Position numbers and translations under genes: made by a program. Under the pieces are notes generated by a model. The model saw only the letters and a list, made by a program, of their open reading frames with translations, was not told where the DNA came from and searched no databases. Below are positions 1 to 64,000 of a DNA stretch of 64,000 nt, in pieces. Within the stretch, counting starts at the first letter, position 1; each line of letters starts with the position of its first letter. The DNA is from Nitrospira sp. (GTDB lineage: Bacteria; Nitrospirota; Nitrospiria; Nitrospirales; Nitrospiraceae), in NCBI GenBank assembly GCA_022842445.1, contig JALHPO010000002.1:496001-560000 (forward strand), in the 5' to 3' direction.

Positions 1-423
1 CAGGGACTCCGGCTGCAGCGTCGCTTCGCCGGGTTTGAACAACACATGATCGGAAATCGTCAGGACAATCTCCCCGACCCGCTGGTCGATGACGGGATCG
101 ACGGATATCTGGACGGCTTGGCCCACAGACTGCATCGCGACCTGCAGGCGCCGGATGACTTGATCGCGGCTCACCTGTAACGCCGGAAGAATGGTCGTCG
201 GCTTGCTCTCGCCGATTGGAAACGGTTTGTCACTCACCGGCGGGGCATACATGGGGTTGAGAGCCGCCTTGATCGATTCACTGACCGTCCTGAATTTCCC
301 TTCGTTGACGGCCGAGACGGAGTACATGACGACAAAGAATGCAAAGAGCAGTGTGATGAAGTCCGCATAGGACACGAGCCAGCGCTCGTGATTTTCATGC
401 TCTTCATGTTTCTTCTTGGCCAT
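1..423 (-). CDS. motB: Flagellar motor stator protein MotB (N-terminal part, runs off window)
   Basis: MotB is the stator subunit that anchors the proton- or ion-driven motor to peptidoglycan and carries the ion-binding aspartate. 141 residues are visible from the ATG at 421-423. The lysine/histidine-rich N-terminus is followed by one membrane segment beginning WLVSYADFITLLFAFF, where the D of SYAD is the conserved ion-binding aspartate. Next come the plug/linker and the start of the OmpA-like domain (DHVLFKPGEATLQPESL). The rest of the peptidoglycan-binding domain lies outside the window. The gene follows motA after about 90 bp that contain a REP-like inverted repeat. Family assignment is secure; completeness of the gene cannot be judged. 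Confidence 0.95.
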   Translation of the reverse strand, partial: MAKKKHEEHENHERWLVSYADFITLLFAFFVVMYSVSAVNEGKFRTVSESIKAALNPMYAPPVSDKPFPIGESKPTTILPALQVSRDQVIRRLQVAMQSVGQAVQISVDPVIDQRVGEIVLTISDHVLFKPGEATLQPESL

Positions 424-439
424 AACTTAGAATGAAGAA

Positions 440-502
440 GGGGTCAGGAACAATTTGCGCGTAGCGCCCCGCGGGTCGTTCCGACAAATAGTTCCTGACC
501 CC
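440..502. repeat. REP-like inverted repeat between motA and motB
   Basis: Two 18-nt arms, GGGGTCAGGAACAATTTG at 440-457 and CAAATAGTTCCTGACCCC at 485-502, are near-perfect reverse complements around a 27-nt GC-rich centre. The GGTCAGGAA core resembles REP sequences mobilised by IS200-like REP-associated transposases; that link is inference and no such transposase is in the window. The transcript would form a stable hairpin between motA and motB and could lower motB expression or protect the 3' end of motA mRNA. Confidence 0.7.
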
Positions 503-515
503 CTCACGCTTCGCT

Positions 516-1286
516 TCACTTCTTCTTCTCGTGCGTTCGCTCGCTGTGCGGGAGGAATCCTTCGAGCTTTTCCTGCAAGAGCCTGGGGTTTTCCCCTTGC
601 GCAAGCCCGACCAACCCCATGATCGTCATGGTTCGCGCGCTGGCCTCTTCTTTAAGCTTCAGCTTGATCTTGTTCGCAAGCGGCAAAAAGAACAGGTTGG
701 CCATGCCGACCCCGTAGATTGTGGCGACAAACGCCACGGCGATACCGCCGCCGAGCTTCGACGGGTCAGCCAGGTTTTCCATCACATGGATCAGTCCAAG
801 CACCGCGCCCAAGATGCCGATGGTGGGCGCGTACCCTCCGGCAGCCTCCCAGACTTTGGCTGCCAGAATCCCTGCTTCTTCATGATGTTCGACTTCGATT
901 TCCAGAATCTCGTGCACTGCTTTGGGATCGGTGCCATCGATGATCAACTGGACACCCTTTTGTATGAACGGATCTTTAATGCCCTTCAGTTTTCCTTCAA
1001 GCGCCAGCAGCCCTTGTTTCCGTGAGACGTTGGCAAGATCAAGAATGAGCGCGATCGTCCCCTTATTGTCGATGCGAGAGCCGGCGAATGCCATCGACAG
1101 CGAGCTGAACGCCTTGAGGACCACCGACAGCGGATTCTGTACGCAACAAGCGCCGAATGTTCCACCCATGACGATGATGAAAGCCGTGAGCTGAAGGATC
1201 GATCCAACATGACCCCCTTCAAGCGCTTGCCCCCCAAGAATCGCTCCAATCGCCAGGACGATTCCGAGAATTGTTGCAATGTCCAT
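516..1286 (-). CDS. motA: Flagellar motor stator protein MotA
   Basis: MotA forms the membrane ring of the stator and couples ion flow through MotA/MotB to rotation. The protein is 256 residues, the usual length for the shorter MotA/PomA class. It has an N-terminal hydrophobic pair (ATILGIVLAIGAILGG and a segment near residue 35), a large cytoplasmic loop with the conserved GILAAKVWEAAGGYAPTIG stretch, and two C-terminal membrane helices (TIGILGAVLGLIHVM; VAFVATIYGVGMANLFFLPLA). The C-terminus is charged. It lies upstream of motB in transcription order and follows cheZ after about 150 bp of repeat-bearing spacer, so the two units may not be tightly coupled. Assignment is very secure. Confidence 0.96.
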   Translation of the reverse strand: MDIATILGIVLAIGAILGGQALEGGHVGSILQLTAFIIVMGGTFGACCVQNPLSVVLKAFSSLSMAFAGSRIDNKGTIALILDLANVSRKQGLLALEGKLKGIKDPFIQKGVQLIIDGTDPKAVHEILEIEVEHHEEAGILAAKVWEAAGGYAPTIGILGAVLGLIHVMENLADPSKLGGGIAVAFVATIYGVGMANLFFLPLANKIKLKLKEEASARTMTIMGLVGLAQGENPRLLQEKLEGFLPHSERTHEKKK

Positions 1287-1361
1287 TCGCCATCAACCTC
1301 ATACCTGCGGCAAGATCGTGCCCTGCGGGTTTCTGGTTGGACGTTTCAACTCCAAACGGCC

Positions 1362-1434
1362 GGATTTGAAACCCGAAACCAGCTGCTCCCCTCCCCGCCT
1401 CGAACCTGAAACCTGGAACTTGAAACCCGAAACC
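1362..1434. repeat. Heptanucleotide-period repeat in motA-cheZ spacer
   Basis: Two stretches show a 7-nt period with small variations: 1362-1380 (GGATTTG then AAACCCG then AAACC) and 1402-1434 (units GAACCTG, AAACCTG, GAACTTG, AAACCCG). The 12-nt string AAACCCGAAACC occurs in both. The region is non-coding and separates cheZ from motA. Confidence 0.75.
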
Positions 1435-1442
1435 ATGCAGCC

Positions 1443-2030
1443 CTATTTGAAACCGTACTGGGCCAGAATATCGTCAGCCACATTCTGTTTCATGGATGTC
1501 GTTTTTGATTCTTCGAGCTGCTTGAGCATTTCCCCCGTTTTCCCCGTTGCGGCAATGCCGTCAGCATCGTGCGGGATACCGAACACAACAACCAGTTCGA
1601 CCAGCTTGTCCCGTACGTCATCGAGAATCGCCACGAGCTTTTTGACCCGCTGCGCGACCAAGTCTTGAAAGGATAAGGCGGTCATAATTTCCGTCAAACA
1701 CTTGTCATCCTGCGCCAGCTCGGTGGCGATACTCTGAACACGCATCGAGAGCGTCGTACAATCCACAGCCTTCAACGTCTCTGCGACGGCAGCCAACTCC
1801 TTGACGACACGACCTCGATTGTCTTGAATGGTTTCCGTCAGCCGCATCACCTCAAGCGTGCCCTCTTCCGTCATCTTGTTGAGATCAACCAAATGCGATG
1901 AGGCCATCGGCAAACCTGCGCTGCCGGACACGATCGGAGCGCTGATCTCGCTGATGGTCCGCATGGCCTTTTCGACGAAGCGCGCCAATACCCCGAGCTC
2001 TTCGTATAGTTGATGACCGTTCTGTTGCAC
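1443..2030 (-). CDS. cheZ: CheY-P phosphatase CheZ
   Basis: CheZ dephosphorylates CheY-P and so ends the motor-switch signal. The CheZ signature is visible: the helix FQDLVAQRVKKLV carries the catalytic Asp and Gln in D-x-x-x-Q spacing, equivalent to D143/Q147 of E. coli CheZ. The last residues (VADDILAQYGF) match the C-terminal CheY-binding peptide of the family. The rest is predicted helical. I chose the GTG at 2028-2030 because AGGGAG lies 7 nt upstream; an in-frame GTG at 2072 would add 14 residues without a clear ribosome site. The protein is then 195 residues, near the family norm of about 210. It sits directly downstream of cheY, probably in the same transcript. Confidence 0.88.
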   Translation of the reverse strand: MQQNGHQLYEELGVLARFVEKAMRTISEISAPIVSGSAGLPMASSHLVDLNKMTEEGTLEVMRLTETIQDNRGRVVKELAAVAETLKAVDCTTLSMRVQSIATELAQDDKCLTEIMTALSFQDLVAQRVKKLVAILDDVRDKLVELVVVFGIPHDADGIAATGKTGEMLKQLEESKTTSMKQNVADDILAQYGFK

Positions 2031-2085
2031 GGGTTCTCCCTTTGCACTCCAACTCGACGCCCGCTCTCTCACGGGTCCGGCGTGC

Positions 2086-2466
2086 CTATTTGAAAATCTT
2101 CCCCAATTTTTCCTGCATCGTCTCCGCTGTAAACGGCTTGACGATATAATTGCTGACCCCGGCCTGAATCGCCTCGACCAGATTTGCCTGTTGCGCTTCA
2201 GCCGTGACCATGAGGACTGGAATCGTTTTGAGTCTGTCGTCGGCTCGAATCGCGCGAAGCATGTCGATGCCCGTCATCACCGGCATATTCCAGTCGGAGA
2301 CGACAAACCCAAACGTGTCCGCACGCAGTTTCTGCAGCCCTTCCTGCCCGTTTTCGGCTTCCTCCACATTGGCAAACCCCAACTGTTTCAGAATGTTTTT
2401 CACGATTCTCCGCATCGTGGCCATATCGTCCACGACAAGGATTTTCATGTTTGGATCAGCCGGCAT
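2086..2466 (-). CDS. cheY: Chemotaxis response regulator CheY
   Basis: This is a single-domain receiver that, when phosphorylated, binds FliM/FliN and changes motor direction. All receiver landmarks are present: the acidic pair in LVVDD, the phospho-acceptor Asp in [12 protein letters not shown], Thr in MVTAEA, and the C-terminal Lys in YIVKPF. There is no output domain. The ATG at 2464-2466 is preferred because GGAGGGAG lies just upstream; this gives 126 residues. The next ATG upstream overlaps the ribosome site. cheZ follows after about 55 bp. A sigma-28-like promoter lies about 95 bp upstream. No CheA, CheW or full receptor gene is in this window, so the kinase must be encoded elsewhere. 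Confidence 0.95.
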
Positions 2467-2567
2467 AACATCTCCCTCCATCTGCGGCACAATACGTCAC
2501 AATCAGCGCAGGCTTCCCTCAATTCCATCAGAACTGAGCCCCCTATTCGAGTGCCCATCGCCCATCA

Positions 2568-2594
2568 CTATCGGCACATTCTTGGGAAAACCTA
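2568..2594 (-). promoter_or_regulatory. Candidate sigma-28 promoter for cheY-cheZ
   Basis: On the minus strand, TAGGTTTT is followed by an 11-nt spacer and GCCGATAG. The -10 matches the FliA consensus at 7 of 8 positions and the -35 at 5 of 8. Transcription would start near 2560, about 95 nt before the cheY ATG. The -35 differs from the TCAAGT type found at other flagellar genes here, so this site is less certain. Confidence 0.55.
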
Positions 2595-2756
2595 AGGCAT
2601 CCGGCGCAGCTGTCAGGCGGCCGGGCATGGCTCACAGATAGGACATGAACGATGCGGTGGAGGCTGAATACGTCGGGAACGGCAGGCGCTCGCGCGTTGC
2701 ATCTGATAACTCAACGCAACACACTCCTCGCTGAAGACTCGGCACGGACTGCGCGA

Positions 2757-2999
2757 TCAGCGATCCGGTTTTACTAGCGAAGACCGACTGCGCATCCATT
2801 CGTGAATATCCCGGCGGAGAAAGCGCCAATGTTTTCCGATTTTCGAGGCCGGCAATTCGCCGATTCGTGCGAGCTTGTATACCGTGGATTTCGGTACCCG
2901 CAGAAACCGGGCCACATCCATGATCGTCAAGATGTCGCCGTCTCCCGTGAAGGCAGAATCCCGATCGAGCGCTGTTGTTTTGGAAGCGGCATCATTCAT
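2757..2999 (-). CDS. Small excisionase/MerR-like helix-turn-helix DNA-binding protein
   Basis: An 80-residue protein with one HTH_17-type winged helix domain (residues about 23-70). It reads MDVARFLRVPKSTVYKLARIG, then LPASKIGKHWRFLRRDIHEWM, the standard helix-turn-helix plus wing of the excisionase-like family. Such proteins act as small transcription factors or recombination directionality factors; nothing here identifies the target. The ATG at 2999 lacks a Shine-Dalgarno sequence and lies about 3 nt from the predicted start point of a strong sigma-28-like promoter, so the message may be leaderless. It lies between the Cache/MCP gene and cheY. There is no integrase nearby, which argues against a phage role. 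Confidence 0.8.
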   Translation of the reverse strand: MNDAASKTTALDRDSAFTGDGDILTIMDVARFLRVPKSTVYKLARIGELPASKIGKHWRFLRRDIHEWMRSRSSLVKPDR

Positions 3000-3009
3000 G
3001 GCAACTGCA

Positions 3010-3036
3010 TTATCGGCATCACCGCGGACATTCTTA
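3010..3036 (-). promoter_or_regulatory. Candidate sigma-28 promoter for the HTH gene
   Basis: The minus strand carries TAAG, a 15-nt spacer and GCCGATAA. The -10 is a perfect match to the classical FliA consensus and the -35 matches three of four core bases. The start point would fall near 3002, almost on the ATG at 2999. Confidence 0.5.
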
Positions 3037-3170
3037 AGTGCCGCGAAGCGATTCTCGTACTTATCACATGAAGATTAGGAGCCGCGGGCTCGGAATCAGC
3101 CGGACGGTCGCCCCTGCTCTTCAATCCCGTCATACAACGGACGCTCGCCGCATCATTGCGGCTCGAGTCG

Positions 3171-4181
3171 TTATCGCAACTTTTGAACAATCACCGCATA
3201 CCATCCAAGGCCATCATATTCCTGATAACCGATCGTCTTTGCGTAGGCGATGACCTCGTGATTGCCGTTGAGGTAATGACCTCGTTGCCGGCCTTGATGA
3301 TCGAGCGCAAAGGGCAGGAGTACTCCCTGATTGTCGGAAGCGGCGATCACGCGCAGCCGGCTGTCCAGCAGCATGACTCTGGTACGCTTCCATGTGTCTT
3401 CGGAAATGGGCACCTCCCTGTGAACAATGGTATTCGATTGCTTCTCCCAATCGAACACCACTCCCAACACCCCGATGATGTTTCCATTTATTCGTCCATC
3501 CTTTCGAACGGCGGAGGCGTACACGGTGACGAGTTTATTATCATGAAGCGGATCGCGAAATACTTCGTCAACGACGTATTGATCACCGCTTATGGTTGCC
3601 ATAGCCTTTTGAAACCATGGCACTTTGGTCACATCGGCGCCGGCTAGCTTGGGGAATTGCTCCGGTTGCGAGCATGCCAGAATTTTCCCATCGCTTCCTG
3701 CCAGTACAAGATTCACATACACAGAATAATATCGATTGATCAGACTGAGCCGTTCGGCAGCACGGTGGATTGCGGCCCCTTCGAAGGACTCCAGGCCCTT
3801 GACGAAGGCTTCATCCGTCGCCCACCAGCGAACATCGGCGGTACGTTCGTACAAATTGCGCACGATCAGTTGCACGAGGGTGTGCCCCAGGTCTGAAAGG
3901 CGATCGCATTCTTTTTCAGTAACCCGCATCTCCAATTCGCTCGTCGCCTCCCGGATGGTGCCCAGGTGCTTTAAGGCTTCGGCGGATTGCCCGGCCAGTT
4001 TTTTTACTTCGGCGGCAACCACGGCAAACCCTCTGCCGCTGTCACCGGCTCTCGCCGCTTCGATGGTCGCATTTAAGGAAAGGATGGTGATTTCACTGTT
4101 TATTCTTGCATTGGCATGCCGATGGTCATCAATCTGCTTTTCAATGCCGTAGATGATCTGTTTGATATTATGGTTGGCCAT
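3171..4181 (-). CDS. Soluble protein with N-terminal MCP signalling-tip segment and C-terminal Cache-type sensor
   Basis: A 336-residue cytoplasmic protein with no membrane segment or signal peptide. Residues about 25-70 match the methyl-accepting chemotaxis protein tip ([20 protein letters not shown], then [15 protein letters not shown]). Residues about 110-335 look like a PDC/Cache sensor: a long helix, then a repeated beta-rich pattern with [16 protein letters not shown] and [13 protein letters not shown]. The order is reversed relative to normal receptors, which place the sensor first and the tip last, and only about half of the hairpin is present. It may dock to chemoreceptor arrays or CheW/CheA and report a cytoplasmic ligand; this is inference. 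It follows a PilZ gene after 33 bp and precedes the HTH gene. Confidence 0.72.
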
Positions 4182-4214
4182 TCATTCGTTCCTAGCTACT
4201 TCCACGGGCATGAA

Positions 4215-4832
4215 TCACGCCGGCGTGAGCCCCTGGCCCCGTCTGGCACGCAGCCGTTCGGCTTGCGTACGAAGGATGTGCCGGATAAGGTGTTCTTGAT
4301 CGTCTGCGTTGAGATCCACAAATTCCGTAGCCAGCGCAAATCCATGGCCTTGAGGATCGGGAGACGATCGGATGATCTTGATAACCGTCTGAACCGGCGT
4401 AAAGGGCGGCAGAATTAGTTTTAGCGCCAATCGGTCGCCGGCATGGAACTGCCGGGGCGACGTAAAGCTCACCCCGCCGCCGCTGATATTGACAGCCGTC
4501 ACACGCGCAATATCCATACAGCCCGGATGCGCCTTGGCTAACGTCTTCAACAGGACCTCGAGCAACCAGTCCACCTTCATCATCCATGGCACCAGCGAAG
4601 AATCGACCAGCGCCTCCCCGGAATGCGCCAAAAGTTCCGCGGTAGGCTTTCCCACCGCAGCGGCAATGACCTCGTCGGTTACCGGCGCACTGACGGACGC
4701 TGGCATCTCGGCCGATTCATCCAGCAACCGATATTCGAGTAACAGATTGTCATCGATGCGAAGCCATTCCCGGCGATCCTCCGAAGCCGTATCACCCGCT
4801 GTAGGCTGATTGGTCATGGCTGAAAGAGACAT
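4215..4832 (-). CDS. PilZ-domain c-di-GMP receptor
   Basis: A 205-residue protein with a PilZ domain in its C-terminal half and a PilZ-like motif near the N-terminus. The RxxxR element appears as RREWLR (residues about 20-25). The (D/N)xSxxG element appears as NISGGGVSF in the middle. These motifs bind c-di-GMP in known PilZ proteins. The unusually long spacing suggests an inserted helical segment between them (residues about 35-120). The ATG at 4832 has AAAGGA 6 nt upstream. The gene starts 18 bp after the stop of a diguanylate cyclase gene, so cyclase and receptor are probably co-expressed and may act on motility. The partner is unknown. Confidence 0.8.
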   Translation of the reverse strand: MSLSAMTNQPTAGDTASEDRREWLRIDDNLLLEYRLLDESAEMPASVSAPVTDEVIAAAVGKPTAELLAHSGEALVDSSLVPWMMKVDWLLEVLLKTLAKAHPGCMDIARVTAVNISGGGVSFTSPRQFHAGDRLALKLILPPFTPVQTVIKIIRSSPDPQGHGFALATEFVDLNADDQEHLIRHILRTQAERLRARRGQGLTPA

Positions 4833-4850
4833 ACGAAATCCTTTCAGAAG

Positions 4851-6371
4851 CTATGCCACGGCGCGCACGACGGCAGCATGCGGACGCCCGAGACGATGAT
4901 CGGCATAAACGGCCACCCGATTACGCCCTTGAGACTTGGCTTCATACAATGCGGAATCAGCTGCCGCAATCCACCGGCCGATGCTGTCGATCGATGAATC
5001 GTGAAGCGATGCCACGCCGAAACTGGCGGTAATCCGCACCGACCCGTCATCGAGATCGAATGCGCGGCGCTCGATCTCGGCGCGAATCCGTTCAGCGAGC
5101 GCTTGCGCTTGGCCAAGATCAGTATGAGGCAGGACGACGGCGAACTCCTCCCCTCCATACCGGCCAACGCTATCGACCTCGCGAACTCGCTCCTGGACCA
5201 GCGCTGCTACGCGTTCGAGTACTCCGTCTCCGGCTACATGCCCAAGGCGGTCGTTGATGCTCTTAAAATAGTCGAGATCCAACAGCAGCAAACAGGCGGA
5301 GGACCCATAGCGAAGTCCGGCGTTGAGTTCCCGCTGAAGCGGTCCATTGAGTGCGCGCCGGTTGAGCACCCCGGTCAGGGGATCCCGCAAGGCCAACTCC
5401 TGTATCTGGCCATGCACGTCGGCATTGCCCAAGGCCACTGCAAGCGCAGCGGCAATCGTCGCCAGCAACTGCTGTTCTTGTCCGGTGTACGGGCGCTCAC
5501 GTGTCCGCTGGACATGCAAAATCCCGACTCCGTGCGAACCGATAGCCAGCGTGACCTCATGGACACTGACCGCGTGGCCATCCTGGCTTTGGTCAGAACC
5601 CCCAGCTGCCGGCACAAGCGCCAGACTCGAGCTACGCAGAGGACGAATCGTCCCGTGCCACGATGTTGCCTTGCCGGTCATCCGACCGAGCCGGTTCAAC
5701 AGTCGTGAACGTAACGCGTCCGCCCCTTCAACGTCTTGCGCCTGCGACCATGTCCAGGCCTGATCGGGATTGGCTCGAACCAGTCCAACCAGATCGGCGG
5801 CAATCAAGGACGGCAGTCCCGCAAACAAGGCCTTCACGATAGTCTCGGCCTCCAGCGTCCCCGAAAAGGCTTGCGTCAGCTGATGGAGATACGACAAGTG
5901 GCGGTTGCATTGCGCAAGTTCATCACGGTCTTGTGCCAGCGCCTGATTGGTCCGTGCCAGCTCATCGGACAGATCCCGCATAAAGAGGAACGTCCGTCGA
6001 TTAGCGAGGCCGCTGTGGACCGCTTCCAGGAGTCTTGATGCCGGACAGGGCCATGCAAGGTAATCGTGGGCCCCCTTCCGCAGAAGTCGCGCCGTGTGGT
6101 CTGCGCCGATATCCGGCCCGATCAGGATGACGCAGAGATCTCGCCGATGTTTGAAGACACGGTCGAGCACCTTCACGGTGTCCGCAAAGCGCGCTCCGAC
6201 CTGAAACAGCAACACAGGGACATCCGCAGGCAACCGTGTCTCGACTGAATAGGCTCGCCGGTTGAAGACATCCACCTTCATACCGGGAAGCTTTGTCCAG
6301 ACCTTCGCCCGACAGACTCTAGAATCAGCCACCAGCACAATGTGCATGCCGTCAGTCACCGCTATACCCAT
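4851..6371 (-). CDS. Diguanylate cyclase with degenerate receiver, GAF and GGDEF domains
   Basis: This enzyme makes c-di-GMP from two GTP. Residues about 9-125 have a receiver-like fold pattern but lack the usual acidic pocket and phospho-Asp, so it is probably a pseudo-receiver. A coiled-coil stretch (residues about 125-155) is followed by a GAF-like region (about 160-325) and a GGDEF domain (about 335-490). The active site is GGEEF. An RxxD inhibitory site (REVD) sits exactly five residues before GGEEF, so product inhibition is likely. DPLTGVLNRR and FGVASL are other family landmarks. The start may instead be the ATG at 6347. It lies downstream of fliT and directly upstream of a PilZ gene. 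Confidence 0.9.
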   Translation of the reverse strand: MGIAVTDGMHIVLVADSRVCRAKVWTKLPGMKVDVFNRRAYSVETRLPADVPVLLFQVGARFADTVKVLDRVFKHRRDLCVILIGPDIGADHTARLLRKGAHDYLAWPCPASRLLEAVHSGLANRRTFLFMRDLSDELARTNQALAQDRDELAQCNRHLSYLHQLTQAFSGTLEAETIVKALFAGLPSLIAADLVGLVRANPDQAWTWSQAQDVEGADALRSRLLNRLGRMTGKATSWHGTIRPLRSSSLALVPAAGGSDQSQDGHAVSVHEVTLAIGSHGVGILHVQRTRERPYTGQEQQLLATIAAALAVALGNADVHGQIQELALRDPLTGVLNRRALNGPLQRELNAGLRYGSSACLLLLDLDYFKSINDRLGHVAGDGVLERVAALVQERVREVDSVGRYGGEEFAVVLPHTDLGQAQALAERIRAEIERRAFDLDDGSVRITASFGVASLHDSSIDSIGRWIAAADSALYEAKSQGRNRVAVYADHRLGRPHAAVVRAVA

Positions 6372-6466
6372 CAGAATTGTCGCCGCCTTGGCTGGTTGAG
6401 GTTCAGTTCTGCGAAGCGTGTCATTCGCCGCTTGCCCGGCATCTCTAGTGAAGCGGACTTCACGAT

Positions 6467-6790
6467 CTACGCCTTTCTATCGATCGTCCCCATAGCTCCT
6501 GCTCCATGCCGCAACCTGCTGAGCCGCAGGCGAACGGCCTGTGATTTACGCAACAATTCCGCCACTGCCGCTTTCGCCACCAACGCCCGCTCCTGAACCT
6601 GTCGATCGCTCGCCAACATCCGCTCGGCGTCCTGCCGGAGAATCGATGCGCCTTGCATCGCAATGTCCCTCAGACGGTAGCATTCATCGACGAGGTCCCA
6701 CCGGCCTTGCTCCGCCGCATCCCTCGCGGACACAGTCAACCGTTCCAGTTCGTCCCTTCGGATCTCCCCGCCGGCTATCACGCCAATCAC
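6467..6790 (-). CDS. fliT: FliT-like flagellar chaperone
   Basis: A 107-residue, almost wholly helical protein. Its start overlaps the fliS stop as ATGA, the usual position of fliT after fliD-fliS. FliT proteins bind the filament-cap protein FliD and keep it export-ready. Sequence identity across the family is very low, and I see only the size, the helical character, the charged surface and the position. The name therefore rests mostly on synteny. A generic helical flagellar protein is the alternative. Confidence 0.6.
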   Translation of the reverse strand: MIGVIAGGEIRRDELERLTVSARDAAEQGRWDLVDECYRLRDIAMQGASILRQDAERMLASDRQVQERALVAKAAVAELLRKSQAVRLRLSRLRHGAGAMGTIDRKA

Positions 6791-7182
6791 CGGGCAACCC
6801 CCACCGCTGGTTGCTGCCGAATAACCACCTCCTGCCAGCCTTCCCGAAGAGTCTTGAGACAGCGGAGCGGACCGTCAAGATGGCCTGCGCTATTCCGTGC
6901 GTTCGCCGCAATCAGCTCGCTCAGGATATACTCGTACAGCCGTCGGAGCGAAACCGCGATCTCTCCGCCGCGCTCGAAGTCGAGCACGCTATTCAGCTCT
7001 CCCACGATGGAAATAGCCCGGCCCAGAAACCGGCCTTTGTCGTTGATATTGTTCGACTCGATCCCCACACGAGCCAGTTCGATCGATTGAATGGCTGCAT
7101 CGTACAGCAACACGACGATCTGGACGCTGGAAGCAGTCATGATTTGGGTCTGTTGATATTGCCGTGCGTACTGGGTGACCAT
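6787..7182 (-). CDS. fliS: Flagellin export chaperone FliS
   Basis: FliS binds the C-terminus of flagellin in the cytoplasm, prevents premature polymerisation and delivers it to FlhA. The 131-residue protein has the N-terminal YQQTQIMTASSVQIVVLLYDAAIQSIELA pattern: the Tyr/Gln-rich start followed by the LLYDAAI helix conserved in FliS. Length is typical. In other bacteria FliS also links to FliW/CsrA by competing for flagellin, and both genes exist in this window. It lies 22 bp downstream of fliD and overlaps fliT by 4 nt, so fliD-fliS-fliT are translationally coupled. Confidence 0.93.
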   Translation of the reverse strand: MVTQYARQYQQTQIMTASSVQIVVLLYDAAIQSIELARVGIESNNINDKGRFLGRAISIVGELNSVLDFERGGEIAVSLRRLYEYILSELIAANARNSAGHLDGPLRCLKTLREGWQEVVIRQQPAVGVAR

Positions 7183-7204
7183 AGATTCCTTCCGTAGGCG
7201 CTGC

Positions 7205-8602
7205 TTATTGTTTCAAGCTGGAATTGGCCTGGAGAAAGCCGCTTTGACTTTGGAGTCGGCCGAGCAGTCCATCCAGAGCGGCATACTGACGGCGCAATCG
7301 CTCTTCATATTGCGAAACAATATCCTCTTTTCTCGCGATCTCGTCGGTGATGTCGAAAATCTGATCGGTGAGACTCTCCTTGCGGAGCGTCACTGCCCCC
7401 GCCTCAATATCATCCAGCACATCCACGGCATTCGTCACCAGCTGGGCGACGCCGGTGCTGCCGGTTTGGTTGATGAACAGGCTCTTGACCGCCGAGTAGT
7501 TCGAACTAAGCGCGGCATCGAGCTTCGCATCGTCGATTGCCACGGTACCGTCCCGCTCCGTTTTGAACCCTACTTCGCCCACCGATGTATACGTCGTCAA
7601 ACCCGACACTGAAGAAGAGAGGGCATTTCTCAGCTGACTCAAGACCGTCCGTACCGTTGGCTCGTTGAAAAAGATCCCGCCCTCTTTAGTTGTGATGTCG
7701 TAGGTATTCCGTTCGTTGATAAATTTGACGACTTCACTATAGGCCGTCGCAAGCGCCTTGATGCTGGTCTTGACGGCGGCCGTGTCACGGGACACGTTGA
7801 CCGCAATCGTGCCGGCACCCGTCGTTTTGGTGAGTGCCATCGTCACTCCGGCTATCGCATCGGTAATCGTGTTGCTGCTGCGCTGGAAGGTGAGCGGATT
7901 CAACAGAGGATCGCCGACGACAATAATCGCATCTTGCGCCGCCTGCAACGTATCCGTTCCTCCGGTTCCGCTTGCGTTTAACAAATCCAAATCGGTGTTG
8001 TCGGCCACAACCGTGATCCCGCTACTGGCGCCGGTACTGCTGGCGGTCAGCACCAACCGATAGGCGGGGGAAGCCTCGGTTCCCGTATTCACCAGCGACG
8101 CGACGGCGCCTGCGCCAAGGTCATTGATGGCGGTCTGAAGATCTTCGATTGTCGCAGATGCCCCCAACGTAATGGTTTGATTCGAGCCCGACCCGACCTG
8201 AAATGTGAACGTACCGGATGAACCGCTGACGATGTCCGTGGTCGTGGCGGCGACGGCTTTTGCAGCCGTATTCGTCAGCTGATGACTTTGCGCCAGCTGT
8301 GTCACCCTGACGGTATAGCTCCCCGGCGTCGCCGACGATGACCCTGATGCGCTCAATACCGTCGAGTCGCTGACGGATACGCCGGAGCGGTCGAAGTTCG
8401 ACGGTAAACGGATCGCGTCAGATGCGCTCTGGAGCGCCGCCAGTTTCGTGCTCAAGGTGGCATAATCGGTCGATTTCGAGTTAAGCGTGCTTTTTTTCTC
8501 GTTCAACCGATCGACCGGCAGGCGGGAGATTTTCACCAACTGGTCGACGACCTGGCCGAAATCGAGTCCGTTCCCGAGCCCGCCGAAGCTTATTGTTGCC
8601 AT
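7205..8602 (-). CDS. fliD: Flagellar filament cap protein FliD
   Basis: FliD (HAP2) forms the cap at the filament tip and directs flagellin folding and insertion. The 465-residue protein has the conserved N-terminus FGGLGNGLDFGQVVDQLVKI and a C-terminal coiled region (YEERLRRQYAALDGLLGRLQSQSGFL). It has Ser/Thr-rich middle domains with a hook-IN-like element (GSNQTITLGASATIEDLQTA). These features fit FliD domains D0-D3. Length is within the normal range. It follows flaG by 18 bp and precedes fliS. Confidence 0.95.
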   Translation of the reverse strand: MATISFGGLGNGLDFGQVVDQLVKISRLPVDRLNEKKSTLNSKSTDYATLSTKLAALQSASDAIRLPSNFDRSGVSVSDSTVLSASGSSSATPGSYTVRVTQLAQSHQLTNTAAKAVAATTTDIVSGSSGTFTFQVGSGSNQTITLGASATIEDLQTAINDLGAGAVASLVNTGTEASPAYRLVLTASSTGASSGITVVADNTDLDLLNASGTGGTDTLQAAQDAIIVVGDPLLNPLTFQRSSNTITDAIAGVTMALTKTTGAGTIAVNVSRDTAAVKTSIKALATAYSEVVKFINERNTYDITTKEGGIFFNEPTVRTVLSQLRNALSSSVSGLTTYTSVGEVGFKTERDGTVAIDDAKLDAALSSNYSAVKSLFINQTGSTGVAQLVTNAVDVLDDIEAGAVTLRKESLTDQIFDITDEIARKEDIVSQYEERLRRQYAALDGLLGRLQSQSGFLQANSSLKQ

Positions 8603-8620
8603 GCGTTCTCCCCGCCTCCG

Positions 8621-8998
8621 CTATACCTGCTCGTGAAGCAGCAGGCCCTTCGCACTCGACAAATACTTTTCAAGTTTGAGTAATTCTTCCGGAGGGATTT
8701 GCCGGATGACTTTGCCGGAATCCTGCTCGACGACTTTGATGACGACGCGCTCAGATTCATCATCGACTTCCATTTTGAGGCGTGGGTCTGTGGAGTCGAG
8801 TACCTTGCTCACCTTAGCCGCCGCCCGTTCGATTACGTCCCGATCAATCTCTGAGGGATTTGATTGGTCCGGCCGTCCCGTGCCGGAATCGGCACGTGTG
8901 CTTGCCTCGCGCAGTTGTCGAGCCACCACCTCGGCTGGTTCATGCTCTCGTTGAGATAATGCGGACAGATCTACCTTTGGCGCCACATGATGAATCAT
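8621..8998 (-). CDS. flaG: FlaG family flagellar protein
   Basis: A 125-residue protein whose C-terminal half carries the FlaG signature (RVVIKVVEQDSGKVIRQIPPEELLKL). FlaG proteins affect filament length in Campylobacter and Aeromonas and are usually encoded between flagellin and fliD, as here. The N-terminal half is low-complexity and polar. The ATG is preceded by AAGGAGG. A strong hairpin separates it from fliC, so its transcription may depend partly on readthrough. Confidence 0.92.
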   Translation of the reverse strand: MIHHVAPKVDLSALSQREHEPAEVVARQLREASTRADSGTGRPDQSNPSEIDRDVIERAAAKVSKVLDSTDPRLKMEVDDESERVVIKVVEQDSGKVIRQIPPEELLKLEKYLSSAKGLLLHEQV

Positions 8999-9019
8999 GG
9001 CAGCCTCCTTATGAGCCTA

Positions 9020-9055
9020 CGGGTCCCGTCTTCTCGAACGAGAAGACGAGACCCG
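9020..9055 (-). terminator. Strong hairpin after fliC (probable terminator or 3' stabiliser)
   Basis: Two 17-nt arms, CGGGTCCCGTCTTCTCG at 9020-9036 and CGAGAAGACGAGACCCG at 9039-9055, pair almost completely, with one mismatch that is a G-U pair in RNA, around a 2-nt loop. It begins 11 bp after the flagellin stop. There is no U-run, so it may attenuate or stabilise rather than fully terminate. Confidence 0.7.
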
Positions 9056-9066
9056 CTCGGCGACGG

Positions 9067-9891
9067 TTACTGGAGCAGCGCCAATGCCTGCTGCGGCAGG
9101 GTATTCGCCTGCGCAAGCACGGCAATGCCGGTCTGCACCAAGACCTGGTTTTTCGTGAACTGGGACGTCTCGTACGCGATATCCGCATCGCGAATACGGG
9201 ACTCCGCAGCCGTCAGGTTCTCAGACGAGATCGTCAGATTCGCGATCGTCGCTTCGAACCGATTCTGGAGTGACCCATACTCGGCGCGAGAGGTCGCCAC
9301 GGAGCTGATGGCGCTGTCGATGTTGCTCAACGCGCTCTGCGCATTGGCCGACGTGGACACGTTCACGCTGCTGATACCCAGCGTGGAAATCGTCAGCTGA
9401 TTCAGATCCATCGACAACGTGTTGCCTGTTCCGCTCTTGAACCCGACCTGGATGCTGAAACTGATCGAGCTCCCGCTGGTCAGAGCCTGTCCGTTGAATT
9501 CGGTCACCTGTGCGATGCGGTCGATTTCCGAACGCAGCGCCAGGAATTCCTGATCGATGTACGACCGTTCGGTAGCGCCCACCGTTCCGCTCGCGGACTG
9601 GGACGCCAGTTCCCGGAGCCGGCCGAGCAAGTTGCCGATCGTGGCAGCCGCGCCGTCCGCGATTTGCGTCAAGCTGATGCCGTCCGACGAGTTCCGCACC
9701 GCTTGATTGATGCTGCGAATGTGGGCGCGCAAGGTTTCGGACAGACCGAGGCCGGCGGCATCATCCGCCGCGCGGGTAATCCGGAGACCGGACGACAACC
9801 GCTCGACCGAACGACCCAACTGGTCGGTGCTGGCCGCCAAGTTGCGCTGAGCCGAAATGGATGCAGGATTGTTGTTAACGATAAGTGCCAT
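9067..9891 (-). CDS. fliC: Flagellin
   Basis: Flagellin is the filament subunit, exported through the flagellar type III system. The 274-residue protein has both conserved ends: N-terminal MALIVNNNPASISAQRNL with LSSGLRITRAADDAAGL, and C-terminal RIRDADIAYETSQFTKNQVL with LPQQALALLQ. The central variable region is very short (about residues 135-190), so this is a minimal flagellin of D0-D1 domains only. It is the only flagellin gene in the window. A strong AAGGAGGAAGG ribosome site, a sigma-28-like promoter and a GGA-loop hairpin precede it. Many Ser/Thr residues in the centre could carry O-glycans made by the adjacent island; this is inference. Confidence 0.97.
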   Translation of the reverse strand: MALIVNNNPASISAQRNLAASTDQLGRSVERLSSGLRITRAADDAAGLGLSETLRAHIRSINQAVRNSSDGISLTQIADGAAATIGNLLGRLRELASQSASGTVGATERSYIDQEFLALRSEIDRIAQVTEFNGQALTSGSSISFSIQVGFKSGTGNTLSMDLNQLTISTLGISSVNVSTSANAQSALSNIDSAISSVATSRAEYGSLQNRFEATIANLTISSENLTAAESRIRDADIAYETSQFTKNQVLVQTGIAVLAQANTLPQQALALLQ

Positions 9892-9953
9892 GGACCCTTC
9901 CTCCTTGATACAAGAACCGGATCGTACGTGCTTGCCTCCGCATCCGTGCAGAA

Positions 9954-9972
9954 GCCTGTTCTCCGCTCAGGC
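9954..9972 (-). promoter_or_regulatory. Candidate CsrA-binding hairpin in fliC leader
   Basis: In the fliC leader, GCCTG (at 9968-9972) pairs with CAGGC (at 9954-9958), leaving a loop AGCGGAGAA that exposes GGA. CsrA typically binds GGA in hairpin loops and a second GGA at the ribosome site; here the ribosome site AAGGAGGA supplies that. csrA and fliW are in the window, so FliW-CsrA control of flagellin is plausible. Confidence 0.55.
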
Positions 9973-9992
9973 CTGTGAGCTGATTGCCTGCT

Positions 9993-10019
9993 GTATCGGA
10001 CGATCCGGAAGGGACTTGA
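9993..10019 (-). promoter_or_regulatory. Sigma-28 promoter of fliC
   Basis: On the minus strand TCAAGTCC, an 11-nt spacer and TCCGATAC match the FliA consensus (TAAAGTTT, 11 nt, GCCGATAA) at 5 and 6 of 8 positions. The predicted start point is near 9985, giving a leader of about 95 nt. The same TCAAGT form of the -35 recurs at csrA, flgM and both HD-GYP genes. Confidence 0.78.
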
Positions 10020-10085
10020 GCCTCTTGAGCTGTCAATGCACCGTCACCGACTTCACACAACGAACACCAACGGCCATATCCTGAT

Positions 10086-10113
10086 GTGAACGGCAAGTGG
10101 TGAATCGTAAGTA
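10086..10113. repeat. Short heptanucleotide-period repeat upstream of fliC promoter
   Basis: Four degenerate 7-nt units (GTGAACG, GCAAGTG, GTGAATC, GTAAGTA) lie between the fliC promoter and the upstream gene. The units share G-T-G/A-A spacing rather than exact sequence. Confidence 0.5.
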
Positions 10114-10154
10114 GCGCGCGGCGAAGAGCTGACAACCTCAGCACTTCCCCCGAC

Positions 10155-10691
10155 TCAGCACTCATTCGTCGCCAGCCGGGGAAGAATCTCATACTCCAGG
10201 AGATCCGCCATCATCACGATATCCTGACCGGCTCTCGCATCGAGAAGGTCGCGCACCCATGCGCTGAACGGCTTCGCCTCCCGGCCGCCGTTGAACGTCG
10301 TCCCAATGCCTTCTGTCAGCTCGAGATAGTCAGCGAGCTTTCCCAGCCAGAGATCCAACCTCGTGACCTGACACTGTCCCGAGCGGAACGATCCGGCAAG
10401 TGATCTCCCTTCCTCATGCAGTACCTGCGCATAGCGCTCGGCAGAATGCCGGGCCGAGCGCACGATCTCCTGTTTCGATATCGACACGGCTGTCAACGCC
10501 GAGTATTTCTCGGCTGGCTCCCGCAAGAACCCGACATCGAGATCTCGATCGCTGATGGCCCGATCATCGAGTTGCAACGACGTTACAATGCGAGACTTGG
10601 CCTGCGCCCGATCACTGACGTCAGCCAGTACCTCCCCGATCGTTGCCGCTGCTTCAATGTCCCATTGATCCTGATCGAGTGTCACACGCAT
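10155..10691 (-). CDS. Uncharacterised helical protein between the glycosyltransferases and flagellin
   Basis: A 178-residue protein with no family I recognise. It is predicted mostly helical, acidic and soluble, with no signal peptide or membrane segment. The C-terminal part (WVRDLLDARAGQDIVMMADLLEYEILPRL) resembles a helical bundle of the kind found in flagellar chaperones or in helical tails of flagellin-modification proteins, but this is only an impression. The ATG at 10689-10691 is chosen because AAGGAG lies 7 nt upstream. It sits between glycosyltransferase genes and fliC, separated from the former by a 143-bp inverted-repeat arm. A role linking flagellin to glycosylation is possible but unproven. 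Confidence 0.6.
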   Translation of the reverse strand: MRVTLDQDQWDIEAAATIGEVLADVSDRAQAKSRIVTSLQLDDRAISDRDLDVGFLREPAEKYSALTAVSISKQEIVRSARHSAERYAQVLHEEGRSLAGSFRSGQCQVTRLDLWLGKLADYLELTEGIGTTFNGGREAKPFSAWVRDLLDARAGQDIVMMADLLEYEILPRLATNEC

Positions 10692-10759
10692 GGTCTCTCT
10701 CCTTCTTTCCCCGCATGATTCATGGTCGCTCTTCCTGTATCCGACCATTCCGCTTCGAA

Positions 10760-10902
10760 CGTGAAGCGTATCTCGTCGGGAAAAAGAGCTGATAGCTGAT
10801 GGCATATAGCACGTGATCGGACGAAGCTTCGATTCGCTCTCCGGTCCTATGCCATAAGCCATACGCCATAGGCTCTTTCGACTGATTGTGCTTCACGAGA
10901 TA
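10760..10902. repeat. 143-bp inverted-repeat arm A (partner at 15752-15894)
   Basis: The reverse complement of this segment matches 15752-15894 over 143 bp with only about three differences. Internally it reads in 7-nt units (for example GTATGGC then TTATGGC on the complement) and can fold into a long imperfect hairpin with arms AAAGAGC and GCTCTTT. It supplies the stop codon of the GT9 gene ending at 10893. Confidence 0.9.
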
Positions 10903-12590
10903 CGCGCATTCTCTCCGCCCTTCACATGGGCTGGACGCGATCCGGCAATGAACGGCAAACTCCTGGGAGATGAGCGACGTCCGGTTTCTGAAAGGCGCCG
11001 ACGAACCTCGATGAGTTGATCCCGCCACCGGCGATAGGCTCGCTCATGATGCCGCGCCAGCAGCTCCATGCCCTGCACATTGTCGCTGTGGATGGTTCTC
11101 ATACATTCCGTCGTCAGGGGGGCCACAGCGAAGTTTGTCATTCCCACACACACAGCAGATTCGCGTTCCCGCGATTGTTCCTGCTGAAGAGCCCTGAGCC
11201 GCTGCACAGCGATTGGTGTCCCGCGAGCCGCTTGTACAATGTCCTCCGCTCTCTTGCAGAGGGAATCCAGTTTGAGCACGAGATTCGCTATCACATCCAG
11301 TGCAATCTCCGCGTCCGGAGCAGGCCCTTCCGGCTCCGGCACATGGCTGGGTGCGCCCGTGAAGGATTGGTACCAATAGCGCCGCCAGAACGTCCCATAC
11401 CAGGCCTCGGCGGGAAGCTCGCTGCCGGCTCTAAGGCGAAAAGTTCCAAGCCGGTCTTCGTCGATCCCTGATTCATAAATGCGGCATTGGGATAGGCCTA
11501 TCGGAAATGGACCGCTTCCGAGGGCGTGCAGCATGAGAGCCGCCACCTGATTAGGAATAAGACGGTCCTTGCACGAGTGATGCGCGCACACCTGTTCGAA
11601 TCCGCAGGGCGCGCAGTCCAGATCCGGTTGCACCACCCAATGCCCCGACCCATAGGGACCGGTCTCCCGAAAGTCCACATGCCCCACCGAAAGATCGACG
11701 ACAGGAGTCTTCACCGCGACAGCTATATGCATAGGACCGGTGTCATTAGTCAGCAGCAGCCGGGACTCGGCCAGCAAGGCCGCGAGCTGTTCGACCGACG
11801 TCCGGCCTGCCGCATTGATGAAAGGGTTGCGGCCGCCGGCCCCTCGATAGGCCTGAATCACTTGAGCAATGGTCTCCCGTTCAGACGGCGCGCCGATGAA
11901 CAGGACCCCACCCTTCCAACGCTCGCTCAGCGCAGCCAGGGCGGCGCCAAAATGCGCCGGACGCCATGCTTTCATAATGTCGCTAGCGCCGGCTTGCACG
12001 GCGATCCATCGTGCCGCCTCCGGCTTTTCTGACGCGAGAAACCGGCACGCCCAGTCTCTGGCTTCCGTCCGCAGCGTCATGTGAAGCGGAGCACATTCGC
12101 CGGGCCCGCTGCCGCCCAAGGCATATACATCGACGAGATTGAATCGATTGATCCGTCGAAACCGATGAATGTCGGTGAAGTAGGCCATCCAGGCATTGTC
12201 GATGACGACTCCGCCGTCCCACGCGCTTCTCCCGCCGCGGATATCCGGCGCGCCGATGTACCCGGCCAGAAAAGCGCTGGGCCGGTTGAACGTCAAGTTG
12301 ACAATGCGGTCATAGCCCCGGTCCCGCATAGGACGCGCCCAGTCTGCAACCTCTCGGTACAGCGACACCACATCCTTGACGGAAGCCCGGCTGGAATCGA
12401 TCAATTCATGAAAATCGAACGTAATCACCTCTCGAAGCCCGTCCAACATGGACGCGACCAGGGCAAACTGACGGTCGACGACCAGGTCGATGGCCACTCC
12501 GGGCTGTTCTTCCCGAAGACGAGCCAGCAGCGGACCCATTTGGACCAAGTCGCCCATGCGGGTGATATTCAGGATCAGAACTTGTTTCAT
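10893..12590 (-). CDS. Family 9 (heptosyltransferase-like) glycosyltransferase with C-terminal extension
   Basis: A GT9-family protein, 565 residues. The N-terminal ADP-heptose LPS heptosyltransferase fold begins MKQVLILNITRMGDLVQMGP, the typical R-x-GD motif. The nucleotide-sugar part is near residue 210-320 (IAVQAGASDIMKAW; LLLTNDTGPMHIAVAVKTPVV, a hallmark NDTGPMH motif). About 200 extra C-terminal residues are helical and unassigned. ATG at 12588-12590 is used because it starts the conserved fold. It probably transfers a heptose or other sugar within the island; the acceptor is unknown. Its stop codon lies inside inverted-repeat arm A. Confidence 0.85.
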   Translation of the reverse strand: MKQVLILNITRMGDLVQMGPLLARLREEQPGVAIDLVVDRQFALVASMLDGLREVITFDFHELIDSSRASVKDVVSLYREVADWARPMRDRGYDRIVNLTFNRPSAFLAGYIGAPDIRGGRSAWDGGVVIDNAWMAYFTDIHRFRRINRFNLVDVYALGGSGPGECAPLHMTLRTEARDWACRFLASEKPEAARWIAVQAGASDIMKAWRPAHFGAALAALSERWKGGVLFIGAPSERETIAQVIQAYRGAGGRNPFINAAGRTSVEQLAALLAESRLLLTNDTGPMHIAVAVKTPVVDLSVGHVDFRETGPYGSGHWVVQPDLDCAPCGFEQVCAHHSCKDRLIPNQVAALMLHALGSGPFPIGLSQCRIYESGIDEDRLGTFRLRAGSELPAEAWYGTFWRRYWYQSFTGAPSHVPEPEGPAPDAEIALDVIANLVLKLDSLCKRAEDIVQAARGTPIAVQRLRALQQEQSRERESAVCVGMTNFAVAPLTTECMRTIHSDNVQGMELLARHHERAYRRWRDQLIEVRRRLSETGRRSSPRSLPFIAGSRPAHVKGGENARIS

Positions 12591-12650
12591 CGCTGCATCA
12601 CAAAAACCAATATGGAGATACAGTGCAGGGTGCTGAGGCATCAACCCCTT

Positions 12651-12692
12651 GCCACTCATTACTCGCCACTCACCCCTCACCTCTCACAATCA
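12651..12692. repeat. Heptanucleotide-period repeat at the 3' end of the CgeB-like gene
   Basis: Six 7-nt units vary around a C-T-C ending (GCCACTC, ATTACTC, GCCACTC, ACCCCTC, ACCTCTC, ACAATCA). The array overlaps the stop codon of the gene on the minus strand. Confidence 0.75.
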
Positions 12693-14507
12693 CACAAGGT
12701 CTCTGGTTTCCGCCCGATAGCTGTCGAGTAAGAGAATGAGCAGTTCCTCTCGTTCCAATGCCCGCCCAACCCCATTTGCGCGGATATCCGCAGCCACGTC
12801 CTTTAACTCAACCCGCTGGCCCAAAGGAAACCGCCGCAGCATCGCCGAGAATTCCGGCGCAGACTCGGCGCGCACGGCCAGGGCACCGGCATTCCGGTCA
12901 CCCCGAAGGATCGCCCCGATTCGATCGGGCTGCCGCAGGCCGATGGCAGCCAACAACTCTTTCATCCGATGCCCGTAGGTGTGCTGCCTGAGCACTCGCT
13001 GCCGCGCCGCCTCCGCCACAGTCCGACGGCCGCTCGGATCATCGAGCCACATGCGAATCAACGCGGGCACGTCCTCTGTACGCCGAAACCGAACAATTTC
13101 CTCCTCCGTAAAGAGGTCAGGAAGAAGCGCCCGTTCATCGGTCAGTTGAAACGCGCCGCACGCCGCCAGCTCAAACGTGCGTGGATTCACAAAGTCTGCC
13201 TGCGGGTCCAATGCCTCTCCTCCGCAGGAATGGAGGTTGAGATTGATCGCGCTGGCATTGAACACCTTCATACAGGCCTCGGTGTCGATACGGGCTCCGC
13301 TCCGCTGCAGCACCGGCGCGAGATCCGCCGCCCCTTCCCATTCATTTCCCCACAACTTGAACGACCAGTCCTTCGACAACCAGCGCGGCAGCAGCACGCG
13401 CCGATTGGGATATCCCGCTCCGACAAACGACAGATCCGCGCCGTACTCCGTCCGCTCGGCATCGGTCAATGTGAGAGGCCGGTGCACGGCGGGATCGGCA
13501 GCCATGGGCAAGTAGCCGACAGAGCGGGCGCCGGCTCGTTTGAACGCCTCATGGCACTCCGCCTGCTGGATGACGAACCAATAATCGTACCCTGCAGCCA
13601 ACTGCTGCCAGTAGGTCAGATGGCGGTAATTCTCCACGAACCACATGGCGGTGAGAAACTTCTTCTTGCGAAGATGCTCAAGCACAGCCAACGTGAGCGG
13701 CGCTTGCGCGATGGCCAGTACGAGATCCGGGGGATCCTCCGACAAATGGGTGATCGTGCTCAGACTCAGCACCTCCGCAAAGCGACTCTGCATCGCCTGC
13801 CGATGCCGCATATCGCGGTAGGCTCCGAATGCATCGTAGCTGGCTCGATGCAGGCTGTGGTCGATCCAGCTGACGCGATGGCCCAATGCTTCCAGCGCGG
13901 TGACCACGTACTTCGCGATGGGCAACGATCCGCCATAGATCGGACCGACGACGGCAACATGCAGCTGCCCCCCTTGCCGCTTTGCCACAGACCGACGCAA
14001 CCATTCCTCCAGTTCCCGATGAACCTCTGCATGCAGACGGGCAGCCGGAGCATAGGTGAACACACGCAACGCGGCCGAGTGGGAGATCAGCTGCTCGGCC
14101 ATTTCCGGCGCGGTACCCCAAATCCATTCGACGGCATTCAACCAGGCTCCCATAGGACGTGCGCGCAACGCATCCTTCAAAAACGAAACATCCGGGATCA
14201 CAACCGCCAGACGGCTACCGGCCGGCTTCACCGCAACCAGGGCTTCAACGTGATACAGCAGGCCGACCCCAAGAACGACCGCCAGCTCTCCCGCTTGCCA
14301 TTCGCGCAGCTGTGCCTCGGCCCAGACCTTCGCTTCTTTGCAGGGGTCGTACGCGCTATGAACCCATTGTCCCCCGCACATTGCCGATACGCTGCCCTCG
14401 CGTGACTCCTTGAGCATGAGCACTCCGCCGGAGGTATCCTTCACGGCGGCGGCCAACGCAGGACAGGTGCGCTGTAAACCTTCGAGATTGTGGTTGAAAT
14501 AGTCCAT
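12690..14507 (-). CDS. CgeB-like glycosyltransferase
   Basis: A protein of 605 residues whose C-terminal two thirds fit the CgeB-like glycosyltransferase group (GT4/GT-B fold). It has LHVAVVGPIYGGSLPIAKYV (N-terminal Rossmann start), DLSFVGAGYPNRRVLLPRWL, and the C-terminal FNASAINLNLHSCGGE with NPRTFELAACGAFQLTDER. The latter region aligns with the sugar-nucleotide binding part of CgeB proteins. The N-terminal 190 residues are a separate, unassigned alpha/beta segment. ATG at 14507 follows the previous stop by 10 bp; an in-frame GTG at 14543 would overlap the upstream gene by 26 nt. Activity and acceptor are unknown; the location argues for flagellin or polysaccharide decoration. Confidence 0.8.
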   Translation of the reverse strand: MDYFNHNLEGLQRTCPALAAAVKDTSGGVLMLKESREGSVSAMCGGQWVHSAYDPCKEAKVWAEAQLREWQAGELAVVLGVGLLYHVEALVAVKPAGSRLAVVIPDVSFLKDALRARPMGAWLNAVEWIWGTAPEMAEQLISHSAALRVFTYAPAARLHAEVHRELEEWLRRSVAKRQGGQLHVAVVGPIYGGSLPIAKYVVTALEALGHRVSWIDHSLHRASYDAFGAYRDMRHRQAMQSRFAEVLSLSTITHLSEDPPDLVLAIAQAPLTLAVLEHLRKKKFLTAMWFVENYRHLTYWQQLAAGYDYWFVIQQAECHEAFKRAGARSVGYLPMAADPAVHRPLTLTDAERTEYGADLSFVGAGYPNRRVLLPRWLSKDWSFKLWGNEWEGAADLAPVLQRSGARIDTEACMKVFNASAINLNLHSCGGEALDPQADFVNPRTFELAACGAFQLTDERALLPDLFTEEEIVRFRRTEDVPALIRMWLDDPSGRRTVAEAARQRVLRQHTYGHRMKELLAAIGLRQPDRIGAILRGDRNAGALAVRAESAPEFSAMLRRFPLGQRVELKDVAADIRANGVGRALEREELLILLLDSYRAETRDLV

Positions 14508-14517
14508 GGCCTGCTCA

Positions 14518-15702
14518 TCATCCTTGCAGAGGTTGCAATTCACGCCATAAATCTTCTCGTTCGCGTGGAGGAGCCGGATGCCGGCCTGGTTCGCCGTAGT
14601 AGGCGCCCCATCGGTCGCACTGGCCTACCCACACGGACCATCCCTCCAAACCTTGCATTCGGCCTGTCAGTACGGCATCGATGGTTTCCCGGACCGGCCA
14701 ACTTGTAGGTTGAACACCGAACTGTCCCGATACGGCGCCTTCCTCGGATTTGTAGGCTTGCCACACGAGATGATCTGTCCCATAGGGTCCGGTCTCATGG
14801 ACGCGGGCCCGTGCGAAGTACCATCCGATGACTCGTGTACCCACCGCGGCGGCAAGATGGAGGGGCCCGGTATCCGCGCCAATGACGGTGTGGCAGCGGC
14901 CCAGAATCTCCGCAAGCTCAGGAAGCGAGGTGCGACCGGTGGCATCCCACAGCCGCCCAAGGATCGACGAAGGCAACTGGTCCTGGATGTACCGGGCTCG
15001 CTCGCGTTCCTGGCCGACCAACACCACCCGCCCAGCCGGAGCCGCGGCCATGAACTCAAGAATCCATCGTCGCCATACCTCGATCGGCACCAGGCGGTCG
15101 TCCGCCCCCGCCCCTACGATGAGACCGATCCACGGCCCTCCCTGCTTGCCAATCGGCTCCAAATCCGGAGGCAGAGGAAGCGGAGAGCGGCTGAGCGTCA
15201 CCGGTCTGCCCGGCGGGTACATCCCGCACAGGCCGCAGAAAGCATCGGCCAAATGAACACGGCACCCGCATCCAATCGCGGCTACATCCCTGACATAGGA
15301 CGCCCATGGCGCCAGCTGCTCGCCGAGCGGACCGTGCAATCGAGGCCCCTTTACCTCCCCCGCCAGCAACGCACCGGCCAGCAACGCGCGCGGATGCTGA
15401 TTGAGCACATACGCGCAATCATAGCGTTGTGATGAGAGTTCAGAGATCCGGCGCTCAGCATCTCTGAGATGTTCCGGGTGCAGTCCTGCACCGGCATCCT
15501 GGCCATGCTGCCGCCATGCCAGACCATCCCATTCCAACACGCGGGTAATTCCAGGCAACATCCGGCCGATCGGCGAGAGCGGCGTGGGACAGAGAAGATC
15601 CAGAATCAGCGAAGGATCAGCTGACTTGACGGCCGTGATAGCCGGAAGCGTTTGCAGAAGGTCACCCAGCCGGGCCAGTTGCACGATGAGCGCATGCCTC
15701 AT
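14518..15702 (-). CDS. Family 9 (heptosyltransferase-like) glycosyltransferase
   Basis: A 394-residue GT9 protein, close to normal heptosyltransferase length. It starts MRHALIVQLARLGDLLQTLPAI (R-x-GD motif) and contains VGQERERARYIQDQ and the donor-site signature TVIGADTGPLHLAAAVGTRVIG. The ATG at 15700-15702 has GAGGGA upstream. It is the first gene inside the pair of 143-bp inverted repeats in the transcription direction and is followed by the CgeB-like gene. It is a paralogue of the 565-residue GT9 protein downstream; both carry an unusual C-terminal tail with a WYGTF or WGAYYGEPG motif. Confidence 0.87.
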   Translation of the reverse strand: MRHALIVQLARLGDLLQTLPAITAVKSADPSLILDLLCPTPLSPIGRMLPGITRVLEWDGLAWRQHGQDAGAGLHPEHLRDAERRISELSSQRYDCAYVLNQHPRALLAGALLAGEVKGPRLHGPLGEQLAPWASYVRDVAAIGCGCRVHLADAFCGLCGMYPPGRPVTLSRSPLPLPPDLEPIGKQGGPWIGLIVGAGADDRLVPIEVWRRWILEFMAAAPAGRVVLVGQERERARYIQDQLPSSILGRLWDATGRTSLPELAEILGRCHTVIGADTGPLHLAAAVGTRVIGWYFARARVHETGPYGTDHLVWQAYKSEEGAVSGQFGVQPTSWPVRETIDAVLTGRMQGLEGWSVWVGQCDRWGAYYGEPGRHPAPPREREDLWRELQPLQG

Positions 15703-15751
15703 GTCGTTATCCCTCAATCCGGTTGCCTGCCCAAACCCAAGCAAGGCCACA

Positions 15752-15894
15752 TATCTCGTGAAGCATAATCAGTCGAAAGAGCCTATAGCGTATGGCTTAT
15801 GGCATAGGACCGGAGAGCGAATCGAAGCTTCGTCCGATCACGTGCTATATGCCATCAGCTATCAGCTCTTTTCCCCGACGAGATACGCTTCACG
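15752..15894. repeat. 143-bp inverted-repeat arm B (partner at 10760-10902)
   Basis: A 143-bp intergenic element, reverse-complementary to arm A with about three mismatches. It contains palindromes (CGAAGCTTCG) and the hairpin arms AAAGAGC and GCTCTTT, with units such as GTATGGC, TTATGGC, CATCAGC and TATCAGC in a 7-nt frame. It separates the giant glycosyltransferase gene from the GT9 gene. Confidence 0.9.
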
Positions 15895-15903
15895 AACAAC
15901 GAG

Positions 15904-18900
15904 CTAGGTCTGCGCGGCTTCCATGGCCAGCACCGTTTCCTTACCGGCAATCACCCGCCCCAGATCGGCTAATCCGTCAAACTCCGGCGCAATCGCCTGT
16001 AGCGCATCATGCTCACGGCGAGCCTCGTCGATCCGCTCCGCGCGAACCAGCACGCCGGCAAGTGCAAACCGCACCGCAAGATCGCCGGGGTTGCGCGAGA
16101 CATACTGCCGCAAATGATCGCTCAACTCGGCCCAGCGATTCTGGGCCGTGCCGGCCCGCAGCAGCCAATGGACAGCCTCGGCATCGTCCGGATGTTCAGC
16201 CAGCACGAGAAGGAATTGTTCCCAGGCTCCCTGCGCATAGGCGCGCCCCAGTGATGCCATCCCCATCCCCATCAAACATTTTTTACGGTCGGCCCCATGC
16301 TGTATGGCCAGCGAGAATGACGCTTCGGCCTCCCGATATTGCTCGCGTTGCATACAAAGCACTCCTCGCAACAACAGTCCCTCGGCATGGGTAGGGGAAC
16401 CGGCAAGAAGCGCACGCAGATGCCGCTCTGCTTCGGTGAGACTCTTTTGCGTCAGCAGCGCACGCGCGAGCGAAAGACGCACCGCCGGTGATTCGTTCAG
16501 ATCAAGGTAGCGGACGAGAAAGGATTGCTGGAGGATCGGCTCTCCAAGTTTCTCGCATACCATGGCTGCCCAGGACAGTACGGACGCATCGCGCGGCCAA
16601 TCTTGCACGAGACCCAGCTCGCGCCTGACACCACTCCAGTCTTGCTTTTGCGCTGCAGCTTGCGCCGCCGCCACATGCGCCCATGCCGCACGTTCCTTGA
16701 TGCCCTCCAGTAGCTGTAGATCGCGCACAGACTCTCCGGTCGCTGCGTTGCCGATCAGTTTGTACCCGTCGGCGTGGTAATGCAGATCCTCGTCGGCAAG
16801 CCACCAGTGGGCACCCCACCGCTCACGGAAACGTGTCGCATCACTGCCCTCGTGCCGTGTGCGGCCGGATGGCCGGTTCTCCGGGGAGCAGAGCACGCTC
16901 CTCGGCTGATAGACAACCCGATAGCCCTTCTCACGGACTTTGAGACACAGATCGACATCCTCGAATCCACCCTGGAAGCCCTCATCAAATCGTCCCAACT
17001 CCTCGAACAATGTGCGCCGAATCAGCAGGCAGGCTCCGGCCACGGCCTGAAATTCCCGACGGACGTTCACGCCCGGCGAATCCGACGCTGCGTGGTGGTA
17101 CATGCGGTACGGGGAGAGCTCAGAACGGGAAAACACCACCCCCGCGTGCTGTACGGTACCGTCGCTATACAGCAACTTGCTGCCGACGGCGCCAACCTCA
17201 GGATGCGTTTCAACTTCTCCAACGAGCGCTCGCAGCCAGCCATCCTGCGGAATGATCTCGTTGCCCAGAAACACAAGATACGTCCCCCGGGCCGCTTGCG
17301 CCCCTTGGTTACAGGCCTTGGCAAATCCGAGGTTCTCACGATTGCGAATGATCTGCACGTCACCTCCCAGGGAGGCGAGGAACTCCGGGGTGCCGTCCGT
17401 CGAGTGGTCGTCGACCACGATCACCTCGTATTCGATATCCTGGGGGATTTTCGAGAGCGCCGTGAGGCATTGCCTGGTCAACTCGACGTTGTCACGGACC
17501 GGCATAACGATTGAGCAGTCAAATGTTGGGGCCACAGAGTTCTCCTCGCGCGACGCCGCGTGCGTGTTTCCAAATGCATCCGATTCGCTCTGACTGTGTG
17601 GTTTAGAATTCTGCCTATGCCGGCGCAATACCTCCTCATACACCGACACCAATCGCGCCGCCGTCTCATGCCACTGGAAGTGACGCACCAGTTCCTGAGG
17701 CGCTTCCGACCTGTTTTTGTCGTAGGACCGTAACAGAGCCGACCGAATGTCCTCTGGATCGTCGGGTTCGCAATACTCCACCCCGTGAGGAACATAGTCC
17801 GGCAACGTTCCCCATCGCGACGCGACAACCGGACACCCGAGTTGGAGCGCTTCCAGCGCCACGAGACCCGGCAATTCATACCAACTGGGCATGCACAACA
17901 CCCGGGCCGCCCGATAGGCTGACACCAACATCTCATCGGACACGCGATCGAGAAACAGCGTCTTGGCCGAGCGCCCGAACATCTGACAGAGCTTGACGTA
18001 GTTGGGCTGATAACTGAATCCGCCCGTGAGAAACACAATTGGAACGGGGTCGTGTTCCAGGGCTTTCAGCAGCATCAGTTGATTCTTTCTCGTTTCCAAT
18101 CTGCCGACGCACAAGACAAAATCCTTCACCCCATACGTATTCTGAAAAAGGTCCGGCCCGATGTCCTTCGGATAGAGGTGATCTGCGCCAAGCGCGACCA
18201 CCTCCACCCGGCAACCGGGATAGTCTCTGAGCAATCGTGTCTTTTCCGAATCGCTCCAGGCCAGCAGGCATGCGGAATGTCTCGCCGCATACTCGTTCTC
18301 GGCGCGATTGGCAGCGGGCAACCGCTTCACGCGGCGGACGCCCTCTCGAAAGATCGGCTCGTTTCTTCCCCCTTGAAGGTAGTCACGCAACGCTTCGGTC
18401 ATCGCAAGACTCTTATTGAGGAACAGCGGCCAGTCCTCATAAATTGCGGCCACAACCAGAGGCACATTCGCCGCCACAGCCCTGCGCGCATAGTTTTCGG
18501 TGACTTCCGGAGTGGCAAAGTTAAATGCCTGAATGAGGTCATACCCCGTCGGATCATGAGGCCCCAGGGCAACGTCGACACGATGGCCCAGACGCTCCAG
18601 TTCGCGACGGAGAAGATCCATCACAACTGTGTCCCCGCCGGGATGGGATTTGGCAGTAGGCCGGTTCTGAAATAGGATTCGAAGCGGCCGCAGGCTTCCC
18701 GCGCCCGATGCGTCAAGACTCGCAGACTTCTGCCGCTCCGCTACAGGCGTCGGGGCATCGACCAACTGTCCCCTATCACCACAGGCCAGGAGATGCTTCT
18801 TATGCCGCCAGAGCACCTCTATTTCATCGACGAAATCGCCTCGCCTCGCACGTTCCTGAAACGCCGCCATATGCACCCGCGCCTTCTCACCGATTTCTGA

Positions 18901-21900
18901 TCGCAGGGTCCCATCGTCGGCAAGCCGGCGCATCCAGTCGGCGGCGTCCACGACGTCGGGATCGGCCCAGACCGCCCCGGATCCCAGATTTTCATGGCGG
19001 TACATGTCCAGGGTCCCGTTCGGCGGGATCAAACGATACCCAACCAGACACGCGCACCGGTGATCCATGAAGGAAAGATTGCCGGACCAGCCGGTGGCAA
19101 TGACCGGCTTCCCGAGAGCCATCGCTTCCATCATGCCCAGCCCGAGCCCCTCCGCGCGATGCAGCGAGACAAACACATCTGCCGTCGCGTACAACCCGAG
19201 AATTTCTTCATAGGTGAAAGCGTCCGTCATGAAGCGGATTCGCGGGTGTTCGCGCGCGTATGTCTGGAGCGCCGTGACCGACTCATGCCATTGCCCCTCG
19301 TCCATGGGGTTGTTGACCTTGATCACAAGGTACGCACGAGGGTCTTCCCCCAGGCTGAGGCGAAACGCGTCGATCACCGCACGCGTATTCTTCCGCTCGA
19401 CATCGCTGAGCGGTTCAAATCCGGTGACGAAGACCAGGCTATCCTGAGGCAATCCATACCGGATCCGATCGCCGACGATTCCGTTGGGCAGGTAGATGGG
19501 ATGCGGCGCATAGGAGGTATGGACACCGGACAGATTGACCTGAAACGCATGGCGAATATATTCCGATTCCGCCACGATACAATCGAGCGATTCGAGCGCC
19601 GGCCGATAGGCCGCAGGAAGCACGGGCAACTCCCACATGCTGAACGCAACGTTGAGACGCCGGTCCGAGAACAACGTGCGCGACCCCTCATACAACATCG
19701 CAATCGCGGTCGGCGGCAGCACAAAGAGCGTGATCTCGTGCGGCAACTGGGTCCATGACCCCACCATGTGATCGCGATAGGTCTTGTCCTGGCCTCCTCG
19801 TTGCAATCCCGGATCGAGATCAAGGATCGAGACGTTGCATCCTCGATCAAGCAGCGTGCGTACCACACTGCGCGCAGTGACCCCTACGCCAAGATTGCCG
19901 CTCACATGTCCGATGACATTGATACCAAGGGCGCCCTCCTGACTCTTCCCCGGTGAAGATGGCGCTGATCTGGTCACCGACACGGGCAACGAAGGCGCAC
20001 TGTCGACAGGGCATTCCGATCCGGCGCTCAAAAGCAGATTCGCGGCGTCCAGAAATCGCTTGGCAATCCCCTTCCATTCGAAACAGCGTTCTGCGTGGAC
20101 ACGGGCCTGCTCCACCAATTCACTGATGTCTTTTGCGTCTGCCTGTGACACCACCTGACCGATCGCCGAAGGAAACTCGTCGATGTCACACAGCCGGCAC
20201 GGCGGGACCTCCCCGCATTCCAGTCCCTCCACACCGGATCCGGTACTTATGACCGGAATACCCGCGGCGAAACATTCGACGATGCTGAGACTCCTATCCG
20301 CTTCGTGCTCTATGGGATTGAGGGCAACCGTCGAGATGGCAAGCAACCGTTTCCGATCTTCTTCACCTACCGGACCGGCGAAGCGCACATTCTTCGGGCC
20401 TCCCCCGTCGGGGAATCCCCGGCACACGGTTCCAGCCACGACAAACTGTATGTCCGACAACTCCTCGGCATAGGCCAGGATATGCTCCACGGCTTTCTTA
20501 TCGGAAGGACAATGTTCGCCGATAAACAAGGCAATGGGAGGCAGATGCTCGGCTGCAATGCGGGCTCTGCGGTCTCTCATACTCAGGAATGCCACACGGT
20601 CCGATGCATAACCGTTGGGCACGACATGCACGCGATTGAGCGGCACACCGTAGAGTTCACTCAGACGCAGCTGCTCCTTCCCGGAGCGGCACAGAATCGC
20701 CTCACTGTGGTTCGCGCAAGCACGTTCGACTTGCTCGACTGCCTTGAGCAGAGTGTCTCTGACCGGCGAGTCAGGAATCCGCTGCCGTTGTACATCCCAC
20801 TCAACATGGTGCGCGTCATACAAGACAGGACCACGCCACACTTGGGTGACGGCAGGGAACATGTAGGGATGGCTGACACAGACCATGTCGGCCTCCGTCA
20901 ATCTCTTGCGCAACTCAGCCGCATAGGCCGGCGTTTCCCCGGCATGGATGATCATGCCGATGTCCTCCACCGGCATACCGGCCAACCGATTCAGTTCCTC
21001 TTCCTTCCGGAGATGCATCCGACTCTTGGCGATGCGAATCTCCCGATACCCCGGACCGAGCTGGAACTCGCCGGCGGGCCTATCCGGACCGGCCAATGTG
21101 ATAAGGTCCACATCACAGTCGCTGAGCAAAGCCTGATAGAGATGAAAGGTTCGTTGCTCACTGCCCGTCAGGGATGGAGAGACGGGAAACGGAGCGACCA
21201 CGGCGAGCCGCGGTTTGGCGGACACCTCTTTCAACCGTCGCCTTCCAGCCCTGTTCTTCCCGTCCGTACCCGGACCGACCGGCATCGCCGGCGGCAGTCC
21301 GGCCGTCAATTCTCCGATCCCTCCGCCGCTATTTTCCCTCGACAGCACGATGACCCATTCCTGCTGATCTGCCATCGTCTTCAGCATCTCGATGCAGACA
21401 TCGGACTTCATGTCAGACGGCAACACTGAATCCTGAACGACCTGCAGCAGGTCCCGGGCCAGCCCCGTGTACGGACGAGCCGGGGCCTTCGAGCCAGGCA
21501 GGATTTCTTCCACGTGAGTGGCAAACTCCTTCGCCCGGTAGGGCTCCCGATAGAAAAACGTCGTCCGCGGAGCCGCAACGATTTCTCCCCGCAGCAACGC
21601 CGTGGCCATTAAAATGACATCGCCTCCATAGGCATATCGGTAGCGGCTCATATCTTTCAAAATGGACCGGAGTTCTTCGGTACGTGTCACGCCGTAATAG
21701 GCATACCACCCCAGCCTGTTCACAAGATCACGCATCCGCCCGATCATGTCCATTCCGGTTGCATCAAAATTGGGCTGGAGCCTCGTCGGATTCCCGCGAG
21801 GATCGAGGAACACCACCTGAGCAGGACAACAGAGGACAGCGTTCGCTGAGCTCTGTAGCGTGGCAAGGCATGATTCAAGGTAATTGAGCGAGAAATAGTC

Positions 21901-22188
21901 GTCGTGGGAGGCCGTCGCAAAGAATTCAGTTCTGGCCATATCCAGAATCAAATCACTATTTTTAGCCCCTCCCAGATTCACTGAATTACGGCAGTATCGG
22001 ATGCGCCGGTCTCGTTTCGCATAATGCTGACAGATGTCTTGCGTCCCGTCGGTCGACGCGTTATCGGAAATAATAAAATCGAAGTCACGGAAGGACTGTG
22101 ACAGGATGCATTCGATCGCACCGGCAAGATAGAGTTCGCCGTTGAACACCGGAAGGCCGACTGTCAGGAGCGGAGTATGAGTGCTCAT
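15904..22188 (-). CDS. Giant multi-module glycosyltransferase (GT2-GT4-GT4-GT4-GT2) with TPR tail
   Basis: A 2094-residue protein with five glycosyltransferase modules. Residues about 8-250: GT-A family 2 (LTVGLPVFNGELYLAGAIEC; ISDNASTDGTQD). About 326-720: GT-B family 4 (RLAVVAPFPVSPSLTGSEQR). About 753-1133: a second GT4 (GINVIGHVSGNLGVGVTARS; SLHRAEGLGLGMMEAMALGK). About 1166-1530: a third GT4 (GRLETRKNQLMLLKAL). About 1554-1780: a second GT2 (CSIVMPVRDNVELTRQCL; VVDDHSTDGTPE; GFEDVDLCLKVREKGYR). About 1795-2094: TPR-like helical repeats. There is no membrane segment or signal peptide, so it is cytosolic. The ATG at 22188 has GAGAGGA upstream. It may build a whole oligosaccharide on one scaffold; the TPR part could bind flagellin or a partner, which is inference. 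Confidence 0.88.
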   Translation of the reverse strand: MSTHTPLLTVGLPVFNGELYLAGAIECILSQSFRDFDFIISDNASTDGTQDICQHYAKRDRRIRYCRNSVNLGGAKNSDLILDMARTEFFATASHDDYFSLNYLESCLATLQSSANAVLCCPAQVVFLDPRGNPTRLQPNFDATGMDMIGRMRDLVNRLGWYAYYGVTRTEELRSILKDMSRYRYAYGGDVILMATALLRGEIVAAPRTTFFYREPYRAKEFATHVEEILPGSKAPARPYTGLARDLLQVVQDSVLPSDMKSDVCIEMLKTMADQQEWVIVLSRENSGGGIGELTAGLPPAMPVGPGTDGKNRAGRRRLKEVSAKPRLAVVAPFPVSPSLTGSEQRTFHLYQALLSDCDVDLITLAGPDRPAGEFQLGPGYREIRIAKSRMHLRKEEELNRLAGMPVEDIGMIIHAGETPAYAAELRKRLTEADMVCVSHPYMFPAVTQVWRGPVLYDAHHVEWDVQRQRIPDSPVRDTLLKAVEQVERACANHSEAILCRSGKEQLRLSELYGVPLNRVHVVPNGYASDRVAFLSMRDRRARIAAEHLPPIALFIGEHCPSDKKAVEHILAYAEELSDIQFVVAGTVCRGFPDGGGPKNVRFAGPVGEEDRKRLLAISTVALNPIEHEADRSLSIVECFAAGIPVISTGSGVEGLECGEVPPCRLCDIDEFPSAIGQVVSQADAKDISELVEQARVHAERCFEWKGIAKRFLDAANLLLSAGSECPVDSAPSLPVSVTRSAPSSPGKSQEGALGINVIGHVSGNLGVGVTARSVVRTLLDRGCNVSILDLDPGLQRGGQDKTYRDHMVGSWTQLPHEITLFVLPPTAIAMLYEGSRTLFSDRRLNVAFSMWELPVLPAAYRPALESLDCIVAESEYIRHAFQVNLSGVHTSYAPHPIYLPNGIVGDRIRYGLPQDSLVFVTGFEPLSDVERKNTRAVIDAFRLSLGEDPRAYLVIKVNNPMDEGQWHESVTALQTYAREHPRIRFMTDAFTYEEILGLYATADVFVSLHRAEGLGLGMMEAMALGKPVIATGWSGNLSFMDHRCACLVGYRLIPPNGTLDMYRHENLGSGAVWADPDVVDAADWMRRLADDGTLRSEIGEKARVHMAAFQERARRGDFVDEIEVLWRHKKHLLACGDRGQLVDAPTPVAERQKSASLDASGAGSLRPLRILFQNRPTAKSHPGGDTVVMDLLRRELERLGHRVDVALGPHDPTGYDLIQAFNFATPEVTENYARRAVAANVPLVVAAIYEDWPLFLNKSLAMTEALRDYLQGGRNEPIFREGVRRVKRLPAANRAENEYAARHSACLLAWSDSEKTRLLRDYPGCRVEVVALGADHLYPKDIGPDLFQNTYGVKDFVLCVGRLETRKNQLMLLKALEHDPVPIVFLTGGFSYQPNYVKLCQMFGRSAKTLFLDRVSDEMLVSAYRAARVLCMPSWYELPGLVALEALQLGCPVVASRWGTLPDYVPHGVEYCEPDDPEDIRSALLRSYDKNRSEAPQELVRHFQWHETAARLVSVYEEVLRRHRQNSKPHSQSESDAFGNTHAASREENSVAPTFDCSIVMPVRDNVELTRQCLTALSKIPQDIEYEVIVVDDHSTDGTPEFLASLGGDVQIIRNRENLGFAKACNQGAQAARGTYLVFLGNEIIPQDGWLRALVGEVETHPEVGAVGSKLLYSDGTVQHAGVVFSRSELSPYRMYHHAASDSPGVNVRREFQAVAGACLLIRRTLFEELGRFDEGFQGGFEDVDLCLKVREKGYRVVYQPRSVLCSPENRPSGRTRHEGSDATRFRERWGAHWWLADEDLHYHADGYKLIGNAATGESVRDLQLLEGIKERAAWAHVAAAQAAAQKQDWSGVRRELGLVQDWPRDASVLSWAAMVCEKLGEPILQQSFLVRYLDLNESPAVRLSLARALLTQKSLTEAERHLRALLAGSPTHAEGLLLRGVLCMQREQYREAEASFSLAIQHGADRKKCLMGMGMASLGRAYAQGAWEQFLLVLAEHPDDAEAVHWLLRAGTAQNRWAELSDHLRQYVSRNPGDLAVRFALAGVLVRAERIDEARREHDALQAIAPEFDGLADLGRVIAGKETVLAMEAAQT

Positions 22189-22431
22189 TGAATTCCTCTC
22201 ATAGGAAACACGTGAGGCACAGTGATGCCCTATGCCATTCAGCAATCCCTGTGCCAGCCGGATAGTCGGAGCCAACTGTAGCTGCTTCTTATTCCAACTA
22301 CCCCGGCGCGATGTCGCCCGCGCCAAAGACAAGCCATCAACCAGGGTTCGAGGCTGGAAACCAGCCCGGACTCTCAATAGAAGGGAAGTGTGAGGACTCC
22401 GCCCAGATAGGCATTTTCTGCAGGTAGGACG

Positions 22432-23754
22432 TTATTGCTCGGCATCCAGCGCATGCGCCCAAGTGGCGAGACGCCTATCCGTTGGATAGACCGTTCGGTA
22501 ATGGAATACCGAACTTTTGGTCCGCTCGTAGAGAAACTCAGGACCACGGCCGGCGACCGGTCTTGAATCGCGGTCGTCGCTGAATCGCCAGACTTCATCC
22601 CCCTGACAGGAACGGAACCAGTCGGCCGGTTCCCGTCCAAAGATCAGACGCAAATCAAACGAGCGCTTGTCTTCATCCAGAACAGCCTCGTAATGACCCT
22701 GAAGGCTCTCAGCTGTACGCTCGATGGCAAATCCCGCACGCACGGCCGCCGCAGCATTTGCGGACAGCCTGGCACGCTCCACGTGATGTGTCGCCAGCCA
22801 GTCCAGCGCATCGGCAAACTCCCCGGGACCCTGCACGACGACACCGGTTTCCATGTGCTGAACCAAATACCGCTCGGCCGGATTGTCGAGCACAATGGGG
22901 ACGACTCCCATCGCCATGGCTTCAAGCAACGCGTTCTCGGCTGTCCCATAATGGAGCGGATTGAGGATATAGGCCAAGACATCGAAGCTCGCGAGCTCGT
23001 GTGCAATGTCGGTTGTATAGCCGCGCACGTCGAGCCGCCGCTCACATCCATTGGCAGCGGCTGCCGCCAGGAGTCTCGCCCCTGTCGTCGGATCGCCCAC
23101 CAACGCCAAACGAAAATCAGGCAACCGGGCCGCCGCGACAAAATCAAGGATCCGGGGATGCAGTTTTGCAAAGTTCAGGGTGCCCAGATACCCAACTCGC
23201 AGGGGGCCACCATGCGACCGAGCAGCCGGAGCAGGCATGTCGGAAAATCCGCCTGAGCTGACGACGACACCCAGTCGCTCTCCGATCGTGCCCATAAGCC
23301 CGGCCAAGGCACGGTGCTCGAGCGAACAGGGCGAACTGAACAGAAAGCGATGCGGCGTCGCCGCAAACGCAGGGGGAATTTCAGGCGCATGCAATCCTGA
23401 CACATGACTCCACACAATCAGGCGCATCGGGGGCAATTCCCCGCTGCACATCCATCCTGCCACCACGGGATGATGCCACCATTCGAGCTGGACAATATCG
23501 GCCAGACGAATCTGCCGGTCTAATTCTTGTGGGGACGGGCAGAGCAGAAGCTGCCCCCCCTGCGCCTGAAACTGTTCGACGAACTGAGTCTTTTCTATCG
23601 TCTCCAGACAAGCCACCGTATGCCTGATTCCATCTTGTCGGCGTCGAGACTCTGCCGCAAGGCGAGCCAGCACCTTCCCCACGCCTCCTCCCAAATGTGC
23701 TGTGATGTGCAACAGATTGATCACGTCAAAACTCCGATCGGCCAGGGCCTTCAT
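22432..23754 (-). CDS. Family 4 glycosyltransferase
   Basis: A 440-residue GT-B protein. The N-terminal half begins VINLLHITAHLGGGVGKVLARL, a glycine-rich acceptor-domain start. The C-terminal half has LRVGYLGTLNFAKLHPRIL and the donor-binding segment YGTAENALLEAMAMGVVPIVLDN, an E-x7-E type motif of GT4. About 70 residues follow the GT domain and are unassigned. The gene lies between the CmcI-like gene and the giant glycosyltransferase. The 243 bp after its stop contain nothing I recognise. Donor and acceptor are unknown. Confidence 0.85.
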   Translation of the reverse strand: MKALADRSFDVINLLHITAHLGGGVGKVLARLAAESRRRQDGIRHTVACLETIEKTQFVEQFQAQGGQLLLCPSPQELDRQIRLADIVQLEWWHHPVVAGWMCSGELPPMRLIVWSHVSGLHAPEIPPAFAATPHRFLFSSPCSLEHRALAGLMGTIGERLGVVVSSGGFSDMPAPAARSHGGPLRVGYLGTLNFAKLHPRILDFVAAARLPDFRLALVGDPTTGARLLAAAAANGCERRLDVRGYTTDIAHELASFDVLAYILNPLHYGTAENALLEAMAMGVVPIVLDNPAERYLVQHMETGVVVQGPGEFADALDWLATHHVERARLSANAAAAVRAGFAIERTAESLQGHYEAVLDEDKRSFDLRLIFGREPADWFRSCQGDEVWRFSDDRDSRPVAGRGPEFLYERTKSSVFHYRTVYPTDRRLATWAHALDAEQ

Positions 23755-23796
23755 GCATAGGCGACCTGTCTGCCGTTTGCGCGCAGCCGGGCTTCT

Positions 23797-24588
23797 CTAT
23801 TTGACGCGCTTCAGAAAACCATCCGGGGAACCGGTAAGCACGATTTTGTCCTCGACGCTACGGTCGATCTCGAACCGGAGGGCGTTGCCGGCTCTGTCCA
23901 TACGGCCTTCGTCGTTCAGTCGCCGGATGTATTCCCAGACTGCCGTCTTCGGGCTATTGCCTTTGCCCCACGGGCGTTTGGCAGTCATCGACGCCGGGGC
24001 GTCCTCGATGATCGTGTCGCCGACGAGGCAGTAACTCCCCGGACTGACTAAGGGGGCATAGGCCTCCAACTCCGCTAACACATGGTCATGCGTATGGTTG
24101 CTATCCAGACACACCAATACCCGCTTGTGCTGCGCCGCAATCGCCTGCACCTGTTTCGTCATTGTGTCGCCGATGCTCGACCCCTCCAGCAGGGTAATTT
24201 TCTTCGACAACGGATGGGCTTTGATCGCTTCCTTATTGTGAGGGCGTATCTCGATGTCGATGCCCAGAACACGCCCCTGCTCGATTTCACCACAGGCCTC
24301 CAAGATGGCAAGCAAGGATGCCGTGAACATCAGGGACCCTCCCCATGCCACCCCCGTCTCGATGATCAAGTCAGGCTTCACGTGCCAGACAATCTCCTGC
24401 ATAGCCTGGAGGTCTTGAGGAATTTGCAGGATCGGAACTCCCAACCAGGTAAAGTTGTACACGTAGTCGGCCTTGCCGATACCGATCTGGTCAAAGAAAG
24501 ACCGGGCTGCAGTTTGCAAACCGGCATTGGAACGATAGGTCGCAACCCGGTCGGCTATATCCTGTCGGTATTGTTCGATGGGCGTCAT
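23797..24588 (-). CDS. CmcI-like (cephalosporin hydroxylase / rhamnosyl O-methyltransferase family) protein
   Basis: A 263-residue protein of the CmcI family, a Rossmann-fold SAM-dependent group that includes cephalosporin 7-alpha-hydroxylase partners and sugar O-methyltransferases. The SAM-binding motif is LIIETGVAWGGSLMFTASLL. Further motifs are VLGIDIEIRPHN (acidic residue after beta 2), VCLDSNHTHDHVLAELEAY and YCLVGDTIIEDA, all typical of CmcI. In glycan clusters these enzymes usually O-methylate sugars, which fits here better than antibiotic synthesis. It follows the FkbM gene by 63 bp. Confidence 0.82.
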   Translation of the reverse strand: MTPIEQYRQDIADRVATYRSNAGLQTAARSFFDQIGIGKADYVYNFTWLGVPILQIPQDLQAMQEIVWHVKPDLIIETGVAWGGSLMFTASLLAILEACGEIEQGRVLGIDIEIRPHNKEAIKAHPLSKKITLLEGSSIGDTMTKQVQAIAAQHKRVLVCLDSNHTHDHVLAELEAYAPLVSPGSYCLVGDTIIEDAPASMTAKRPWGKGNSPKTAVWEYIRRLNDEGRMDRAGNALRFEIDRSVEDKIVLTGSPDGFLKRVK

Positions 24589-24651
24589 GTGCTACCTCTT
24601 GTCCATTCAGTGTTGATTCATTGCATCATCGATGTGGTCACGCACCGCTGA

Positions 24652-25764
24652 TTAGACCCAACAGTACAGCACAAAGTCGCCGAACAGCGGCGCATGCTGC
24701 CGGAGCGCGAAACGGTACTCCGGAGCCAAGCTCCGAACATATTCAGCCACCTCATAGAGATGACTGGGATAATGGTAGATGCACAACGCCATTTTGGGTT
24801 TGCAATTCCGGATCGTCTGCGCGGCTCCCCGTAAGAGCTCCATCTCCATGCCCTCGACGTCCGCCTTGAGAAAACTCACCGGCCTGCCGGCCAGATAGGC
24901 ATCCAGCGTAAGCACTTGCGCCGTTGTCTCATTGCCGTCCCCCGGGTTGGATGGAGCCATGACGCCGGACAACCCATGCCGCAATGGCGCATCATTGACG
25001 AACGTGCACGCCATCCGACCGGCTGCATCCGACAGACCCGCTCTGACCAGAGACACAGAGGTGGGGTCAAAGGCCCACTCCGACGCCAATCGCTGCACAC
25101 GTTGTTGCATGGCATGAAATTGTTTCAGGCCCGGCTCGAAGGCATAAATATGCCGAAACGTCCCGAGATTCTCCCAGACAAACCGTTCCACAGTGTCGCC
25201 GACAAATGCCCCGGCGTCGACAAAGGTCTCGTCAAAATTACCGCTGAACTCGGGCAGGCAGAAATACATGTCCTTATCCATCACGGCGCGGCAGGGCTCT
25301 GTGCTGCCGGTCAGCATGGCCATCAACAATGCGTTGAAGACCTGGACCGAACGGGCGTCCCCCAGATACTGGTCGCGAATCGCGCAGAGCCGGTCATAGT
25401 TGCGCAGAACGAAATATCCGTCGAAGGAGAGGGTCGGACAGCCGTAGGGCGCCATCATCTGATCCACTTCGGGAACAGCATGGCGGGCTGCGATAAATAA
25501 TGCATGGGCAGAGGCCAGCTCATCGCGGCTGGGCTCAACGACCGGAATGCCATTCACCTCTTTTCCAATCTTGCGGCTGTCGCTGTCGATGAATTTTGTG
25601 ATGCGAGCTCCCCGAGATTGCAGATACTGCGACGCCCACGTCCCGACAAACCCTGCCCCGTAGATGGCGATGCCGTCAGCGTATCGGGATTCGATGGCGG
25701 CGGCGGCGGGCACCTGCCGCTCCCAGGCAACCTGTACCTGCTCAGAGGTGTACTTGCTTGTCAT
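24652..25764 (-). CDS. FkbM-family methyltransferase with N-terminal Rossmann-like domain (copy 2)
   Basis: A 370-residue protein with two parts. Residues about 25-140 form a Rossmann-like unit (IAIYGAGFVGTWASQYLQSR) similar to nucleotide-sugar binding regions. Residues about 190-370 are an FkbM methyltransferase (TFVDAGAFVGDTVERF, the SAM motif; VSFLKADVEGMEMELLRGAA, the family signature; CIYHYPSHLYEV). FkbM proteins usually O-methylate sugars or polyketides. ATG at 25764 is used because GGGAGAAAGG lies upstream. A paralogue with the same two-part layout is at 28026-29228. It starts 19 bp after the preceding methyltransferase gene. Confidence 0.85.
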   Translation of the reverse strand: MTSKYTSEQVQVAWERQVPAAAAIESRYADGIAIYGAGFVGTWASQYLQSRGARITKFIDSDSRKIGKEVNGIPVVEPSRDELASAHALFIAARHAVPEVDQMMAPYGCPTLSFDGYFVLRNYDRLCAIRDQYLGDARSVQVFNALLMAMLTGSTEPCRAVMDKDMYFCLPEFSGNFDETFVDAGAFVGDTVERFVWENLGTFRHIYAFEPGLKQFHAMQQRVQRLASEWAFDPTSVSLVRAGLSDAAGRMACTFVNDAPLRHGLSGVMAPSNPGDGNETTAQVLTLDAYLAGRPVSFLKADVEGMEMELLRGAAQTIRNCKPKMALCIYHYPSHLYEVAEYVRSLAPEYRFALRQHAPLFGDFVLYCWV

Positions 25765-25783
25765 ACCTTTCTCCCACGTACAT

Positions 25784-26956
25784 TCAATGCAATAGATAGA
25801 TGGCGTGCGTCGGCCACCCGAGCCGGCTGGCCGCCGACTGAATCGCCGCCCCATGAAGATAGGGCGCAACGATCAACGTGCCCTCCACCGGCACGGAAGC
25901 GGGATCCTCCACCGCTCTCCCTTGATATTGCGCCTGTTGCTTGCGCTTGGAGGAATCGCATATCCGGTAGTCCCGCAGATCGAGCAGGGGCAACACACTG
26001 AATAATTCTGCCGAGCACCCCCAGATAGTGACCGGTTGTTTCTCGGCCACGGCCTGAATATCCCGGACCTGTCGAAGCAGCGCCTCCTTCGATTCCAACA
26101 GATGAGCGGCCACATCTCCTGCTGAAGGCGTGCACACCGCCGGAGAAAGCCTGCCTGTCTTTTGACCCAGAACCATCAATGAGGGATAGGCAAACTCCGG
26201 CGTCGGCAGCGTCTTCCGCACGACCTCGCGGACTTCAAATCCGTGGGCTCGCAGGGCCGCTGTGAGCGCCCTGGCGGTGTAATGAAAGATATGCTCACGG
26301 ATGGAAATCCAAAAAGCCGATCCGATCGGAAACTCTCCGTAGCGTTCCGCATCCGGAACCTCAATCAATAGTTGCCCGCCCGGTTCAAGCACGCGGTCCG
26401 CCTCGCGTAGCAGACCGTGCACATCGCGAATATGTTCCAACACATGGAAGTAGGTCAGTAGACCGAGACAACCATCCTCAAAGGGGAGATGTAAGGCATC
26501 ACCAGTCCGAAATGTGACATTCGGTGACGCCGCACAGCCCTGTTGCAGACTTCTCACATCCACATCCACGCCCCAGCATGCGGCATCCCAGCCGTATTGC
26601 CCAAGCCACGTGACAAATCCTCCACGTCCACAGCCCACATCGGCCATGGGAACAGAGTCGATCGCATGGTGCCTCAGTACACCGGCATACGCTGAATATT
26701 TCTCCCTGTTCTCCGGAGAGGTGACGGAGAAATGGGCGTTTTCGAAATAACTGCACTCCTCCGCATAATACTCAGCGAGCCGTGCATCGCTCATATTGTT
26801 CACAAACACGATGCCGCAGTCGCGACAGGAGTAAAACTGTGCTGTGTAATTGAAGATCGACTTCCCCAAACCGCTGTACTTCCAGTCCACGAGGTAACAG
26901 ACCGATGCGCCGCAGGCTGGACAACGATCTGCATTTGCTGCTTCCACTGGCATCAC
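25784..26956 (-). CDS. Class I SAM methyltransferase with N-terminal zinc-ribbon-like motif
   Basis: A 390-residue protein. An N-terminal pair of Cys motifs (CPACGASVCY and CRDCG) resembles the zinc ribbon of sugar C-methyltransferase relatives. A methyltransferase domain follows at about 95-220 (MADVGCGRGGFVTWLG; GLLTYFHVLEHIRDVHGLLR; LEPGGQLLIEVPD). The C-terminal third (TIWGCSAELFSVLPLL) looks like the C-terminal Rossmann domain seen in this group. It overlaps the upstream radical SAM gene by ATGA. Substrate unknown; it is probably a sugar. Confidence 0.83.
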   Translation of the reverse strand: MMPVEAANADRCPACGASVCYLVDWKYSGLGKSIFNYTAQFYSCRDCGIVFVNNMSDARLAEYYAEECSYFENAHFSVTSPENREKYSAYAGVLRHHAIDSVPMADVGCGRGGFVTWLGQYGWDAACWGVDVDVRSLQQGCAASPNVTFRTGDALHLPFEDGCLGLLTYFHVLEHIRDVHGLLREADRVLEPGGQLLIEVPDAERYGEFPIGSAFWISIREHIFHYTARALTAALRAHGFEVREVVRKTLPTPEFAYPSLMVLGQKTGRLSPAVCTPSAGDVAAHLLESKEALLRQVRDIQAVAEKQPVTIWGCSAELFSVLPLLDLRDYRICDSSKRKQQAQYQGRAVEDPASVPVEGTLIVAPYLHGAAIQSAASRLGWPTHAIYLLH

Positions 26957-27993
26957 TCCCTCTCAGCCATACGCGCATACTGACCGGAGATTTTCTCAAG
27001 CAGGAACGGCTTGTACGCATCGATGTTGTCTGCCTGCGCGTACTTGATATGCCCGCACGCCTTACACAACGGATTGTCTCGCCGCGTCCCGCGTAAATGT
27101 TGCAGCCTCAAATCATGAAGGGCGGGCGAATTCCAGATCTCCCGCAGACTCTCCCGATTGAGGTCGCCAACGATCAATTTCTGGTCCCAATCCGGACAGC
27201 ACGCGCTCACCGTGCCATCGGCGTTGACGGCCATGGCATAAAAGATGTATGTGCAGACGTCCTTCTCCTCGAGGGATTGCCGGTATTGCCCGGTCCGTTC
27301 TTGCATGTCCACACCCGCTCGCTTCTCCACATCGAACTCCGGCCAGATCGGCGCCAGTTCCTCCACGAAAATCCGGTCGCAATAATTTCCGAACAGATCG
27401 AAGAAGCGTGTTTTATCGTCAGCCGTGAGATAGTTGCCGGGTATCTTGATGGTCACCTCACAGTCGCCGCGATGGGCATAGAGCCACCGGATATTTTCCA
27501 CCAACTGCTCGAAATCGACCTCAACCTTGGCATGCTTGGCATACTGTTCCTGGCTGATGCCTTCCAGAGACACATTCATCCGGTCCAGTCCCGCCGCGAC
27601 GAGACGCGTCAGCAGGTCCGGGGAAAACAAGGCGGCATTCGTGGCAAGATCGATATAGCGAACCCTCCCGCTGGCCTTAGCCAGGGAGATCATCGCCGGC
27701 AACTTCTTGTTCAACAACGGCTCCCCGATTTTATTCATCCGCATCACTTTCAGCGGCTCGCCAAACATTTCCAGATCCCGGATCAGCTTTTCAAAGAGTT
27801 CGAACTTCATCACGCTGCGAGTGTACTCAGAAGCCTTCAACAAATCCCGATGGCCGGTCGGGCAAAACTGGCAGGAAAAATTACAGGCACTGGAGGGATC
27901 CACGTAGAGAAGAAACGGAGTGCTGAGCGGAATCACGTCCTGCAGCGCCACGCGCCCTTCCAGATTCAACTTCGATTTGACTTTGGCCTTCAT
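26953..27993 (-). CDS. Radical SAM/SPASM domain protein (copy 2)
   Basis: A 346-residue radical SAM enzyme. The iron-sulfur motif is CNFSCQFC (CxxxCxxC) near residue 37. A C-terminal cysteine-rich SPASM-like part carries SACCPDWDQK and CKACGHIKY, probably for auxiliary clusters. Such enzymes catalyse radical chemistry on peptides, sugars or other small molecules; the substrate here is not evident. About half of the residues match the second copy at 29270-30298, so the two arose by duplication. A strong GGGGGAATAGG precedes the ATG. It is translationally coupled to the following methyltransferase. Confidence 0.87.
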   Translation of the reverse strand: MKAKVKSKLNLEGRVALQDVIPLSTPFLLYVDPSSACNFSCQFCPTGHRDLLKASEYTRSVMKFELFEKLIRDLEMFGEPLKVMRMNKIGEPLLNKKLPAMISLAKASGRVRYIDLATNAALFSPDLLTRLVAAGLDRMNVSLEGISQEQYAKHAKVEVDFEQLVENIRWLYAHRGDCEVTIKIPGNYLTADDKTRFFDLFGNYCDRIFVEELAPIWPEFDVEKRAGVDMQERTGQYRQSLEEKDVCTYIFYAMAVNADGTVSACCPDWDQKLIVGDLNRESLREIWNSPALHDLRLQHLRGTRRDNPLCKACGHIKYAQADNIDAYKPFLLEKISGQYARMAERE

Positions 27994-28025
27994 ACCTATT
28001 CCCCCACAATGATGTTCAATTCTAT

Positions 28026-29228
28026 TCAGGCCGAGGCATAACCGCGCTCATTCGGCAGGCAATACATGACCGCTCCAGTGCCGCACCAACCGTGCAATCT
28101 CAGGTAAAACCGGTAGTCCTTCAGCGTATCCATGAGCCAGGACGGCAATTTCCACAGCCCCGCCTCGCTGTGATAGGTCGTGACCGCGATGATGGGTCTA
28201 TGGCGACGGAGGGTCTTTTCTGCACCTTGCAAGGCGTCGAGTTCATGTCCTTCAAGATGCAGCTTCAGATAGCTCGGCGCCACATCTGTGTCATCCAGAG
28301 CCGTCACCTCGACCACCTCTCGACCGAACTCGCACAGCTGCGACCCATAGCCTAGTTGGGAGAAGAACCGCTGCTTCCCTGCCCGCCGGCATAGGGCCTG
28401 GGCCAAAAGGCGATGGCGCCGCCTTACACATTCGGGCAATGAGGCGAGTCCCTCTTTGATCACATCCGCATTGCGAGTATCAGGTTCGAACATCACAATC
28501 TCTTCGAACCGGTTCTCGACCGTTTCTCGAAATACCTTCGTCGTTTCACCCCTATGGGCGCCGACATCCACGAACACTTCCTGATCCCCAAGCAGCGATA
28601 CCACCTCGGGAATAAAGTAGCGATGTTCCAAGTCTATCGGCGCGTTTTCAAACACCCAGTCCTGGCGGAGACGATGCCACGCGATGAACTGCAGATGATG
28701 AGCGCGGGACATATCATCACTCCAACCGCCCAATACCTGCTCTACCATCTGTTGCTCGGCCCCGTTCAGGTCGCCCATGAACCACCCGTTGCCGATCGGA
28801 TAACAGCGGCGGTACGCCTCCATCACATCGTAAAGGGGCACGACATCGCGCCACCCCTGGCTCTGCAACGATTCCGCCAACTCTGTGAAACAGACCGTGG
28901 CCACGCTGACCACCAACGGCAACGCGCGCTTCATGTGCGCCGGCACCTCACTCGGCAGGAGCACGTTGCACGACTGCCAACTTGGGACATCACGGACATG
29001 CTCGGCGTTGGCATCCACGACAATGCTCGGGGCCAGCCGGGCGTGCCGAAAGAAGTCCATGGCCATGCACCCCAATTTGCCGGCCCCGTACAGCGCAAAC
29101 GGGCCATCGATTGTGCGTGGCCCGGATCCGGGTGGCGCCGATAGGATTTCAGCCAACTGGACGATGGCAGCCGGCGTGTCCGGCACATGCGCCGTTCGTA
29201 CTGAACCGTAGCTGACCTGCTCTCCCAT
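28026..29228 (-). CDS. FkbM-family methyltransferase with N-terminal Rossmann-like domain (copy 1)
   Basis: A 400-residue protein with the same plan as the copy at 24652-25764. An N-terminal Rossmann-like part (FALYGAGKLGCMAMDFFRH) is followed by an FkbM methyltransferase (VFVDVGAHRGETTKVFRETV; SYLKLHLEGHELDALQGAE; AVTTYHSEAGLWKLPSWL). The start is taken at the ATG at 29228; a GTG at 29255 is possible. It lies between the two radical SAM genes. It probably O-methylates a sugar on the glycan made by this island; substrate unknown. Confidence 0.85.
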   Translation of the reverse strand: MGEQVSYGSVRTAHVPDTPAAIVQLAEILSAPPGSGPRTIDGPFALYGAGKLGCMAMDFFRHARLAPSIVVDANAEHVRDVPSWQSCNVLLPSEVPAHMKRALPLVVSVATVCFTELAESLQSQGWRDVVPLYDVMEAYRRCYPIGNGWFMGDLNGAEQQMVEQVLGGWSDDMSRAHHLQFIAWHRLRQDWVFENAPIDLEHRYFIPEVVSLLGDQEVFVDVGAHRGETTKVFRETVENRFEEIVMFEPDTRNADVIKEGLASLPECVRRRHRLLAQALCRRAGKQRFFSQLGYGSQLCEFGREVVEVTALDDTDVAPSYLKLHLEGHELDALQGAEKTLRRHRPIIAVTTYHSEAGLWKLPSWLMDTLKDYRFYLRLHGWCGTGAVMYCLPNERGYASA

Positions 29229-29269
29229 AACAGCCGCCGTTCTCCAGAAGGGCACACTGAACTCGTTGC

Positions 29270-30298
29270 CTACTCCGATCGTGCAGCCATGTGGTCTTTG
29301 ACTTTCGGGATGAGCTGCTGGCGATACGCGTCGATATTATCGGGGCGGCAATGTGACAACTGCCCGCATTGGGAGCACACGGGATTCTGCTTTCGCTTGC
29401 CCTCCAAATGCGCCAGACGCAATTCATTGAACTCCGGTGAGTTCCATATTGCGCGCAACGACTGTTTGCGGCCGTCTCCCACAATCAACCTCCGCCCCCA
29501 GTCCACAAAGCATGCGCTGGCCAATCCGTCCGCATTGATCGACATCGCATAGAAGATATAGGGACAGGTATCGGTGGGAGTAATCGGCTGCTGATAGATC
29601 CCCTGGGTGATTTTCACCCCCAATCGATCCTCCACATCAAACTGCGGCCAACAAGGGGCAAAGTTCTCCACGAAAATGCGGTCACAATAATCCCCGAACG
29701 TGTCAAAAAACTTTTGCCTTTCAGCTTCCGTAATCAGTTCTCCCGGTATCTTGATGACGATTTCACAACTTCCCTTGTGCTCGTACAACCAGCGCACATT
29801 CGTAACGAACCGGTTGAAATCAAACTCTGTTTTCGTGAACGCGGTGTACTGGTCCGGCCTCATGCCGTACACAGAGATGTTCACTTTATCCAAGCCGGCT
29901 TCAATCAGCGGCCCCATGCGCAAGGGATCGATCAGGGCTCCGTTGGTTGTCGTATCGATGTAGGGCACATGCCCGCTAGCCTTGGCGTAGGCAATCATGT
30001 CCGCAAGCCGTTTGTTCAAGAGAGGTTCGCCGTCCTTGTACAATCGCAGCACCTTGATGGATTGGGGAAAAGACGCCAGATCATCGATCAGTTTTCGATA
30101 CAGGTCGAAATTCATCACCCCCTGAAACCGGCCGGTCCCCTTGATCAGATCGCGGTCGCCGGTCGGGCAGAAGGTGCACTGGAAATTGCAACTGCTTGAA
30201 GGATCGATAAACACAATGAAGGGCGTCTCCAACGGGATGACATCCTGCAACGGAGTGCGATTCTCCAGATTGATTCGTGGTTTAATCTGAGCTTTCAT
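29270..30298 (-). CDS. Radical SAM/SPASM domain protein (copy 1)
   Basis: A 342-residue protein with the CNFQCTFC radical SAM motif near residue 37 and C-terminal cysteines (SACFVDWG and CSQCGQLSHC) for extra clusters. The start at 30298 is favoured by GGGGAGAA upstream and by alignment with copy 2 (MKAQIKPRINLENRTPLQDV against MKAKVKSKLNLEGRVALQDV). It is followed by an FkbM gene, as in the other copy's neighbourhood, suggesting a duplicated two-gene module. The reaction is unknown. Confidence 0.87.
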   Translation of the reverse strand: MKAQIKPRINLENRTPLQDVIPLETPFIVFIDPSSSCNFQCTFCPTGDRDLIKGTGRFQGVMNFDLYRKLIDDLASFPQSIKVLRLYKDGEPLLNKRLADMIAYAKASGHVPYIDTTTNGALIDPLRMGPLIEAGLDKVNISVYGMRPDQYTAFTKTEFDFNRFVTNVRWLYEHKGSCEIVIKIPGELITEAERQKFFDTFGDYCDRIFVENFAPCWPQFDVEDRLGVKITQGIYQQPITPTDTCPYIFYAMSINADGLASACFVDWGRRLIVGDGRKQSLRAIWNSPEFNELRLAHLEGKRKQNPVCSQCGQLSHCRPDNIDAYRQQLIPKVKDHMAARSE

Positions 30299-30370
30299 GA
30301 TGTTCAGTTCTCCCCGATTGGTGATGGCCCAACTCGATCCCTGTCGTCGCACTGCGGCACCGGTGTCACA

Positions 30371-31198
30371 CTACCTGACTCCCACCACACAGGGCGGATC
30401 GATGACGCTCTCCGGACGGGCCGTAAATCGCAGCAGGTCATGCCTGCCGAGCTCCTCCGCAATGGTAGAGGCGAAATCGCGCACAGTGATCGGCACCCCG
30501 GAACAAATATTCACGGCCCCTTGTCGGGCCCCAAGTGCCACACTGACAATCATGCGCCCTGCTTCCCGCACATCGAGAAAATCGCGAATCTGATTACCGC
30601 TGGTCAGCTCTGCCGGTTCTCCGATCGCCAGTTTCGCGCGCAGGTAGGGAACCAGCCGCCTCTCATCCTCACCTTCTCCGTAGAGGTAGAACAACCGGCA
30701 CCACGCAAATTCGACGCCCTGTGTCGGGAGCCAGCTTGCCAGTGCCGTGTACGCCGCCGCTTTGGCCCCAGCGTAGGGCGTACCCGGATTCAGCGGTGTC
30801 TCCACAGTCAACATTCCTTGGCGGACGTCATACTCCAGGCAAGTCCCCAGACCGACCACGCGTCGCACACCGGCCATGACGGCACCCCGTGCCATGTGCA
30901 GCGTACCGAGCAAACAGTCCATGTTTTTGGGCGAGTGGAGATACTGCCCGGGTTCCGCATACCAGGCCGCATGAACAATCGTATCGATCCCGTCACAGAC
31001 CTTGGCCCACCACTGCGCATTCTCGGTGAAGAGATCCGCCGTCGTCATGACCCTGTCCAGCCCCTGCACGGCTTCGAGTCTGGTGTCTGTGCCGTCACGA
31101 ATAACGACGCGCGTCGACAGTCCTTGATTCGCCAAGGCACGCAACACTTGACGCCCCACAAAGCCTGTGGCACCGGTCACCAGCACCTTGCCGCTCAT
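30371..31198 (-). CDS. NAD-dependent epimerase/dehydratase (extended SDR)
   Basis: A 275-residue short-chain dehydrogenase of the extended nucleotide-sugar type. The dinucleotide motif is VLVTGATGFVGRQVLRAL at the N-terminus and the catalytic Tyr/Lys pair is in TPYAGAKAAAY. It is shorter than RmlB/GalE (about 330), in the range of 4-ketoreductases. Placed right after a C-methyltransferase and a 3,5-epimerase-like enzyme, it probably reduces the 4-keto group of a CDP-6-deoxysugar. That role is inference. Its start overlaps the C-methyltransferase stop by 4 nt. Confidence 0.84.
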   Translation of the reverse strand: MSGKVLVTGATGFVGRQVLRALANQGLSTRVVIRDGTDTRLEAVQGLDRVMTTADLFTENAQWWAKVCDGIDTIVHAAWYAEPGQYLHSPKNMDCLLGTLHMARGAVMAGVRRVVGLGTCLEYDVRQGMLTVETPLNPGTPYAGAKAAAYTALASWLPTQGVEFAWCRLFYLYGEGEDERRLVPYLRAKLAIGEPAELTSGNQIRDFLDVREAGRMIVSVALGARQGAVNICSGVPITVRDFASTIAEELGRHDLLRFTARPESVIDPPCVVGVR

Positions 31199-32421
31199 GT
31201 CACCTCCAGCCGGGGGATCGCAGTAACGAATCGTGTCTGTTGCGCCGCCAGATCGGCATTCTGTTCTATGACCTCCCCCGCGATGTTCCAGGGCAGAATA
31301 ACCAGATAGTCCGGCGGCCGCGCGCGCAATGCAGCGACCGGCACCACCGGGATTCGACTGCCCGGCAGGAAATGGCCCTGCTTGGCCGGGTTCTTGTCCG
31401 CCACATACGACAACAGGTCAGGCCGTACACCGGCAAAGTTGAGGAGGGTGTTGCCCTTGGCAGCTGCGCCATAGGCGGCGACGATCTTGCGATCACGTTT
31501 TGCCTTCAGCAGAAAGCTCAGCAAATCGTCCTTGACCTGTTCCGCCTGTGCCTGAAATCCGTTGTAAAAGTCTCTGCTGAACATGCCGGACTCGGCTTCC
31601 CGCCGCAACACGGCTTCCACACGAGGCTCCCGAGAAGCGCGTCCGGCGTCACCCCGTTGCGCATAGACACGCAAACTCCCGCCCTGAGTCGGAATATCCT
31701 CCACATCGAATACGTGGAGGCCGTGGAGGGTAAATATGCGCTCCACGGTCGTCAACGACAGATAGGAAAAATGTTCGTGGTATGCGAGATCGAACTGATT
31801 GTGCCGGACCATATTCAGAAGGCTCGGAAACTCGAAGGTTGCGACTCCCGCAGGCTTCAAGAGCCTTGAGAACCCCGCAACAAAATCGTTGATGTTGGGA
31901 ACATGGGCGAGAACGTTATTGGCGACGATGAGATCGGCGGAACGATTCGCAGTGGCCAGTGTATGCGCCAATGCCTGACCGAAGAACTCCTCAACAATAT
32001 CGAGCCCCTTCTGACGGGCCGCGCGGGCCGTACTGGCGGTCGGCTCGATTCCGTAGCACGGGATGCCCGCGGCCTGCACGTGTTGCAGTAAGTACCCGTC
32101 ATTCGCCGCAACTTCTGCCACACAGGAGGTCGCATTGAGACCGAACCGGGCGATCATGGCGTCGACATAAGACCGGGCATGCTGAAGCCACGAAGTCGAG
32201 TAGGAGCTAAAATAGGCATACTCATCTGAGAACAGAGCCTCACGCCCGACATAATCTTCAGTTTGTACAAGCCAACAGTCCTCGCACACGACCAACCGAA
32301 GTGGAAACCACGCCTCAGGCGCCCGCAATTGCTCCGCCGAGAGGTAGGCGTTGGAGGCCGGCGCACTGCCAAGGTCAAGAAACTGCACACGCAGTTCCGT
32401 TCCACAATGTCGGCATTTCAC
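31195..32421 (-). CDS. Sugar C-methyltransferase (NDP-4-ketohexose C-methyltransferase-like)
   Basis: A 408-residue protein with the three-part layout of NDP-hexose C-methyltransferases such as TylC3. The N-terminal zinc-binding part is CRHCGTEL and CEDCW. The central SAM domain has SCVAEVAANDGYLLQHVQ and CYGIEPTAS. The C-terminal part has KIVAAYGAAAKGNTLLNFAG and PVVPVAALRARPPDYLVILPWN. This family adds a methyl to C-3 of a 4-keto-deoxysugar. Both the start and stop overlap the neighbouring genes by 4 nt, so it belongs firmly to the CDP-sugar operon. Confidence 0.88.
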   Translation of the reverse strand: MKCRHCGTELRVQFLDLGSAPASNAYLSAEQLRAPEAWFPLRLVVCEDCWLVQTEDYVGREALFSDEYAYFSSYSTSWLQHARSYVDAMIARFGLNATSCVAEVAANDGYLLQHVQAAGIPCYGIEPTASTARAARQKGLDIVEEFFGQALAHTLATANRSADLIVANNVLAHVPNINDFVAGFSRLLKPAGVATFEFPSLLNMVRHNQFDLAYHEHFSYLSLTTVERIFTLHGLHVFDVEDIPTQGGSLRVYAQRGDAGRASREPRVEAVLRREAESGMFSRDFYNGFQAQAEQVKDDLLSFLLKAKRDRKIVAAYGAAAKGNTLLNFAGVRPDLLSYVADKNPAKQGHFLPGSRIPVVPVAALRARPPDYLVILPWNIAGEVIEQNADLAAQQTRFVTAIPRLEVT

Positions 32422-32978
32422 AAGAGGACTCCTTCAAACTCCCGGCTGATTCTCGGAAAGCTGGCATCCCGATCAGACATATCCGTCGCGGCTAAGGGCC
32501 AGGGGACAGACACGCTTGCGTCGAGCGGCCACAATCCTGTTTCAGTCTGAGGCGCATAGGCGACTGAATGGCAATAGACCAATTCGACATGGTCGGTCAG
32601 CGCCTGGAAGCCATGAGCAAACCCCTCCGGGATCAACAAGGACCGGCCATTGTCCGCAGACAGCTGCTCGGCATGCCACTGCAGCCACGTCGGGGAACCG
32701 GCCCTGACGTCCACGGCCACATCCCACACCGCCCCGCGAATGCAGGACACCAATTTCATTTCTGCATTGGGTGAACGCTGAAAGTGCAACCCGCGGATGG
32801 TGCCGCGACGGGCCGTATAGGAATGATTGATCTGCGCGATCGGCTTCCGCCATCCTGCACCGGCCAGCTCTTCCTGACAAAATACCCGGCTGAAAGATCC
32901 ACGGCTGTCCGTAATCGGCATACGGCAAATCACCTTCAAGCCGGCCAGCGGAGTATCGACAACGACAAATCGTCCCAC
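32418..32978 (-). CDS. dTDP-4-dehydrorhamnose 3,5-epimerase-like protein
   Basis: A 186-residue cupin-fold epimerase of the RmlC family. Visible landmarks are RGSFSRVFC near residue 26, the active-site RGTIRGLHFQ (catalytic His), the substrate-contact PEGFAHGFQAL and the later Tyr in HVELVYCHSVAY. Because the neighbours are rfbF and rfbG and there is no rmlA, rmlB or rmlD, it more likely acts on CDP-4-keto-6-deoxyglucose than on the dTDP sugar. Its stop overlaps the C-methyltransferase start as ATGA. Confidence 0.88.
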   Translation of the reverse strand: MGRFVVVDTPLAGLKVICRMPITDSRGSFSRVFCQEELAGAGWRKPIAQINHSYTARRGTIRGLHFQRSPNAEMKLVSCIRGAVWDVAVDVRAGSPTWLQWHAEQLSADNGRSLLIPEGFAHGFQALTDHVELVYCHSVAYAPQTETGLWPLDASVSVPWPLAATDMSDRDASFPRISREFEGVLL

Positions 32979-32990
32979 ATTCCCTCCCGG

Positions 32991-33058
32991 CTATATCGCC
33001 GTGGTCTCGGTTTCGCAGGGCACACGCGCATCTTTAGCGTTCGCATGCCCGCGGTACC
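32991..33058 (-). pseudogene. Duplicated 3' fragment of an rfbG-type gene
   Basis: Directly after the rfbG stop, a second copy of its last about 22 codons is found. It reads WYRGHANAKDARVPCETE against WYRGHANAKDPRVLCDAD in the intact gene, with its own stop at 32991. There is no start codon of its own in a sensible place. It looks like the residual tail of an older rfbG allele or a tandem duplication that has diverged. Confidence 0.75.
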
Positions 33059-33073
33059 ACGGCGTGATCCGTT

Positions 33074-34120
33074 TCACCACGCCGCAATATCGGCATCGCA
33101 GAGCACACGCGGATCTTTGGCATTCGCATGCCCGCGGTACCATCGCATAGTCCGTCCCACAGCAGCGGCCAGCGGCCACCTGGGAGCCACGCCGAGCACG
33201 GTACGAGCCTTGTCCACTTCGAGCCTGAGCGAGTCTTCCTCACGCGGCCCGTCGTTGCCGGAACCGTAGACCACCTCTCCGCGGCCATAGGCCGATCGGG
33301 CCAATTCCACCACCTCGCGAACCGTCGCAGCCTCATGGGCCAGCGGACCAAAGTTATACGCACCGGCACGCGATGGGTTCTCCCATAGTTTCTCAGCCAG
33401 GCTCATATATCCTGCCAGAGGTTCCAGCACATGTTGCCAGGGCCTCACTGCGTTCGGACGGCGCACATGAAGCGCAAGGCCGGAACTCCACGCGCGAATC
33501 GCATCCGGTATCAGACGATCGGCAGACCAGTCTCCCCCTCCTAGAACGTTCCCAGCCCTGGCAGTGGCCACGGCGACACCGCGAGACTCAAAAAATGACC
33601 CACGGTAACACTCCGTCACCATCTCGCAGGCCGCTTTGCTGGCGCTATACGGATCATGGCCGCCGAGCGGATCGTTCTCACCGTAGGCGGCGGACCCCCC
33701 GGCGGGTTTATAGACCTTGTCTGTGGTCACGATGAGGATGACGCGCACGCGTTCAATCCCGCGCAACGCTTCGAGCAGGTGCGCCGTGCCCATGATATTG
33801 GTGCCAAACGTGTCAATCGGCGCACAGTAACTTGCGCGTACGAGGGGCTGAGCGGCCAAGTGAAATACGATATCAGGCAGAACCGTGCGGACGATCGGGA
33901 CCAGCGCTTTTTCAGCGCGGATGTCGCAATAGTAACTGTCGAGCGTTTTATCAACATGTGCGAGCTGATAGAGATTGGGCTCCGTCGCCGGCGGCAAGGC
34001 CACTCCCGTGATATGCGCGCCAAGACGAGACAGCCACAGAGACAACCAGCTCCCTTTGAATCCGGTGTGCCCGGTCAGCAGGACGCGCTTGCCCTTCCAG
34101 AATGAGTCCATCATCGGCAT
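33074..34120 (-). CDS. rfbG: CDP-glucose 4,6-dehydratase
   Basis: Converts CDP-glucose to CDP-4-keto-6-deoxyglucose. The 348-residue extended SDR carries RVLLTGHTGFKGSWLSLWL (NAD-binding), the DIVFHLAAQPLVRASY segment typical of CDP-glucose dehydratase, TTDKVYKP, and YSASKAACE (catalytic Tyr and Lys). Family length is about 355. The ATG overlaps the stop of rfbF as TAATG, so the two are translationally coupled; the internal ATG of MMDSFW is an alternative start. A 22-codon duplicate of its 3' end lies just downstream. Confidence 0.95.
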   Translation of the reverse strand: MPMMDSFWKGKRVLLTGHTGFKGSWLSLWLSRLGAHITGVALPPATEPNLYQLAHVDKTLDSYYCDIRAEKALVPIVRTVLPDIVFHLAAQPLVRASYCAPIDTFGTNIMGTAHLLEALRGIERVRVILIVTTDKVYKPAGGSAAYGENDPLGGHDPYSASKAACEMVTECYRGSFFESRGVAVATARAGNVLGGGDWSADRLIPDAIRAWSSGLALHVRRPNAVRPWQHVLEPLAGYMSLAEKLWENPSRAGAYNFGPLAHEAATVREVVELARSAYGRGEVVYGSGNDGPREEDSLRLEVDKARTVLGVAPRWPLAAAVGRTMRWYRGHANAKDPRVLCDADIAAW

Positions 34121-34890
34121 TACCACACCTTCCAGGGCGCAGAGCCGGACCGCCAGCACTCTTCCAATTGAGTCTTATCGCGTATCGTATCCATCGGACG
34201 CCAAAACCCGCGGTGTTCAAACGCCATCAGCTCACCCATGGACGCAAGCCGATCCAGCGGCGCTCCTTCCCACGGCGTGTGGTCGCCATCGATCAGATCA
34301 ATGGCTTTGGGGGAAAGCACAAAGAATCCGCCGTTGATGAATCCCCCATCGCCGGGCGGCTTCTCTTTGAATCCGGTCACCTGCGCCTCGTCCAGCACGA
34401 GCGCTCCATACCGGCCCGGCGGCACGACCGCGCACACGGTCGCCAGCTTGCCGTGGGATCGGTGGAAGGCAATTTCGGCGCTGACATCAAGATCCGCGAC
34501 TCCATCCCCATACGTGCAGCAGAACGCCTCCTCCCCACGCAGATACCCTGCGACGCGCTTAAGGCGGCCGCCGGTCAAGGTCTGTTCTCCGGTATCCACC
34601 AACGTCACCCGCCACGGCTCGGCATGATTCTGATGGACCTCAACTTTGTTATGCGCGATGTCGATCGTGACATCCGACCGGTACATGAAATAATTGACGA
34701 AGTAATCCTTGATCACGGTTCCCTTGTATCCGAGACACACCACGAAATCGTTGACGCCATGGGCGGAATAGATTTTCATAATGTGCCAGAGGATTGGTTT
34801 TCCCCCGATCTCGACCATCGGCTTCGGTCGAGTTTCTGTCTCTTCACTGAGACGGGATCCAAGACCACCGGCTAGAATGACTGCTTTCAT
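34120..34890 (-). CDS. rfbF: Glucose-1-phosphate cytidylyltransferase
   Basis: Makes CDP-glucose from glucose-1-phosphate and CTP, the first committed step to CDP-deoxysugars. The 256-residue protein has the nucleotidyl-transfer motif AGGLGSRLSEETETRPKPM at the N-terminus, EIGGKPILWHIMKIYS, the CTP-specific FVVCLGYKG and YGDGVADLDV. Length matches the family (about 257). It is the first gene of the CDP-sugar operon in the transcription direction. An inverted repeat lies 20-50 bp upstream. Confidence 0.96.
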   Translation of the reverse strand: MKAVILAGGLGSRLSEETETRPKPMVEIGGKPILWHIMKIYSAHGVNDFVVCLGYKGTVIKDYFVNYFMYRSDVTIDIAHNKVEVHQNHAEPWRVTLVDTGEQTLTGGRLKRVAGYLRGEEAFCCTYGDGVADLDVSAEIAFHRSHGKLATVCAVVPPGRYGALVLDEAQVTGFKEKPPGDGGFINGGFFVLSPKAIDLIDGDHTPWEGAPLDRLASMGELMAFEHRGFWRPMDTIRDKTQLEECWRSGSAPWKVW

Positions 34891-34908
34891 GATGCGTCCT
34901 CACTCCGA

Positions 34909-34938
34909 ATGAAAACCGGGCCCATATCCTGTTTTCAT
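34909..34938. promoter_or_regulatory. Inverted repeat upstream of rfbF (possible operator)
   Basis: ATGAAAAC (34909-34916) and GTTTTCAT (34931-34938) are perfect reverse complements separated by 14 nt, about 20-50 bp upstream of rfbF. A dimeric regulator could bind here, or the RNA could fold; there is no U-run to indicate a terminator. Confidence 0.45.
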
Positions 34939-35058
34939 AGCTACCCTGCAGTCCGATCTCGCCTCGGCCCGTGACACATTGCCTCTTGCTCACAGACAGA
35001 CTTCCGGCAATCGTGACAGCACGGTCTCTGTTTCAGAAGGGATCAGAGCAAAATATGC

Positions 35059-35073
35059 GCCAGACTGTCTGGC
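35059..35073. terminator. Small perfect hairpin after the PilZ gene
   Basis: GCCAGAC, one base, then GTCTGGC makes a 7-bp stem about 90 bp beyond the stop of the minus-strand PilZ gene. On the minus strand it is followed by a short T-rich stretch (GCATATTTTGC), so it may be a weak terminator. The 11-mer GCAAAATATGC occurs twice nearby, at 35048 and 35126. Confidence 0.4.
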
Positions 35074-35162
35074 TTGAATTTCCTGAAGAGATGAGACCCG
35101 ATCCAGGGCACACCGGAATCACTCGGCAAAATATGCCCGGCGGACAGGAAAGAACGATGCGG

Positions 35163-35888
35163 TCAGCGAATAGGAAACACGTCGGCAGACTTTTGAGCGG
35201 TCCACTGCGTAATGGCGTCGCGGACAGAACCACCCCACCCTCGATATTCGATGAATTCCAATCGGTCGAATTGGAATTCGATCCCGATAACATTGGCGTC
35301 GTCTCCGCCTTCTGTATTTTTGACGACCCCTGCCAAGTTTGTGACATGGCCTAAGCTGGGCAGTTCAAATTCCAGATGAATCGTGGCGCCAGGCCTGAGC
35401 CAGACCGGAACCTTTGCCAACGCGATGCTGCACCCGCCCAGACTGAGATCTTTGACAAGCCCTCCTGCATAGTCCGCCGGTGACAAGACCGATACGGCGT
35501 GGGACCCGAAATCCGCCCTCGTCAGCAGGGCCGGCTCGCTGGATGAGACACGCGCATGCTTGCGCAAGTGCATCTCTTCCACGGTCTTGGGAAACGCAAG
35601 AAACAAGATCGGCACCGGCGCCAAGAGCAGATCCCGAATCGCAGTCTTGTAACCGACCAGCTTTCCCTCGAACAGATAACTGACCGTACAGGATGTGCCT
35701 GCCAGAATATCGGTCGTATGATTGAGCTGCGACGGCAATTCACACACCAGCCACGCATGTTCTTTCCAGCCCAGCAACGTACTGCCGTACATGACCTTCT
35801 GCTGATCAAGCGAGAGTGAGATCTTGAGCGGCAACCCGACGCTCAAAAACGACGTTGATACGGGTGTGGATGTCATGACCTCATTCAT
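35163..35888 (-). CDS. YcgR-like flagellar brake protein (PilZN plus PilZ)
   Basis: A 241-residue protein. The N-terminal 105 residues form a beta-rich domain like the YcgR N-terminus. The C-terminal PilZ domain has the c-di-GMP motifs LRKHARVS (RxxxR) near residue 109 and DLSLGGCSI (DxSxxG) near residue 146. YcgR proteins bind c-di-GMP and slow the motor by contacting FliG/FliM or MotA. It overlaps the HD-GYP gene by ATGA, so the receptor and a c-di-GMP phosphodiesterase are made together, probably from the sigma-28-like promoter at 37198-37224. Confidence 0.85.
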   Translation of the reverse strand: MNEVMTSTPVSTSFLSVGLPLKISLSLDQQKVMYGSTLLGWKEHAWLVCELPSQLNHTTDILAGTSCTVSYLFEGKLVGYKTAIRDLLLAPVPILFLAFPKTVEEMHLRKHARVSSSEPALLTRADFGSHAVSVLSPADYAGGLVKDLSLGGCSIALAKVPVWLRPGATIHLEFELPSLGHVTNLAGVVKNTEGGDDANVIGIEFQFDRLEFIEYRGWGGSVRDAITQWTAQKSADVFPIR

Positions 35889-37123
35889 GCCGCCTCCTTA
35901 TTCAGATAGAGAGTTGGATCGATCCCGCTGCTGCACGGATCTTTGACGGCAGTGATGCTCCGCCGGGGTGACACCGCCTGCTGCGAGAGATCCACCTCTT
36001 CGGGACTCGACCGGACCGTATTCCCCGCGCTCTTCACGATCAGTACGAACGGTTCCAATGGCGCACCACGGTTTGTCTTCTGAACAATGGCCGTCTCGCC
36101 GCTGTCTAGTTCGACGACCGAACCGACGGGATACACGCCCACGACATGAATGAATCGTTCCACCACCGAGGAATCCAGATGCCCTTCCAGCGCCAGTCGA
36201 TAGAGAAACTGCAGCGCCTGATGAGGCGTCCGCCCCTTGTGATAGCAGCGGTCGCTCGTGATCGCGTCATAAATATCGACGACGGCGGCGATCAGCCCGA
36301 ATTGACTGAGCTCATCCCTGACCCGCCGCTGAGGATAGCCTGTTCCATCGATCCGCTCATGATGTTCCAGCGCCGGCCGCAAGTAGGTCTCCCCCAGCCC
36401 GGTCGTGCAGGACAGCACTTCAACGCCCCGCAACACATGCTGCTTCATGATTTCCATTTCGTCAGGCTCAAACCGGCCCGGCTTGTTCAAAATCTTGATC
36501 GGAATTTTCATCTTGCCGATATCGTGCAGCAATGTCCCGACTCCGATCTGATGCAACTCCGGTCGATCGAAGCCAAGATCGCGACCCAATGACATCGCCA
36601 GCAGCGAGGTGTTCACGGAGTGGTAAAAGGTATACTCATCAAACTGCTTCAGCCGGGACAGGCTGGTCAAGGCATCGGCGTTGCGGAATACGCTTTCCGT
36701 CATGTCGGACACAACACGATTGACGGAATCCATATTGAGCGCACGCCCCAATCTGACATCGTGCATCGCATCGTGAACAATGGTTTTGGCCGCGGCATAG
36801 ACTTGCCTGGCGATCGGCAGTTCCTCTTCAAACGACACCGCTGTCGTCCCCGATGAAACCGCGTCGCCGATTTTGATCGACTCGACACTGGAAGACTCGA
36901 TGGGCGCACATCGATCGCCCAGCGGCTCCTCAGAGACCGCTGACGCATCGCCGTCGATGGCCACTTCGACCGTTTGAATCCCAAAGGCTTTCAACTGTTC
37001 GATTTGTTCAGATGACGTAATCGCCATACGGTGCCGGAAGAAGGGACTGGTCAGCCAGGATCGATCAATCCTCTCCACACGCATGCCCGGTTGCAATTGA
37101 TCGACCCCTATCCACTTCTTCAT
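35885..37123 (-). CDS. HD-GYP domain c-di-GMP phosphodiesterase
   Basis: A 412-residue protein with an N-terminal DUF3391-like domain (MKKWIGVDQLQPGMRVERID) and an HD-GYP domain. Key motifs are intact: HSVNTSLL, the metal-binding HDIGKMKIP near residue 201, HHERIDGTGYPQRR near 254 (the GYP signature) and a downstream DIYDAITSDRCYHKGRT. It should hydrolyse c-di-GMP. The ATG at 37121-37123 opens the conserved N-terminus; an upstream ATG at 37171 is possible. Its promoter (37198-37224) is back to back with that of the plus-strand HD-GYP gene. Confidence 0.92.
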   Translation of the reverse strand: MKKWIGVDQLQPGMRVERIDRSWLTSPFFRHRMAITSSEQIEQLKAFGIQTVEVAIDGDASAVSEEPLGDRCAPIESSSVESIKIGDAVSSGTTAVSFEEELPIARQVYAAAKTIVHDAMHDVRLGRALNMDSVNRVVSDMTESVFRNADALTSLSRLKQFDEYTFYHSVNTSLLAMSLGRDLGFDRPELHQIGVGTLLHDIGKMKIPIKILNKPGRFEPDEMEIMKQHVLRGVEVLSCTTGLGETYLRPALEHHERIDGTGYPQRRVRDELSQFGLIAAVVDIYDAITSDRCYHKGRTPHQALQFLYRLALEGHLDSSVVERFIHVVGVYPVGSVVELDSGETAIVQKTNRGAPLEPFVLIVKSAGNTVRSSPEEVDLSQQAVSPRRSITAVKDPCSSGIDPTLYLNKEAA

Positions 37124-37197
37124 GGTCTGGGCCTTGTGATTCGCAGCCTTTCGTCGCAATGCCGCATACATAGATGAGACAAACCTTCCCCAGGACG

Positions 37198-37224
37198 CTA
37201 TCGGGAAATACTCGAAAAACTTGA
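37198..37224 (-). promoter_or_regulatory. Sigma-28 promoter for the HD-GYP/PilZ pair
   Basis: Minus strand: TCAAGTTT, an 11-nt spacer, then CCCGATAG. The -35 matches the FliA consensus at 7 of 8 positions, the -10 at 6 of 8. The start point is near 37190, about 67 nt before the ATG at 37123. Confidence 0.75.
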
Positions 37225-37259
37225 GCGCACCGGGTCTTCTGCCCGGCGGCCGTATGCAA

Positions 37260-37286
37260 TCAAGTTCCTCTCACAGCAGCCGATAC
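37260..37286 (+). promoter_or_regulatory. Sigma-28 promoter for the plus-strand HD-GYP/histidine kinase pair
   Basis: Plus strand: TCAAGTTC, an 11-nt spacer, then GCCGATAC (7 of 8 for the -10, 6 of 8 for the -35). The start point is near 37294, about 47 nt before the ATG at 37341. It lies 35 bp from the divergent promoter on the other strand. Confidence 0.8.
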
Positions 37287-37340
37287 ACATGGAGAACGCC
37301 CTACACGCTATTGATTCGTCCTGGTGAGCACTCTCGGCAC

Positions 37341-38594
37341 ATGACAGTGAACGGCCCGCTCAAACACATTTCCATCGGTCAACTGACTCCAGGCATGTTC
37401 ATTGTCGAAGTCGATGTGCCTTGGTATCGCTCTCCATTGCTCTCTCATAAACGGCTGATCCAGGATGCCGAAACCATCCAAGCGATGAAACAGTGCGGGA
37501 TTCGAACCGTGACCATCGATATCAGCAAAGGAGCCGATGTCCGCGCTGATGCAAAGGAAGAACGGCCGGCTAAGATAGAAACAGACTCACGTAGAACCAT
37601 TGCCGCAGAGACGCCCACGCATCCCACGCAAGCGGACACCGGCTCAGTACAAACGCTGTACAGAGATGCGCACGAGACAGTAGAGCGGATATTTGCTCAG
37701 CTTGAACAGGGCGTGACTCCCTCTCACGCCGCAACCAAAGCCGTGGTGTCCAATGTACTGATGCGGATCATTGATGATCGCGCCGCAGTCATGACCCATC
37801 TCGCGCTTCAAAAGCTCAAGCAGTTCGACGATTCATTGGCGACGCACGCGCTCGATACCTGCATCCTGTCACTGGTCGTCGCCGTCGAAATCGGACTCGA
37901 TGAAACGGCACAGGCCCAGCTTGGCACGGGCGCCCTGCTCCATGACGCAGGTTATGCGCGGCTCCCCCGCAACCTGGTCCGGAAACGCCAGACATGCACC
38001 GACAACGAGCGCCTATTACTGCAACAGCACCCTGCCCTGGGAACGCCCCTGCTCACGGAAACAGCCGGATTCGATGCGGCGGTGATCAGGATCGTCGCTG
38101 AACATCATGAGCGCGAAGATGGCAGCGGATTTCCCTCCGGACTGAAGCACGACGGCATTTCCACACTGGCCATGATCGTGGGAATCGTCGACTGGTACGA
38201 CGGGATGGTGAGCCGTCGAGGTGGGCGGGCAGCTATGCTGCCGTCTACCGCGGTCCAGCGGCTGTTCGTAGCGGGACAACGAGGGCAGTTCAAGAACACG
38301 CTCGCCGAATCCGTTATTCGAAGCATCGGCATCTATCCGATCGGGAGTCTGGTCCTCCTGAATACCGGCGAACAAGCGGTGGTCGTCGGAATCAATCCTG
38401 AGCATCGGCTGAAACCGCTCGTCAAGATTATCGCCGGACCGCGGGGAGAGTCGCATGTGACTCCCATGCCGACCGACCTCGCCGCGCAGACGCAGGACCG
38501 AAAGGCGCGTGCCGTGCTGCGTGGGCTCGATCCAGTCCAGGAGCATGTCAACATTGCCCTGTATCTCGATGAGATCTCATCGGAGGCAGCCTGA
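37341..38594 (+). CDS. HD-GYP-related protein with altered catalytic motif
   Basis: A 417-residue paralogue of the minus-strand HD-GYP protein. It has the same N-terminal DUF3391-like start (HISIGQLTPGMFIVEVDVPW) and a C-terminal HD domain. The HD pair is kept (LLHDAGYARLP, near residue 199) but the conserved lysine of HDxGK is replaced by tyrosine. GYP is replaced by GFP in EHHEREDGSGFPSGL. The metal ligands HD and HH remain, so weak activity or a receptor role is possible. The stop overlaps the kinase start as TGATG, coupling the two. The ATG at 37341 begins the conserved domain. Confidence 0.85.
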   Translation: MTVNGPLKHISIGQLTPGMFIVEVDVPWYRSPLLSHKRLIQDAETIQAMKQCGIRTVTIDISKGADVRADAKEERPAKIETDSRRTIAAETPTHPTQADTGSVQTLYRDAHETVERIFAQLEQGVTPSHAATKAVVSNVLMRIIDDRAAVMTHLALQKLKQFDDSLATHALDTCILSLVVAVEIGLDETAQAQLGTGALLHDAGYARLPRNLVRKRQTCTDNERLLLQQHPALGTPLLTETAGFDAAVIRIVAEHHEREDGSGFPSGLKHDGISTLAMIVGIVDWYDGMVSRRGGRAAMLPSTAVQRLFVAGQRGQFKNTLAESVIRSIGIYPIGSLVLLNTGEQAVVVGINPEHRLKPLVKIIAGPRGESHVTPMPTDLAAQTQDRKARAVLRGLDPVQEHVNIALYLDEISSEAA

Positions 38595-41422
38595 TGACAC
38601 AACAGCATCCAGAACAACGCGCGGCCCTGCCTCACCCGGTTGCTCCGGCTGCCGCGCCGGCCATGACCGGCGTCCTGGACGGTCTTCCGTTCGGAGTGGT
38701 GCTGCTGAACAACGGATTCCTGATTCAGGGGATTAATGCAGAAGGCGCGCGGTTGCTCGGACGGCAGCAGTCCTCTCTGTTCGGCGCATCGTTTCCTGAA
38801 ATCTGGTCTGCCCTGACAGAATCGGATGCCGCTGCCGTGACGGGCCGATTGCGCACCGTCGCTGAGACACATGAGCCGGTGCCTCATACTCACACCCGCT
38901 GCCGCCTCGGAACAGCCGCCTCCATCCCTGTCGAATGGACATGCCAGGCGATCGCTCAGGAAGGACGGCCCGGCCTGATGATCGGCCTTCGCGATTGTTC
39001 CCAGGAGGAACAGCTCCAGGAAGAACGCAATCGCCTGGCGGCCATTGCAGAGGAAACCCCGTCCCCCATCATCGAGATGGATCGGCATGGGCAGGTGCTC
39101 TACGCAAATCCGGCCATGATCACCTGGCTCACGACATTGGGCTACAACGCCGACGGGATTCCGTGCATCGCGCCGCAGGACCTCCTACAGGTGGTGGCCC
39201 GATGTCTCCAATCCGGCGAATCCGTACGAGGATTGGAAGTCTGCCTTCCTGAAGGCAGTTTCTCATGGACCTTTTGTCCTGTCACAACCCACGGGCTCGT
39301 TCGCGGCTATGCGCTTGATATCACCGGAATCTATGCGGCGCAACAGGAGCTGCGCCGCACTGCCGATCAGCTGCAGGAAAAAAACCGACAGCTCGACAAC
39401 GCATTAGCCGACGCCCAGGAATCCGTGCAGACGAAGGCGGCATTTCTCGCGACGATGAGCCACGAGCTTCGCACTCCGATGAACGGCGTCATCGGGATGA
39501 CCAGCCTGCTGATAGAAACTCCACTGTCGCCCGAACAACGGTCCTATGCAGACACCATTCGCCAATGCGGCGAGGCGCTGCTTTCCCTCATCAACAACGT
39601 GCTCGAATGCTGCAAGATCGAAGCCGGCAAGGTTGAACTGGAACACATCGACTTCAATCTCCGCACTGCCGTCGAAGATGTGCTGGGTCAATTTGCGGAA
39701 CGAGCCGAAGCGAAGGGGCTTGAATTGACGGGGTTAGTCCACGCAGCGGTTCCCACAGCCCTGCGCGGCGATCCCGGCCGCCTGCGCCAAATCCTGACTA
39801 ATCTGGTCGGCAATGCCCTGAAGTTCACTGACAAAGGTGAAGTCACATTGCAGGCCTACCTGGAGAAAGACTCACCGGGTCATTCGCTCATTCGATTTGA
39901 AGTCGTCGACAGCGGCATCGGGATTGCACCGGAGGTGCAGGCCAAATTGTTCAGCCCCTTCGTTCAAGCGGACAGTTCAACCACCAGAAAATATGGCGGC
40001 ACCGGTCTGGGGCTGTCGATTTCGAAACAGCTGGTCGAACTCATGGGAGGTCAGATCGGCATCAACAGTACTGCGGGGCAAGGCAGTACTTTTTGGTGCA
40101 CGATCGGTTTCGCCAAGCAAGCCGACGCGCCGAGCGCCATCCTCCCTTTGGGTGACCTGCATGGGCGCCGGATTCTGATTGTGGACGACAATGAATCGAA
40201 CCGCCTGATCCTCCGCCATCTCGTGACCGGGTGGGGGATGCTCGCGGACATGGCGGAGAATGCGGCCGACGCCTTGCGTCAGGTCATGGAGGCGCATGCC
40301 CGTGGGATTTCTTATGACCTGGCGATCCTGGACGTTATGATGCCCGGGAAAGACGGCCTGGAACTCGCCCGCGAGTTCCGCCAACATCCGGCTGCCGCAG
40401 GCATACGAATCGTGGTACTGACGTCGCTGCTCCAGCGGGGCCACGCCGAGCAGGCCCGACAGGTCGGCGCAATGGGCTATCTGCCAAAACCGGCCCGCCA
40501 TGATCAATTACGCGAGTGCCTCCGTACGGTCCTCGGCATCGCACGCGTCGAGAGAGAGGAGACCCGGCCCGCCGATCACGTATCGCCCCAGCTGGTCACC
40601 AGGCACAGCTTGGCCGACAACCTGCCGCGGCAGCGCATTCTGATCGTCGAAGACAACCTCATCAACCAGAAACTTGCCGTCCGTATGGCGGAAAAATTAG
40701 GCTATCATCCGGATGTCGTCGGCAACGGGAAGGAAGCGCTGGCCGCCTTAGCAAAAGAGGACTATGCGCTGGTCCTCATGGATTGTCAGATGCCGGTCAT
40801 GGATGGATTCGAAGCGACCCGCCTGATCCGGGAACGTGAAACAGCCACCCGCTCCGGACGACAGACCTCGCACATGCCGATCATTGCCGTGACGGCCAAC
40901 GCCATGCAGGGGGATCGCGAGCACTGTCTGGCAGCCGGCATGGACGACTATCTGGCCAAACCGATTCAACTGGACACACTGCGCGCAGTGCTCCACCGAT
41001 GGGCTGCGCCGCCTGCAACCGTCGACGCGCCTCCCTCCCCGGCACAATGCGATGATCGAGGGATCTTCGATGCCGCCCAAATGTTTCACAACATCGGCGA
41101 GGATCACGAGCTCTTTGCGCAGCTGGTCGTGCTGTTTCTCGACCGGCACCAGACCATGCTGGCGGCGATCAAGGAAGGATTGATCAGCGCCGATGCGCTC
41201 GCGGTCAAACATGCGGCCCATGCGTTGAAAGGCACAGCCAGTAATTTGTGTGCGTCGGAGGTCGCCCTGGCGGCAAGCCGTCTCGAAGCCGTCGGCCATC
41301 TGGGCGCCTTGCGCGACGCGCCACCGGTCTATGCGCAATTGGAAATGGAACTACTCCGGCTCGTCCGCGTGCTCGACCGCTACCGGCAGGGGTACAATAC
41401 CGTCACACAATCGGCAGCATGA
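38594..41422 (+). CDS. Hybrid sensor histidine kinase (PAS-PAS-HisKA-HATPase-REC-REC-HPt)
   Basis: A 942-residue BarA-like hybrid kinase with no membrane segment. Domains: PAS-like (residues about 25-140) and a second PAS (about 145-260), coiled coil, HisKA with phospho-His in SHELRTPMNGVIG near 290, HATPase (LRQILTNLVGNALKFTDKGE; GGTGLGLSISKQL), REC1 (DDNESNRLIL; LDVMMPGKDG, Asp near 579), REC2 (EDNLINQK; MDCQMPVMDGFEATR, Asp near 729), and HPt (AHALKGTASNLC, His near 876). This is a complete phosphorelay in one chain, lacking only the output regulator. It is co-expressed with the HD-GYP-like protein, probably under sigma-28. The signal is unknown. Confidence 0.94.
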   Translation: MTQQHPEQRAALPHPVAPAAAPAMTGVLDGLPFGVVLLNNGFLIQGINAEGARLLGRQQSSLFGASFPEIWSALTESDAAAVTGRLRTVAETHEPVPHTHTRCRLGTAASIPVEWTCQAIAQEGRPGLMIGLRDCSQEEQLQEERNRLAAIAEETPSPIIEMDRHGQVLYANPAMITWLTTLGYNADGIPCIAPQDLLQVVARCLQSGESVRGLEVCLPEGSFSWTFCPVTTHGLVRGYALDITGIYAAQQELRRTADQLQEKNRQLDNALADAQESVQTKAAFLATMSHELRTPMNGVIGMTSLLIETPLSPEQRSYADTIRQCGEALLSLINNVLECCKIEAGKVELEHIDFNLRTAVEDVLGQFAERAEAKGLELTGLVHAAVPTALRGDPGRLRQILTNLVGNALKFTDKGEVTLQAYLEKDSPGHSLIRFEVVDSGIGIAPEVQAKLFSPFVQADSSTTRKYGGTGLGLSISKQLVELMGGQIGINSTAGQGSTFWCTIGFAKQADAPSAILPLGDLHGRRILIVDDNESNRLILRHLVTGWGMLADMAENAADALRQVMEAHARGISYDLAILDVMMPGKDGLELAREFRQHPAAAGIRIVVLTSLLQRGHAEQARQVGAMGYLPKPARHDQLRECLRTVLGIARVEREETRPADHVSPQLVTRHSLADNLPRQRILIVEDNLINQKLAVRMAEKLGYHPDVVGNGKEALAALAKEDYALVLMDCQMPVMDGFEATRLIRERETATRSGRQTSHMPIIAVTANAMQGDREHCLAAGMDDYLAKPIQLDTLRAVLHRWAAPPATVDAPPSPAQCDDRGIFDAAQMFHNIGEDHELFAQLVVLFLDRHQTMLAAIKEGLISADALAVKHAAHALKGTASNLCASEVALAASRLEAVGHLGALRDAPPVYAQLEMELLRLVRVLDRYRQGYNTVTQSAA

Positions 41423-41423
41423 C

Positions 41424-41440
41424 GATGCGCCTCGCGCATC
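41424..41440 (+). terminator. Hairpin after the hybrid kinase gene
   Basis: GATGCGC, loop CTC, GCGCATC is a perfect 7-bp stem starting 2 bp after the kinase stop. There is no U-run, so it may be a weak terminator or RNA-stabilising hairpin. Confidence 0.4.
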
Positions 41441-41443
41441 TAC

Positions 41444-41572
41444 AAGACTCGTGAGATGGCCAAGGCCGAGATCTAGGAGTACATCAAAATGTTTTATAAT
41501 CCCACCCATCGGCACAGCCATCAGAGTGGTGTCAGTCCGGAGGCATTTGAAGCCATGTCACAACAGGCTTAA
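41444..41572 (+). pseudogene. IS3-family transposase OrfB C-terminal relic
   Basis: Reading the plus strand in the frame of the stop at 41570-41572 gives TREMAKAEI, an in-frame TAG, then EYIKMFYNPTHRHSHQSGVS and PEAFEAMSQQA. This is the typical last 40 residues of IS3-type OrfB transposases (EYIEMFYN...RRHS...SPEAFE). The N-terminal part is missing and one internal stop is present. About 8-25 bp after the stop, GAGTCCAGAAAAGTCTGGGA resembles an IS3-type terminal inverted repeat. It marks a past insertion between the kinase gene and fliW. Confidence 0.85.
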
Positions 41573-41661
41573 AGATGAGTCCAGAAAAGTCTGGGAGATC
41601 CATACGTGAAGCCGCCAACCATCGTTACGCCTTACCTAATTGTAGGTTATGAGGTAGTCAA

Positions 41662-42087
41662 TCAATTGAGGATTTCATGAAGGCGCTTTAACTCATCCTG
41701 AAAGCCCTTATCTGTAGATGAGACAAGATGATCCTTGAGTCTCTTGATCCAAGCTTGCCCTTCTGATGGGTCCTGCAAATCCTCGATGTACAACTCTGCC
41801 AAGGATTGTGCGATCTCTTTCAAATTGGAAATGTCCCGTGAGGCTTCAGCGAGTGCGTAAGCTTGTCTGAGAAGCGCTAATTGTTCCTTCGTATCAAAAA
41901 CATAGTCCGCGCGAGTCGCTAGAATACTAGGCAGCACACCATACTTCGCCTCAAGCTCATCAAGACACTGAAGAAGTTGGTTTGTGTAGATGTTCTCTTC
42001 CGATTCTGCCTCGGCGTTGACGATCTTCAAACTTAGCTCATGAACCATGTCCCAATCTTCACTGCTGATGCCGTCAGAGGTAGACAT
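41662..42087 (-). CDS. Uncharacterised acidic helical protein next to an IS relic
   Basis: A 141-residue acidic, helical, soluble protein. It contains LDELEAKYGVLPSILATRADYV and a region with TPR-like spacing (LALLRQAYALAEASRDISNL). I do not recognise the family. Base composition is clearly lower in GC than the flanking flagellar genes. It lies beside the IS3 relic and interrupts the otherwise flagellar order, so it was probably acquired horizontally. Start uncertain: ATG 42087 or 42120; neither has a good ribosome site. The 282 bp between it and fliW show nothing recognisable. Small immunity-type or repeat proteins look similar, but no toxin is present. Confidence 0.65.
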   Translation of the reverse strand: MSTSDGISSEDWDMVHELSLKIVNAEAESEENIYTNQLLQCLDELEAKYGVLPSILATRADYVFDTKEQLALLRQAYALAEASRDISNLKEIAQSLAELYIEDLQDPSEGQAWIKRLKDHLVSSTDKGFQDELKRLHEILN

Positions 42088-42369
42088 TGGAATAGTCAGT
42101 ATAGGTGGCAAGTGGCACAAACCAAACGATGGTACTTCTTACAGGCAATTTGCACAGGAAATCAGTGTCAGGTCTTGCAATCACACATGGCTCGGCTTCC
42201 AGCGGAAGTCTCACCTAACCGTCAGCCAGAATTCTACCGGGAACGCGGAGCCTGTCAATCGCTCCGCACATCATGACATAGCCTGCGAATCAGCGGATCG
42301 TCCGCATCGCGACGGTCATCGCACCGGACACGTGGACGGGATAGCCCGATCAAGAGACTGCGGCTGAGG

Positions 42370-42843
42370 TTACGACTGAGCCTGCGCGAGGCATTGCGTC
42401 GAGTCTGGTGCGGTGACCGGAAAGAGCGGATGGCGTGTCGGGAACTCGTCCGAGAGCACCAACTGTTTGCACAGCTTGGTGCGTTGATTCATCAGCAGCG
42501 GCCCGCGCAGGTTGGCGGTCATCCGGCCGGGATCATCCGACGGGATGGTCAAAATCACCGCCGTCGCTAAATCGCTCTCCTCACTCCCCTGCACCTCGGC
42601 CAGCGCGTCGTCGGGCACTTGAATGTGATAGTCAGCCAGCAACAGATCCGGGTCGATAATCACGAACGCCAGGGCCGGCTCGTCGAGCGATTGAAGCCAC
42701 TTGAAGGGCGCCTCCGTATCGTGGTCGAGGATCACATACCGGCGGCTTTCAGGAAAACCGAGCAGCCCCGATGGAAAGGTGAGGATACTGTCGTCGTCGA
42801 TCTCGAGCGTGCCGAAACGGCTGGATCTGCACTGTGTGATCAT
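42370..42843 (-). CDS. fliW: Flagellar assembly factor FliW
   Basis: FliW binds flagellin or CsrA in turn. When flagellin is low, FliW sequesters CsrA and relieves repression of flagellin translation. The 157-residue protein has the family motifs TFPSGLLGFPESRRYVIL, APFKWLQSLDEPALAFVIIDP and LRGPLLMNQRTKLCKQLVL. Length is typical. It follows csrA by 12 bp in one operon, the usual FliW-CsrA arrangement outside Gammaproteobacteria. A candidate CsrA hairpin in the fliC leader supports an active circuit. Confidence 0.94.
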   Translation of the reverse strand: MITQCRSSRFGTLEIDDDSILTFPSGLLGFPESRRYVILDHDTEAPFKWLQSLDEPALAFVIIDPDLLLADYHIQVPDDALAEVQGSEESDLATAVILTIPSDDPGRMTANLRGPLLMNQRTKLCKQLVLSDEFPTRHPLFPVTAPDSTQCLAQAQS

Positions 42844-42855
42844 TCAATCCTACTC

Positions 42856-43101
42856 CTATCGCCCTCGACGGCGCGTCCGCTGAACTAGGTGCCGGAACGC
42901 CTCGATCGGGATGGCACTGGTTTTTGCCGCCAGCTGATTTTCGTTGAGAATTCTGGCCTGAACCTCATCGCGATGCACATCGACGGTCCTGGGCGCTTCA
43001 ATGCCGAGGCGAACCTGTCCTCCCTTAGTTCCCAACACGACGACCCGGATATCGGGGCCGATCGTCACGGCTTCTCCACAGCGGCGTGTCAGAACCAGCA
43101 T
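42856..43101 (-). CDS. csrA: Carbon storage/translation regulator CsrA
   Basis: CsrA is a dimeric RNA-binding protein that represses translation by binding GGA motifs. The 81-residue protein begins MLVLTRRCGEAVTIG, with VVVLGTKGGQVRLGIEAPRTVDVHRDEV, the whole conserved core. The C-terminal 25 residues are a basic tail (RTRRRGR) found in the FliW-responsive class. The sigma-28-like promoter at 43140-43166 would make csrA a late flagellar gene. It lies between flgL and fliW. Confidence 0.96.
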   Translation of the reverse strand: MLVLTRRCGEAVTIGPDIRVVVLGTKGGQVRLGIEAPRTVDVHRDEVQARILNENQLAAKTSAIPIEAFRHLVQRTRRRGR

Positions 43102-43139
43102 AGCGGAATTTCCAGGCGAAGCATGCGTCCTCCGAACTC

Positions 43140-43166
43140 CTATCGGTTATCCATCCGGGGACTTGA
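43140..43166 (-). promoter_or_regulatory. Sigma-28 promoter of csrA-fliW
   Basis: Minus strand: TCAAGTCC, an 11-nt spacer, then ACCGATAG. The -35 is identical to that of fliC. The start point would be near 43132, about 31 nt before the csrA ATG. Confidence 0.75.
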
Positions 43167-43180
43167 TCCGCGCCCGCCGC

Positions 43181-44947
43181 TTACCGGAGATAGTTCAAGA
43201 GCGAACTCTCGAACACTCTGGTCAACGTCCGGCCTGCCGCCTCAATGGCAAATTGCTGAAGGGTCAGATCGGATATCGCTTTAGCCAGGTCGACATCCTC
43301 CGTTTGCGAGAGTGTTTGAAGCACAAATCCCTTCGCTTCTTCCAATTTCCCCGCAGTGGTAGTCATACGATTCGAGACCGCGCCGACTTCACCCTGGATG
43401 GTCACAATTTGCGACAACCCTCGATTCAACCCGCCCAGCGCCTGAGAAATTCCCTCACGGTCATTCCCCCGCAGCGAACCGACGAGCTGTTTTGCCGTGG
43501 CAAAGAGGTCGACCGCACCGGATACAAACGCGCGATCACCCCGGGCATTCGTCGGCACCGTCTGACCCGTACCGATTTCTATCGAGTGCACGCCGGCATC
43601 ACCCTGATATTGCATGCCCGACACAACGGCAAACAAATCCCCGGCCGCGGGAGCGCCGGCATTGTTTGACAGGGTGAGCGTCACGCCCTCAAAACTGATC
43701 GGGTTCCCCGTCGTGTACGACTGATTGGCCAGCACCGTGCGCGGGCTGAGGCTGACCGCAAACGTATCGCCGGCCTGTGGTCCGCCCCCCTGCCCGTTCG
43801 CGAGGGTGACGCGAAGTCCGTCAAAGGTGATCGGCGCGCCGGACACATAGGTATTTCCCGACGACAATGTCGTGCTGGTCGTGCTGTCCACGATCGAATA
43901 CTGCGTCGATGACGTGAAGAGGATTTGATAGTTATGCAACGTCAGCTGCGCCGGCGCCACGATCCCGGCATCCCGAATCGCCGCCCCGCCGGCGTTGGCC
44001 GACCCGGCTGCCGTCGCGACAGGAACCGTGAGGTCCAGGACGTCAAATGCCGTCGCAGAGGTAAACCGAATCATGTAGTCGTCGAGCGTGGCCAGGTTGT
44101 CATCGACAATTCGGCCTTGGCTTGCGCTCACGCCGCCGGTGTTGATCGAAGCCGGACTCACGGTCGCGGTGAGCGCGAACGGCACCGCTCCGGTAGTTGC
44201 GCTTCCGCCTGCCAGTCCCAGCGCGCTGCGGCCCGATCCCCCTGTGACCGTCACGGTTGACTCGGCGCCATGCAGATCCGAGGCAATCACCAAATGGTCG
44301 GTGTCAAACGTCACGGACACCGTCTTGCCGGCGGCTGCCAGCGTCACATCGGCATTGATGCGGCTTTGCAGTCTCGATGCGAGTTCGCTCCCCGTGAGGA
44401 TTTCTGCCCCTGAGGTCAAATCGATCGTCCCGGAACTGATTCCATCGACGTTCACGATCAAACTATCGTTGCTGCCGTTCGTCAATGTCACCGGCGGGGC
44501 GATGGCCAACCCTGACGTCCGCCCGTGGGTGCTCGTTCCGGTAAAAATCGGCAGCCCGTTCAACTCCGTGTTGGCCGCTTCCTGAATTTGCGCAAACACC
44601 TGCCGCGCCTCACCGGCACCGATGACTCGCTCCGCAGGCCCGTTGCTGTCGCTGCGGAACTGGACGGCCAGTTCCTGGAGACGGGACATCGACCGGTTTG
44701 CGTTACCGAGGACTCTATCGGACAGATCCAGCCGCGCCTGCCCGAAGCTGATATTGCGCAGACGCTGTTCGATCAGCGCCAGCGACACCTTATCCAGCGC
44801 AATGCGGTTGAACGCGCCGGGATCATCGGACGGCTGACGCACCACCTTGCCGGTCGATACCTGCTGCTGGAATTCGAGCGCGCGCGCCCGTGCCCGTTGA
44901 AGATTGTTGGCCAGCACACCGAACGTCTGCAATTCCGTGACTCGCAT
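43181..44947 (-). CDS. flgL: Flagellar hook-filament junction protein FlgL
   Basis: FlgL (HAP3) joins the hook-side junction to the filament. The 588-residue protein has the conserved flagellin-like N-terminus (MRVTELQTFGVLANNLQRAR; QQVSTGKVVRQPSDDP) and C-terminus (EDVDLAKAISDLTLQQFAIE). It is much longer than typical FlgL (about 300-400) because of a roughly 300-residue Gly/Thr/Val-rich insert (about 130-440). Part of the insert resembles a stretch of FlgK in the same operon. It starts 15 bp after flgK. Confidence 0.92.
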   Translation of the reverse strand: MRVTELQTFGVLANNLQRARARALEFQQQVSTGKVVRQPSDDPGAFNRIALDKVSLALIEQRLRNISFGQARLDLSDRVLGNANRSMSRLQELAVQFRSDSNGPAERVIGAGEARQVFAQIQEAANTELNGLPIFTGTSTHGRTSGLAIAPPVTLTNGSNDSLIVNVDGISSGTIDLTSGAEILTGSELASRLQSRINADVTLAAAGKTVSVTFDTDHLVIASDLHGAESTVTVTGGSGRSALGLAGGSATTGAVPFALTATVSPASINTGGVSASQGRIVDDNLATLDDYMIRFTSATAFDVLDLTVPVATAAGSANAGGAAIRDAGIVAPAQLTLHNYQILFTSSTQYSIVDSTTSTTLSSGNTYVSGAPITFDGLRVTLANGQGGGPQAGDTFAVSLSPRTVLANQSYTTGNPISFEGVTLTLSNNAGAPAAGDLFAVVSGMQYQGDAGVHSIEIGTGQTVPTNARGDRAFVSGAVDLFATAKQLVGSLRGNDREGISQALGGLNRGLSQIVTIQGEVGAVSNRMTTTAGKLEEAKGFVLQTLSQTEDVDLAKAISDLTLQQFAIEAAGRTLTRVFESSLLNYLR

Positions 44948-44962
44948 GGCGCACCCCGCTGA

Positions 44963-46993
44963 CTACGGCTTGAGAGACAGAATGGTTTGGAGCATCTCGT
45001 CAGTTACCCTGATTAAGCGCGATGCGGCCTCGAATCCGCGTTGAAACTTGATCATGTTCACGAGTTCTTCATCCACAGATACACCCGACACTTGAGCCCG
45101 GATCGTCTCAATTTGATCCCGCAGAATTTCCTGGGCCTCATTGTCCCGGCCGGCGGCCTGCGCCGCAACCCCCAGCGTGGCAGCAGTATCACGATAGGCG
45201 TCGTGCAGCGTCCCCGGTCCAAGATTCGAGAAACTACGGGACTGCAATGCCACCAACGCGAGCATATTGGTGTTGTTGCCTGGAATGCCCGCCCGCAACG
45301 ACGAGGCCGCGACCGCTGACGGATCGGATATCACGGCGGCAAAATCCTTCGCGGCATCGTCATAGGTGTTGATCAGAAACACGTCGTCCGCCGACGGCGT
45401 TCCGCTCACCGTCACGCTGATGCCGTCAAAATTGAGCGTCTGCGGACTACCATACGTGCCGGAGGCGGCGGTACTGACACCGGCCACCAGGCCGAGTGAC
45501 GCGCCGGCCGAGCCACCGGTCACATTGACCGCGGAGGTCGGATCGGTCGCGTTCGATGTAATCACGAACCGGCTCGTCGTGGTGTCGTAGGTGACCGCAA
45601 CGGTTTTCCCCGCCGCTTGCAACGTCGCGTCGCCGTTGATTCTCGTTTGGATCTCGGCAGCGAGCGCCGTGCCGGAATCATACGCGCGCCCCGGCGCCGC
45701 GGCTCCGGTCAACGTGATGGCGCCGGACGCAACTCCGTCGACCGTCACGGCCAGCTGGTCGTTCACGCCGGTGACGATGGAGATCGGCTGATCGGTCGAT
45801 GGAGCCGTGATGGCCGTGCCCGAATAGTTTCCGCGAATCGTCGATCCGGTCGTACTGTCTACGATCGAATACGCAGTGGGGGATGAAAACCGGATCTCGT
45901 AATCATGGAACGTCAGCAAGCTGTTCGCGGTCACAGCTCCGGCCCCGATCGCCCCCGTGCCTTGGTTGAGGATATCGGCTTGGCTTGAGACCGTCAGCGG
46001 CCTGAAGAAGTCCTGGCCGGTTGAACCGTCGAGTCCATATCCCTGGCGGTGAATGTGGTTGACGGCGTTCGTCAGGGTCGCAGCCAGCTGATCGAACGAT
46101 CGCTGCAACCCCCCGATGGTGGTATCGCGAATATCCAGGAGGCTGCGCAACCGCCCGTTCGATACCAGGTTGTCGATACTGAGAATTCTGCTTCCTCCGG
46201 TCGAATACCCGACCGACAGCAGGCCTTCGTTTTCGGAATCTTCTACCGCGGCAAGTTCGACGACGGTAATGCCGTCTACCAACACCTGCCCGCGGGCGGC
46301 AAAGACTGACACCGCTCCGGTTCCGGATTCGATGGTGCTGAGATCGATCCGCGTTGCCAAATCATTGATGGCCGACTCCCGCTGATCCCGCAGATCGTTG
46401 GCATTCTGGCCGGCGAGTTCTGCATTCACGATCTTCTCATTCAGGCCGGCGATCTGATGAGACAGGCTGTTGATCTCGGTCACGGTCTGCCTGACTTGAA
46501 AATTCAGCGATCCACGGGCGGTGGCCAGATCCGAAGCGGCTTGATTGATGCTGGACGCGAGTTGCGCGGCATTCGCCAGGAGAACGGATCGTGCGGCGCG
46601 CTCTCCCGGATTGGCCGACACATCCTGAAGTCCTCGAAAGAGATCGTTCAATCTGGCCGCGATGCCCTGATTGTTACTACCACCATAGATATTCTGGAGT
46701 CTGAACAGTTCGTCCTTGGCGACCGCCAGACGCCCCAGATTCTGTCGGGAGATGGTCAGCTGCCGGTTTACGAATTGGTCCACATACCGGCGGATGGAAG
46801 TCGCTTGCACACCCGTTCCCACCATGCCGGGCTGGCCGTAGCCCGGAGGACGCTCGGCCACGACCGCCTCCTGCCGTGAGTATCCGGGAGTATTGACGTT
46901 GGCCACGTTGTGTCCCGTGACCGTCAGCGCCAACTGGGACGTGTGCAGCGCGCTCTTTGCGATATCAAAGAGAGAATTGATGCCGCCGCTCAT
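44963..46993 (-). CDS. flgK: Flagellar hook-associated protein FlgK
   Basis: FlgK (HAP1) is the first hook-filament junction protein. The 676-residue protein has the conserved start SLFDIAKSALHTSQLALTVTGHNVANVNTPGYSRQ and end VDEELVNMIKFQRGFEAASR with VTDEMLQTILSL. The middle (residues about 330-560) is a Ser/Thr/Gly/Ala-rich insert with motifs seen also in FlgL. FlgK is typically 450-650, so this is on the long side. It starts 2 bp after flgN. Confidence 0.94.
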   Translation of the reverse strand: MSGGINSLFDIAKSALHTSQLALTVTGHNVANVNTPGYSRQEAVVAERPPGYGQPGMVGTGVQATSIRRYVDQFVNRQLTISRQNLGRLAVAKDELFRLQNIYGGSNNQGIAARLNDLFRGLQDVSANPGERAARSVLLANAAQLASSINQAASDLATARGSLNFQVRQTVTEINSLSHQIAGLNEKIVNAELAGQNANDLRDQRESAINDLATRIDLSTIESGTGAVSVFAARGQVLVDGITVVELAAVEDSENEGLLSVGYSTGGSRILSIDNLVSNGRLRSLLDIRDTTIGGLQRSFDQLAATLTNAVNHIHRQGYGLDGSTGQDFFRPLTVSSQADILNQGTGAIGAGAVTANSLLTFHDYEIRFSSPTAYSIVDSTTGSTIRGNYSGTAITAPSTDQPISIVTGVNDQLAVTVDGVASGAITLTGAAAPGRAYDSGTALAAEIQTRINGDATLQAAGKTVAVTYDTTTSRFVITSNATDPTSAVNVTGGSAGASLGLVAGVSTAASGTYGSPQTLNFDGISVTVSGTPSADDVFLINTYDDAAKDFAAVISDPSAVAASSLRAGIPGNNTNMLALVALQSRSFSNLGPGTLHDAYRDTAATLGVAAQAAGRDNEAQEILRDQIETIRAQVSGVSVDEELVNMIKFQRGFEAASRLIRVTDEMLQTILSLKP

Positions 46994-46995
46994 AG

Positions 46996-47508
46996 TTACC
47001 CTTGCTGATGAATGAGAAGGTTTGCGGTCGCAGCCCGCGAGTGCTGCCCCTCTCCGTTATAGGCATCGAATCCCGGCCCGATTGCGGCGCCGGCCGACAG
47101 CGCCTGGTCGAGGACTCCCCGGATTCCTTCAATGAGCACCACGTTATGTTTGATCTCGGCGCGAACCATCTTCACAATTGAAACGAACGAGTTGTAGCGC
47201 TCCCGCAGGCCGATCGATTCAGGCCCCGCAAGCAGATCGATCAAACCCTGGATCGTGGTGGCCGGGTCGAAAGCATGCCGCAGAACAATCTGCCGCACCA
47301 GCGCCTCCCGTTCCTGTGCGAGCGTCTGTAGGGATTCCAGGACCACCAACCGTTTGCAGTTGATGGGGTGGAACTTGGTCACGGCAAGGTTGCGAATGGC
47401 GGCGCGCTCTTCTAAGACCGTCTCCAACAGCGTGTGACAAGCCGCCCCTTCACGATCAAGAAGCTGGCAGAGTGCGGGAATCGTAGGCGCGAGTGTTCTT
47501 ACGGACAT
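46996..47508 (-). CDS. flgN: FlgN-like export chaperone
   Basis: A 170-residue helical protein preceding flgK, the normal place of FlgN, which chaperones FlgK and FlgL to the export gate. The core (LCQLLDREGAACHTLLETVLEER; LVVLESLQTLAQEREALVRQ) fits the FlgN family helix pattern. The ATG at 47508 has AAGGAG 6 nt upstream. Coupling to flgK is tight (2 bp). FlgN proteins vary a lot in sequence; position, size and helical pattern support the call. Confidence 0.85.
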   Translation of the reverse strand: MSVRTLAPTIPALCQLLDREGAACHTLLETVLEERAAIRNLAVTKFHPINCKRLVVLESLQTLAQEREALVRQIVLRHAFDPATTIQGLIDLLAGPESIGLRERYNSFVSIVKMVRAEIKHNVVLIEGIRGVLDQALSAGAAIGPGFDAYNGEGQHSRAATANLLIHQQG

Positions 47509-47591
47509 ACGGGCTCCTTGCAACATTGCATGGGACTCTGCCTGCGGCCCTGCCAGGCATCGCGCATGGATGCGCGAAGGGGGGGCCTACC

Positions 47592-47897
47592 TTACAGAAC
47601 GGCGTCCGTCAGCACCTGCGTGATGAGCGCGTCCCCTACCTTCCGTCCGCTGACGTCGTAGGTTCCGTTCTCGATCGCCTGCCGGATCCGGTCGAGGCGT
47701 TCGCTTCTGGCCTGATCGGGCTCGTGGGCCATCGCTTGGATCCGTTGTAACTCCTTCGCCTGTCCGGAAATGTGGACTTGGTCCTTGCCGGCCTCCTTTC
47801 GGGAGGGTGAAGGCTTGGCGCCGACGGCATCGGCGTCCTGGACCCCCAGCAACAACTTGGCCAAATGATCCGCTTTCCCGTGACCTGAAACCTGCAT
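47592..47897 (-). CDS. flgM: Anti-sigma-28 factor FlgM
   Basis: FlgM binds FliA and keeps it inactive until the hook is finished, when it is exported. The 101-residue protein is polar at the N-terminus, as is usual for unfolded FlgM. Its C-terminal half carries RSERLDRIRQAIENGTYDVSGRKVGDALITQ, the conserved sigma-binding segment. The gene has its own sigma-28-like promoter (47979-48006) inside the end of flgJ, giving autoregulation. The fliA gene is 5.6 kb away on the same strand. Confidence 0.92.
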   Translation of the reverse strand: MQVSGHGKADHLAKLLLGVQDADAVGAKPSPSRKEAGKDQVHISGQAKELQRIQAMAHEPDQARSERLDRIRQAIENGTYDVSGRKVGDALITQVLTDAVL

Positions 47898-47978
47898 ATC
47901 CCTACTCCTTCCGCTCGTCTCTCATCTCCCGCAACATCCTCGACACCGGCATCTCGCGGTTGTACCTCGTCGAGGTCT

Positions 47979-48006
47979 GTATCGGTTCTCAGCGGTCTGA
48001 ACTTGA
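47979..48006 (-). promoter_or_regulatory. Sigma-28 promoter of flgM
   Basis: Minus strand: TCAAGTTC, a 12-nt spacer, then ACCGATAC (6 of 8 in both boxes). It overlaps the last codons of flgJ. The start point would be near 47971, 74 nt before flgM. Confidence 0.7.
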
Positions 48007-48405
48007 GGGCTCAACCGGCGATATCACAAAATATTTCTCCGCATGCTCCTGGACCATCCTGGTAATGCCGATCCCTCCGGACTCCGCCGCGCGCTGCCCG
48101 ATTTCCTGGTCGTAAAACGAATGAAAGTAGGCGCCTTGGGTATTGAGGATCGCGCCTTGCGGCACGGTTTCTCTCATGACTTTCAATAGATAGGAAATGA
48201 AATAGGCTTCGAACTGCCGGCCTGCTTCAATCAGCTGTTTCCGGGCAACGGCCGGATCCTGCGGAGTCGCTGATCGGGCCATCGTCCCTTTGCCAGGATC
48301 CGACGCCAACGGAACTCCAAGCTCATAGCCGACCGGGCTGTCTCCGGCCCTATATAATGGTAACGAATTGATCGAATTGTGCCGGTCCTGGACTGGATAC
48401 ACCAT
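47989..48405 (-). CDS. flgJ: Rod-binding protein FlgJ (N-terminal domain only)
   Basis: A 138-residue protein with the rod-binding domain of FlgJ (KQLIEAGRQFEAYFISYLLKVMRETVP; YFHSFYDQEIGQRAAESGGIGITRMV). The peptidoglycan-hydrolase domain found in enterobacterial FlgJ is absent, as in many other phyla, so a separate muramidase is needed to let the rod through the wall. It follows flgI after 16 bp. I prefer the ATG at 48405, with AAAGGA upstream, over a TTG at 48435 that overlaps flgI. Confidence 0.9.
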   Translation of the reverse strand: MVYPVQDRHNSINSLPLYRAGDSPVGYELGVPLASDPGKGTMARSATPQDPAVARKQLIEAGRQFEAYFISYLLKVMRETVPQGAILNTQGAYFHSFYDQEIGQRAAESGGIGITRMVQEHAEKYFVISPVEPSSSDR

Positions 48406-48421
48406 GGGCAGCAGTTCCTTT

Positions 48422-49825
48422 CTACATAACTTCAAGCTTCGCCTGCAGCGCTCCGGACGACTGAAGCGCTGAAAGAATCGCGACCAGATCGCGCGGTGTC
48501 ACTCCCACGGCATTGAGCGCGCGCACGACGTCACCCAGTGTGACAGTCTGATCGACCACGATCAGGCGCGACTCCTGTTCCTTCACTTCCGTTTGGACAT
48601 CCGGTGTCACGACCGTTTGTCCAGCCGTAGACCCGACCACCGGCGCCGGCGGCTGGGACACATTCAGCGTATTCTTCACGGAGATCGTCAGATTGCCGTG
48701 CGAAATCGCGCAGGTCGAAATACGGACATGCTCTCCCAGCACTACCGTCCCGGTCCGCTCATTGACCACGATTTTCGCCGCGGCGTCGACGGCCACATCC
48801 AGGCCTTCAATCGACGCAATATATTCGACGACACGGCCCAGATAGTCCGATGGGATCGTCGCCTTGACGGAGCCGGAATTGACGGCCATGGCGCTCCCCT
48901 TCCCATACGCGCCCTCGATCGCTTCGGCTGTACGAATAGCGGTAGTGAAATCCGGCTGCCGGAGCAGCACGGACACGGTCTCCCATGCATCGATATTGAC
49001 GAGGAGTTCCCGCTCAATGATGGCCCCGCCGGGAACGAATCCTGCGACCTGATGATTCTTGGTCACCGTCGCCCCTCCCGGCCCGCCTGACCCGCCAAGA
49101 AAGCCTCCGATCGAGACCGGCCCTTGCGCCACGGCGAAGACTTGCTGGTTCGCGGCTTTCAGGGGAGTGAGCAACAGCGTCCCGCCTTGAAGACTCTTGG
49201 CGTTCGCCATCGAGGATACGACCGCGTCGAGCGTCATGCCCGGCTTGGAGAAGGGAGGCAGCTTCGCTGTCACCATCACGGACGCGATATTTCTGGTCAG
49301 CAGCTGAATCGGATCGATCACCAGATTGACGCCCATTTTGTTCAACATGGACATCATCGCCTGGATCGTAAACTGTCCGCCGATGACTTGATCGCCGGTG
49401 CGGTCCAACCCGACCACCAGACCGTACCCGATCAGCTGGTTTTCACGCACGCCTTCGATTGCGCCGATATCCTTGATCCTCACCGCATCCGCCGTGAACG
49501 GGCAGAGTACGCACCCGGCCAGCGCGATCGGCAACACACGGCTCAATGCCTGTGTCGGCCGACTTGTCTGCGATGCTCGCGGTTTCCGGATCAGCAAGAA
49601 GAAACGAGACAGCCATCCCTGCTCCGAAGCCGGTTGCTGATTAGGTACCGGGCAGGGTGAATGCTCCAGCGGAACCCATTGCGCACGATCGGCACACGAA
49701 GGAGGATTATGCTCGGCCCGCCGAACCACGCCACTGAGGACCATCATCTGTAAGGAGAACGTATCCATGCGCGTTCGCCAGAACGTCTTTTTTGGAAGTG
49801 TTGTGCGTCTCTGTGATGTCGCCAC
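48422..49825 (-). CDS. flgI: Flagellar P-ring protein FlgI, with unusual N-terminal extension
   Basis: FlgI forms the periplasmic P-ring around the rod. From residue about 100 onward the sequence is a full FlgI (RIKDIGAIEGVRENQLIGYG; GLVVGLDRTGDQ; NLVIDPIQLLTRNIASVMVT; VVVNERTGTVVLGEHV). The hydrophobic signal segment just before (RVLPIALAGCVLCPFTADA) is preceded by about 80 further residues if translation starts at the GTG 49825, which has GAGGGG just upstream. That extension is unusual. Either a closer non-ATG start is used or the protein carries an extra leader. It follows flgH by 11 bp. Confidence 0.92.
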   Translation of the reverse strand: MATSQRRTTLPKKTFWRTRMDTFSLQMMVLSGVVRRAEHNPPSCADRAQWVPLEHSPCPVPNQQPASEQGWLSRFFLLIRKPRASQTSRPTQALSRVLPIALAGCVLCPFTADAVRIKDIGAIEGVRENQLIGYGLVVGLDRTGDQVIGGQFTIQAMMSMLNKMGVNLVIDPIQLLTRNIASVMVTAKLPPFSKPGMTLDAVVSSMANAKSLQGGTLLLTPLKAANQQVFAVAQGPVSIGGFLGGSGGPGGATVTKNHQVAGFVPGGAIIERELLVNIDAWETVSVLLRQPDFTTAIRTAEAIEGAYGKGSAMAVNSGSVKATIPSDYLGRVVEYIASIEGLDVAVDAAAKIVVNERTGTVVLGEHVRISTCAISHGNLTISVKNTLNVSQPPAPVVGSTAGQTVVTPDVQTEVKEQESRLIVVDQTVTLGDVVRALNAVGVTPRDLVAILSALQSSGALQAKLEVM

Positions 49826-49836
49826 AAATTCCCCTC

Positions 49837-50616
49837 TCAGAATGGATAGATCCAATTCAGAATACGGATGAACCAACCCGGCCGCTGGACATCATCCAGC
49901 ACGCCGAGACCGGCATACTCGATCTTTGCATCCGCAATCGCGGACGACAGCACGGTGTTCTTCGTATCGACATCGACTCGGCGCACGATACCGCCGATCG
50001 TCATCAGCTGCTTTTCGCTGTTGACGGTCACTTCACGCCGGCCTTCGATACGAAGATCCCCGTTTGGCAATACTTCGGTGACAATGACAGAGATCGTGCC
50101 GGTCAACGTGCCTTCGCGGCTGGTCGCGCCCTTCCCGCCGAATTTATTATTCGCGCTGGCATCGATGCCGAATCCGCGGCGAGTCTCATCACTCACCCTG
50201 ATTCCGGGCAAACCCAGATAACCCATGCCGCTTCCGATCAGACTGTTATGGATCGTGGAGTCACGTTGAGCCGACGTATCAGCCGACTTCGACCCTTTGT
50301 GATTTTCGACGATCTTCACGGTGAGAATATCCCCGGCTCGCATCGCGCGGAGATCCTCATACAGATAGGCACGTCCGTTTTCTTCCTGCCAAAGCGACCC
50401 GACCGTTTTAGGAGGAGGCAGCGGAGGAACCACGATGCGGCTCGAGACACTGGGAGGACTGGAACAACCCCCGAGCAGAAGCATCATAGCTACCAGCCAC
50501 ACATATATCCCGCGAAGGGTCGTCCGCTCGAAAGAGCCGATGGCTGATAGCGGATGACCAATAACAGATAATCGAATCGCAGCATCGGCTGGCTTCGATT
50601 GCCACTCCGCTCTCAT
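49837..50616 (-). CDS. flgH: Flagellar L-ring lipoprotein FlgH
   Basis: FlgH makes the outer-membrane L-ring. The mature part is clear: lipobox LLLGGC, GSLWQEENGRAYLYEDLRAM, GDILTVKIVENHKGSKSADT, EVLPNGDLRIEGRREVTVN and the C-terminal LDDVQRPGWFIRILN. The best ribosome site (AGGAG plus GAGGG) precedes the ATG at 50616, which puts about 38 extra residues ahead of the signal peptide. The DNA for these residues is a heptanucleotide-period repeat (50531-50586). A GTG closer to the signal (IYVWLVAMMLLL) could be the real start. Confidence 0.92.
   Translation of the reverse strand: MRAEWQSKPADAAIRLSVIGHPLSAIGSFERTTLRGIYVWLVAMMLLLGGCSSPPSVSSRIVVPPLPPPKTVGSLWQEENGRAYLYEDLRAMRAGDILTVKIVENHKGSKSADTSAQRDSTIHNSLIGSGMGYLGLPGIRVSDETRRGFGIDASANNKFGGKGATSREGTLTGTISVIVTEVLPNGDLRIEGRREVTVNSEKQLMTIGGIVRRVDVDTKNTVLSSAIADAKIEYAGLGVLDDVQRPGWFIRILNWIYPF
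50531..50586. repeat. Heptanucleotide-period repeat inside the 5' end of flgH
   Basis: Units such as CGATGGC, TGATAGC, GGATGAC and CAATAAC run in a 7-nt frame after AAAGAGC, which also starts the 143-bp inverted-repeat arms. The array lies in the reading frame of flgH upstream of the lipoprotein signal. Confidence 0.75.
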
Positions 50617-50656
50617 ACCCTCAACTCCTATCTGCACTTCCCGCCCCCACCCCTGA

Positions 50657-50684
50657 CGTTTCACGCCTCACTTCTCACGATCTT
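50657..50684. repeat. Short heptanucleotide-period repeat after flgA
   Basis: Units CGTTTCA, CGCCTCA, CTTCTCA and CGATCTT run in a 7-nt frame between flgH and the flgA stop. Confidence 0.6.
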
Positions 50685-51478
50685 CAGAACTCCACCTGTA
50701 CGAGTCCGGGCCCGACAATCTTTGCCTGGAGCTCCCGCCCTGAATCCAGATTGCTCACCATGACGGTTTGACCCATGCGCCCGCTTGACTTCGTCACTCC
50801 GTAGGCTTGAATCGAAAGCCCGCCCCGCTTCGCTTCGATCATGACCCGATCGCCTTTTTTGATCAGAACCGGCGCTTTCAAGAATCCCGCGCGGAACGGA
50901 ACATCGGCCGGGAGCGGGCGTGCCGCGCTTTTTCCGATCACCTCTTCCCGATCGGTGATGAAGGGATGGGACAACTGGTGCGTGCGCATGCGCACCGTCT
51001 TCAAATCCTGGCCATCGATGATTTCATCGGATTTCAAGGACCGATTCGGAGCGAGCGCATCGATCATCGCCGCCACATCAGCCAAAACCTCGACGGTGTT
51101 CCAGGATTTCCCATTCACATTCACCGCCATCTGAAACGTGCGGCGCCCTAACCTCTCGTCATTCGATACAGGAACGACATGCAGCTCCATGTCTCCCGAT
51201 GGAACTTTGATCGGCTCAGCAGGATCCAATACCGTCACCTGGACGTCCTTCACCCTGCGGCCCCACTCTGTTTCCAAATATCCGCGAATCGTCTTTGTCA
51301 GCAGCTCAACGGAAATCTCGCGCTCGGCAGGACGACTGACGCCGTCCTCATGGGAACGATGGCCCGGAGCTGCCGGCGAGACCGACATCGCCTCCGAACG
51401 AGCCGCCTCCGCCGGCGTCACAATCCGCAACATTTCACTCAACACAAACATCACCAGCACAAGATGGAATCGGCTCAT
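50684..51478 (-). CDS. flgA: P-ring assembly chaperone FlgA
   Basis: FlgA is a periplasmic chaperone for P-ring assembly. The 264-residue protein has an N-terminal signal peptide (MSRFHLVLVMFVLSEMLRIV ending near AEA), and a C-terminal SAF-type domain with ARPLPADVPFRAGFLKAPVL, IKKGDRVMIEAKRGGLSIQA and MVSNLDSGRELQAKIVGPG. Length is slightly above the E. coli protein. It lies between flgG and flgH in the normal order. Confidence 0.93.
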   Translation of the reverse strand: MSRFHLVLVMFVLSEMLRIVTPAEAARSEAMSVSPAAPGHRSHEDGVSRPAEREISVELLTKTIRGYLETEWGRRVKDVQVTVLDPAEPIKVPSGDMELHVVPVSNDERLGRRTFQMAVNVNGKSWNTVEVLADVAAMIDALAPNRSLKSDEIIDGQDLKTVRMRTHQLSHPFITDREEVIGKSAARPLPADVPFRAGFLKAPVLIKKGDRVMIEAKRGGLSIQAYGVTKSSGRMGQTVMVSNLDSGRELQAKIVGPGLVQVEF

Positions 51479-51493
51479 GGGTTCCTCTACTCG

Positions 51494-52285
51494 TTACCGT
51501 CTAAGATTGTTGGCAATGGCCATCATTTCGTCGGACGCCTGAATCGTCTTGGAATTGATCTCATAACTTCGTTGCGCGATGATCATATTGACCATTTCTT
51601 CCGCCAGATTGACGTTCGAGCTTTCCAGGAATCCCTGCTGGATCGTGCCGAATCCCGTGGAGAATCCACCGGTGCCCTGCGTAGGCGGACCGGACGCAAA
51701 ACTATCGATGAACAGGTTATTCCCCATCGCCACCAGACCGGACGGGTTGTCGAAGCGCGTCAATTGAATCTGCCCGACCTGTGACGCCTGCGTGACCCCG
51801 GGCAGCAGCACAGAGACGGTGCCGTCCTGCCCGATATCGACCTTCAGCGCGCCGGATGGAATCGTAATGACCGGATTCAGCAGGTCACCGTCGCCGGTGA
51901 CGACGTTGCCCACGTTGTCCCGCTTAAACGATCCGTTTCTGGTGTACATGATGGTGCCGTCCGAACGGGACACTTGAAAAAATCCGGGACCATCGATGGC
52001 CAAATCGAGTTCGTTGTTCGTCTGACGCATGTTTCCCTGGAGCCACTCTTTCGCGACCGTCGTAGGCCGGACACCCGCGCCGACCTGGATGCCGACGGGA
52101 AACACTCCGACGTTCGACGCATTCGTGCCGGGAAGCCGCTGAATCTGGTACAGCAGGTCGGCAAACTCCGCCCGGCTGCGCTTGAACGAATTCGTGTTGA
52201 CGTTCGCCAGATTATGCGCAACCGTATCGACGTTGATCTGCTGGGCCGTCATTCCGGTTGCCGCCGTCCACATCGCTCGAATCAT
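51494..52285 (-). CDS. flgG: Flagellar distal rod protein FlgG
   Basis: FlgG forms the distal rod. The 263-residue protein (family about 262) has the rod-hook N-terminus MIRAMWTAATGMTAQQINVD with VAHNLANVNTNSFKRSRAEF. The FlgG-specific stretch is QIQRLPGTNASNVGVFPVG and the C-terminus is VNLAEEMVNMIIAQRSYEIN with SKTIQASDEMM. It follows flgF after about 115 bp that contain a hairpin-forming repeat, and precedes flgA by 15 bp. Confidence 0.96.
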   Translation of the reverse strand: MIRAMWTAATGMTAQQINVDTVAHNLANVNTNSFKRSRAEFADLLYQIQRLPGTNASNVGVFPVGIQVGAGVRPTTVAKEWLQGNMRQTNNELDLAIDGPGFFQVSRSDGTIMYTRNGSFKRDNVGNVVTGDGDLLNPVITIPSGALKVDIGQDGTVSVLLPGVTQASQVGQIQLTRFDNPSGLVAMGNNLFIDSFASGPPTQGTGGFSTGFGTIQQGFLESSNVNLAEEMVNMIIAQRSYEINSKTIQASDEMMAIANNLRR

Positions 52286-52300
52286 AGAATCCTCCCCGTG

Positions 52301-52398
52301 AAGAGCCGAAGGCGGATGGCCGATGGCACGAACCCGCTGTACGCCGGAACATTTCCGCTCCTGCCATCAGCGATACGCCATCCGCTATCCGCTCTTGA
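52301..52398. repeat. Hairpin-forming heptanucleotide repeat between flgF and flgG
   Basis: Left units (AAGAGCC, GAAGGCG, GATGGCC, GATGGCA) and right units (CCATCAG, CGATACG, CCATCCG, CTATCCG) are 7 nt long and partly reverse-complementary: AAGAGC pairs with GCTCTT, CGGATGGC with GCCATCCG and GATGGCA with TGCCATC. It is related to the elements at 10760, 15752 and 53393. Confidence 0.8.
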
Positions 52399-52400
52399 TC

Positions 52401-53171
52401 TCATACCACTCGTCCGACGTTCTGAATCGCCGTGTCGGTCATCCGATCGAATGCCTGCATCACTTTCTGGGCCGACTCATAGCTCCGCATGCCCTCCATC
52501 ATCTTCACCATCTCACTAATGGCACTGACATTGGACTCTTCGATATGCCCCGCCTGGACCTGAGGATTCTTGGCCACCGCTCCCTTATCAGAAATGTACA
52601 GCCCGTCGGCGAATTTCTGCGGCATCTGATCCTCCGGAAATTCCATGACCTTGATCCGGTCCACCGGTTTGTCGTCCACCTTGATTTCGCCTTGGGTCGT
52701 AATCTCCATCTTCCCGACAGGGAGCTTGATCTCGCCCTTTGCTCCCATCACAAGATGCCCCAGATTGGTGACGACCCGGCGTTGATGATCGAGTGAAAAC
52801 ATGCCATTGCGGCTATAGCGAACGCCCTGCGGTGTCTGCACTTCAAAGAATCCGCTTCCTTGAATGGCAAGATCCAGGGGATTGCCGGTCAATCGGATCC
52901 GGCCTGGTTCAAAGGTGGTCTTCATACGATGCGGCGCCGCAAACACCCGTTCAGCCGGGCCCAACGGCTTGGCCATGATCTGCTGCGCAAGTCCGGCGCC
53001 GTACCCGATGCCGGGGATCGCCGCATGCGCACGAGGAAACATCGCCTTGAAGGCCTGTTCATCTTGCTTGAATCCGGCCGTATTCACGTTCGCCATGTTA
53101 TTGGCAAACACCTGCATGCGCCGCTCATGCGCCAGTGCCCCGGATAAGATGGGGTAGATACCTCGATCCAT
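52401..53171 (-). CDS. flgF: Flagellar proximal rod protein FlgF
   Basis: A 256-residue rod protein of the FlgF/FlgG class. The N-terminus MDRGIYPILSGALAHERRMQ with FANNMANVNTAGFKQDEQAF and the C-terminus SNVSAISEMVKMMEGMRSYE are the conserved rod ends. Its place before flgG, the smaller middle domain and LAIQGSGFFEVQTPQG point to FlgF. The ATG at 53169-53171 is preferred because AAGGAGG is 8 nt upstream. A perfect-looking sigma-54 promoter lies 40-55 bp upstream. Confidence 0.93.
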   Translation of the reverse strand: MDRGIYPILSGALAHERRMQVFANNMANVNTAGFKQDEQAFKAMFPRAHAAIPGIGYGAGLAQQIMAKPLGPAERVFAAPHRMKTTFEPGRIRLTGNPLDLAIQGSGFFEVQTPQGVRYSRNGMFSLDHQRRVVTNLGHLVMGAKGEIKLPVGKMEITTQGEIKVDDKPVDRIKVMEFPEDQMPQKFADGLYISDKGAVAKNPQVQAGHIEESNVSAISEMVKMMEGMRSYESAQKVMQAFDRMTDTAIQNVGRVV

Positions 53172-53210
53172 GATCACGCCTCCTTGTCACACTTCAGACA
53201 CAGTACCTTC

Positions 53211-53225
53211 GCAACCCTCGTGCCA
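53211..53225 (-). promoter_or_regulatory. Sigma-54 promoter of the flgF-flgG-flgA-flgH-flgI-flgJ operon
   Basis: Minus strand TGGCACGAGGGTTGC contains TGGCAC, five bases, then TTGC: the -24/-12 signature with exact spacing. The start point would be near 53200, about 30 nt before flgF. No sigma-54 activator gene is in the window. The rest of the 344-bp gap to fliA (53172-53515) holds only the repeat at 53393-53500. Confidence 0.8.
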
Positions 53226-53392
53226 CGTCACCGGCCGTACAGCGGTTACTTCTGCGCGCAGCCAGCGCGGATGCTTCCAATGGCCCGTACACACGACTCT
53301 CGGCATACACGCTCCAACCAGGCTGTTTCTGCCCTGCTCCGGTAAAATCTTCCGAGCAATCGTTTCCTCTGTGTGGTTCATTGAGGACAAGC

Positions 53393-53500
53393 GCTGATAG
53401 CTGATGGCCGATAGCACGGAATCGGAACACATTACCGGCTCGTGGCGATTCCCACTCTGGTCCGTACCATCAACCATCGGCCATACGCCACCGGCTCTTT
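53393..53500. repeat. Hairpin-forming heptanucleotide repeat between fliA and flgF
   Basis: Left units (GCTGATA, GCTGATG, GCCGATA, GCACGGA) and right units (ACCATCA, ACCATCG, GCCATAC, GCCACCG, GCTCTTT) run in a 7-nt frame; ATGGCCGAT on the left pairs with ATCGGCCAT on the right. It begins 16 bp after the fliA stop and may end its transcript. Confidence 0.78.
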
Positions 53501-53515
53501 GAAGCGAACAGTGCC

Positions 53516-54268
53516 TCATCGCGCCGCCTGCAGAGAGGCCTTCAGCCTCACAATGGCTTTGGTGTGGATTTGACAGACACGCGACTCGGTGACCTTGAGC
53601 ATCTCCCCGATTTCCTTCATGGTGAGCTCTTCGAAATAATACAACGTCAACACGAGGCGCTCCTTCTCCGGAAGATTCTGGATGGCGTCGCCGACGGAAT
53701 CCCGTTCCCGCTCGTTGACCAATGTCGCCAACGGATCGGGGTTGTGGGTATCGGCCAGCATCGTGACGACCTTGGGCTTATCAGGATCGGAAAGATTGAG
53801 ATCGTCGATACTGACGACCACCGCGCCTCTTGCGCGGAGCGTAAAATCATCGAGTTCATCCGGCGACATCTTCAATTCAGCGGCCACCTCTTCATCCTTC
53901 GGCGGCCGCCCCAAGCGATGCATCAGCTGCACCTGCGTCCGTTGCAGCAGCCCGATACGCTCGTGCACTGAGCGCGGAATCCAATCCATCGAACGAATCT
54001 CATCGAGCATCGCGCCACGAATCCGGAATTCGGCGTAGGTCTTGAACTTGGCCTCACGAGACGGATCATACTTATCCATGGCGTCCATGAGGCCGATCGT
54101 GCCGACCGAAATCAAGTCTTCCGCGTCCAGATAGGGCGGAAGACGAAAGGCAAACCGATGGGCCATCACACGGATCACATGGGCGAATTCTTTGATGATT
54201 CGCTCACGTCCGACTTCATCGGTTGAACCGGGTTTCCGCTCTTGCAATGGGGCTGTGTTGCTTATCAT
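53516..54268 (-). CDS. fliA: Flagellar sigma factor FliA (sigma-28)
   Basis: FliA directs RNA polymerase to late flagellar promoters. The 250-residue protein has region 2 (FAFRLPPYLDAEDLISVGTI; GLMDAMDKYDPSREAKFKTY; RIRGAMLDEIRSMDWIPRSV), region 3 (QLMHRLGRPPKDEEVAAEL) and region 4 (LPEKERLVLTLYYFEELTMK with TESRVCQIHTKAIVRLK). All match FliA. flgM, several matching promoters and the flagellin lie in the same window. It follows flhG after 174 bp, a gap with an inverted repeat and no recognised promoter. Confidence 0.97.
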   Translation of the reverse strand: MISNTAPLQERKPGSTDEVGRERIIKEFAHVIRVMAHRFAFRLPPYLDAEDLISVGTIGLMDAMDKYDPSREAKFKTYAEFRIRGAMLDEIRSMDWIPRSVHERIGLLQRTQVQLMHRLGRPPKDEEVAAELKMSPDELDDFTLRARGAVVVSIDDLNLSDPDKPKVVTMLADTHNPDPLATLVNERERDSVGDAIQNLPEKERLVLTLYYFEELTMKEIGEMLKVTESRVCQIHTKAIVRLKASLQAAR

Positions 54269-54369
54269 ACAAATCCCTGCGCGTCCTTTCGTCGAATGAA
54301 CACGGAGAGGCGCCTGCTCGACTTATTCACGACCAATGCAATTTCCAATCCTCGACACCAACAAGAGGA

Positions 54370-54430
54370 GTTGCGAGCTTCCGGTTGCGTAGTTCCAAAA
54401 CACACGTTCAGAACACCCGCGACTCGCAAC
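54370..54430. repeat. Inverted repeat in the flhG-fliA spacer
   Basis: GTTGCGAG at 54370-54377 and CTCGCAAC at 54423-54430 pair across 45 nt. The left side also shows two similar 14-nt blocks (GTTGCGAGCTTCCG, GTTGCGTAGTTCCA). It could be a terminator or leader structure for fliA. Confidence 0.45.
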
Positions 54431-54442
54431 CTGAATTACTAT

Positions 54443-55303
54443 CTAGATTCCCTTGATCCCCCGTTGCCAAAGCAACTGGACAGAGCCTTTAGGAATATCC
54501 GACTTGGGCCACTCCATCACCTGGTCCGCCAGTTTTCTGAAGGCCTGGGATGCCGGCGAATCTGGAAACGCCTCTACCACCGCTTTTTGCCTTATCACCG
54601 CCAAGGGAACATAGTCATCGTGCGGGATATACCCCACATATTCGACAGCCACATGAAGAAACTGGTCGATGGCCCGGTCCAACTTCCTAAATACCTCCGC
54701 CGCTTCCCGGCGGCTTTTCGCCTGATTGACCAGCACTTTGAAATGGCGCTCCCGATACTGACGCGCCAGCACTTTAATCAGCGCATAGGCATCGGTCAGC
54801 GATGTCGGTTCCGGCGTGGCGACAACCACCGTGTCATGAGCCGAGGCGGCAAAGAACGTGACATTGGATGAAATACCCGCGCCGGTATCGATCAGCAGCA
54901 CATCCATCCCGGCGGCGAACTGCTCCAATTGCTCCTGGATGATGATCTGCTGCGAGTCGGTCAACGCCGTAAGATGCGGCACGCCGGAACTGGCGGGCAG
55001 CACCTGGATGCCTGCCGGACCTTCCACCGCGATCTCGTCCAGCGTGTGTACGCCCGACAATACGTCTTCGATCGTGTAGCGGGGCACGAGCCCCAGCAAC
55101 ACATCCAAATTCCCCAATCCGATGTCCGCATCCAACACCAGCACGCGCTTTCCCGCTTGCGCGAGCGCAATCGCCACGTTCGCCGCCACATTGGTTTTCC
55201 CAACCCCGCCTTTTCCGCTCGACACGGCGATGACGCGTGTGCGGGGTGCACACGGCTCACGGCCGATGACGGCTGTATCAAAACGGCCTATCGTGCTCTG
55301 CAT
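54443..55303 (-). CDS. flhG: MinD-like ATPase FlhG (FleN/YlxH)
   Basis: FlhG limits flagellar number and works with the GTPase FlhF. The 286-residue P-loop ATPase has the deviant Walker A VSSGKGGVGKTNVAANVA, switch I region VLDADIGLGNLDVLLGL, and LLIDTGAGISSNV (Walker B with switch II). The C-terminal part (AVIRQKAVVEAFPDSPASQA) matches FlhG. The N-terminal DQAxxLR motif used to activate FlhF in some species is not visible. It starts 10 bp after flhF, with GGAGGAA upstream of the ATG at 55303. Confidence 0.94.
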   Translation of the reverse strand: MQSTIGRFDTAVIGREPCAPRTRVIAVSSGKGGVGKTNVAANVAIALAQAGKRVLVLDADIGLGNLDVLLGLVPRYTIEDVLSGVHTLDEIAVEGPAGIQVLPASSGVPHLTALTDSQQIIIQEQLEQFAAGMDVLLIDTGAGISSNVTFFAASAHDTVVVATPEPTSLTDAYALIKVLARQYRERHFKVLVNQAKSRREAAEVFRKLDRAIDQFLHVAVEYVGYIPHDDYVPLAVIRQKAVVEAFPDSPASQAFRKLADQVMEWPKSDIPKGSVQLLWQRGIKGI

Positions 55304-55313
55304 GAGATTCCTC

Positions 55314-56663
55314 CTACCATTCATTCGATACGCACATCGCCCCGACTGCTTCCGGCACAGGCGCCTCTCGAAGAGACCCCGGTGGCCGGCTCATGGGCGC
55401 GCGGGAGACGACATACCGCTGCGCCATCAGACACTCCGCCAAACGTTCCGGCGAGGCGAGTTCGATATCTTCCGGAACCCGCTGCCCAACCCCCCAATAG
55501 GAAAGCGGCAGACCGGTATGGCGCGCCACGTCGAAAATGGTCCCAAAGGATTCTGTGTCATCCAGCTTTGTAAAGAGCAGCCGCAACAACGGCAGATCCT
55601 TGACCCGATCAATGACTCTGCGCAAATCCCTTTCCTGAGAGGATGCCGGAAGGACCACATGCGTCGTGACGACAGATTCCTCGCCGATGAGCCGATGCAG
55701 CTCCGCCGCAGACGACACGTCCTCCGGTCCGACGCCAGGCATATCGATGAGGACCACCTCCGCCCGCCCATGACGCCGCAGCCCCTGGTGTAGCTGCTGC
55801 GGCGACTGCGCAGCAGCAAAGGGCACACCAAGCGTACGGGCATACTGCCGCAATTGATCGACCGACGCTTTGCGATAGGTATCAAAGGTCACCACGGCTA
55901 CAGACTGCCCCAGTTCAATTCGGTGATGCGCGGCCAACTTGGTGACAATCGAGGTCTTGCCGGCTCCGCTTGGACCGAGGATCACGCCGATGGCACGGCC
56001 GCCTTCCCTGCCAAGAATCGGCCCACTGATTCCGATCCGGCAGGCGATGGCCTCTTGAAGGGCCGTCGTGACTGCTCCCTCATGACGGCACGCATCAGGC
56101 CCCAACCTCTCCAGCAAATCATCACCCAATACCTCCGCCGTCGATGGACGCATGCCCTGCCTTACGAATGATCGGCACAGCCGAGCGATCATCGGCGATC
56201 TCCCCGCTTCTATCGACTGGGTTTCCGGCGGCAACGATTCCGCCAACAAGCGGCTCACGTCTCGCAGCTCGGCGCGAAGCTGCTGCAGACGATTCCGCCT
56301 CCACTTCATGCCGGCGGCCGGCCTCGGCAGCGCGGCCGGCTCTGGAACAGCCGTCTCGATCGGCGCGTGATTCGACTCCAGCACAGATTGGAGTGCCGCC
56401 TGGAAACTCTTCGCCACCGGGGCCGGTGCCGGAGATTCGACGGACGGCAGCTCCGCCACGGATCTCGGCGCCTCATCACGACGCAAGGGATCCTGTTCGC
56501 AGGCTGCCATGACTTCCAGCACGGGACGGTTGAATACGCGAAGCATGCGGCCGCCTTGATGCACTTCTTTCGAAGAGAGGATGATCGCCTCAGGCCCCAG
56601 CTCTTCTTTGATCGCACGCATGGCATCCTGCATGGTGAGGGCATGAAATGTTTTGACTTTCAT
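55314..56663 (-). CDS. flhF: Flagellar GTPase FlhF
   Basis: FlhF is an SRP-type GTPase that sets the site of flagellar assembly. The 449-residue protein begins MKVKTFHALTMQDAMRAIKE and EELGPEAIILSSKEVHQGG, the FlhF B-domain signature. Then come a Pro/Ala-rich linker, an N domain, and a G domain with P-loop VILGPSGAGKTSIVTKLAAH (G1), VAVVTFDTYRKASVDQLRQY, VVLIDMPGVGPED (G3-like, with P instead of T in the usual DTAG) and LLFTKLDDTESFGTIFD (G4). It follows flhA by 8 bp. Confidence 0.94.
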   Translation of the reverse strand: MKVKTFHALTMQDAMRAIKEELGPEAIILSSKEVHQGGRMLRVFNRPVLEVMAACEQDPLRRDEAPRSVAELPSVESPAPAPVAKSFQAALQSVLESNHAPIETAVPEPAALPRPAAGMKWRRNRLQQLRAELRDVSRLLAESLPPETQSIEAGRSPMIARLCRSFVRQGMRPSTAEVLGDDLLERLGPDACRHEGAVTTALQEAIACRIGISGPILGREGGRAIGVILGPSGAGKTSIVTKLAAHHRIELGQSVAVVTFDTYRKASVDQLRQYARTLGVPFAAAQSPQQLHQGLRRHGRAEVVLIDMPGVGPEDVSSAAELHRLIGEESVVTTHVVLPASSQERDLRRVIDRVKDLPLLRLLFTKLDDTESFGTIFDVARHTGLPLSYWGVGQRVPEDIELASPERLAECLMAQRYVVSRAPMSRPPGSLREAPVPEAVGAMCVSNEW

Positions 56664-56671
56664 CAGTTACC

Positions 56672-58768
56672 TCATGACAGCTGAGCCAGGTCGCCATCGA
56701 TTCGAACGGTATCCAGCGATTGCAAACGAACCAAGGCATCGACTTCGTTGAGACCCATGACCGGCACCGAATGGAGCAGGCGGTCGCTTAACCGCCGCAA
56801 GTGGCGCCGAACCGCCGGCGAGCACAGCACGATGGGCTGCTGCCCGCGAGCGGCCACCCGTTCAGCAGCCTGTTTGAGACCGCTCAAGAGCTTGTGTGAC
56901 ATCGCAGGGTCGAGATTGAGGGACGCGCCCTGCGGGAGCACCGCCGCTTGTTCCGCCAGGGACCGGTCCAGCTGCGGATCCAGCGTGATGACTTGGAGCG
57001 TACCGTCGGGCAATTGATATTGTTTCGTAATTGTCCTCGCCAGCGCCTGGCGCGCAAACTCCGTGAGCACATCGGGATCTTTGATCGTGGCGGCATGATC
57101 GGAGACGGCTTCCAGAATGGAGCGAAGATCCCGGATCGGGATACCTTCCTTGAGCAGATTGCCGAGAATGCGCACAACAGTGCCGAGCGGCAGCAACGTC
57201 GGAATCAACTCCTCGACCAGTTTTGGATGGGCTTTCCCGACGTCATCCAGGAGCGCTTGCACTTCCTGCCGCCCGACCAATTCATGGCCATGGCGCTTGA
57301 TCAGTTCGGAGACATGCGTCGTCATCGCCGAACTTGCATCGACCACCGTGTAACCTGCCATCTGAGCCTGTTCGCGGGCCTCTTCCGACACCCACAGGGC
57401 CGGGAGTCCGAACGCCGGCTCCTTCGTCGCGATACCCTGCACCAGGCCTCGCTGGCCGGTGCCTGGATCGATAGCCAGCAAGTGGCCGGGCAGGACATCG
57501 GCCTTGGCGATTTGCACCCCCTTGAGGATGACGGCATACTCATTGGGCCGTAGCTGGAGATTGTCGCGAATATGGATCGGCGGAACGACAAAGCCCATGG
57601 ACTCCGCAAACTGACGCCGCAATCCTTTGATCCGGTCCAGCAGCGCAGTCCCCTGCGTGCCTTCGACAAGGCCGATCAGCCCGTAGCCGACCTGTACTTC
57701 CATCAGGTCGAGCGGGGTGACCTTCGTCGAGCCCTCGTCGGCCTTCGGTGCGGCAGGCGCCTGATCGACTGCTTCCGGAGTCTGCTCTTGTTGATGCAGA
57801 CGATACGCCATCCAGGCGACGCCTCCCCCCAACGCTAAAAAGGCCAGGTGCGGCAGCCCGGGAATCAGTCCAAGCACGAGCAGGATACCGGCGGCCGTGC
57901 CGACCGCTTTCGATGAAATCAACAACTGCCGGGCCATTTCGCCGCCAAGATCGGTGTCTGAAGCCGCGCGTGTCACCACGATGCCGGCCGCCGTCGACAC
58001 GATCAAAGCGGGGATCTGCGCGACCAGCCCCTCTCCCACTGTCAGCAGCGTGTACGTTTGCGCCGCCAACGCCGGACTCATCCCTTGCTGCAGAATGCCG
58101 ATCGCCAGTCCTCCCACAATGTTGACTAGAATGATGATGATAGCCGCGATCGCGTCTCCACGCACAAATTTGCTGGCGCCATCCATGGCGCCGTAAAAAT
58201 CGGCCTCTTCGGTAATCTCGCGGCGGCGGCGGCGCGCATCGGCTTCATTGATCAATCCGGCGTTGAGATCGGCGTCGATGCTCATCTGCTTACCGGGCAT
58301 CGCATCCAAGGTAAATCGTGCGGCGACTTCCGCCACACGGCCGGCGCCTTTGGTGACCACCACAAAGTTGATGATGACGAGAATGGCAAACACCACCAGT
58401 CCGACGGTATAGTTCCCGCCCACGACGAAATTGCCGAATGCACGGATCACCTCCCCCGCCGCGCCGGGCCCTTCATTGCCGTGAAGCAGGATCAGCCGGG
58501 TCGACGCGATGTTGAGCGACAACCGTAAGAGCGTGATCATCAAGAGAATGGAAGGGAACACGGAGAATTCAATCGGCCGCCGCACTTGCAGCCCGACCAG
58601 CAGAATGATCACGGACAACGTGATGTCGAAACTCAGCAGCAGATCGAGGAGAAATCGAGGCAACGGCAGGAGCATGACCATTAAAATAGCCACGACTCCC
58701 ACGGACATGACGATGTCGGGGTGCTTAATGAAGGACGCGTGCCGAATCGGTTCAATTTTAGTCGACAT
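56672..58768 (-). CDS. flhA: Flagellar export gate protein FlhA
   Basis: FlhA is the largest export-gate protein, converting the proton gradient and docking chaperone-substrate pairs. The 698-residue protein has about eight N-terminal membrane helices, and the FHIPEP-like loop GVVVFAILVIINFVVVTKGAGR with RFTLDAMPGKQMSIDADLNA and GAMDGASKFVRGDAIAAII, all very conserved. The soluble C-terminal part from about residue 340 has DLMEVQVGYGLIGLVE and DASSAMTTHVSELIKRHGHE. Length is normal (about 690). It lies between flhB and flhF. Confidence 0.97.
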   Translation of the reverse strand: MSTKIEPIRHASFIKHPDIVMSVGVVAILMVMLLPLPRFLLDLLLSFDITLSVIILLVGLQVRRPIEFSVFPSILLMITLLRLSLNIASTRLILLHGNEGPGAAGEVIRAFGNFVVGGNYTVGLVVFAILVIINFVVVTKGAGRVAEVAARFTLDAMPGKQMSIDADLNAGLINEADARRRRREITEEADFYGAMDGASKFVRGDAIAAIIIILVNIVGGLAIGILQQGMSPALAAQTYTLLTVGEGLVAQIPALIVSTAAGIVVTRAASDTDLGGEMARQLLISSKAVGTAAGILLVLGLIPGLPHLAFLALGGGVAWMAYRLHQQEQTPEAVDQAPAAPKADEGSTKVTPLDLMEVQVGYGLIGLVEGTQGTALLDRIKGLRRQFAESMGFVVPPIHIRDNLQLRPNEYAVILKGVQIAKADVLPGHLLAIDPGTGQRGLVQGIATKEPAFGLPALWVSEEAREQAQMAGYTVVDASSAMTTHVSELIKRHGHELVGRQEVQALLDDVGKAHPKLVEELIPTLLPLGTVVRILGNLLKEGIPIRDLRSILEAVSDHAATIKDPDVLTEFARQALARTITKQYQLPDGTLQVITLDPQLDRSLAEQAAVLPQGASLNLDPAMSHKLLSGLKQAAERVAARGQQPIVLCSPAVRRHLRRLSDRLLHSVPVMGLNEVDALVRLQSLDTVRIDGDLAQLS

Positions 58769-58868
58769 ACTGACGCCTGTTTTTCCGTGAGTGACTCATA
58801 TCGTCATCCGCGCATTTCAGTTCGTATCGGGCGAACGCCGGCACAGGTGCAAGTCTTCACCTTGCACG

Positions 58869-59972
58869 TCACACTTCATCGTTCGCACCCAACCCGTTCG
58901 GCGCCGCCCCTCGAGCCCGGTACACAAATGCAAGGATTTCAGCCACGGCGCGATAGAGATCCGCGGGAATCTCTTTCCCGATCTCGACCAGCTTGAAGAG
59001 TGTCCGAGCCACAAACTTGTTTTCCACAACCGGCACGCCATGGTGCCGGGCCAGTTCCCTGATGCGCTCGGCCACCAACCCCGCGCCCTTGGCCACCACG
59101 AACGGAGCCGCCATCTTTGTCGAGTCGTACTTAAGCGCCACCGCGAGGTGCGTGGGGTTCGTGACCACGACATCCGCCGTCTTCACATCCGCCATCATGC
59201 GTTTCCTGGACATGTCGCGCTGCGCGGCACGAACTCGACCCTTCACCAACGGGTCGCCTTCCGCGGACTTGTGTTCCTCTTTGACTTCCTGTACGGACAT
59301 ACGAAGACTGCGTTCCCACTCATACCGCTGATAGAAATAATCCAGCCCGGCGAGGACTCCGATGGCGCCGGCCACCGCCAAGGCTGTTTTGAGCGAGAGT
59401 TGCCCGGCCAGATGCAGCACTGTCCCCATATCGTATTCCATCAGCGCAGGTAGCTGGAGCACGTCATGCCGCATCACGAACAGCCCTACACCCGTGACGA
59501 TCGCAATTTTGAGCAACCCCTTGATCAATTCGACCACCGATCGCAGGGAGGCCAGACGAGCGAACCCTTTCAGCGGATTGATGCGGGCAAAATCCAATTG
59601 CAGCCCATCCGCCCGCCAGAGCAATCCGGTCTGCGCCAGAGACGCACCGCACCCGATCAAAAGAATGGCCCCCAGAATCGGTAGACTGATCGTAAGAATC
59701 GTGACACCGGTGCTCACGACGACGGTATAGATTTCTTCGATCGTGAAGCCGTTCCGGAAGGCCTCTGGAAATGAAATGGTGAGTCCCCCCCGCGTCATCT
59801 CGATCATCTGTTGCATACCTGCCGGAATCATCGCCGCCAAGAATCCGATCCCGCCGAGCAGGATAACCGCAGTAGACAGGTCGTGGCTTCTGGCAACCTG
59901 GCCTTTCTGCCGCGCGTCTTCCTTTCGCTTCGGCGTCGCTTTCTCTGTCTTATTATCGTTCTCGTCAGCCAT
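58869..59972 (-). CDS. flhB: Flagellar export switch protein FlhB
   Basis: FlhB switches substrate specificity from hook to filament proteins. The 367-residue protein begins DNKTEKATPKRKEDARQKGQ (the conserved N-terminus), has four membrane helices, and the self-cleavage site NPTH in VVVTNPTHLAVALKYDSTKM. The C-terminal part has GAGLVAERIRELARHHGVPV. It overlaps fliR by 8 nt, indicating coupling. The 100 bp between flhB and flhA show no feature I can name with confidence. Confidence 0.96.
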   Translation of the reverse strand: MADENDNKTEKATPKRKEDARQKGQVARSHDLSTAVILLGGIGFLAAMIPAGMQQMIEMTRGGLTISFPEAFRNGFTIEEIYTVVVSTGVTILTISLPILGAILLIGCGASLAQTGLLWRADGLQLDFARINPLKGFARLASLRSVVELIKGLLKIAIVTGVGLFVMRHDVLQLPALMEYDMGTVLHLAGQLSLKTALAVAGAIGVLAGLDYFYQRYEWERSLRMSVQEVKEEHKSAEGDPLVKGRVRAAQRDMSRKRMMADVKTADVVVTNPTHLAVALKYDSTKMAAPFVVAKGAGLVAERIRELARHHGVPVVENKFVARTLFKLVEIGKEIPADLYRAVAEILAFVYRARGAAPNGLGANDEV

Positions 59973-60753
59973 GGCCCAAAATTTTCAGAATCCCCTCAAT
60001 GACAAACTGGAGCCGTTCGATCTCACGGGTGAATAGCCCTATCGTAAACGGCATGGATAAGCTCAATACCGCCAGACCTGCAGCGATGGTCACGGGAAAG
60101 CTGAGCACAAAGACATTGATCTGGCTGACCGCCCGTCCAAGGATGGCAAGCAGAATATTAATGACGAGGATCGTGACCAGCACCGGCGCGGACAGTTTCA
60201 ACCCGATCGTGAACATCTCCTGGGAAAGCCGCAGTACCTCCTCACCCAATGCCGACGGAAGAGCAGCGCCGAACGCCGGGATCGCTTCATAGCTGGAGAC
60301 AATAGCGGCGACGATCAGCATATGGGCGTTGAGCGAAAGAAATACCAACGACGCCAGCAACGTGAAAAATTGACCGACAATCGGCGTATGATGCGCCGTA
60401 GACGGATCGACGATCTGCAGCACACCGAATCCCATCTGCACACCGATCAGATCACCGGCCAATTCCAATGCGCCGAAAAACATCCGCACGGCCAGGCCGA
60501 TCGTGAGGCCGATCGCCATTTCGCCCATCAACCCGCCGGCCAGCGCAATAGGATCGTACGGAACGGCAGGAAGACGGATAACCGGAGCCAGCACAGCTCC
60601 CAACACCAGCACCAGCGCCACCTTTACTTTCATCGGAACAGTCCGTCCGCTCAGAATCGGCAAAGCGGCAAGCAATCCACCGATCCGTGTCACCAGCGCC
60701 AGGAATGACTGGAACTCCGGGAGGAGAAGCTGAATTGTCTGCGTCAACGCCAT
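59965..60753 (-). CDS. fliR: Flagellar export protein FliR
   Basis: FliR is part of the export channel (FliPQR complex). The 262-residue protein has six membrane helices, with LLPEFQSFLALVTRIGGLLA at the N-terminus and FGALELAGDLIGVQMGFGVL in the middle. The start is set at the ATG 60753, which has AAGGGA upstream; extending further would translate repeat DNA. It follows fliQ after about 130 bp that contain repeats and precedes flhB, overlapping it by 8 nt. Confidence 0.95.
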   Translation of the reverse strand: MALTQTIQLLLPEFQSFLALVTRIGGLLAALPILSGRTVPMKVKVALVLVLGAVLAPVIRLPAVPYDPIALAGGLMGEMAIGLTIGLAVRMFFGALELAGDLIGVQMGFGVLQIVDPSTAHHTPIVGQFFTLLASLVFLSLNAHMLIVAAIVSSYEAIPAFGAALPSALGEEVLRLSQEMFTIGLKLSAPVLVTILVINILLAILGRAVSQINVFVLSFPVTIAAGLAVLSLSMPFTIGLFTREIERLQFVIEGILKILGHG

Positions 60754-60776
60754 TGCAATTCCCTTAGGCTCCGCGC

Positions 60777-60872
60777 GTATCTCGTGATGCGTGATGCGTG
60801 ATGCGCAGGACAGGACATGAGCCCGTCTCATCTTTGCTTGCGAAATACGAGATACGCTTCACGAGATACATC
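60777..60872. repeat. Heptanucleotide-period repeats between fliQ and fliR
   Basis: GTATCTC is followed by three exact GTGATGC units (60784-60804). A second cluster near 60845-60872 reads AATACGA, GATACGC, TTCACGA, GATACAT. The ACGAGATACG and CTTCACG strings also occur at the ends of the 143-bp repeat arms. Confidence 0.82.
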
Positions 60873-60882
60873 TCATAGACCG

Positions 60883-61152
60883 CTACTGCACGTAGTTCGG
60901 GATACTGATCAGCAGATTAGCCGTATAGGTAGCCAACAGGTTCAGCATCCACGGTAAAAACACCAGGAGCGCCCCGAACAGGGTCAACACCTTTGGCACA
61001 AAGGACAGCGTCGGCTCATTCAACTGTGTCATCGCCTGGAACGCACTCACGGCCAGCCCCACTAGGAGACTGAGCCCGAGAATCGGCGTAGAGACCATCA
61101 ACGTGGTTTCCAGCGCGTGCCGGCCTATTTCGGTGACCATTTCAGGCGTCAT
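60883..61152 (-). CDS. fliQ: Flagellar export protein FliQ
   Basis: FliQ is a small two-helix component of the export channel. The 89-residue protein has two long hydrophobic helices (ALETTLMVSTPILGLSLLVG; VLTLFGALLVFLPWMLNLLA) with AFQAMTQLNEPTLSFVPKVL between, as in the family. The ATG at 61152 has AAGGAG upstream. It follows fliP after about 130 bp of repeat-bearing DNA, which is unusual because fliP and fliQ are normally close. Confidence 0.95.
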   Translation of the reverse strand: MTPEMVTEIGRHALETTLMVSTPILGLSLLVGLAVSAFQAMTQLNEPTLSFVPKVLTLFGALLVFLPWMLNLLATYTANLLISIPNYVQ

Positions 61153-61172
61153 CTCATTCTCCTTCGCTTTTT

Positions 61173-61274
61173 GTATCTCGTATCTCGTCGTTCGTCCTTC
61201 GATTACGCCCAGGGCGGTACGCCGGTCGAATCGTATCTCACACACAAGGATGCGTCCCGGGCTTCACGCTTCAC
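61173..61274. repeat. Heptanucleotide-period repeats between fliP and fliQ
   Basis: Units GTATCTC (twice), GTCGTTC, GTCCTTC and GATTACG lie at 61173-61207 and GCTTCAC (twice) at 61261-61274. All keep a 7-nt frame. The fliP-fliQ spacer is thereby expanded to about 130 bp. Confidence 0.82.
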
Positions 61275-61285
61275 GAGCCGGCCCT

Positions 61286-62053
61286 TCATTGGAAACTTCT
61301 CACCATCGAGCCCACAACCAGGTACCAGCCATCGGCCAGAACAAACAGCACCAGTTTGAACGGGAGAGAAATCACCGCCGGTGGAAGCAGCATCATGCCC
61401 ATCGACATAAGCACGCTGGCCACCACCATATCGACGATCAAAAATGGAATGTAGATCAAGAAGCCGATTTGAAAGGCCACCCGCAGCTCGCTCAGAATAA
61501 ATGCCGGAATGATGACATGCGTCGGGATCTCTTCGGCCTTGTCCGGTTTCGGCAGCCGGCCAAGATCGATGAACAACTCCAAGTCCTTCTCTCTCACTTG
61601 ACGCAGCATGAAACCGCGGACCGGTTCACTGCCTTTCTTCCAGGCCTCTTCGTAGGAGATCTGATCGTCCATGAGCGGCTTGAGCGCACCGGCATACACC
61701 GCCTGCCCGACCGGCGCCATGATGAACATGGTCAGAAACATCGCAAGCGATAACAGCACCTGGTTGGGGGGAACCGCCTGAGTGCCCAGCGCCTGCCGGA
61801 GAAAGGACAGCACGATCACGATCCTCGTAAACGAGGTGACCATGATGAACAACGCCGGCGCCAGCGACAGCACCGTCAGCAGAATCAGGATCTGGACGAC
61901 GACGGCTGTCTGTTTGGGCGCATCCGATCCGAGGTCGATGCTGACCGAAGGGCCGGCAGCCGCCGCATTGGAAACCGACAGCCCGAGGGCGGTTGCCAGA
62001 AGGATGATGGAGCATCCAACGCTGATCCAGCCGCGCGAGTTACAGCCCGCCAT
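61286..62053 (-). CDS. fliP: Flagellar export protein FliP
   Basis: FliP forms most of the export channel. The 255-residue protein has an N-terminal signal-like segment ending near NAAAAG and four further helices. Conserved stretches are LTVLSLAPALFIMVTSFTRI, VIVLSFLRQALGTQAVPPNQ and MFLTMFIMAPVGQAVYAGAL. The ATG at 62051-62053 has AAGGAG upstream and overlaps the end of fliO by 14 nt, indicating coupling. Confidence 0.96.
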   Translation of the reverse strand: MAGCNSRGWISVGCSIILLATALGLSVSNAAAAGPSVSIDLGSDAPKQTAVVVQILILLTVLSLAPALFIMVTSFTRIVIVLSFLRQALGTQAVPPNQVLLSLAMFLTMFIMAPVGQAVYAGALKPLMDDQISYEEAWKKGSEPVRGFMLRQVREKDLELFIDLGRLPKPDKAEEIPTHVIIPAFILSELRVAFQIGFLIYIPFLIVDMVVASVLMSMGMMLLPPAVISLPFKLVLFVLADGWYLVVGSMVRSFQ

Positions 62054-62450
62054 GATGCTCCTTATCACGCGGTGAAACGTTGGCCGACAGGCTATGAAGC
62101 CAGGATGTGAATGCCGATTGCGGGAGTGAGGCCGTGGAAGAGAACGCACCAGGGGCGGCAGAAGCCAGCAGTTCCTCCACGCGCGCAGAGTCGCTGACAC
62201 GACCCAGGGGAACGAGATCTGTCGCGGTGGCGCCGACGATAAGGTACTCTCCCGCAACAGACACCAGTGCGATCGACTTGCGCGGCGCGATGTGCCCGCT
62301 GGCCACCACCCGAATCAGCTGATGCCTCCCCCCCTGTCCCAGGCGATGGCTCATCAGCCGTCTGGCTGCCATGGCCACCACTCCCATCAGAACCAGCACG
62401 ATGGCCAGGGCGGAAAGGGTACGAAAAAGGCTCTCCCAGAAGTCGATCAC
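62040..62450 (-). CDS. fliO: Flagellar export protein FliO
   Basis: FliO helps assemble the FliP ring. The 136-residue protein has one membrane helix near the N-terminus (LSALAIVLVLMGVVAMAARR) and a cytoplasmic domain with IRVVASGHIAPRKSIALVSV, the conserved FliO core. The GTG at 62448-62450 has GAGGAG 5 nt upstream and gives normal length. It lies between fliN and fliP. Confidence 0.9.
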   Translation of the reverse strand: MIDFWESLFRTLSALAIVLVLMGVVAMAARRLMSHRLGQGGRHQLIRVVASGHIAPRKSIALVSVAGEYLIVGATATDLVPLGRVSDSARVEELLASAAPGAFSSTASLPQSAFTSWLHSLSANVSPRDKEHHGGL

Positions 62451-62469
62451 CTGCGCTCCTCGTTTCGAT

Positions 62470-62823
62470 TCAACCGAGTTGCTGAACACGCTCGGCAGCA
62501 CTGACCACATCGGTCAGCCGAATGCCGAACTTTTCATTGACGACGACCACCTCGCCCCGCGCCACCAGTTTGTTATTCACCACCACTTCCATCGGTTCGC
62601 CTGCGAGCTTATCCAGCTCGATGACCGAACCTTGTGCCAGTTGCAGCAAATCTCGAATGGCCATCTTGGCGGACCCGACATACACCGCGACGTTCATGGG
62701 GATATCGAGGAGAAAGTCGATATTCTTCGGCGCCTCACCTGTCTGCGCATTTTGGACGGAAGGAAATGACGCCGGCTGAGGCGACGATGCACCGGCTTGT
62801 GTCGAGGAACCTGTCTCGGCCAT
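62470..62823 (-). CDS. fliN: Flagellar switch protein FliN
   Basis: FliN forms the bottom of the C-ring and binds CheY-P. The 117-residue protein has a Gln/Pro-rich start and the SpoA domain: NIDFLLDIPMNVAVYVGSAK, MAIRDLLQLAQGSVIELDKL, and VVVNNKLVARGEVVVVNEKF with GIRLTDVV. This is the canonical FliN pattern. It lies between fliM and fliO with short spacers. Confidence 0.96.
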   Translation of the reverse strand: MAETGSSTQAGASSPQPASFPSVQNAQTGEAPKNIDFLLDIPMNVAVYVGSAKMAIRDLLQLAQGSVIELDKLAGEPMEVVVNNKLVARGEVVVVNEKFGIRLTDVVSAAERVQQLG

Positions 62824-62849
62824 GGAAACGCCTCCCTATCGGTCCGCGG

Positions 62850-63824
62850 TCAGTTGACGATCTTTGTCACGCGGCATGCATGGTTGCCCTTGTAGACGCC
62901 GGGGCTTCCTTGAAATTTGAGATACCCTTCGACATAACAGTCCAGCGGGTCTCCCGGACGCTGATCCAGCACAATTACGTCTCCGGGAGCGAAGTTGAGG
63001 ACATCCCGCACCGTCACACTTGTGGTACCCAGGCGAACGGTGATAGGAAGGCTGCACTCTTGCAACTTGCCTCGAAACTTCACCGCCCAACTGCTGTCCT
63101 GCTCGACTTGGTCTGAGACGAGGCCCGAGTACAGTTTGTCTTTGATTGGCTCGAGCATCCCGTAGGGATACACGAGGAACAGATCTCTGGTGGTATCGCC
63201 CATGATCACCTGAAGCGTCACCACCACTACGATCTCCGAAGCAGTGACGACCATGGCGAACTGCGGGTTGCTTTCAGATCGCACATATTCCACCTTGACC
63301 GGCACCACTGCCTGCCACGCCTTTTCAAGATCGGCCAGCAATTGAGCCAGCAGTTTTTTGATGATTCGGAGTTGAACAGGTGTGAAGTCGCGCCCTTCCG
63401 GCTTCACATGCGTCTGGCCCTTTCCACCGAACAGGTAATCCACGATCAGATAGACAAGAAACGCATCCATGACGACCAGCGCGTTTCCTCGGAGCGGGTG
63501 CATATGGAAGACGTTGAGCGATGACGGCATCGGAACCTTTTTCAGAAATTCTCCGAATTTAATCACCTGTGTACTGACGACGAGGAAATCGACCGCTTCG
63601 TGCAACATGCCGGTCCATGAGACAGATTGCCGCCTGATGAAGCGATCGTTGATCATCTCCAGAGTCGGCATCCGGCCACGAATGATCCGCTCCTGATTGA
63701 GCAAATCATATTGCGTGACACCTTCCTCAGGAGGCGCCGCAGCTTTCGGGGACGTATCTACGTCGCCCGATGCCACGCCTTTCAGGAGCGCGTCGATTTC
63801 TTCTTGCGAAAGAACTTTTTCCAT
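62850..63824 (-). CDS. fliM: Flagellar switch protein FliM
   Basis: FliM links CheY-P to the switch. The 324-residue protein begins MEKVLSQEEIDALLKGV, which carries the CheY-binding peptide (LSQEEIDALL). The middle domain follows (YDLLNQERIIRGRMPTLEMI; MDAFLVYLIVDYLFGGKGQT). The C-terminal SpoA domain has ITVRLGTTSVTVRDVLNFAP. Length is typical. It is followed by fliN after 26 bp and preceded by fliL after about 11 bp. Confidence 0.97.
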   Translation of the reverse strand: MEKVLSQEEIDALLKGVASGDVDTSPKAAAPPEEGVTQYDLLNQERIIRGRMPTLEMINDRFIRRQSVSWTGMLHEAVDFLVVSTQVIKFGEFLKKVPMPSSLNVFHMHPLRGNALVVMDAFLVYLIVDYLFGGKGQTHVKPEGRDFTPVQLRIIKKLLAQLLADLEKAWQAVVPVKVEYVRSESNPQFAMVVTASEIVVVVTLQVIMGDTTRDLFLVYPYGMLEPIKDKLYSGLVSDQVEQDSSWAVKFRGKLQECSLPITVRLGTTSVTVRDVLNFAPGDVIVLDQRPGDPLDCYVEGYLKFQGSPGVYKGNHACRVTKIVN

Positions 63825-63835
63825 ACCAGCAATCG

Positions 63836-64000
63836 TTATTGAACGACAAACTCAGTGAAGTATGCGGAACGGATGCCCGGCCTCGGCAACAAACCGTTGA
63901 CCCGCTGCGTAATCTCATCGCGCAGTTGAAATTTCCCCTGCGACGTTCTCACAGTCGTCACATCCTTGCTGCTGAGCAGCACCAACACGGTGTCGCGCAC
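63836..64000 (-). CDS. fliL: Flagellar basal-body protein FliL (C-terminal part, runs off window)
   Basis: The last 54 codons of fliL are present: RDTVLVLLSSKDVTTVRTSQ, then GKFQLRDEITQRVNGLLP and YFTEFVVQ at the end. This is the conserved FliL C-terminus (RD.VL..LSSK...EGK..LR..I....N..L..G.V..VYFT.FV.Q). FliL associates with stators and raises torque. The N-terminal membrane helix lies outside the window. It is directly upstream of fliM in the expected order. Confidence 0.92.
   Translation of the reverse strand: MRDTVLVLLSSKDVTTVRTSQGKFQLRDEITQRVNGLLPRPGIRSAYFTEFVVQ

Follow-up and report, generated by a model that had tools for sequence, protein, structure and literature searches.

A divergent pair of probable FliA (sigma-28) promoters joining HD-GYP proteins, a YcgR-like protein and a hybrid kinase in Nitrospira

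Is the completion of the flagellum coupled to the control of c-di-GMP in Nitrospira, the central nitrite oxidisers which occur mostly in flocs and biofilms, in the way known from E. coli, where FliA drives both yhjH (pdeH) and ycgR (PMC4183435)? The question is raised by a short intergenic spacer in the stretch of 64,000 nucleotides analysed here (hereafter the window), from which two HD-GYP genes (A and B) are read in opposite directions, A being followed by a ycgR-like gene and B by the gene of a hybrid histidine kinase. A previous reading of the letters alone (the sequence-only reading) had placed two divergent sigma-28-type promoters in this spacer and had proposed that completion of the hook would lower c-di-GMP and “release the brake”. 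A literature search for sigma-28 or c-di-GMP control of Nitrospira motility found no paper; for N. moscoviensis, 33 PilZ-like genes have been counted (PMC11800159). The answer that we consider likely is that the spacer holds a pair of FliA promoters, through which A lowers c-di-GMP beside a YcgR brake, while B and the kinase pass the c-di-GMP state on to a phosphorelay.

The divergent promoter pair and its conservation

Two sites of the sigma-28 type are found in the spacer. The site of the A-ycgR unit, on the minus strand (37198-37224), has the form TCAAGTTT-N11-CCCGATAG, with its -35 element at 37224-37217 and its -10 element at 37205-37198, and lies 26 nt from the ATG of HD-GYP-A (37171; an alternative start is at 37123). 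The site of the B-kinase unit, on the plus strand (37260-37286), has the form TCAAGTTC-N11-GCCGATAC (-35 at 37260-37267, -10 at 37279-37286) and lies 54 nt from the ATG of HD-GYP-B (37341). Both distances to the start codon are normal, and the -35 elements of the two divergent sites are 35 bp apart. When the window was scanned with the consensus TAAAGTTT-N11-GCCGATAA, at a cut-off of at least 13 of 16 matches, this pair was the only result in 64 kb (0.067 expected), and in the whole genome of 3.46 Mb only three sites come within one mismatch of TCAAGTTYN11SCCGATA, namely the pair itself and one site before a PilZ gene. A matrix built from 11 FliA-bound promoters of E. coli (sequences from PMC4183435) ranks the spacer sites second and third in the window, where six sites reach at least 15 bits, against 0.28 expected per shuffled window. 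The pair has, therefore, both motifs at the 11-12 nt spacing of sigma-28 promoters and is rarer than chance, and the two divergent sites with their 35 bp gap, as described in the sequence-only reading, are borne out in their exact coordinates and in their rarity, both in the window and in the genome.

Orthologues of B were found in 29 of 34 relatives from the genus, so that 30 loci were read, our own genome included. For these we used a position-weight matrix derived from fliC promoters only (null distribution with 95% at 6.8 and 99% at 10.7); the fliC upstream regions have a sigma-28 box in 30 of 30 cases. With this matrix, the ycgR/A-side site has a counterpart in all 30 spacers, at near-fixed positions, with lower scores (9.3-21.7, individual p up to 0.035). 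The B-side site, also at near-fixed positions, is seen in 29 of the 30, strongly in 24 spacers and more weakly in five (9-10 bits, p about 0.01-0.02 each); the thirtieth spacer (L062) was missed by the matrix only through a truncated gene model of B, and its site was recovered by an exact pattern. The module also follows its sigma factor, since B is present in 29 of the 31 FliA-positive genomes of the genus (the other two are incomplete, one of them with a B fragment adjoining fliA) and absent from all three FliA-negative ones (G002, G015 and G020); the pair is thus conserved among the relatives and confined to genomes that have FliA. Named genomes agree; in that of N. moscoviensis (NZ_CP011801.1; L190), for instance, both sites occur together with the full set of four genes. 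Conservation of the spacer at fixed positions supports a promoter function, and we regard its two sites as probably genuine promoters for FliA (sigma-28), which would transcribe both units from them. The earlier proposal of sigma-28 control over the two transcription units is, on these sequence-based grounds, upheld by sites which are kept across the genus and by a module which tracks the presence of FliA.

HD-GYP-A, YcgR and the release of the brake

On the minus strand, HD-GYP-A (35885-37171) combines a DUF3391 domain with an HD-GYP domain where all the motifs of a phosphodiesterase are present, that is, the H...HD...H...HH...D metal site (H184, H216-D217, H245, H270-H271-E and D299), the HDxGK motif (here HDIGK) and GYP. 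These catalytic positions are kept in 30-31 of 31 copies; HD-GYP-A is without the Glu that PmGH has at its third-metal position. We predict that A is an active c-di-GMP phosphodiesterase, and this is supported by work on Vibrio cholerae, where those HD-GYP proteins whose HD was not intact had no activity and the presence of these residues went along with activity, a correspondence that can be read either way for B (PMC4212101). A point against the mechanism proposed below is that, in the same organism, deletion of seven HD-GYP genes gave no motility phenotype (PMC4212101). The second gene of the unit (35163-35888, minus strand), which overlaps the stop codon of A (ATGA), encodes a YcgR-like protein with PilZNR and PilZ domains and with the ligand motifs RxxxR and D/NxSxxG intact, and its product would act as a c-di-GMP-dependent brake on the motor. 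In their domains and catalytic motifs, both proteins agree with the intact HD-GYP and the YcgR-like protein previously assigned to this side.

The four genes had been expected to be conserved together, which can be ruled out. Part of the expectation stands, given that the kinase adjoins B in 30 of 30 loci and that ycgR is divergent from B in 29, but A is optional: it is found at the spacer in only 8 of 30 loci, and elsewhere it has moved or is missing. The divergent neighbour of B is ycgR directly in 21 loci, A in eight (with ycgR coming after A in all of them), and neither was detected in one. The conserved core is, consequently, ycgR on one side and HD-GYP-B with the hybrid kinase on the other, the kinase arm being the most conserved half of the module.

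A-like genes (60-70% identity) are present in 23 of the 34 relatives, most of them at other loci and in some cases as tandem pairs. Of the relocated copies with upstream DNA to inspect, nearly all have a sigma-28-type site of their own at a constant distance. The relocated copies group in a single branch of the tree (100/99), outside which the spacer copies fall, and the simplest history is a single relocation of A together with its promoter, ycgR retaining the original one. That copies of A keep the site when they move argues strongly for selection on sigma-28 control, and a promoter which stays with a moved and duplicated gene offers a natural experiment on this point. A is missing altogether from nine FliA-positive relatives (two of these being incomplete assemblies); hence it is not the sole route to brake release, and the species without A must rely on other phosphodiesterases. 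A second A-ycgR pair, on contig C21 of our assembly (G000:C21; L185, L090), was set aside, the contig being 83% identical to, and collinear over 7.5 kb with, Nitrospira G024. The A of this contig groups with the G024 lineage in the tree, and the assembly probably includes DNA of a second organism, to which the contig would belong.

In the mechanism that we propose, the completion of the hook-basal body would lead to the export of FlgM and set FliA free. Free FliA would then transcribe the YcgR-type brake, in this species behind phosphodiesterase A, and, in the opposite direction, the variant HD-GYP B together with the cytosolic hybrid kinase. During filament building A would hold c-di-GMP low, leaving the co-made YcgR unloaded, and a later rise of c-di-GMP (at a surface or in a biofilm) would load YcgR, which would slow or stop the motor at once. 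Each component that this course of events needs is present. It is a sound inference that completion of the hook is coupled to the removal of c-di-GMP, given that the genes of FliA and FlgM both lie in the window and that E. coli follows the same logic with yhjH and ycgR (PMC4183435). As for the release of the brake, A is predicted to supply the phosphodiesterase that it calls for, but the description is incomplete: ycgR shares a transcript with A, so that the brake and its release would be made together and the outcome would be set by the level of c-di-GMP.

The finished flagellum and the control of c-di-GMP are, then, probably linked in Nitrospira as they are in E. coli, with different proteins. 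As judged by promoter sequence and conservation alone, a phosphodiesterase and YcgR would both be under FliA and made after hook completion, from sigma-28-type promoters of the same sequence as in the E. coli class 3 branch, with A absent from some species. The differences lie in the phosphodiesterase, which in Nitrospira is an HD-GYP and not an EAL protein and shares one operon with ycgR, in the co-control of another HD-GYP, a variant one, along with a hybrid kinase and also of a single PilZ gene, and in the lineage, which is unrelated. With an HD-GYP enzyme in the FliA-yhjH/ycgR scheme and a phosphorelay added to it, the Nitrospira arrangement is a variant of a known branch; it would extend the link by which a finished flagellum removes c-di-GMP and supplies the brake from E. 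coli to Nitrospira, where it is built from another enzyme family (HD-GYP in place of EAL). In Pseudomonas putida, bifA is partly FliA-controlled, and FliA raises phosphodiesterase and lowers c-di-GMP (PMC5300878); BifA is another phosphodiesterase, only partly under FliA, and that paper describes neither a pair of divergent promoters nor a link to YcgR nor a kinase arm.

HD-GYP-B and the hybrid kinase

The plus-strand unit begins with HD-GYP-B (37341-38594), formed by DUF3391 and a variant HD-GYP domain, and continues with the hybrid histidine kinase (38594-41422, plus strand), whose ATG overlaps the stop of B and whose architecture is PAS-PAS-HisKA-HATPase-REC-REC-Hpt; no clear transmembrane segment was found in the kinase. 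An HD-GYP gene with a full hybrid phosphorelay kinase had already been recognised here, and this is what we found. The description of B as “degenerate”, however, has to be abandoned: its metal-ligand positions (H169, H201, D202, H230, H255, H256 and D284) are each kept in at least 32 of 34 orthologues, which rules out decay, and it is only the HDxGK lysine that is replaced (by Tyr in 35 of 35). The GYP motif is GFP in 22 of 34 and GYP in 12. B, accordingly, retains the metal ligands of an HD-GYP phosphodiesterase and departs from one at the HDxGK lysine and the GYP tyrosine, and reads as a conserved HD-GYP variant, not a decayed one.

The best solved match of B, both by sequence and by fold, is Bd1817 of Bdellovibrio (PDB 3TM8), followed by PmGH, PA4781 and DvhD; an AlphaFold model of moderate quality (mean pLDDT 66, pTM 0.64) served to confirm the HD-GYP fold only, not ligand geometry. 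Like Bd1817, B is without the HDxGK lysine; unlike Bd1817, it has a full-length G[YF]P motif, DUF3391 and a tie to a kinase. B perhaps works like an HD-GYP receptor and not like a normal enzyme, and in the proposed mechanism it would most likely be the partner of the kinase, either binding c-di-GMP or weakly active, and bring the c-di-GMP state into the phosphorelay. By its invariant change from Lys to Tyr, this kinase-linked HD-GYP points to a class of possible HD-GYP receptors that can be tested.

In the RpfC/RpfG system of Xanthomonas, a hybrid kinase bearing REC and Hpt domains stands beside an HD-GYP gene, the partner RpfG has a REC domain, and RpfC is membrane-bound. On this model, B would be an ordinary active phosphodiesterase merely regulated by the kinase, and both sides of the spacer would only lower c-di-GMP. 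We hold this for possible, though rather unlikely. The HD metal-ligand positions are retained in B, and its kinase-linked relatives outside the genus retain HD and HHE, with the lysine alone replaced (by His or Glu); but the lysine is invariantly lost, the best match in sequence and fold is an unconventional HD-GYP (Bd1817), and B, which consists of DUF3391 and HD-GYP only, has no REC domain for the kinase to act through. The kinase itself differs from RpfC in being PAS-type and apparently cytosolic.

It is also conceivable, if doubtful, that B and the kinase are mainly a device for chemotaxis or for feedback on FlgM, with c-di-GMP removal secondary. In sister genomes within the Nitrospirales (L224, L225, G048/L308), B and the kinase are followed by a REC-HATPase_c_2 protein and by chemotaxis genes (cheY/cheZ/cheA or cheR, in two of these genomes). 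Our own genome has, about 13 kb outside the window (L307:4230-7658; G000:C2 about 482-486 kb), a cluster of STAS, REC-SpoIIE, Hpt, REC-HATPase_c_2 and REC genes adjoining cheB/cheD/cheR, whose parts resemble those of the HptB-HsbR-HsbA switch and whose REC-HATPase protein is related to the one in the sister genomes; in P. aeruginosa, this partner switch acts on FlgM (PMC5085249). The likeness lies in the genes for REC-SpoIIE, Hpt and STAS proteins, located next to chemotaxis genes, whereas the extra REC-HATPase protein is a difference, and the link to B and the kinase is speculative, being made by gene order in the sister lineages only. Against such a role, the REC-HATPase gene of Nitrospira itself is not adjacent to the kinase, its relatives also occur in FliA-negative genomes, and the kinase has an Hpt domain of its own. 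A more specific version, in which B has a non-hydrolytic HD-GYP, serves as a receptor of c-di-GMP and controls the kinase, whose phosphorelay would reach an HptB/HsbR-like switch on FlgM, seems to us improbable; if true, the module would also feed the c-di-GMP state back onto sigma-28.

The probable sigma-28 regulon in the window and beyond

The reading of the spacer as a FliA promoter pair can also be set against its surroundings. The window encodes FliA (53516-54268, minus strand) and the anti-sigma-28 factor FlgM (47592-47897, minus strand; PF04316), the latter with its own sigma-28-type site at 47979-48006 (minus strand). The six best sites of the window by the E. coli matrix stand before a small HTH gene, B, A, cheY-cheZ-motA, flgM and csrA-fliW. 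All on the minus strand, the site at 2568-2595 precedes cheY (2086-2490), cheZ (1443-2072) and motA (516-1286), and that at 43140-43166 precedes csrA (42856-43101) and fliW (42370-42843), while fliC (9067-9891), our positive control, has its box at 9993-10019. Since the best sites stand before flagellar, chemotaxis and module genes, and fliC has its box too, the window contains, together with FliA and FlgM, a coherent late-flagellar regulon.

In 39 genomes of the genus, the exact pattern TCAAGTTYN11-12NCCGATAA has 57 matches, and the 30 that were read lie before flgM (14), B (8), the small HTH gene (4), csrA (2) and other genes (2). That the spacer sites resemble sigma-28 promoters by chance, or serve another sigma factor, the genes not being late flagellar, is very improbable: consensus scans always give rise to false positives, two of the 30 exact-pattern loci lie before genes without an evident flagellar role, and about half of the relaxed-pattern matches in our own genome appear non-functional, but a chance origin is ruled out by the shuffles, by the reversed-pattern control (0 matches against 57) and by conservation at fixed positions in 30 genomes, and the sites co-occur with FliA and travel with gene A. 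A sigma-28 box common to the genus permits regulon prediction in bacteria which are hard to grow or to manipulate genetically.

Several further genes carry sites of this kind. The best E. coli-type sigma-28 site of the window (3010-3037, minus strand) lies 11 nt before the start of a small HTH_17 protein (2757-2999, minus strand; excisionase/MerR-like), whose orthologues in four relatives have the exact site 10 nt before the start, and which is possibly a sigma-28-dependent small regulator. Elsewhere in the genome, a single-domain PilZ gene (L003:1549-1911; G000:C4:275554-275916, plus strand) has a near-perfect site 22 nt before its start, as do 13 of 15 orthologues at 21-33 nt, and no such site was found in its paralogues; by this pattern, the PilZ protein also belongs to the c-di-GMP branch. 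Two stand-alone REC proteins, paralogues of each other (L124, G000:C1:454504; L125, G000:C2:176207), each have a sigma-28-like site upstream, and were set aside as partners of the kinase because, among related genes elsewhere, only that of G005 has a site of this strength, which makes the site lineage-specific at best. A sigma-28-like site also precedes the start of a pentapeptide-repeat protein (L123, G000:C1:161210), by 19 nt. Finally, within the flagellar and chemotaxis cluster of the window, a GGDEF protein (4851-6371, minus strand), a predicted diguanylate cyclase, is encoded together with a PilZ protein (4215-4832, minus strand), and the two could form the opposing side of c-di-GMP control.
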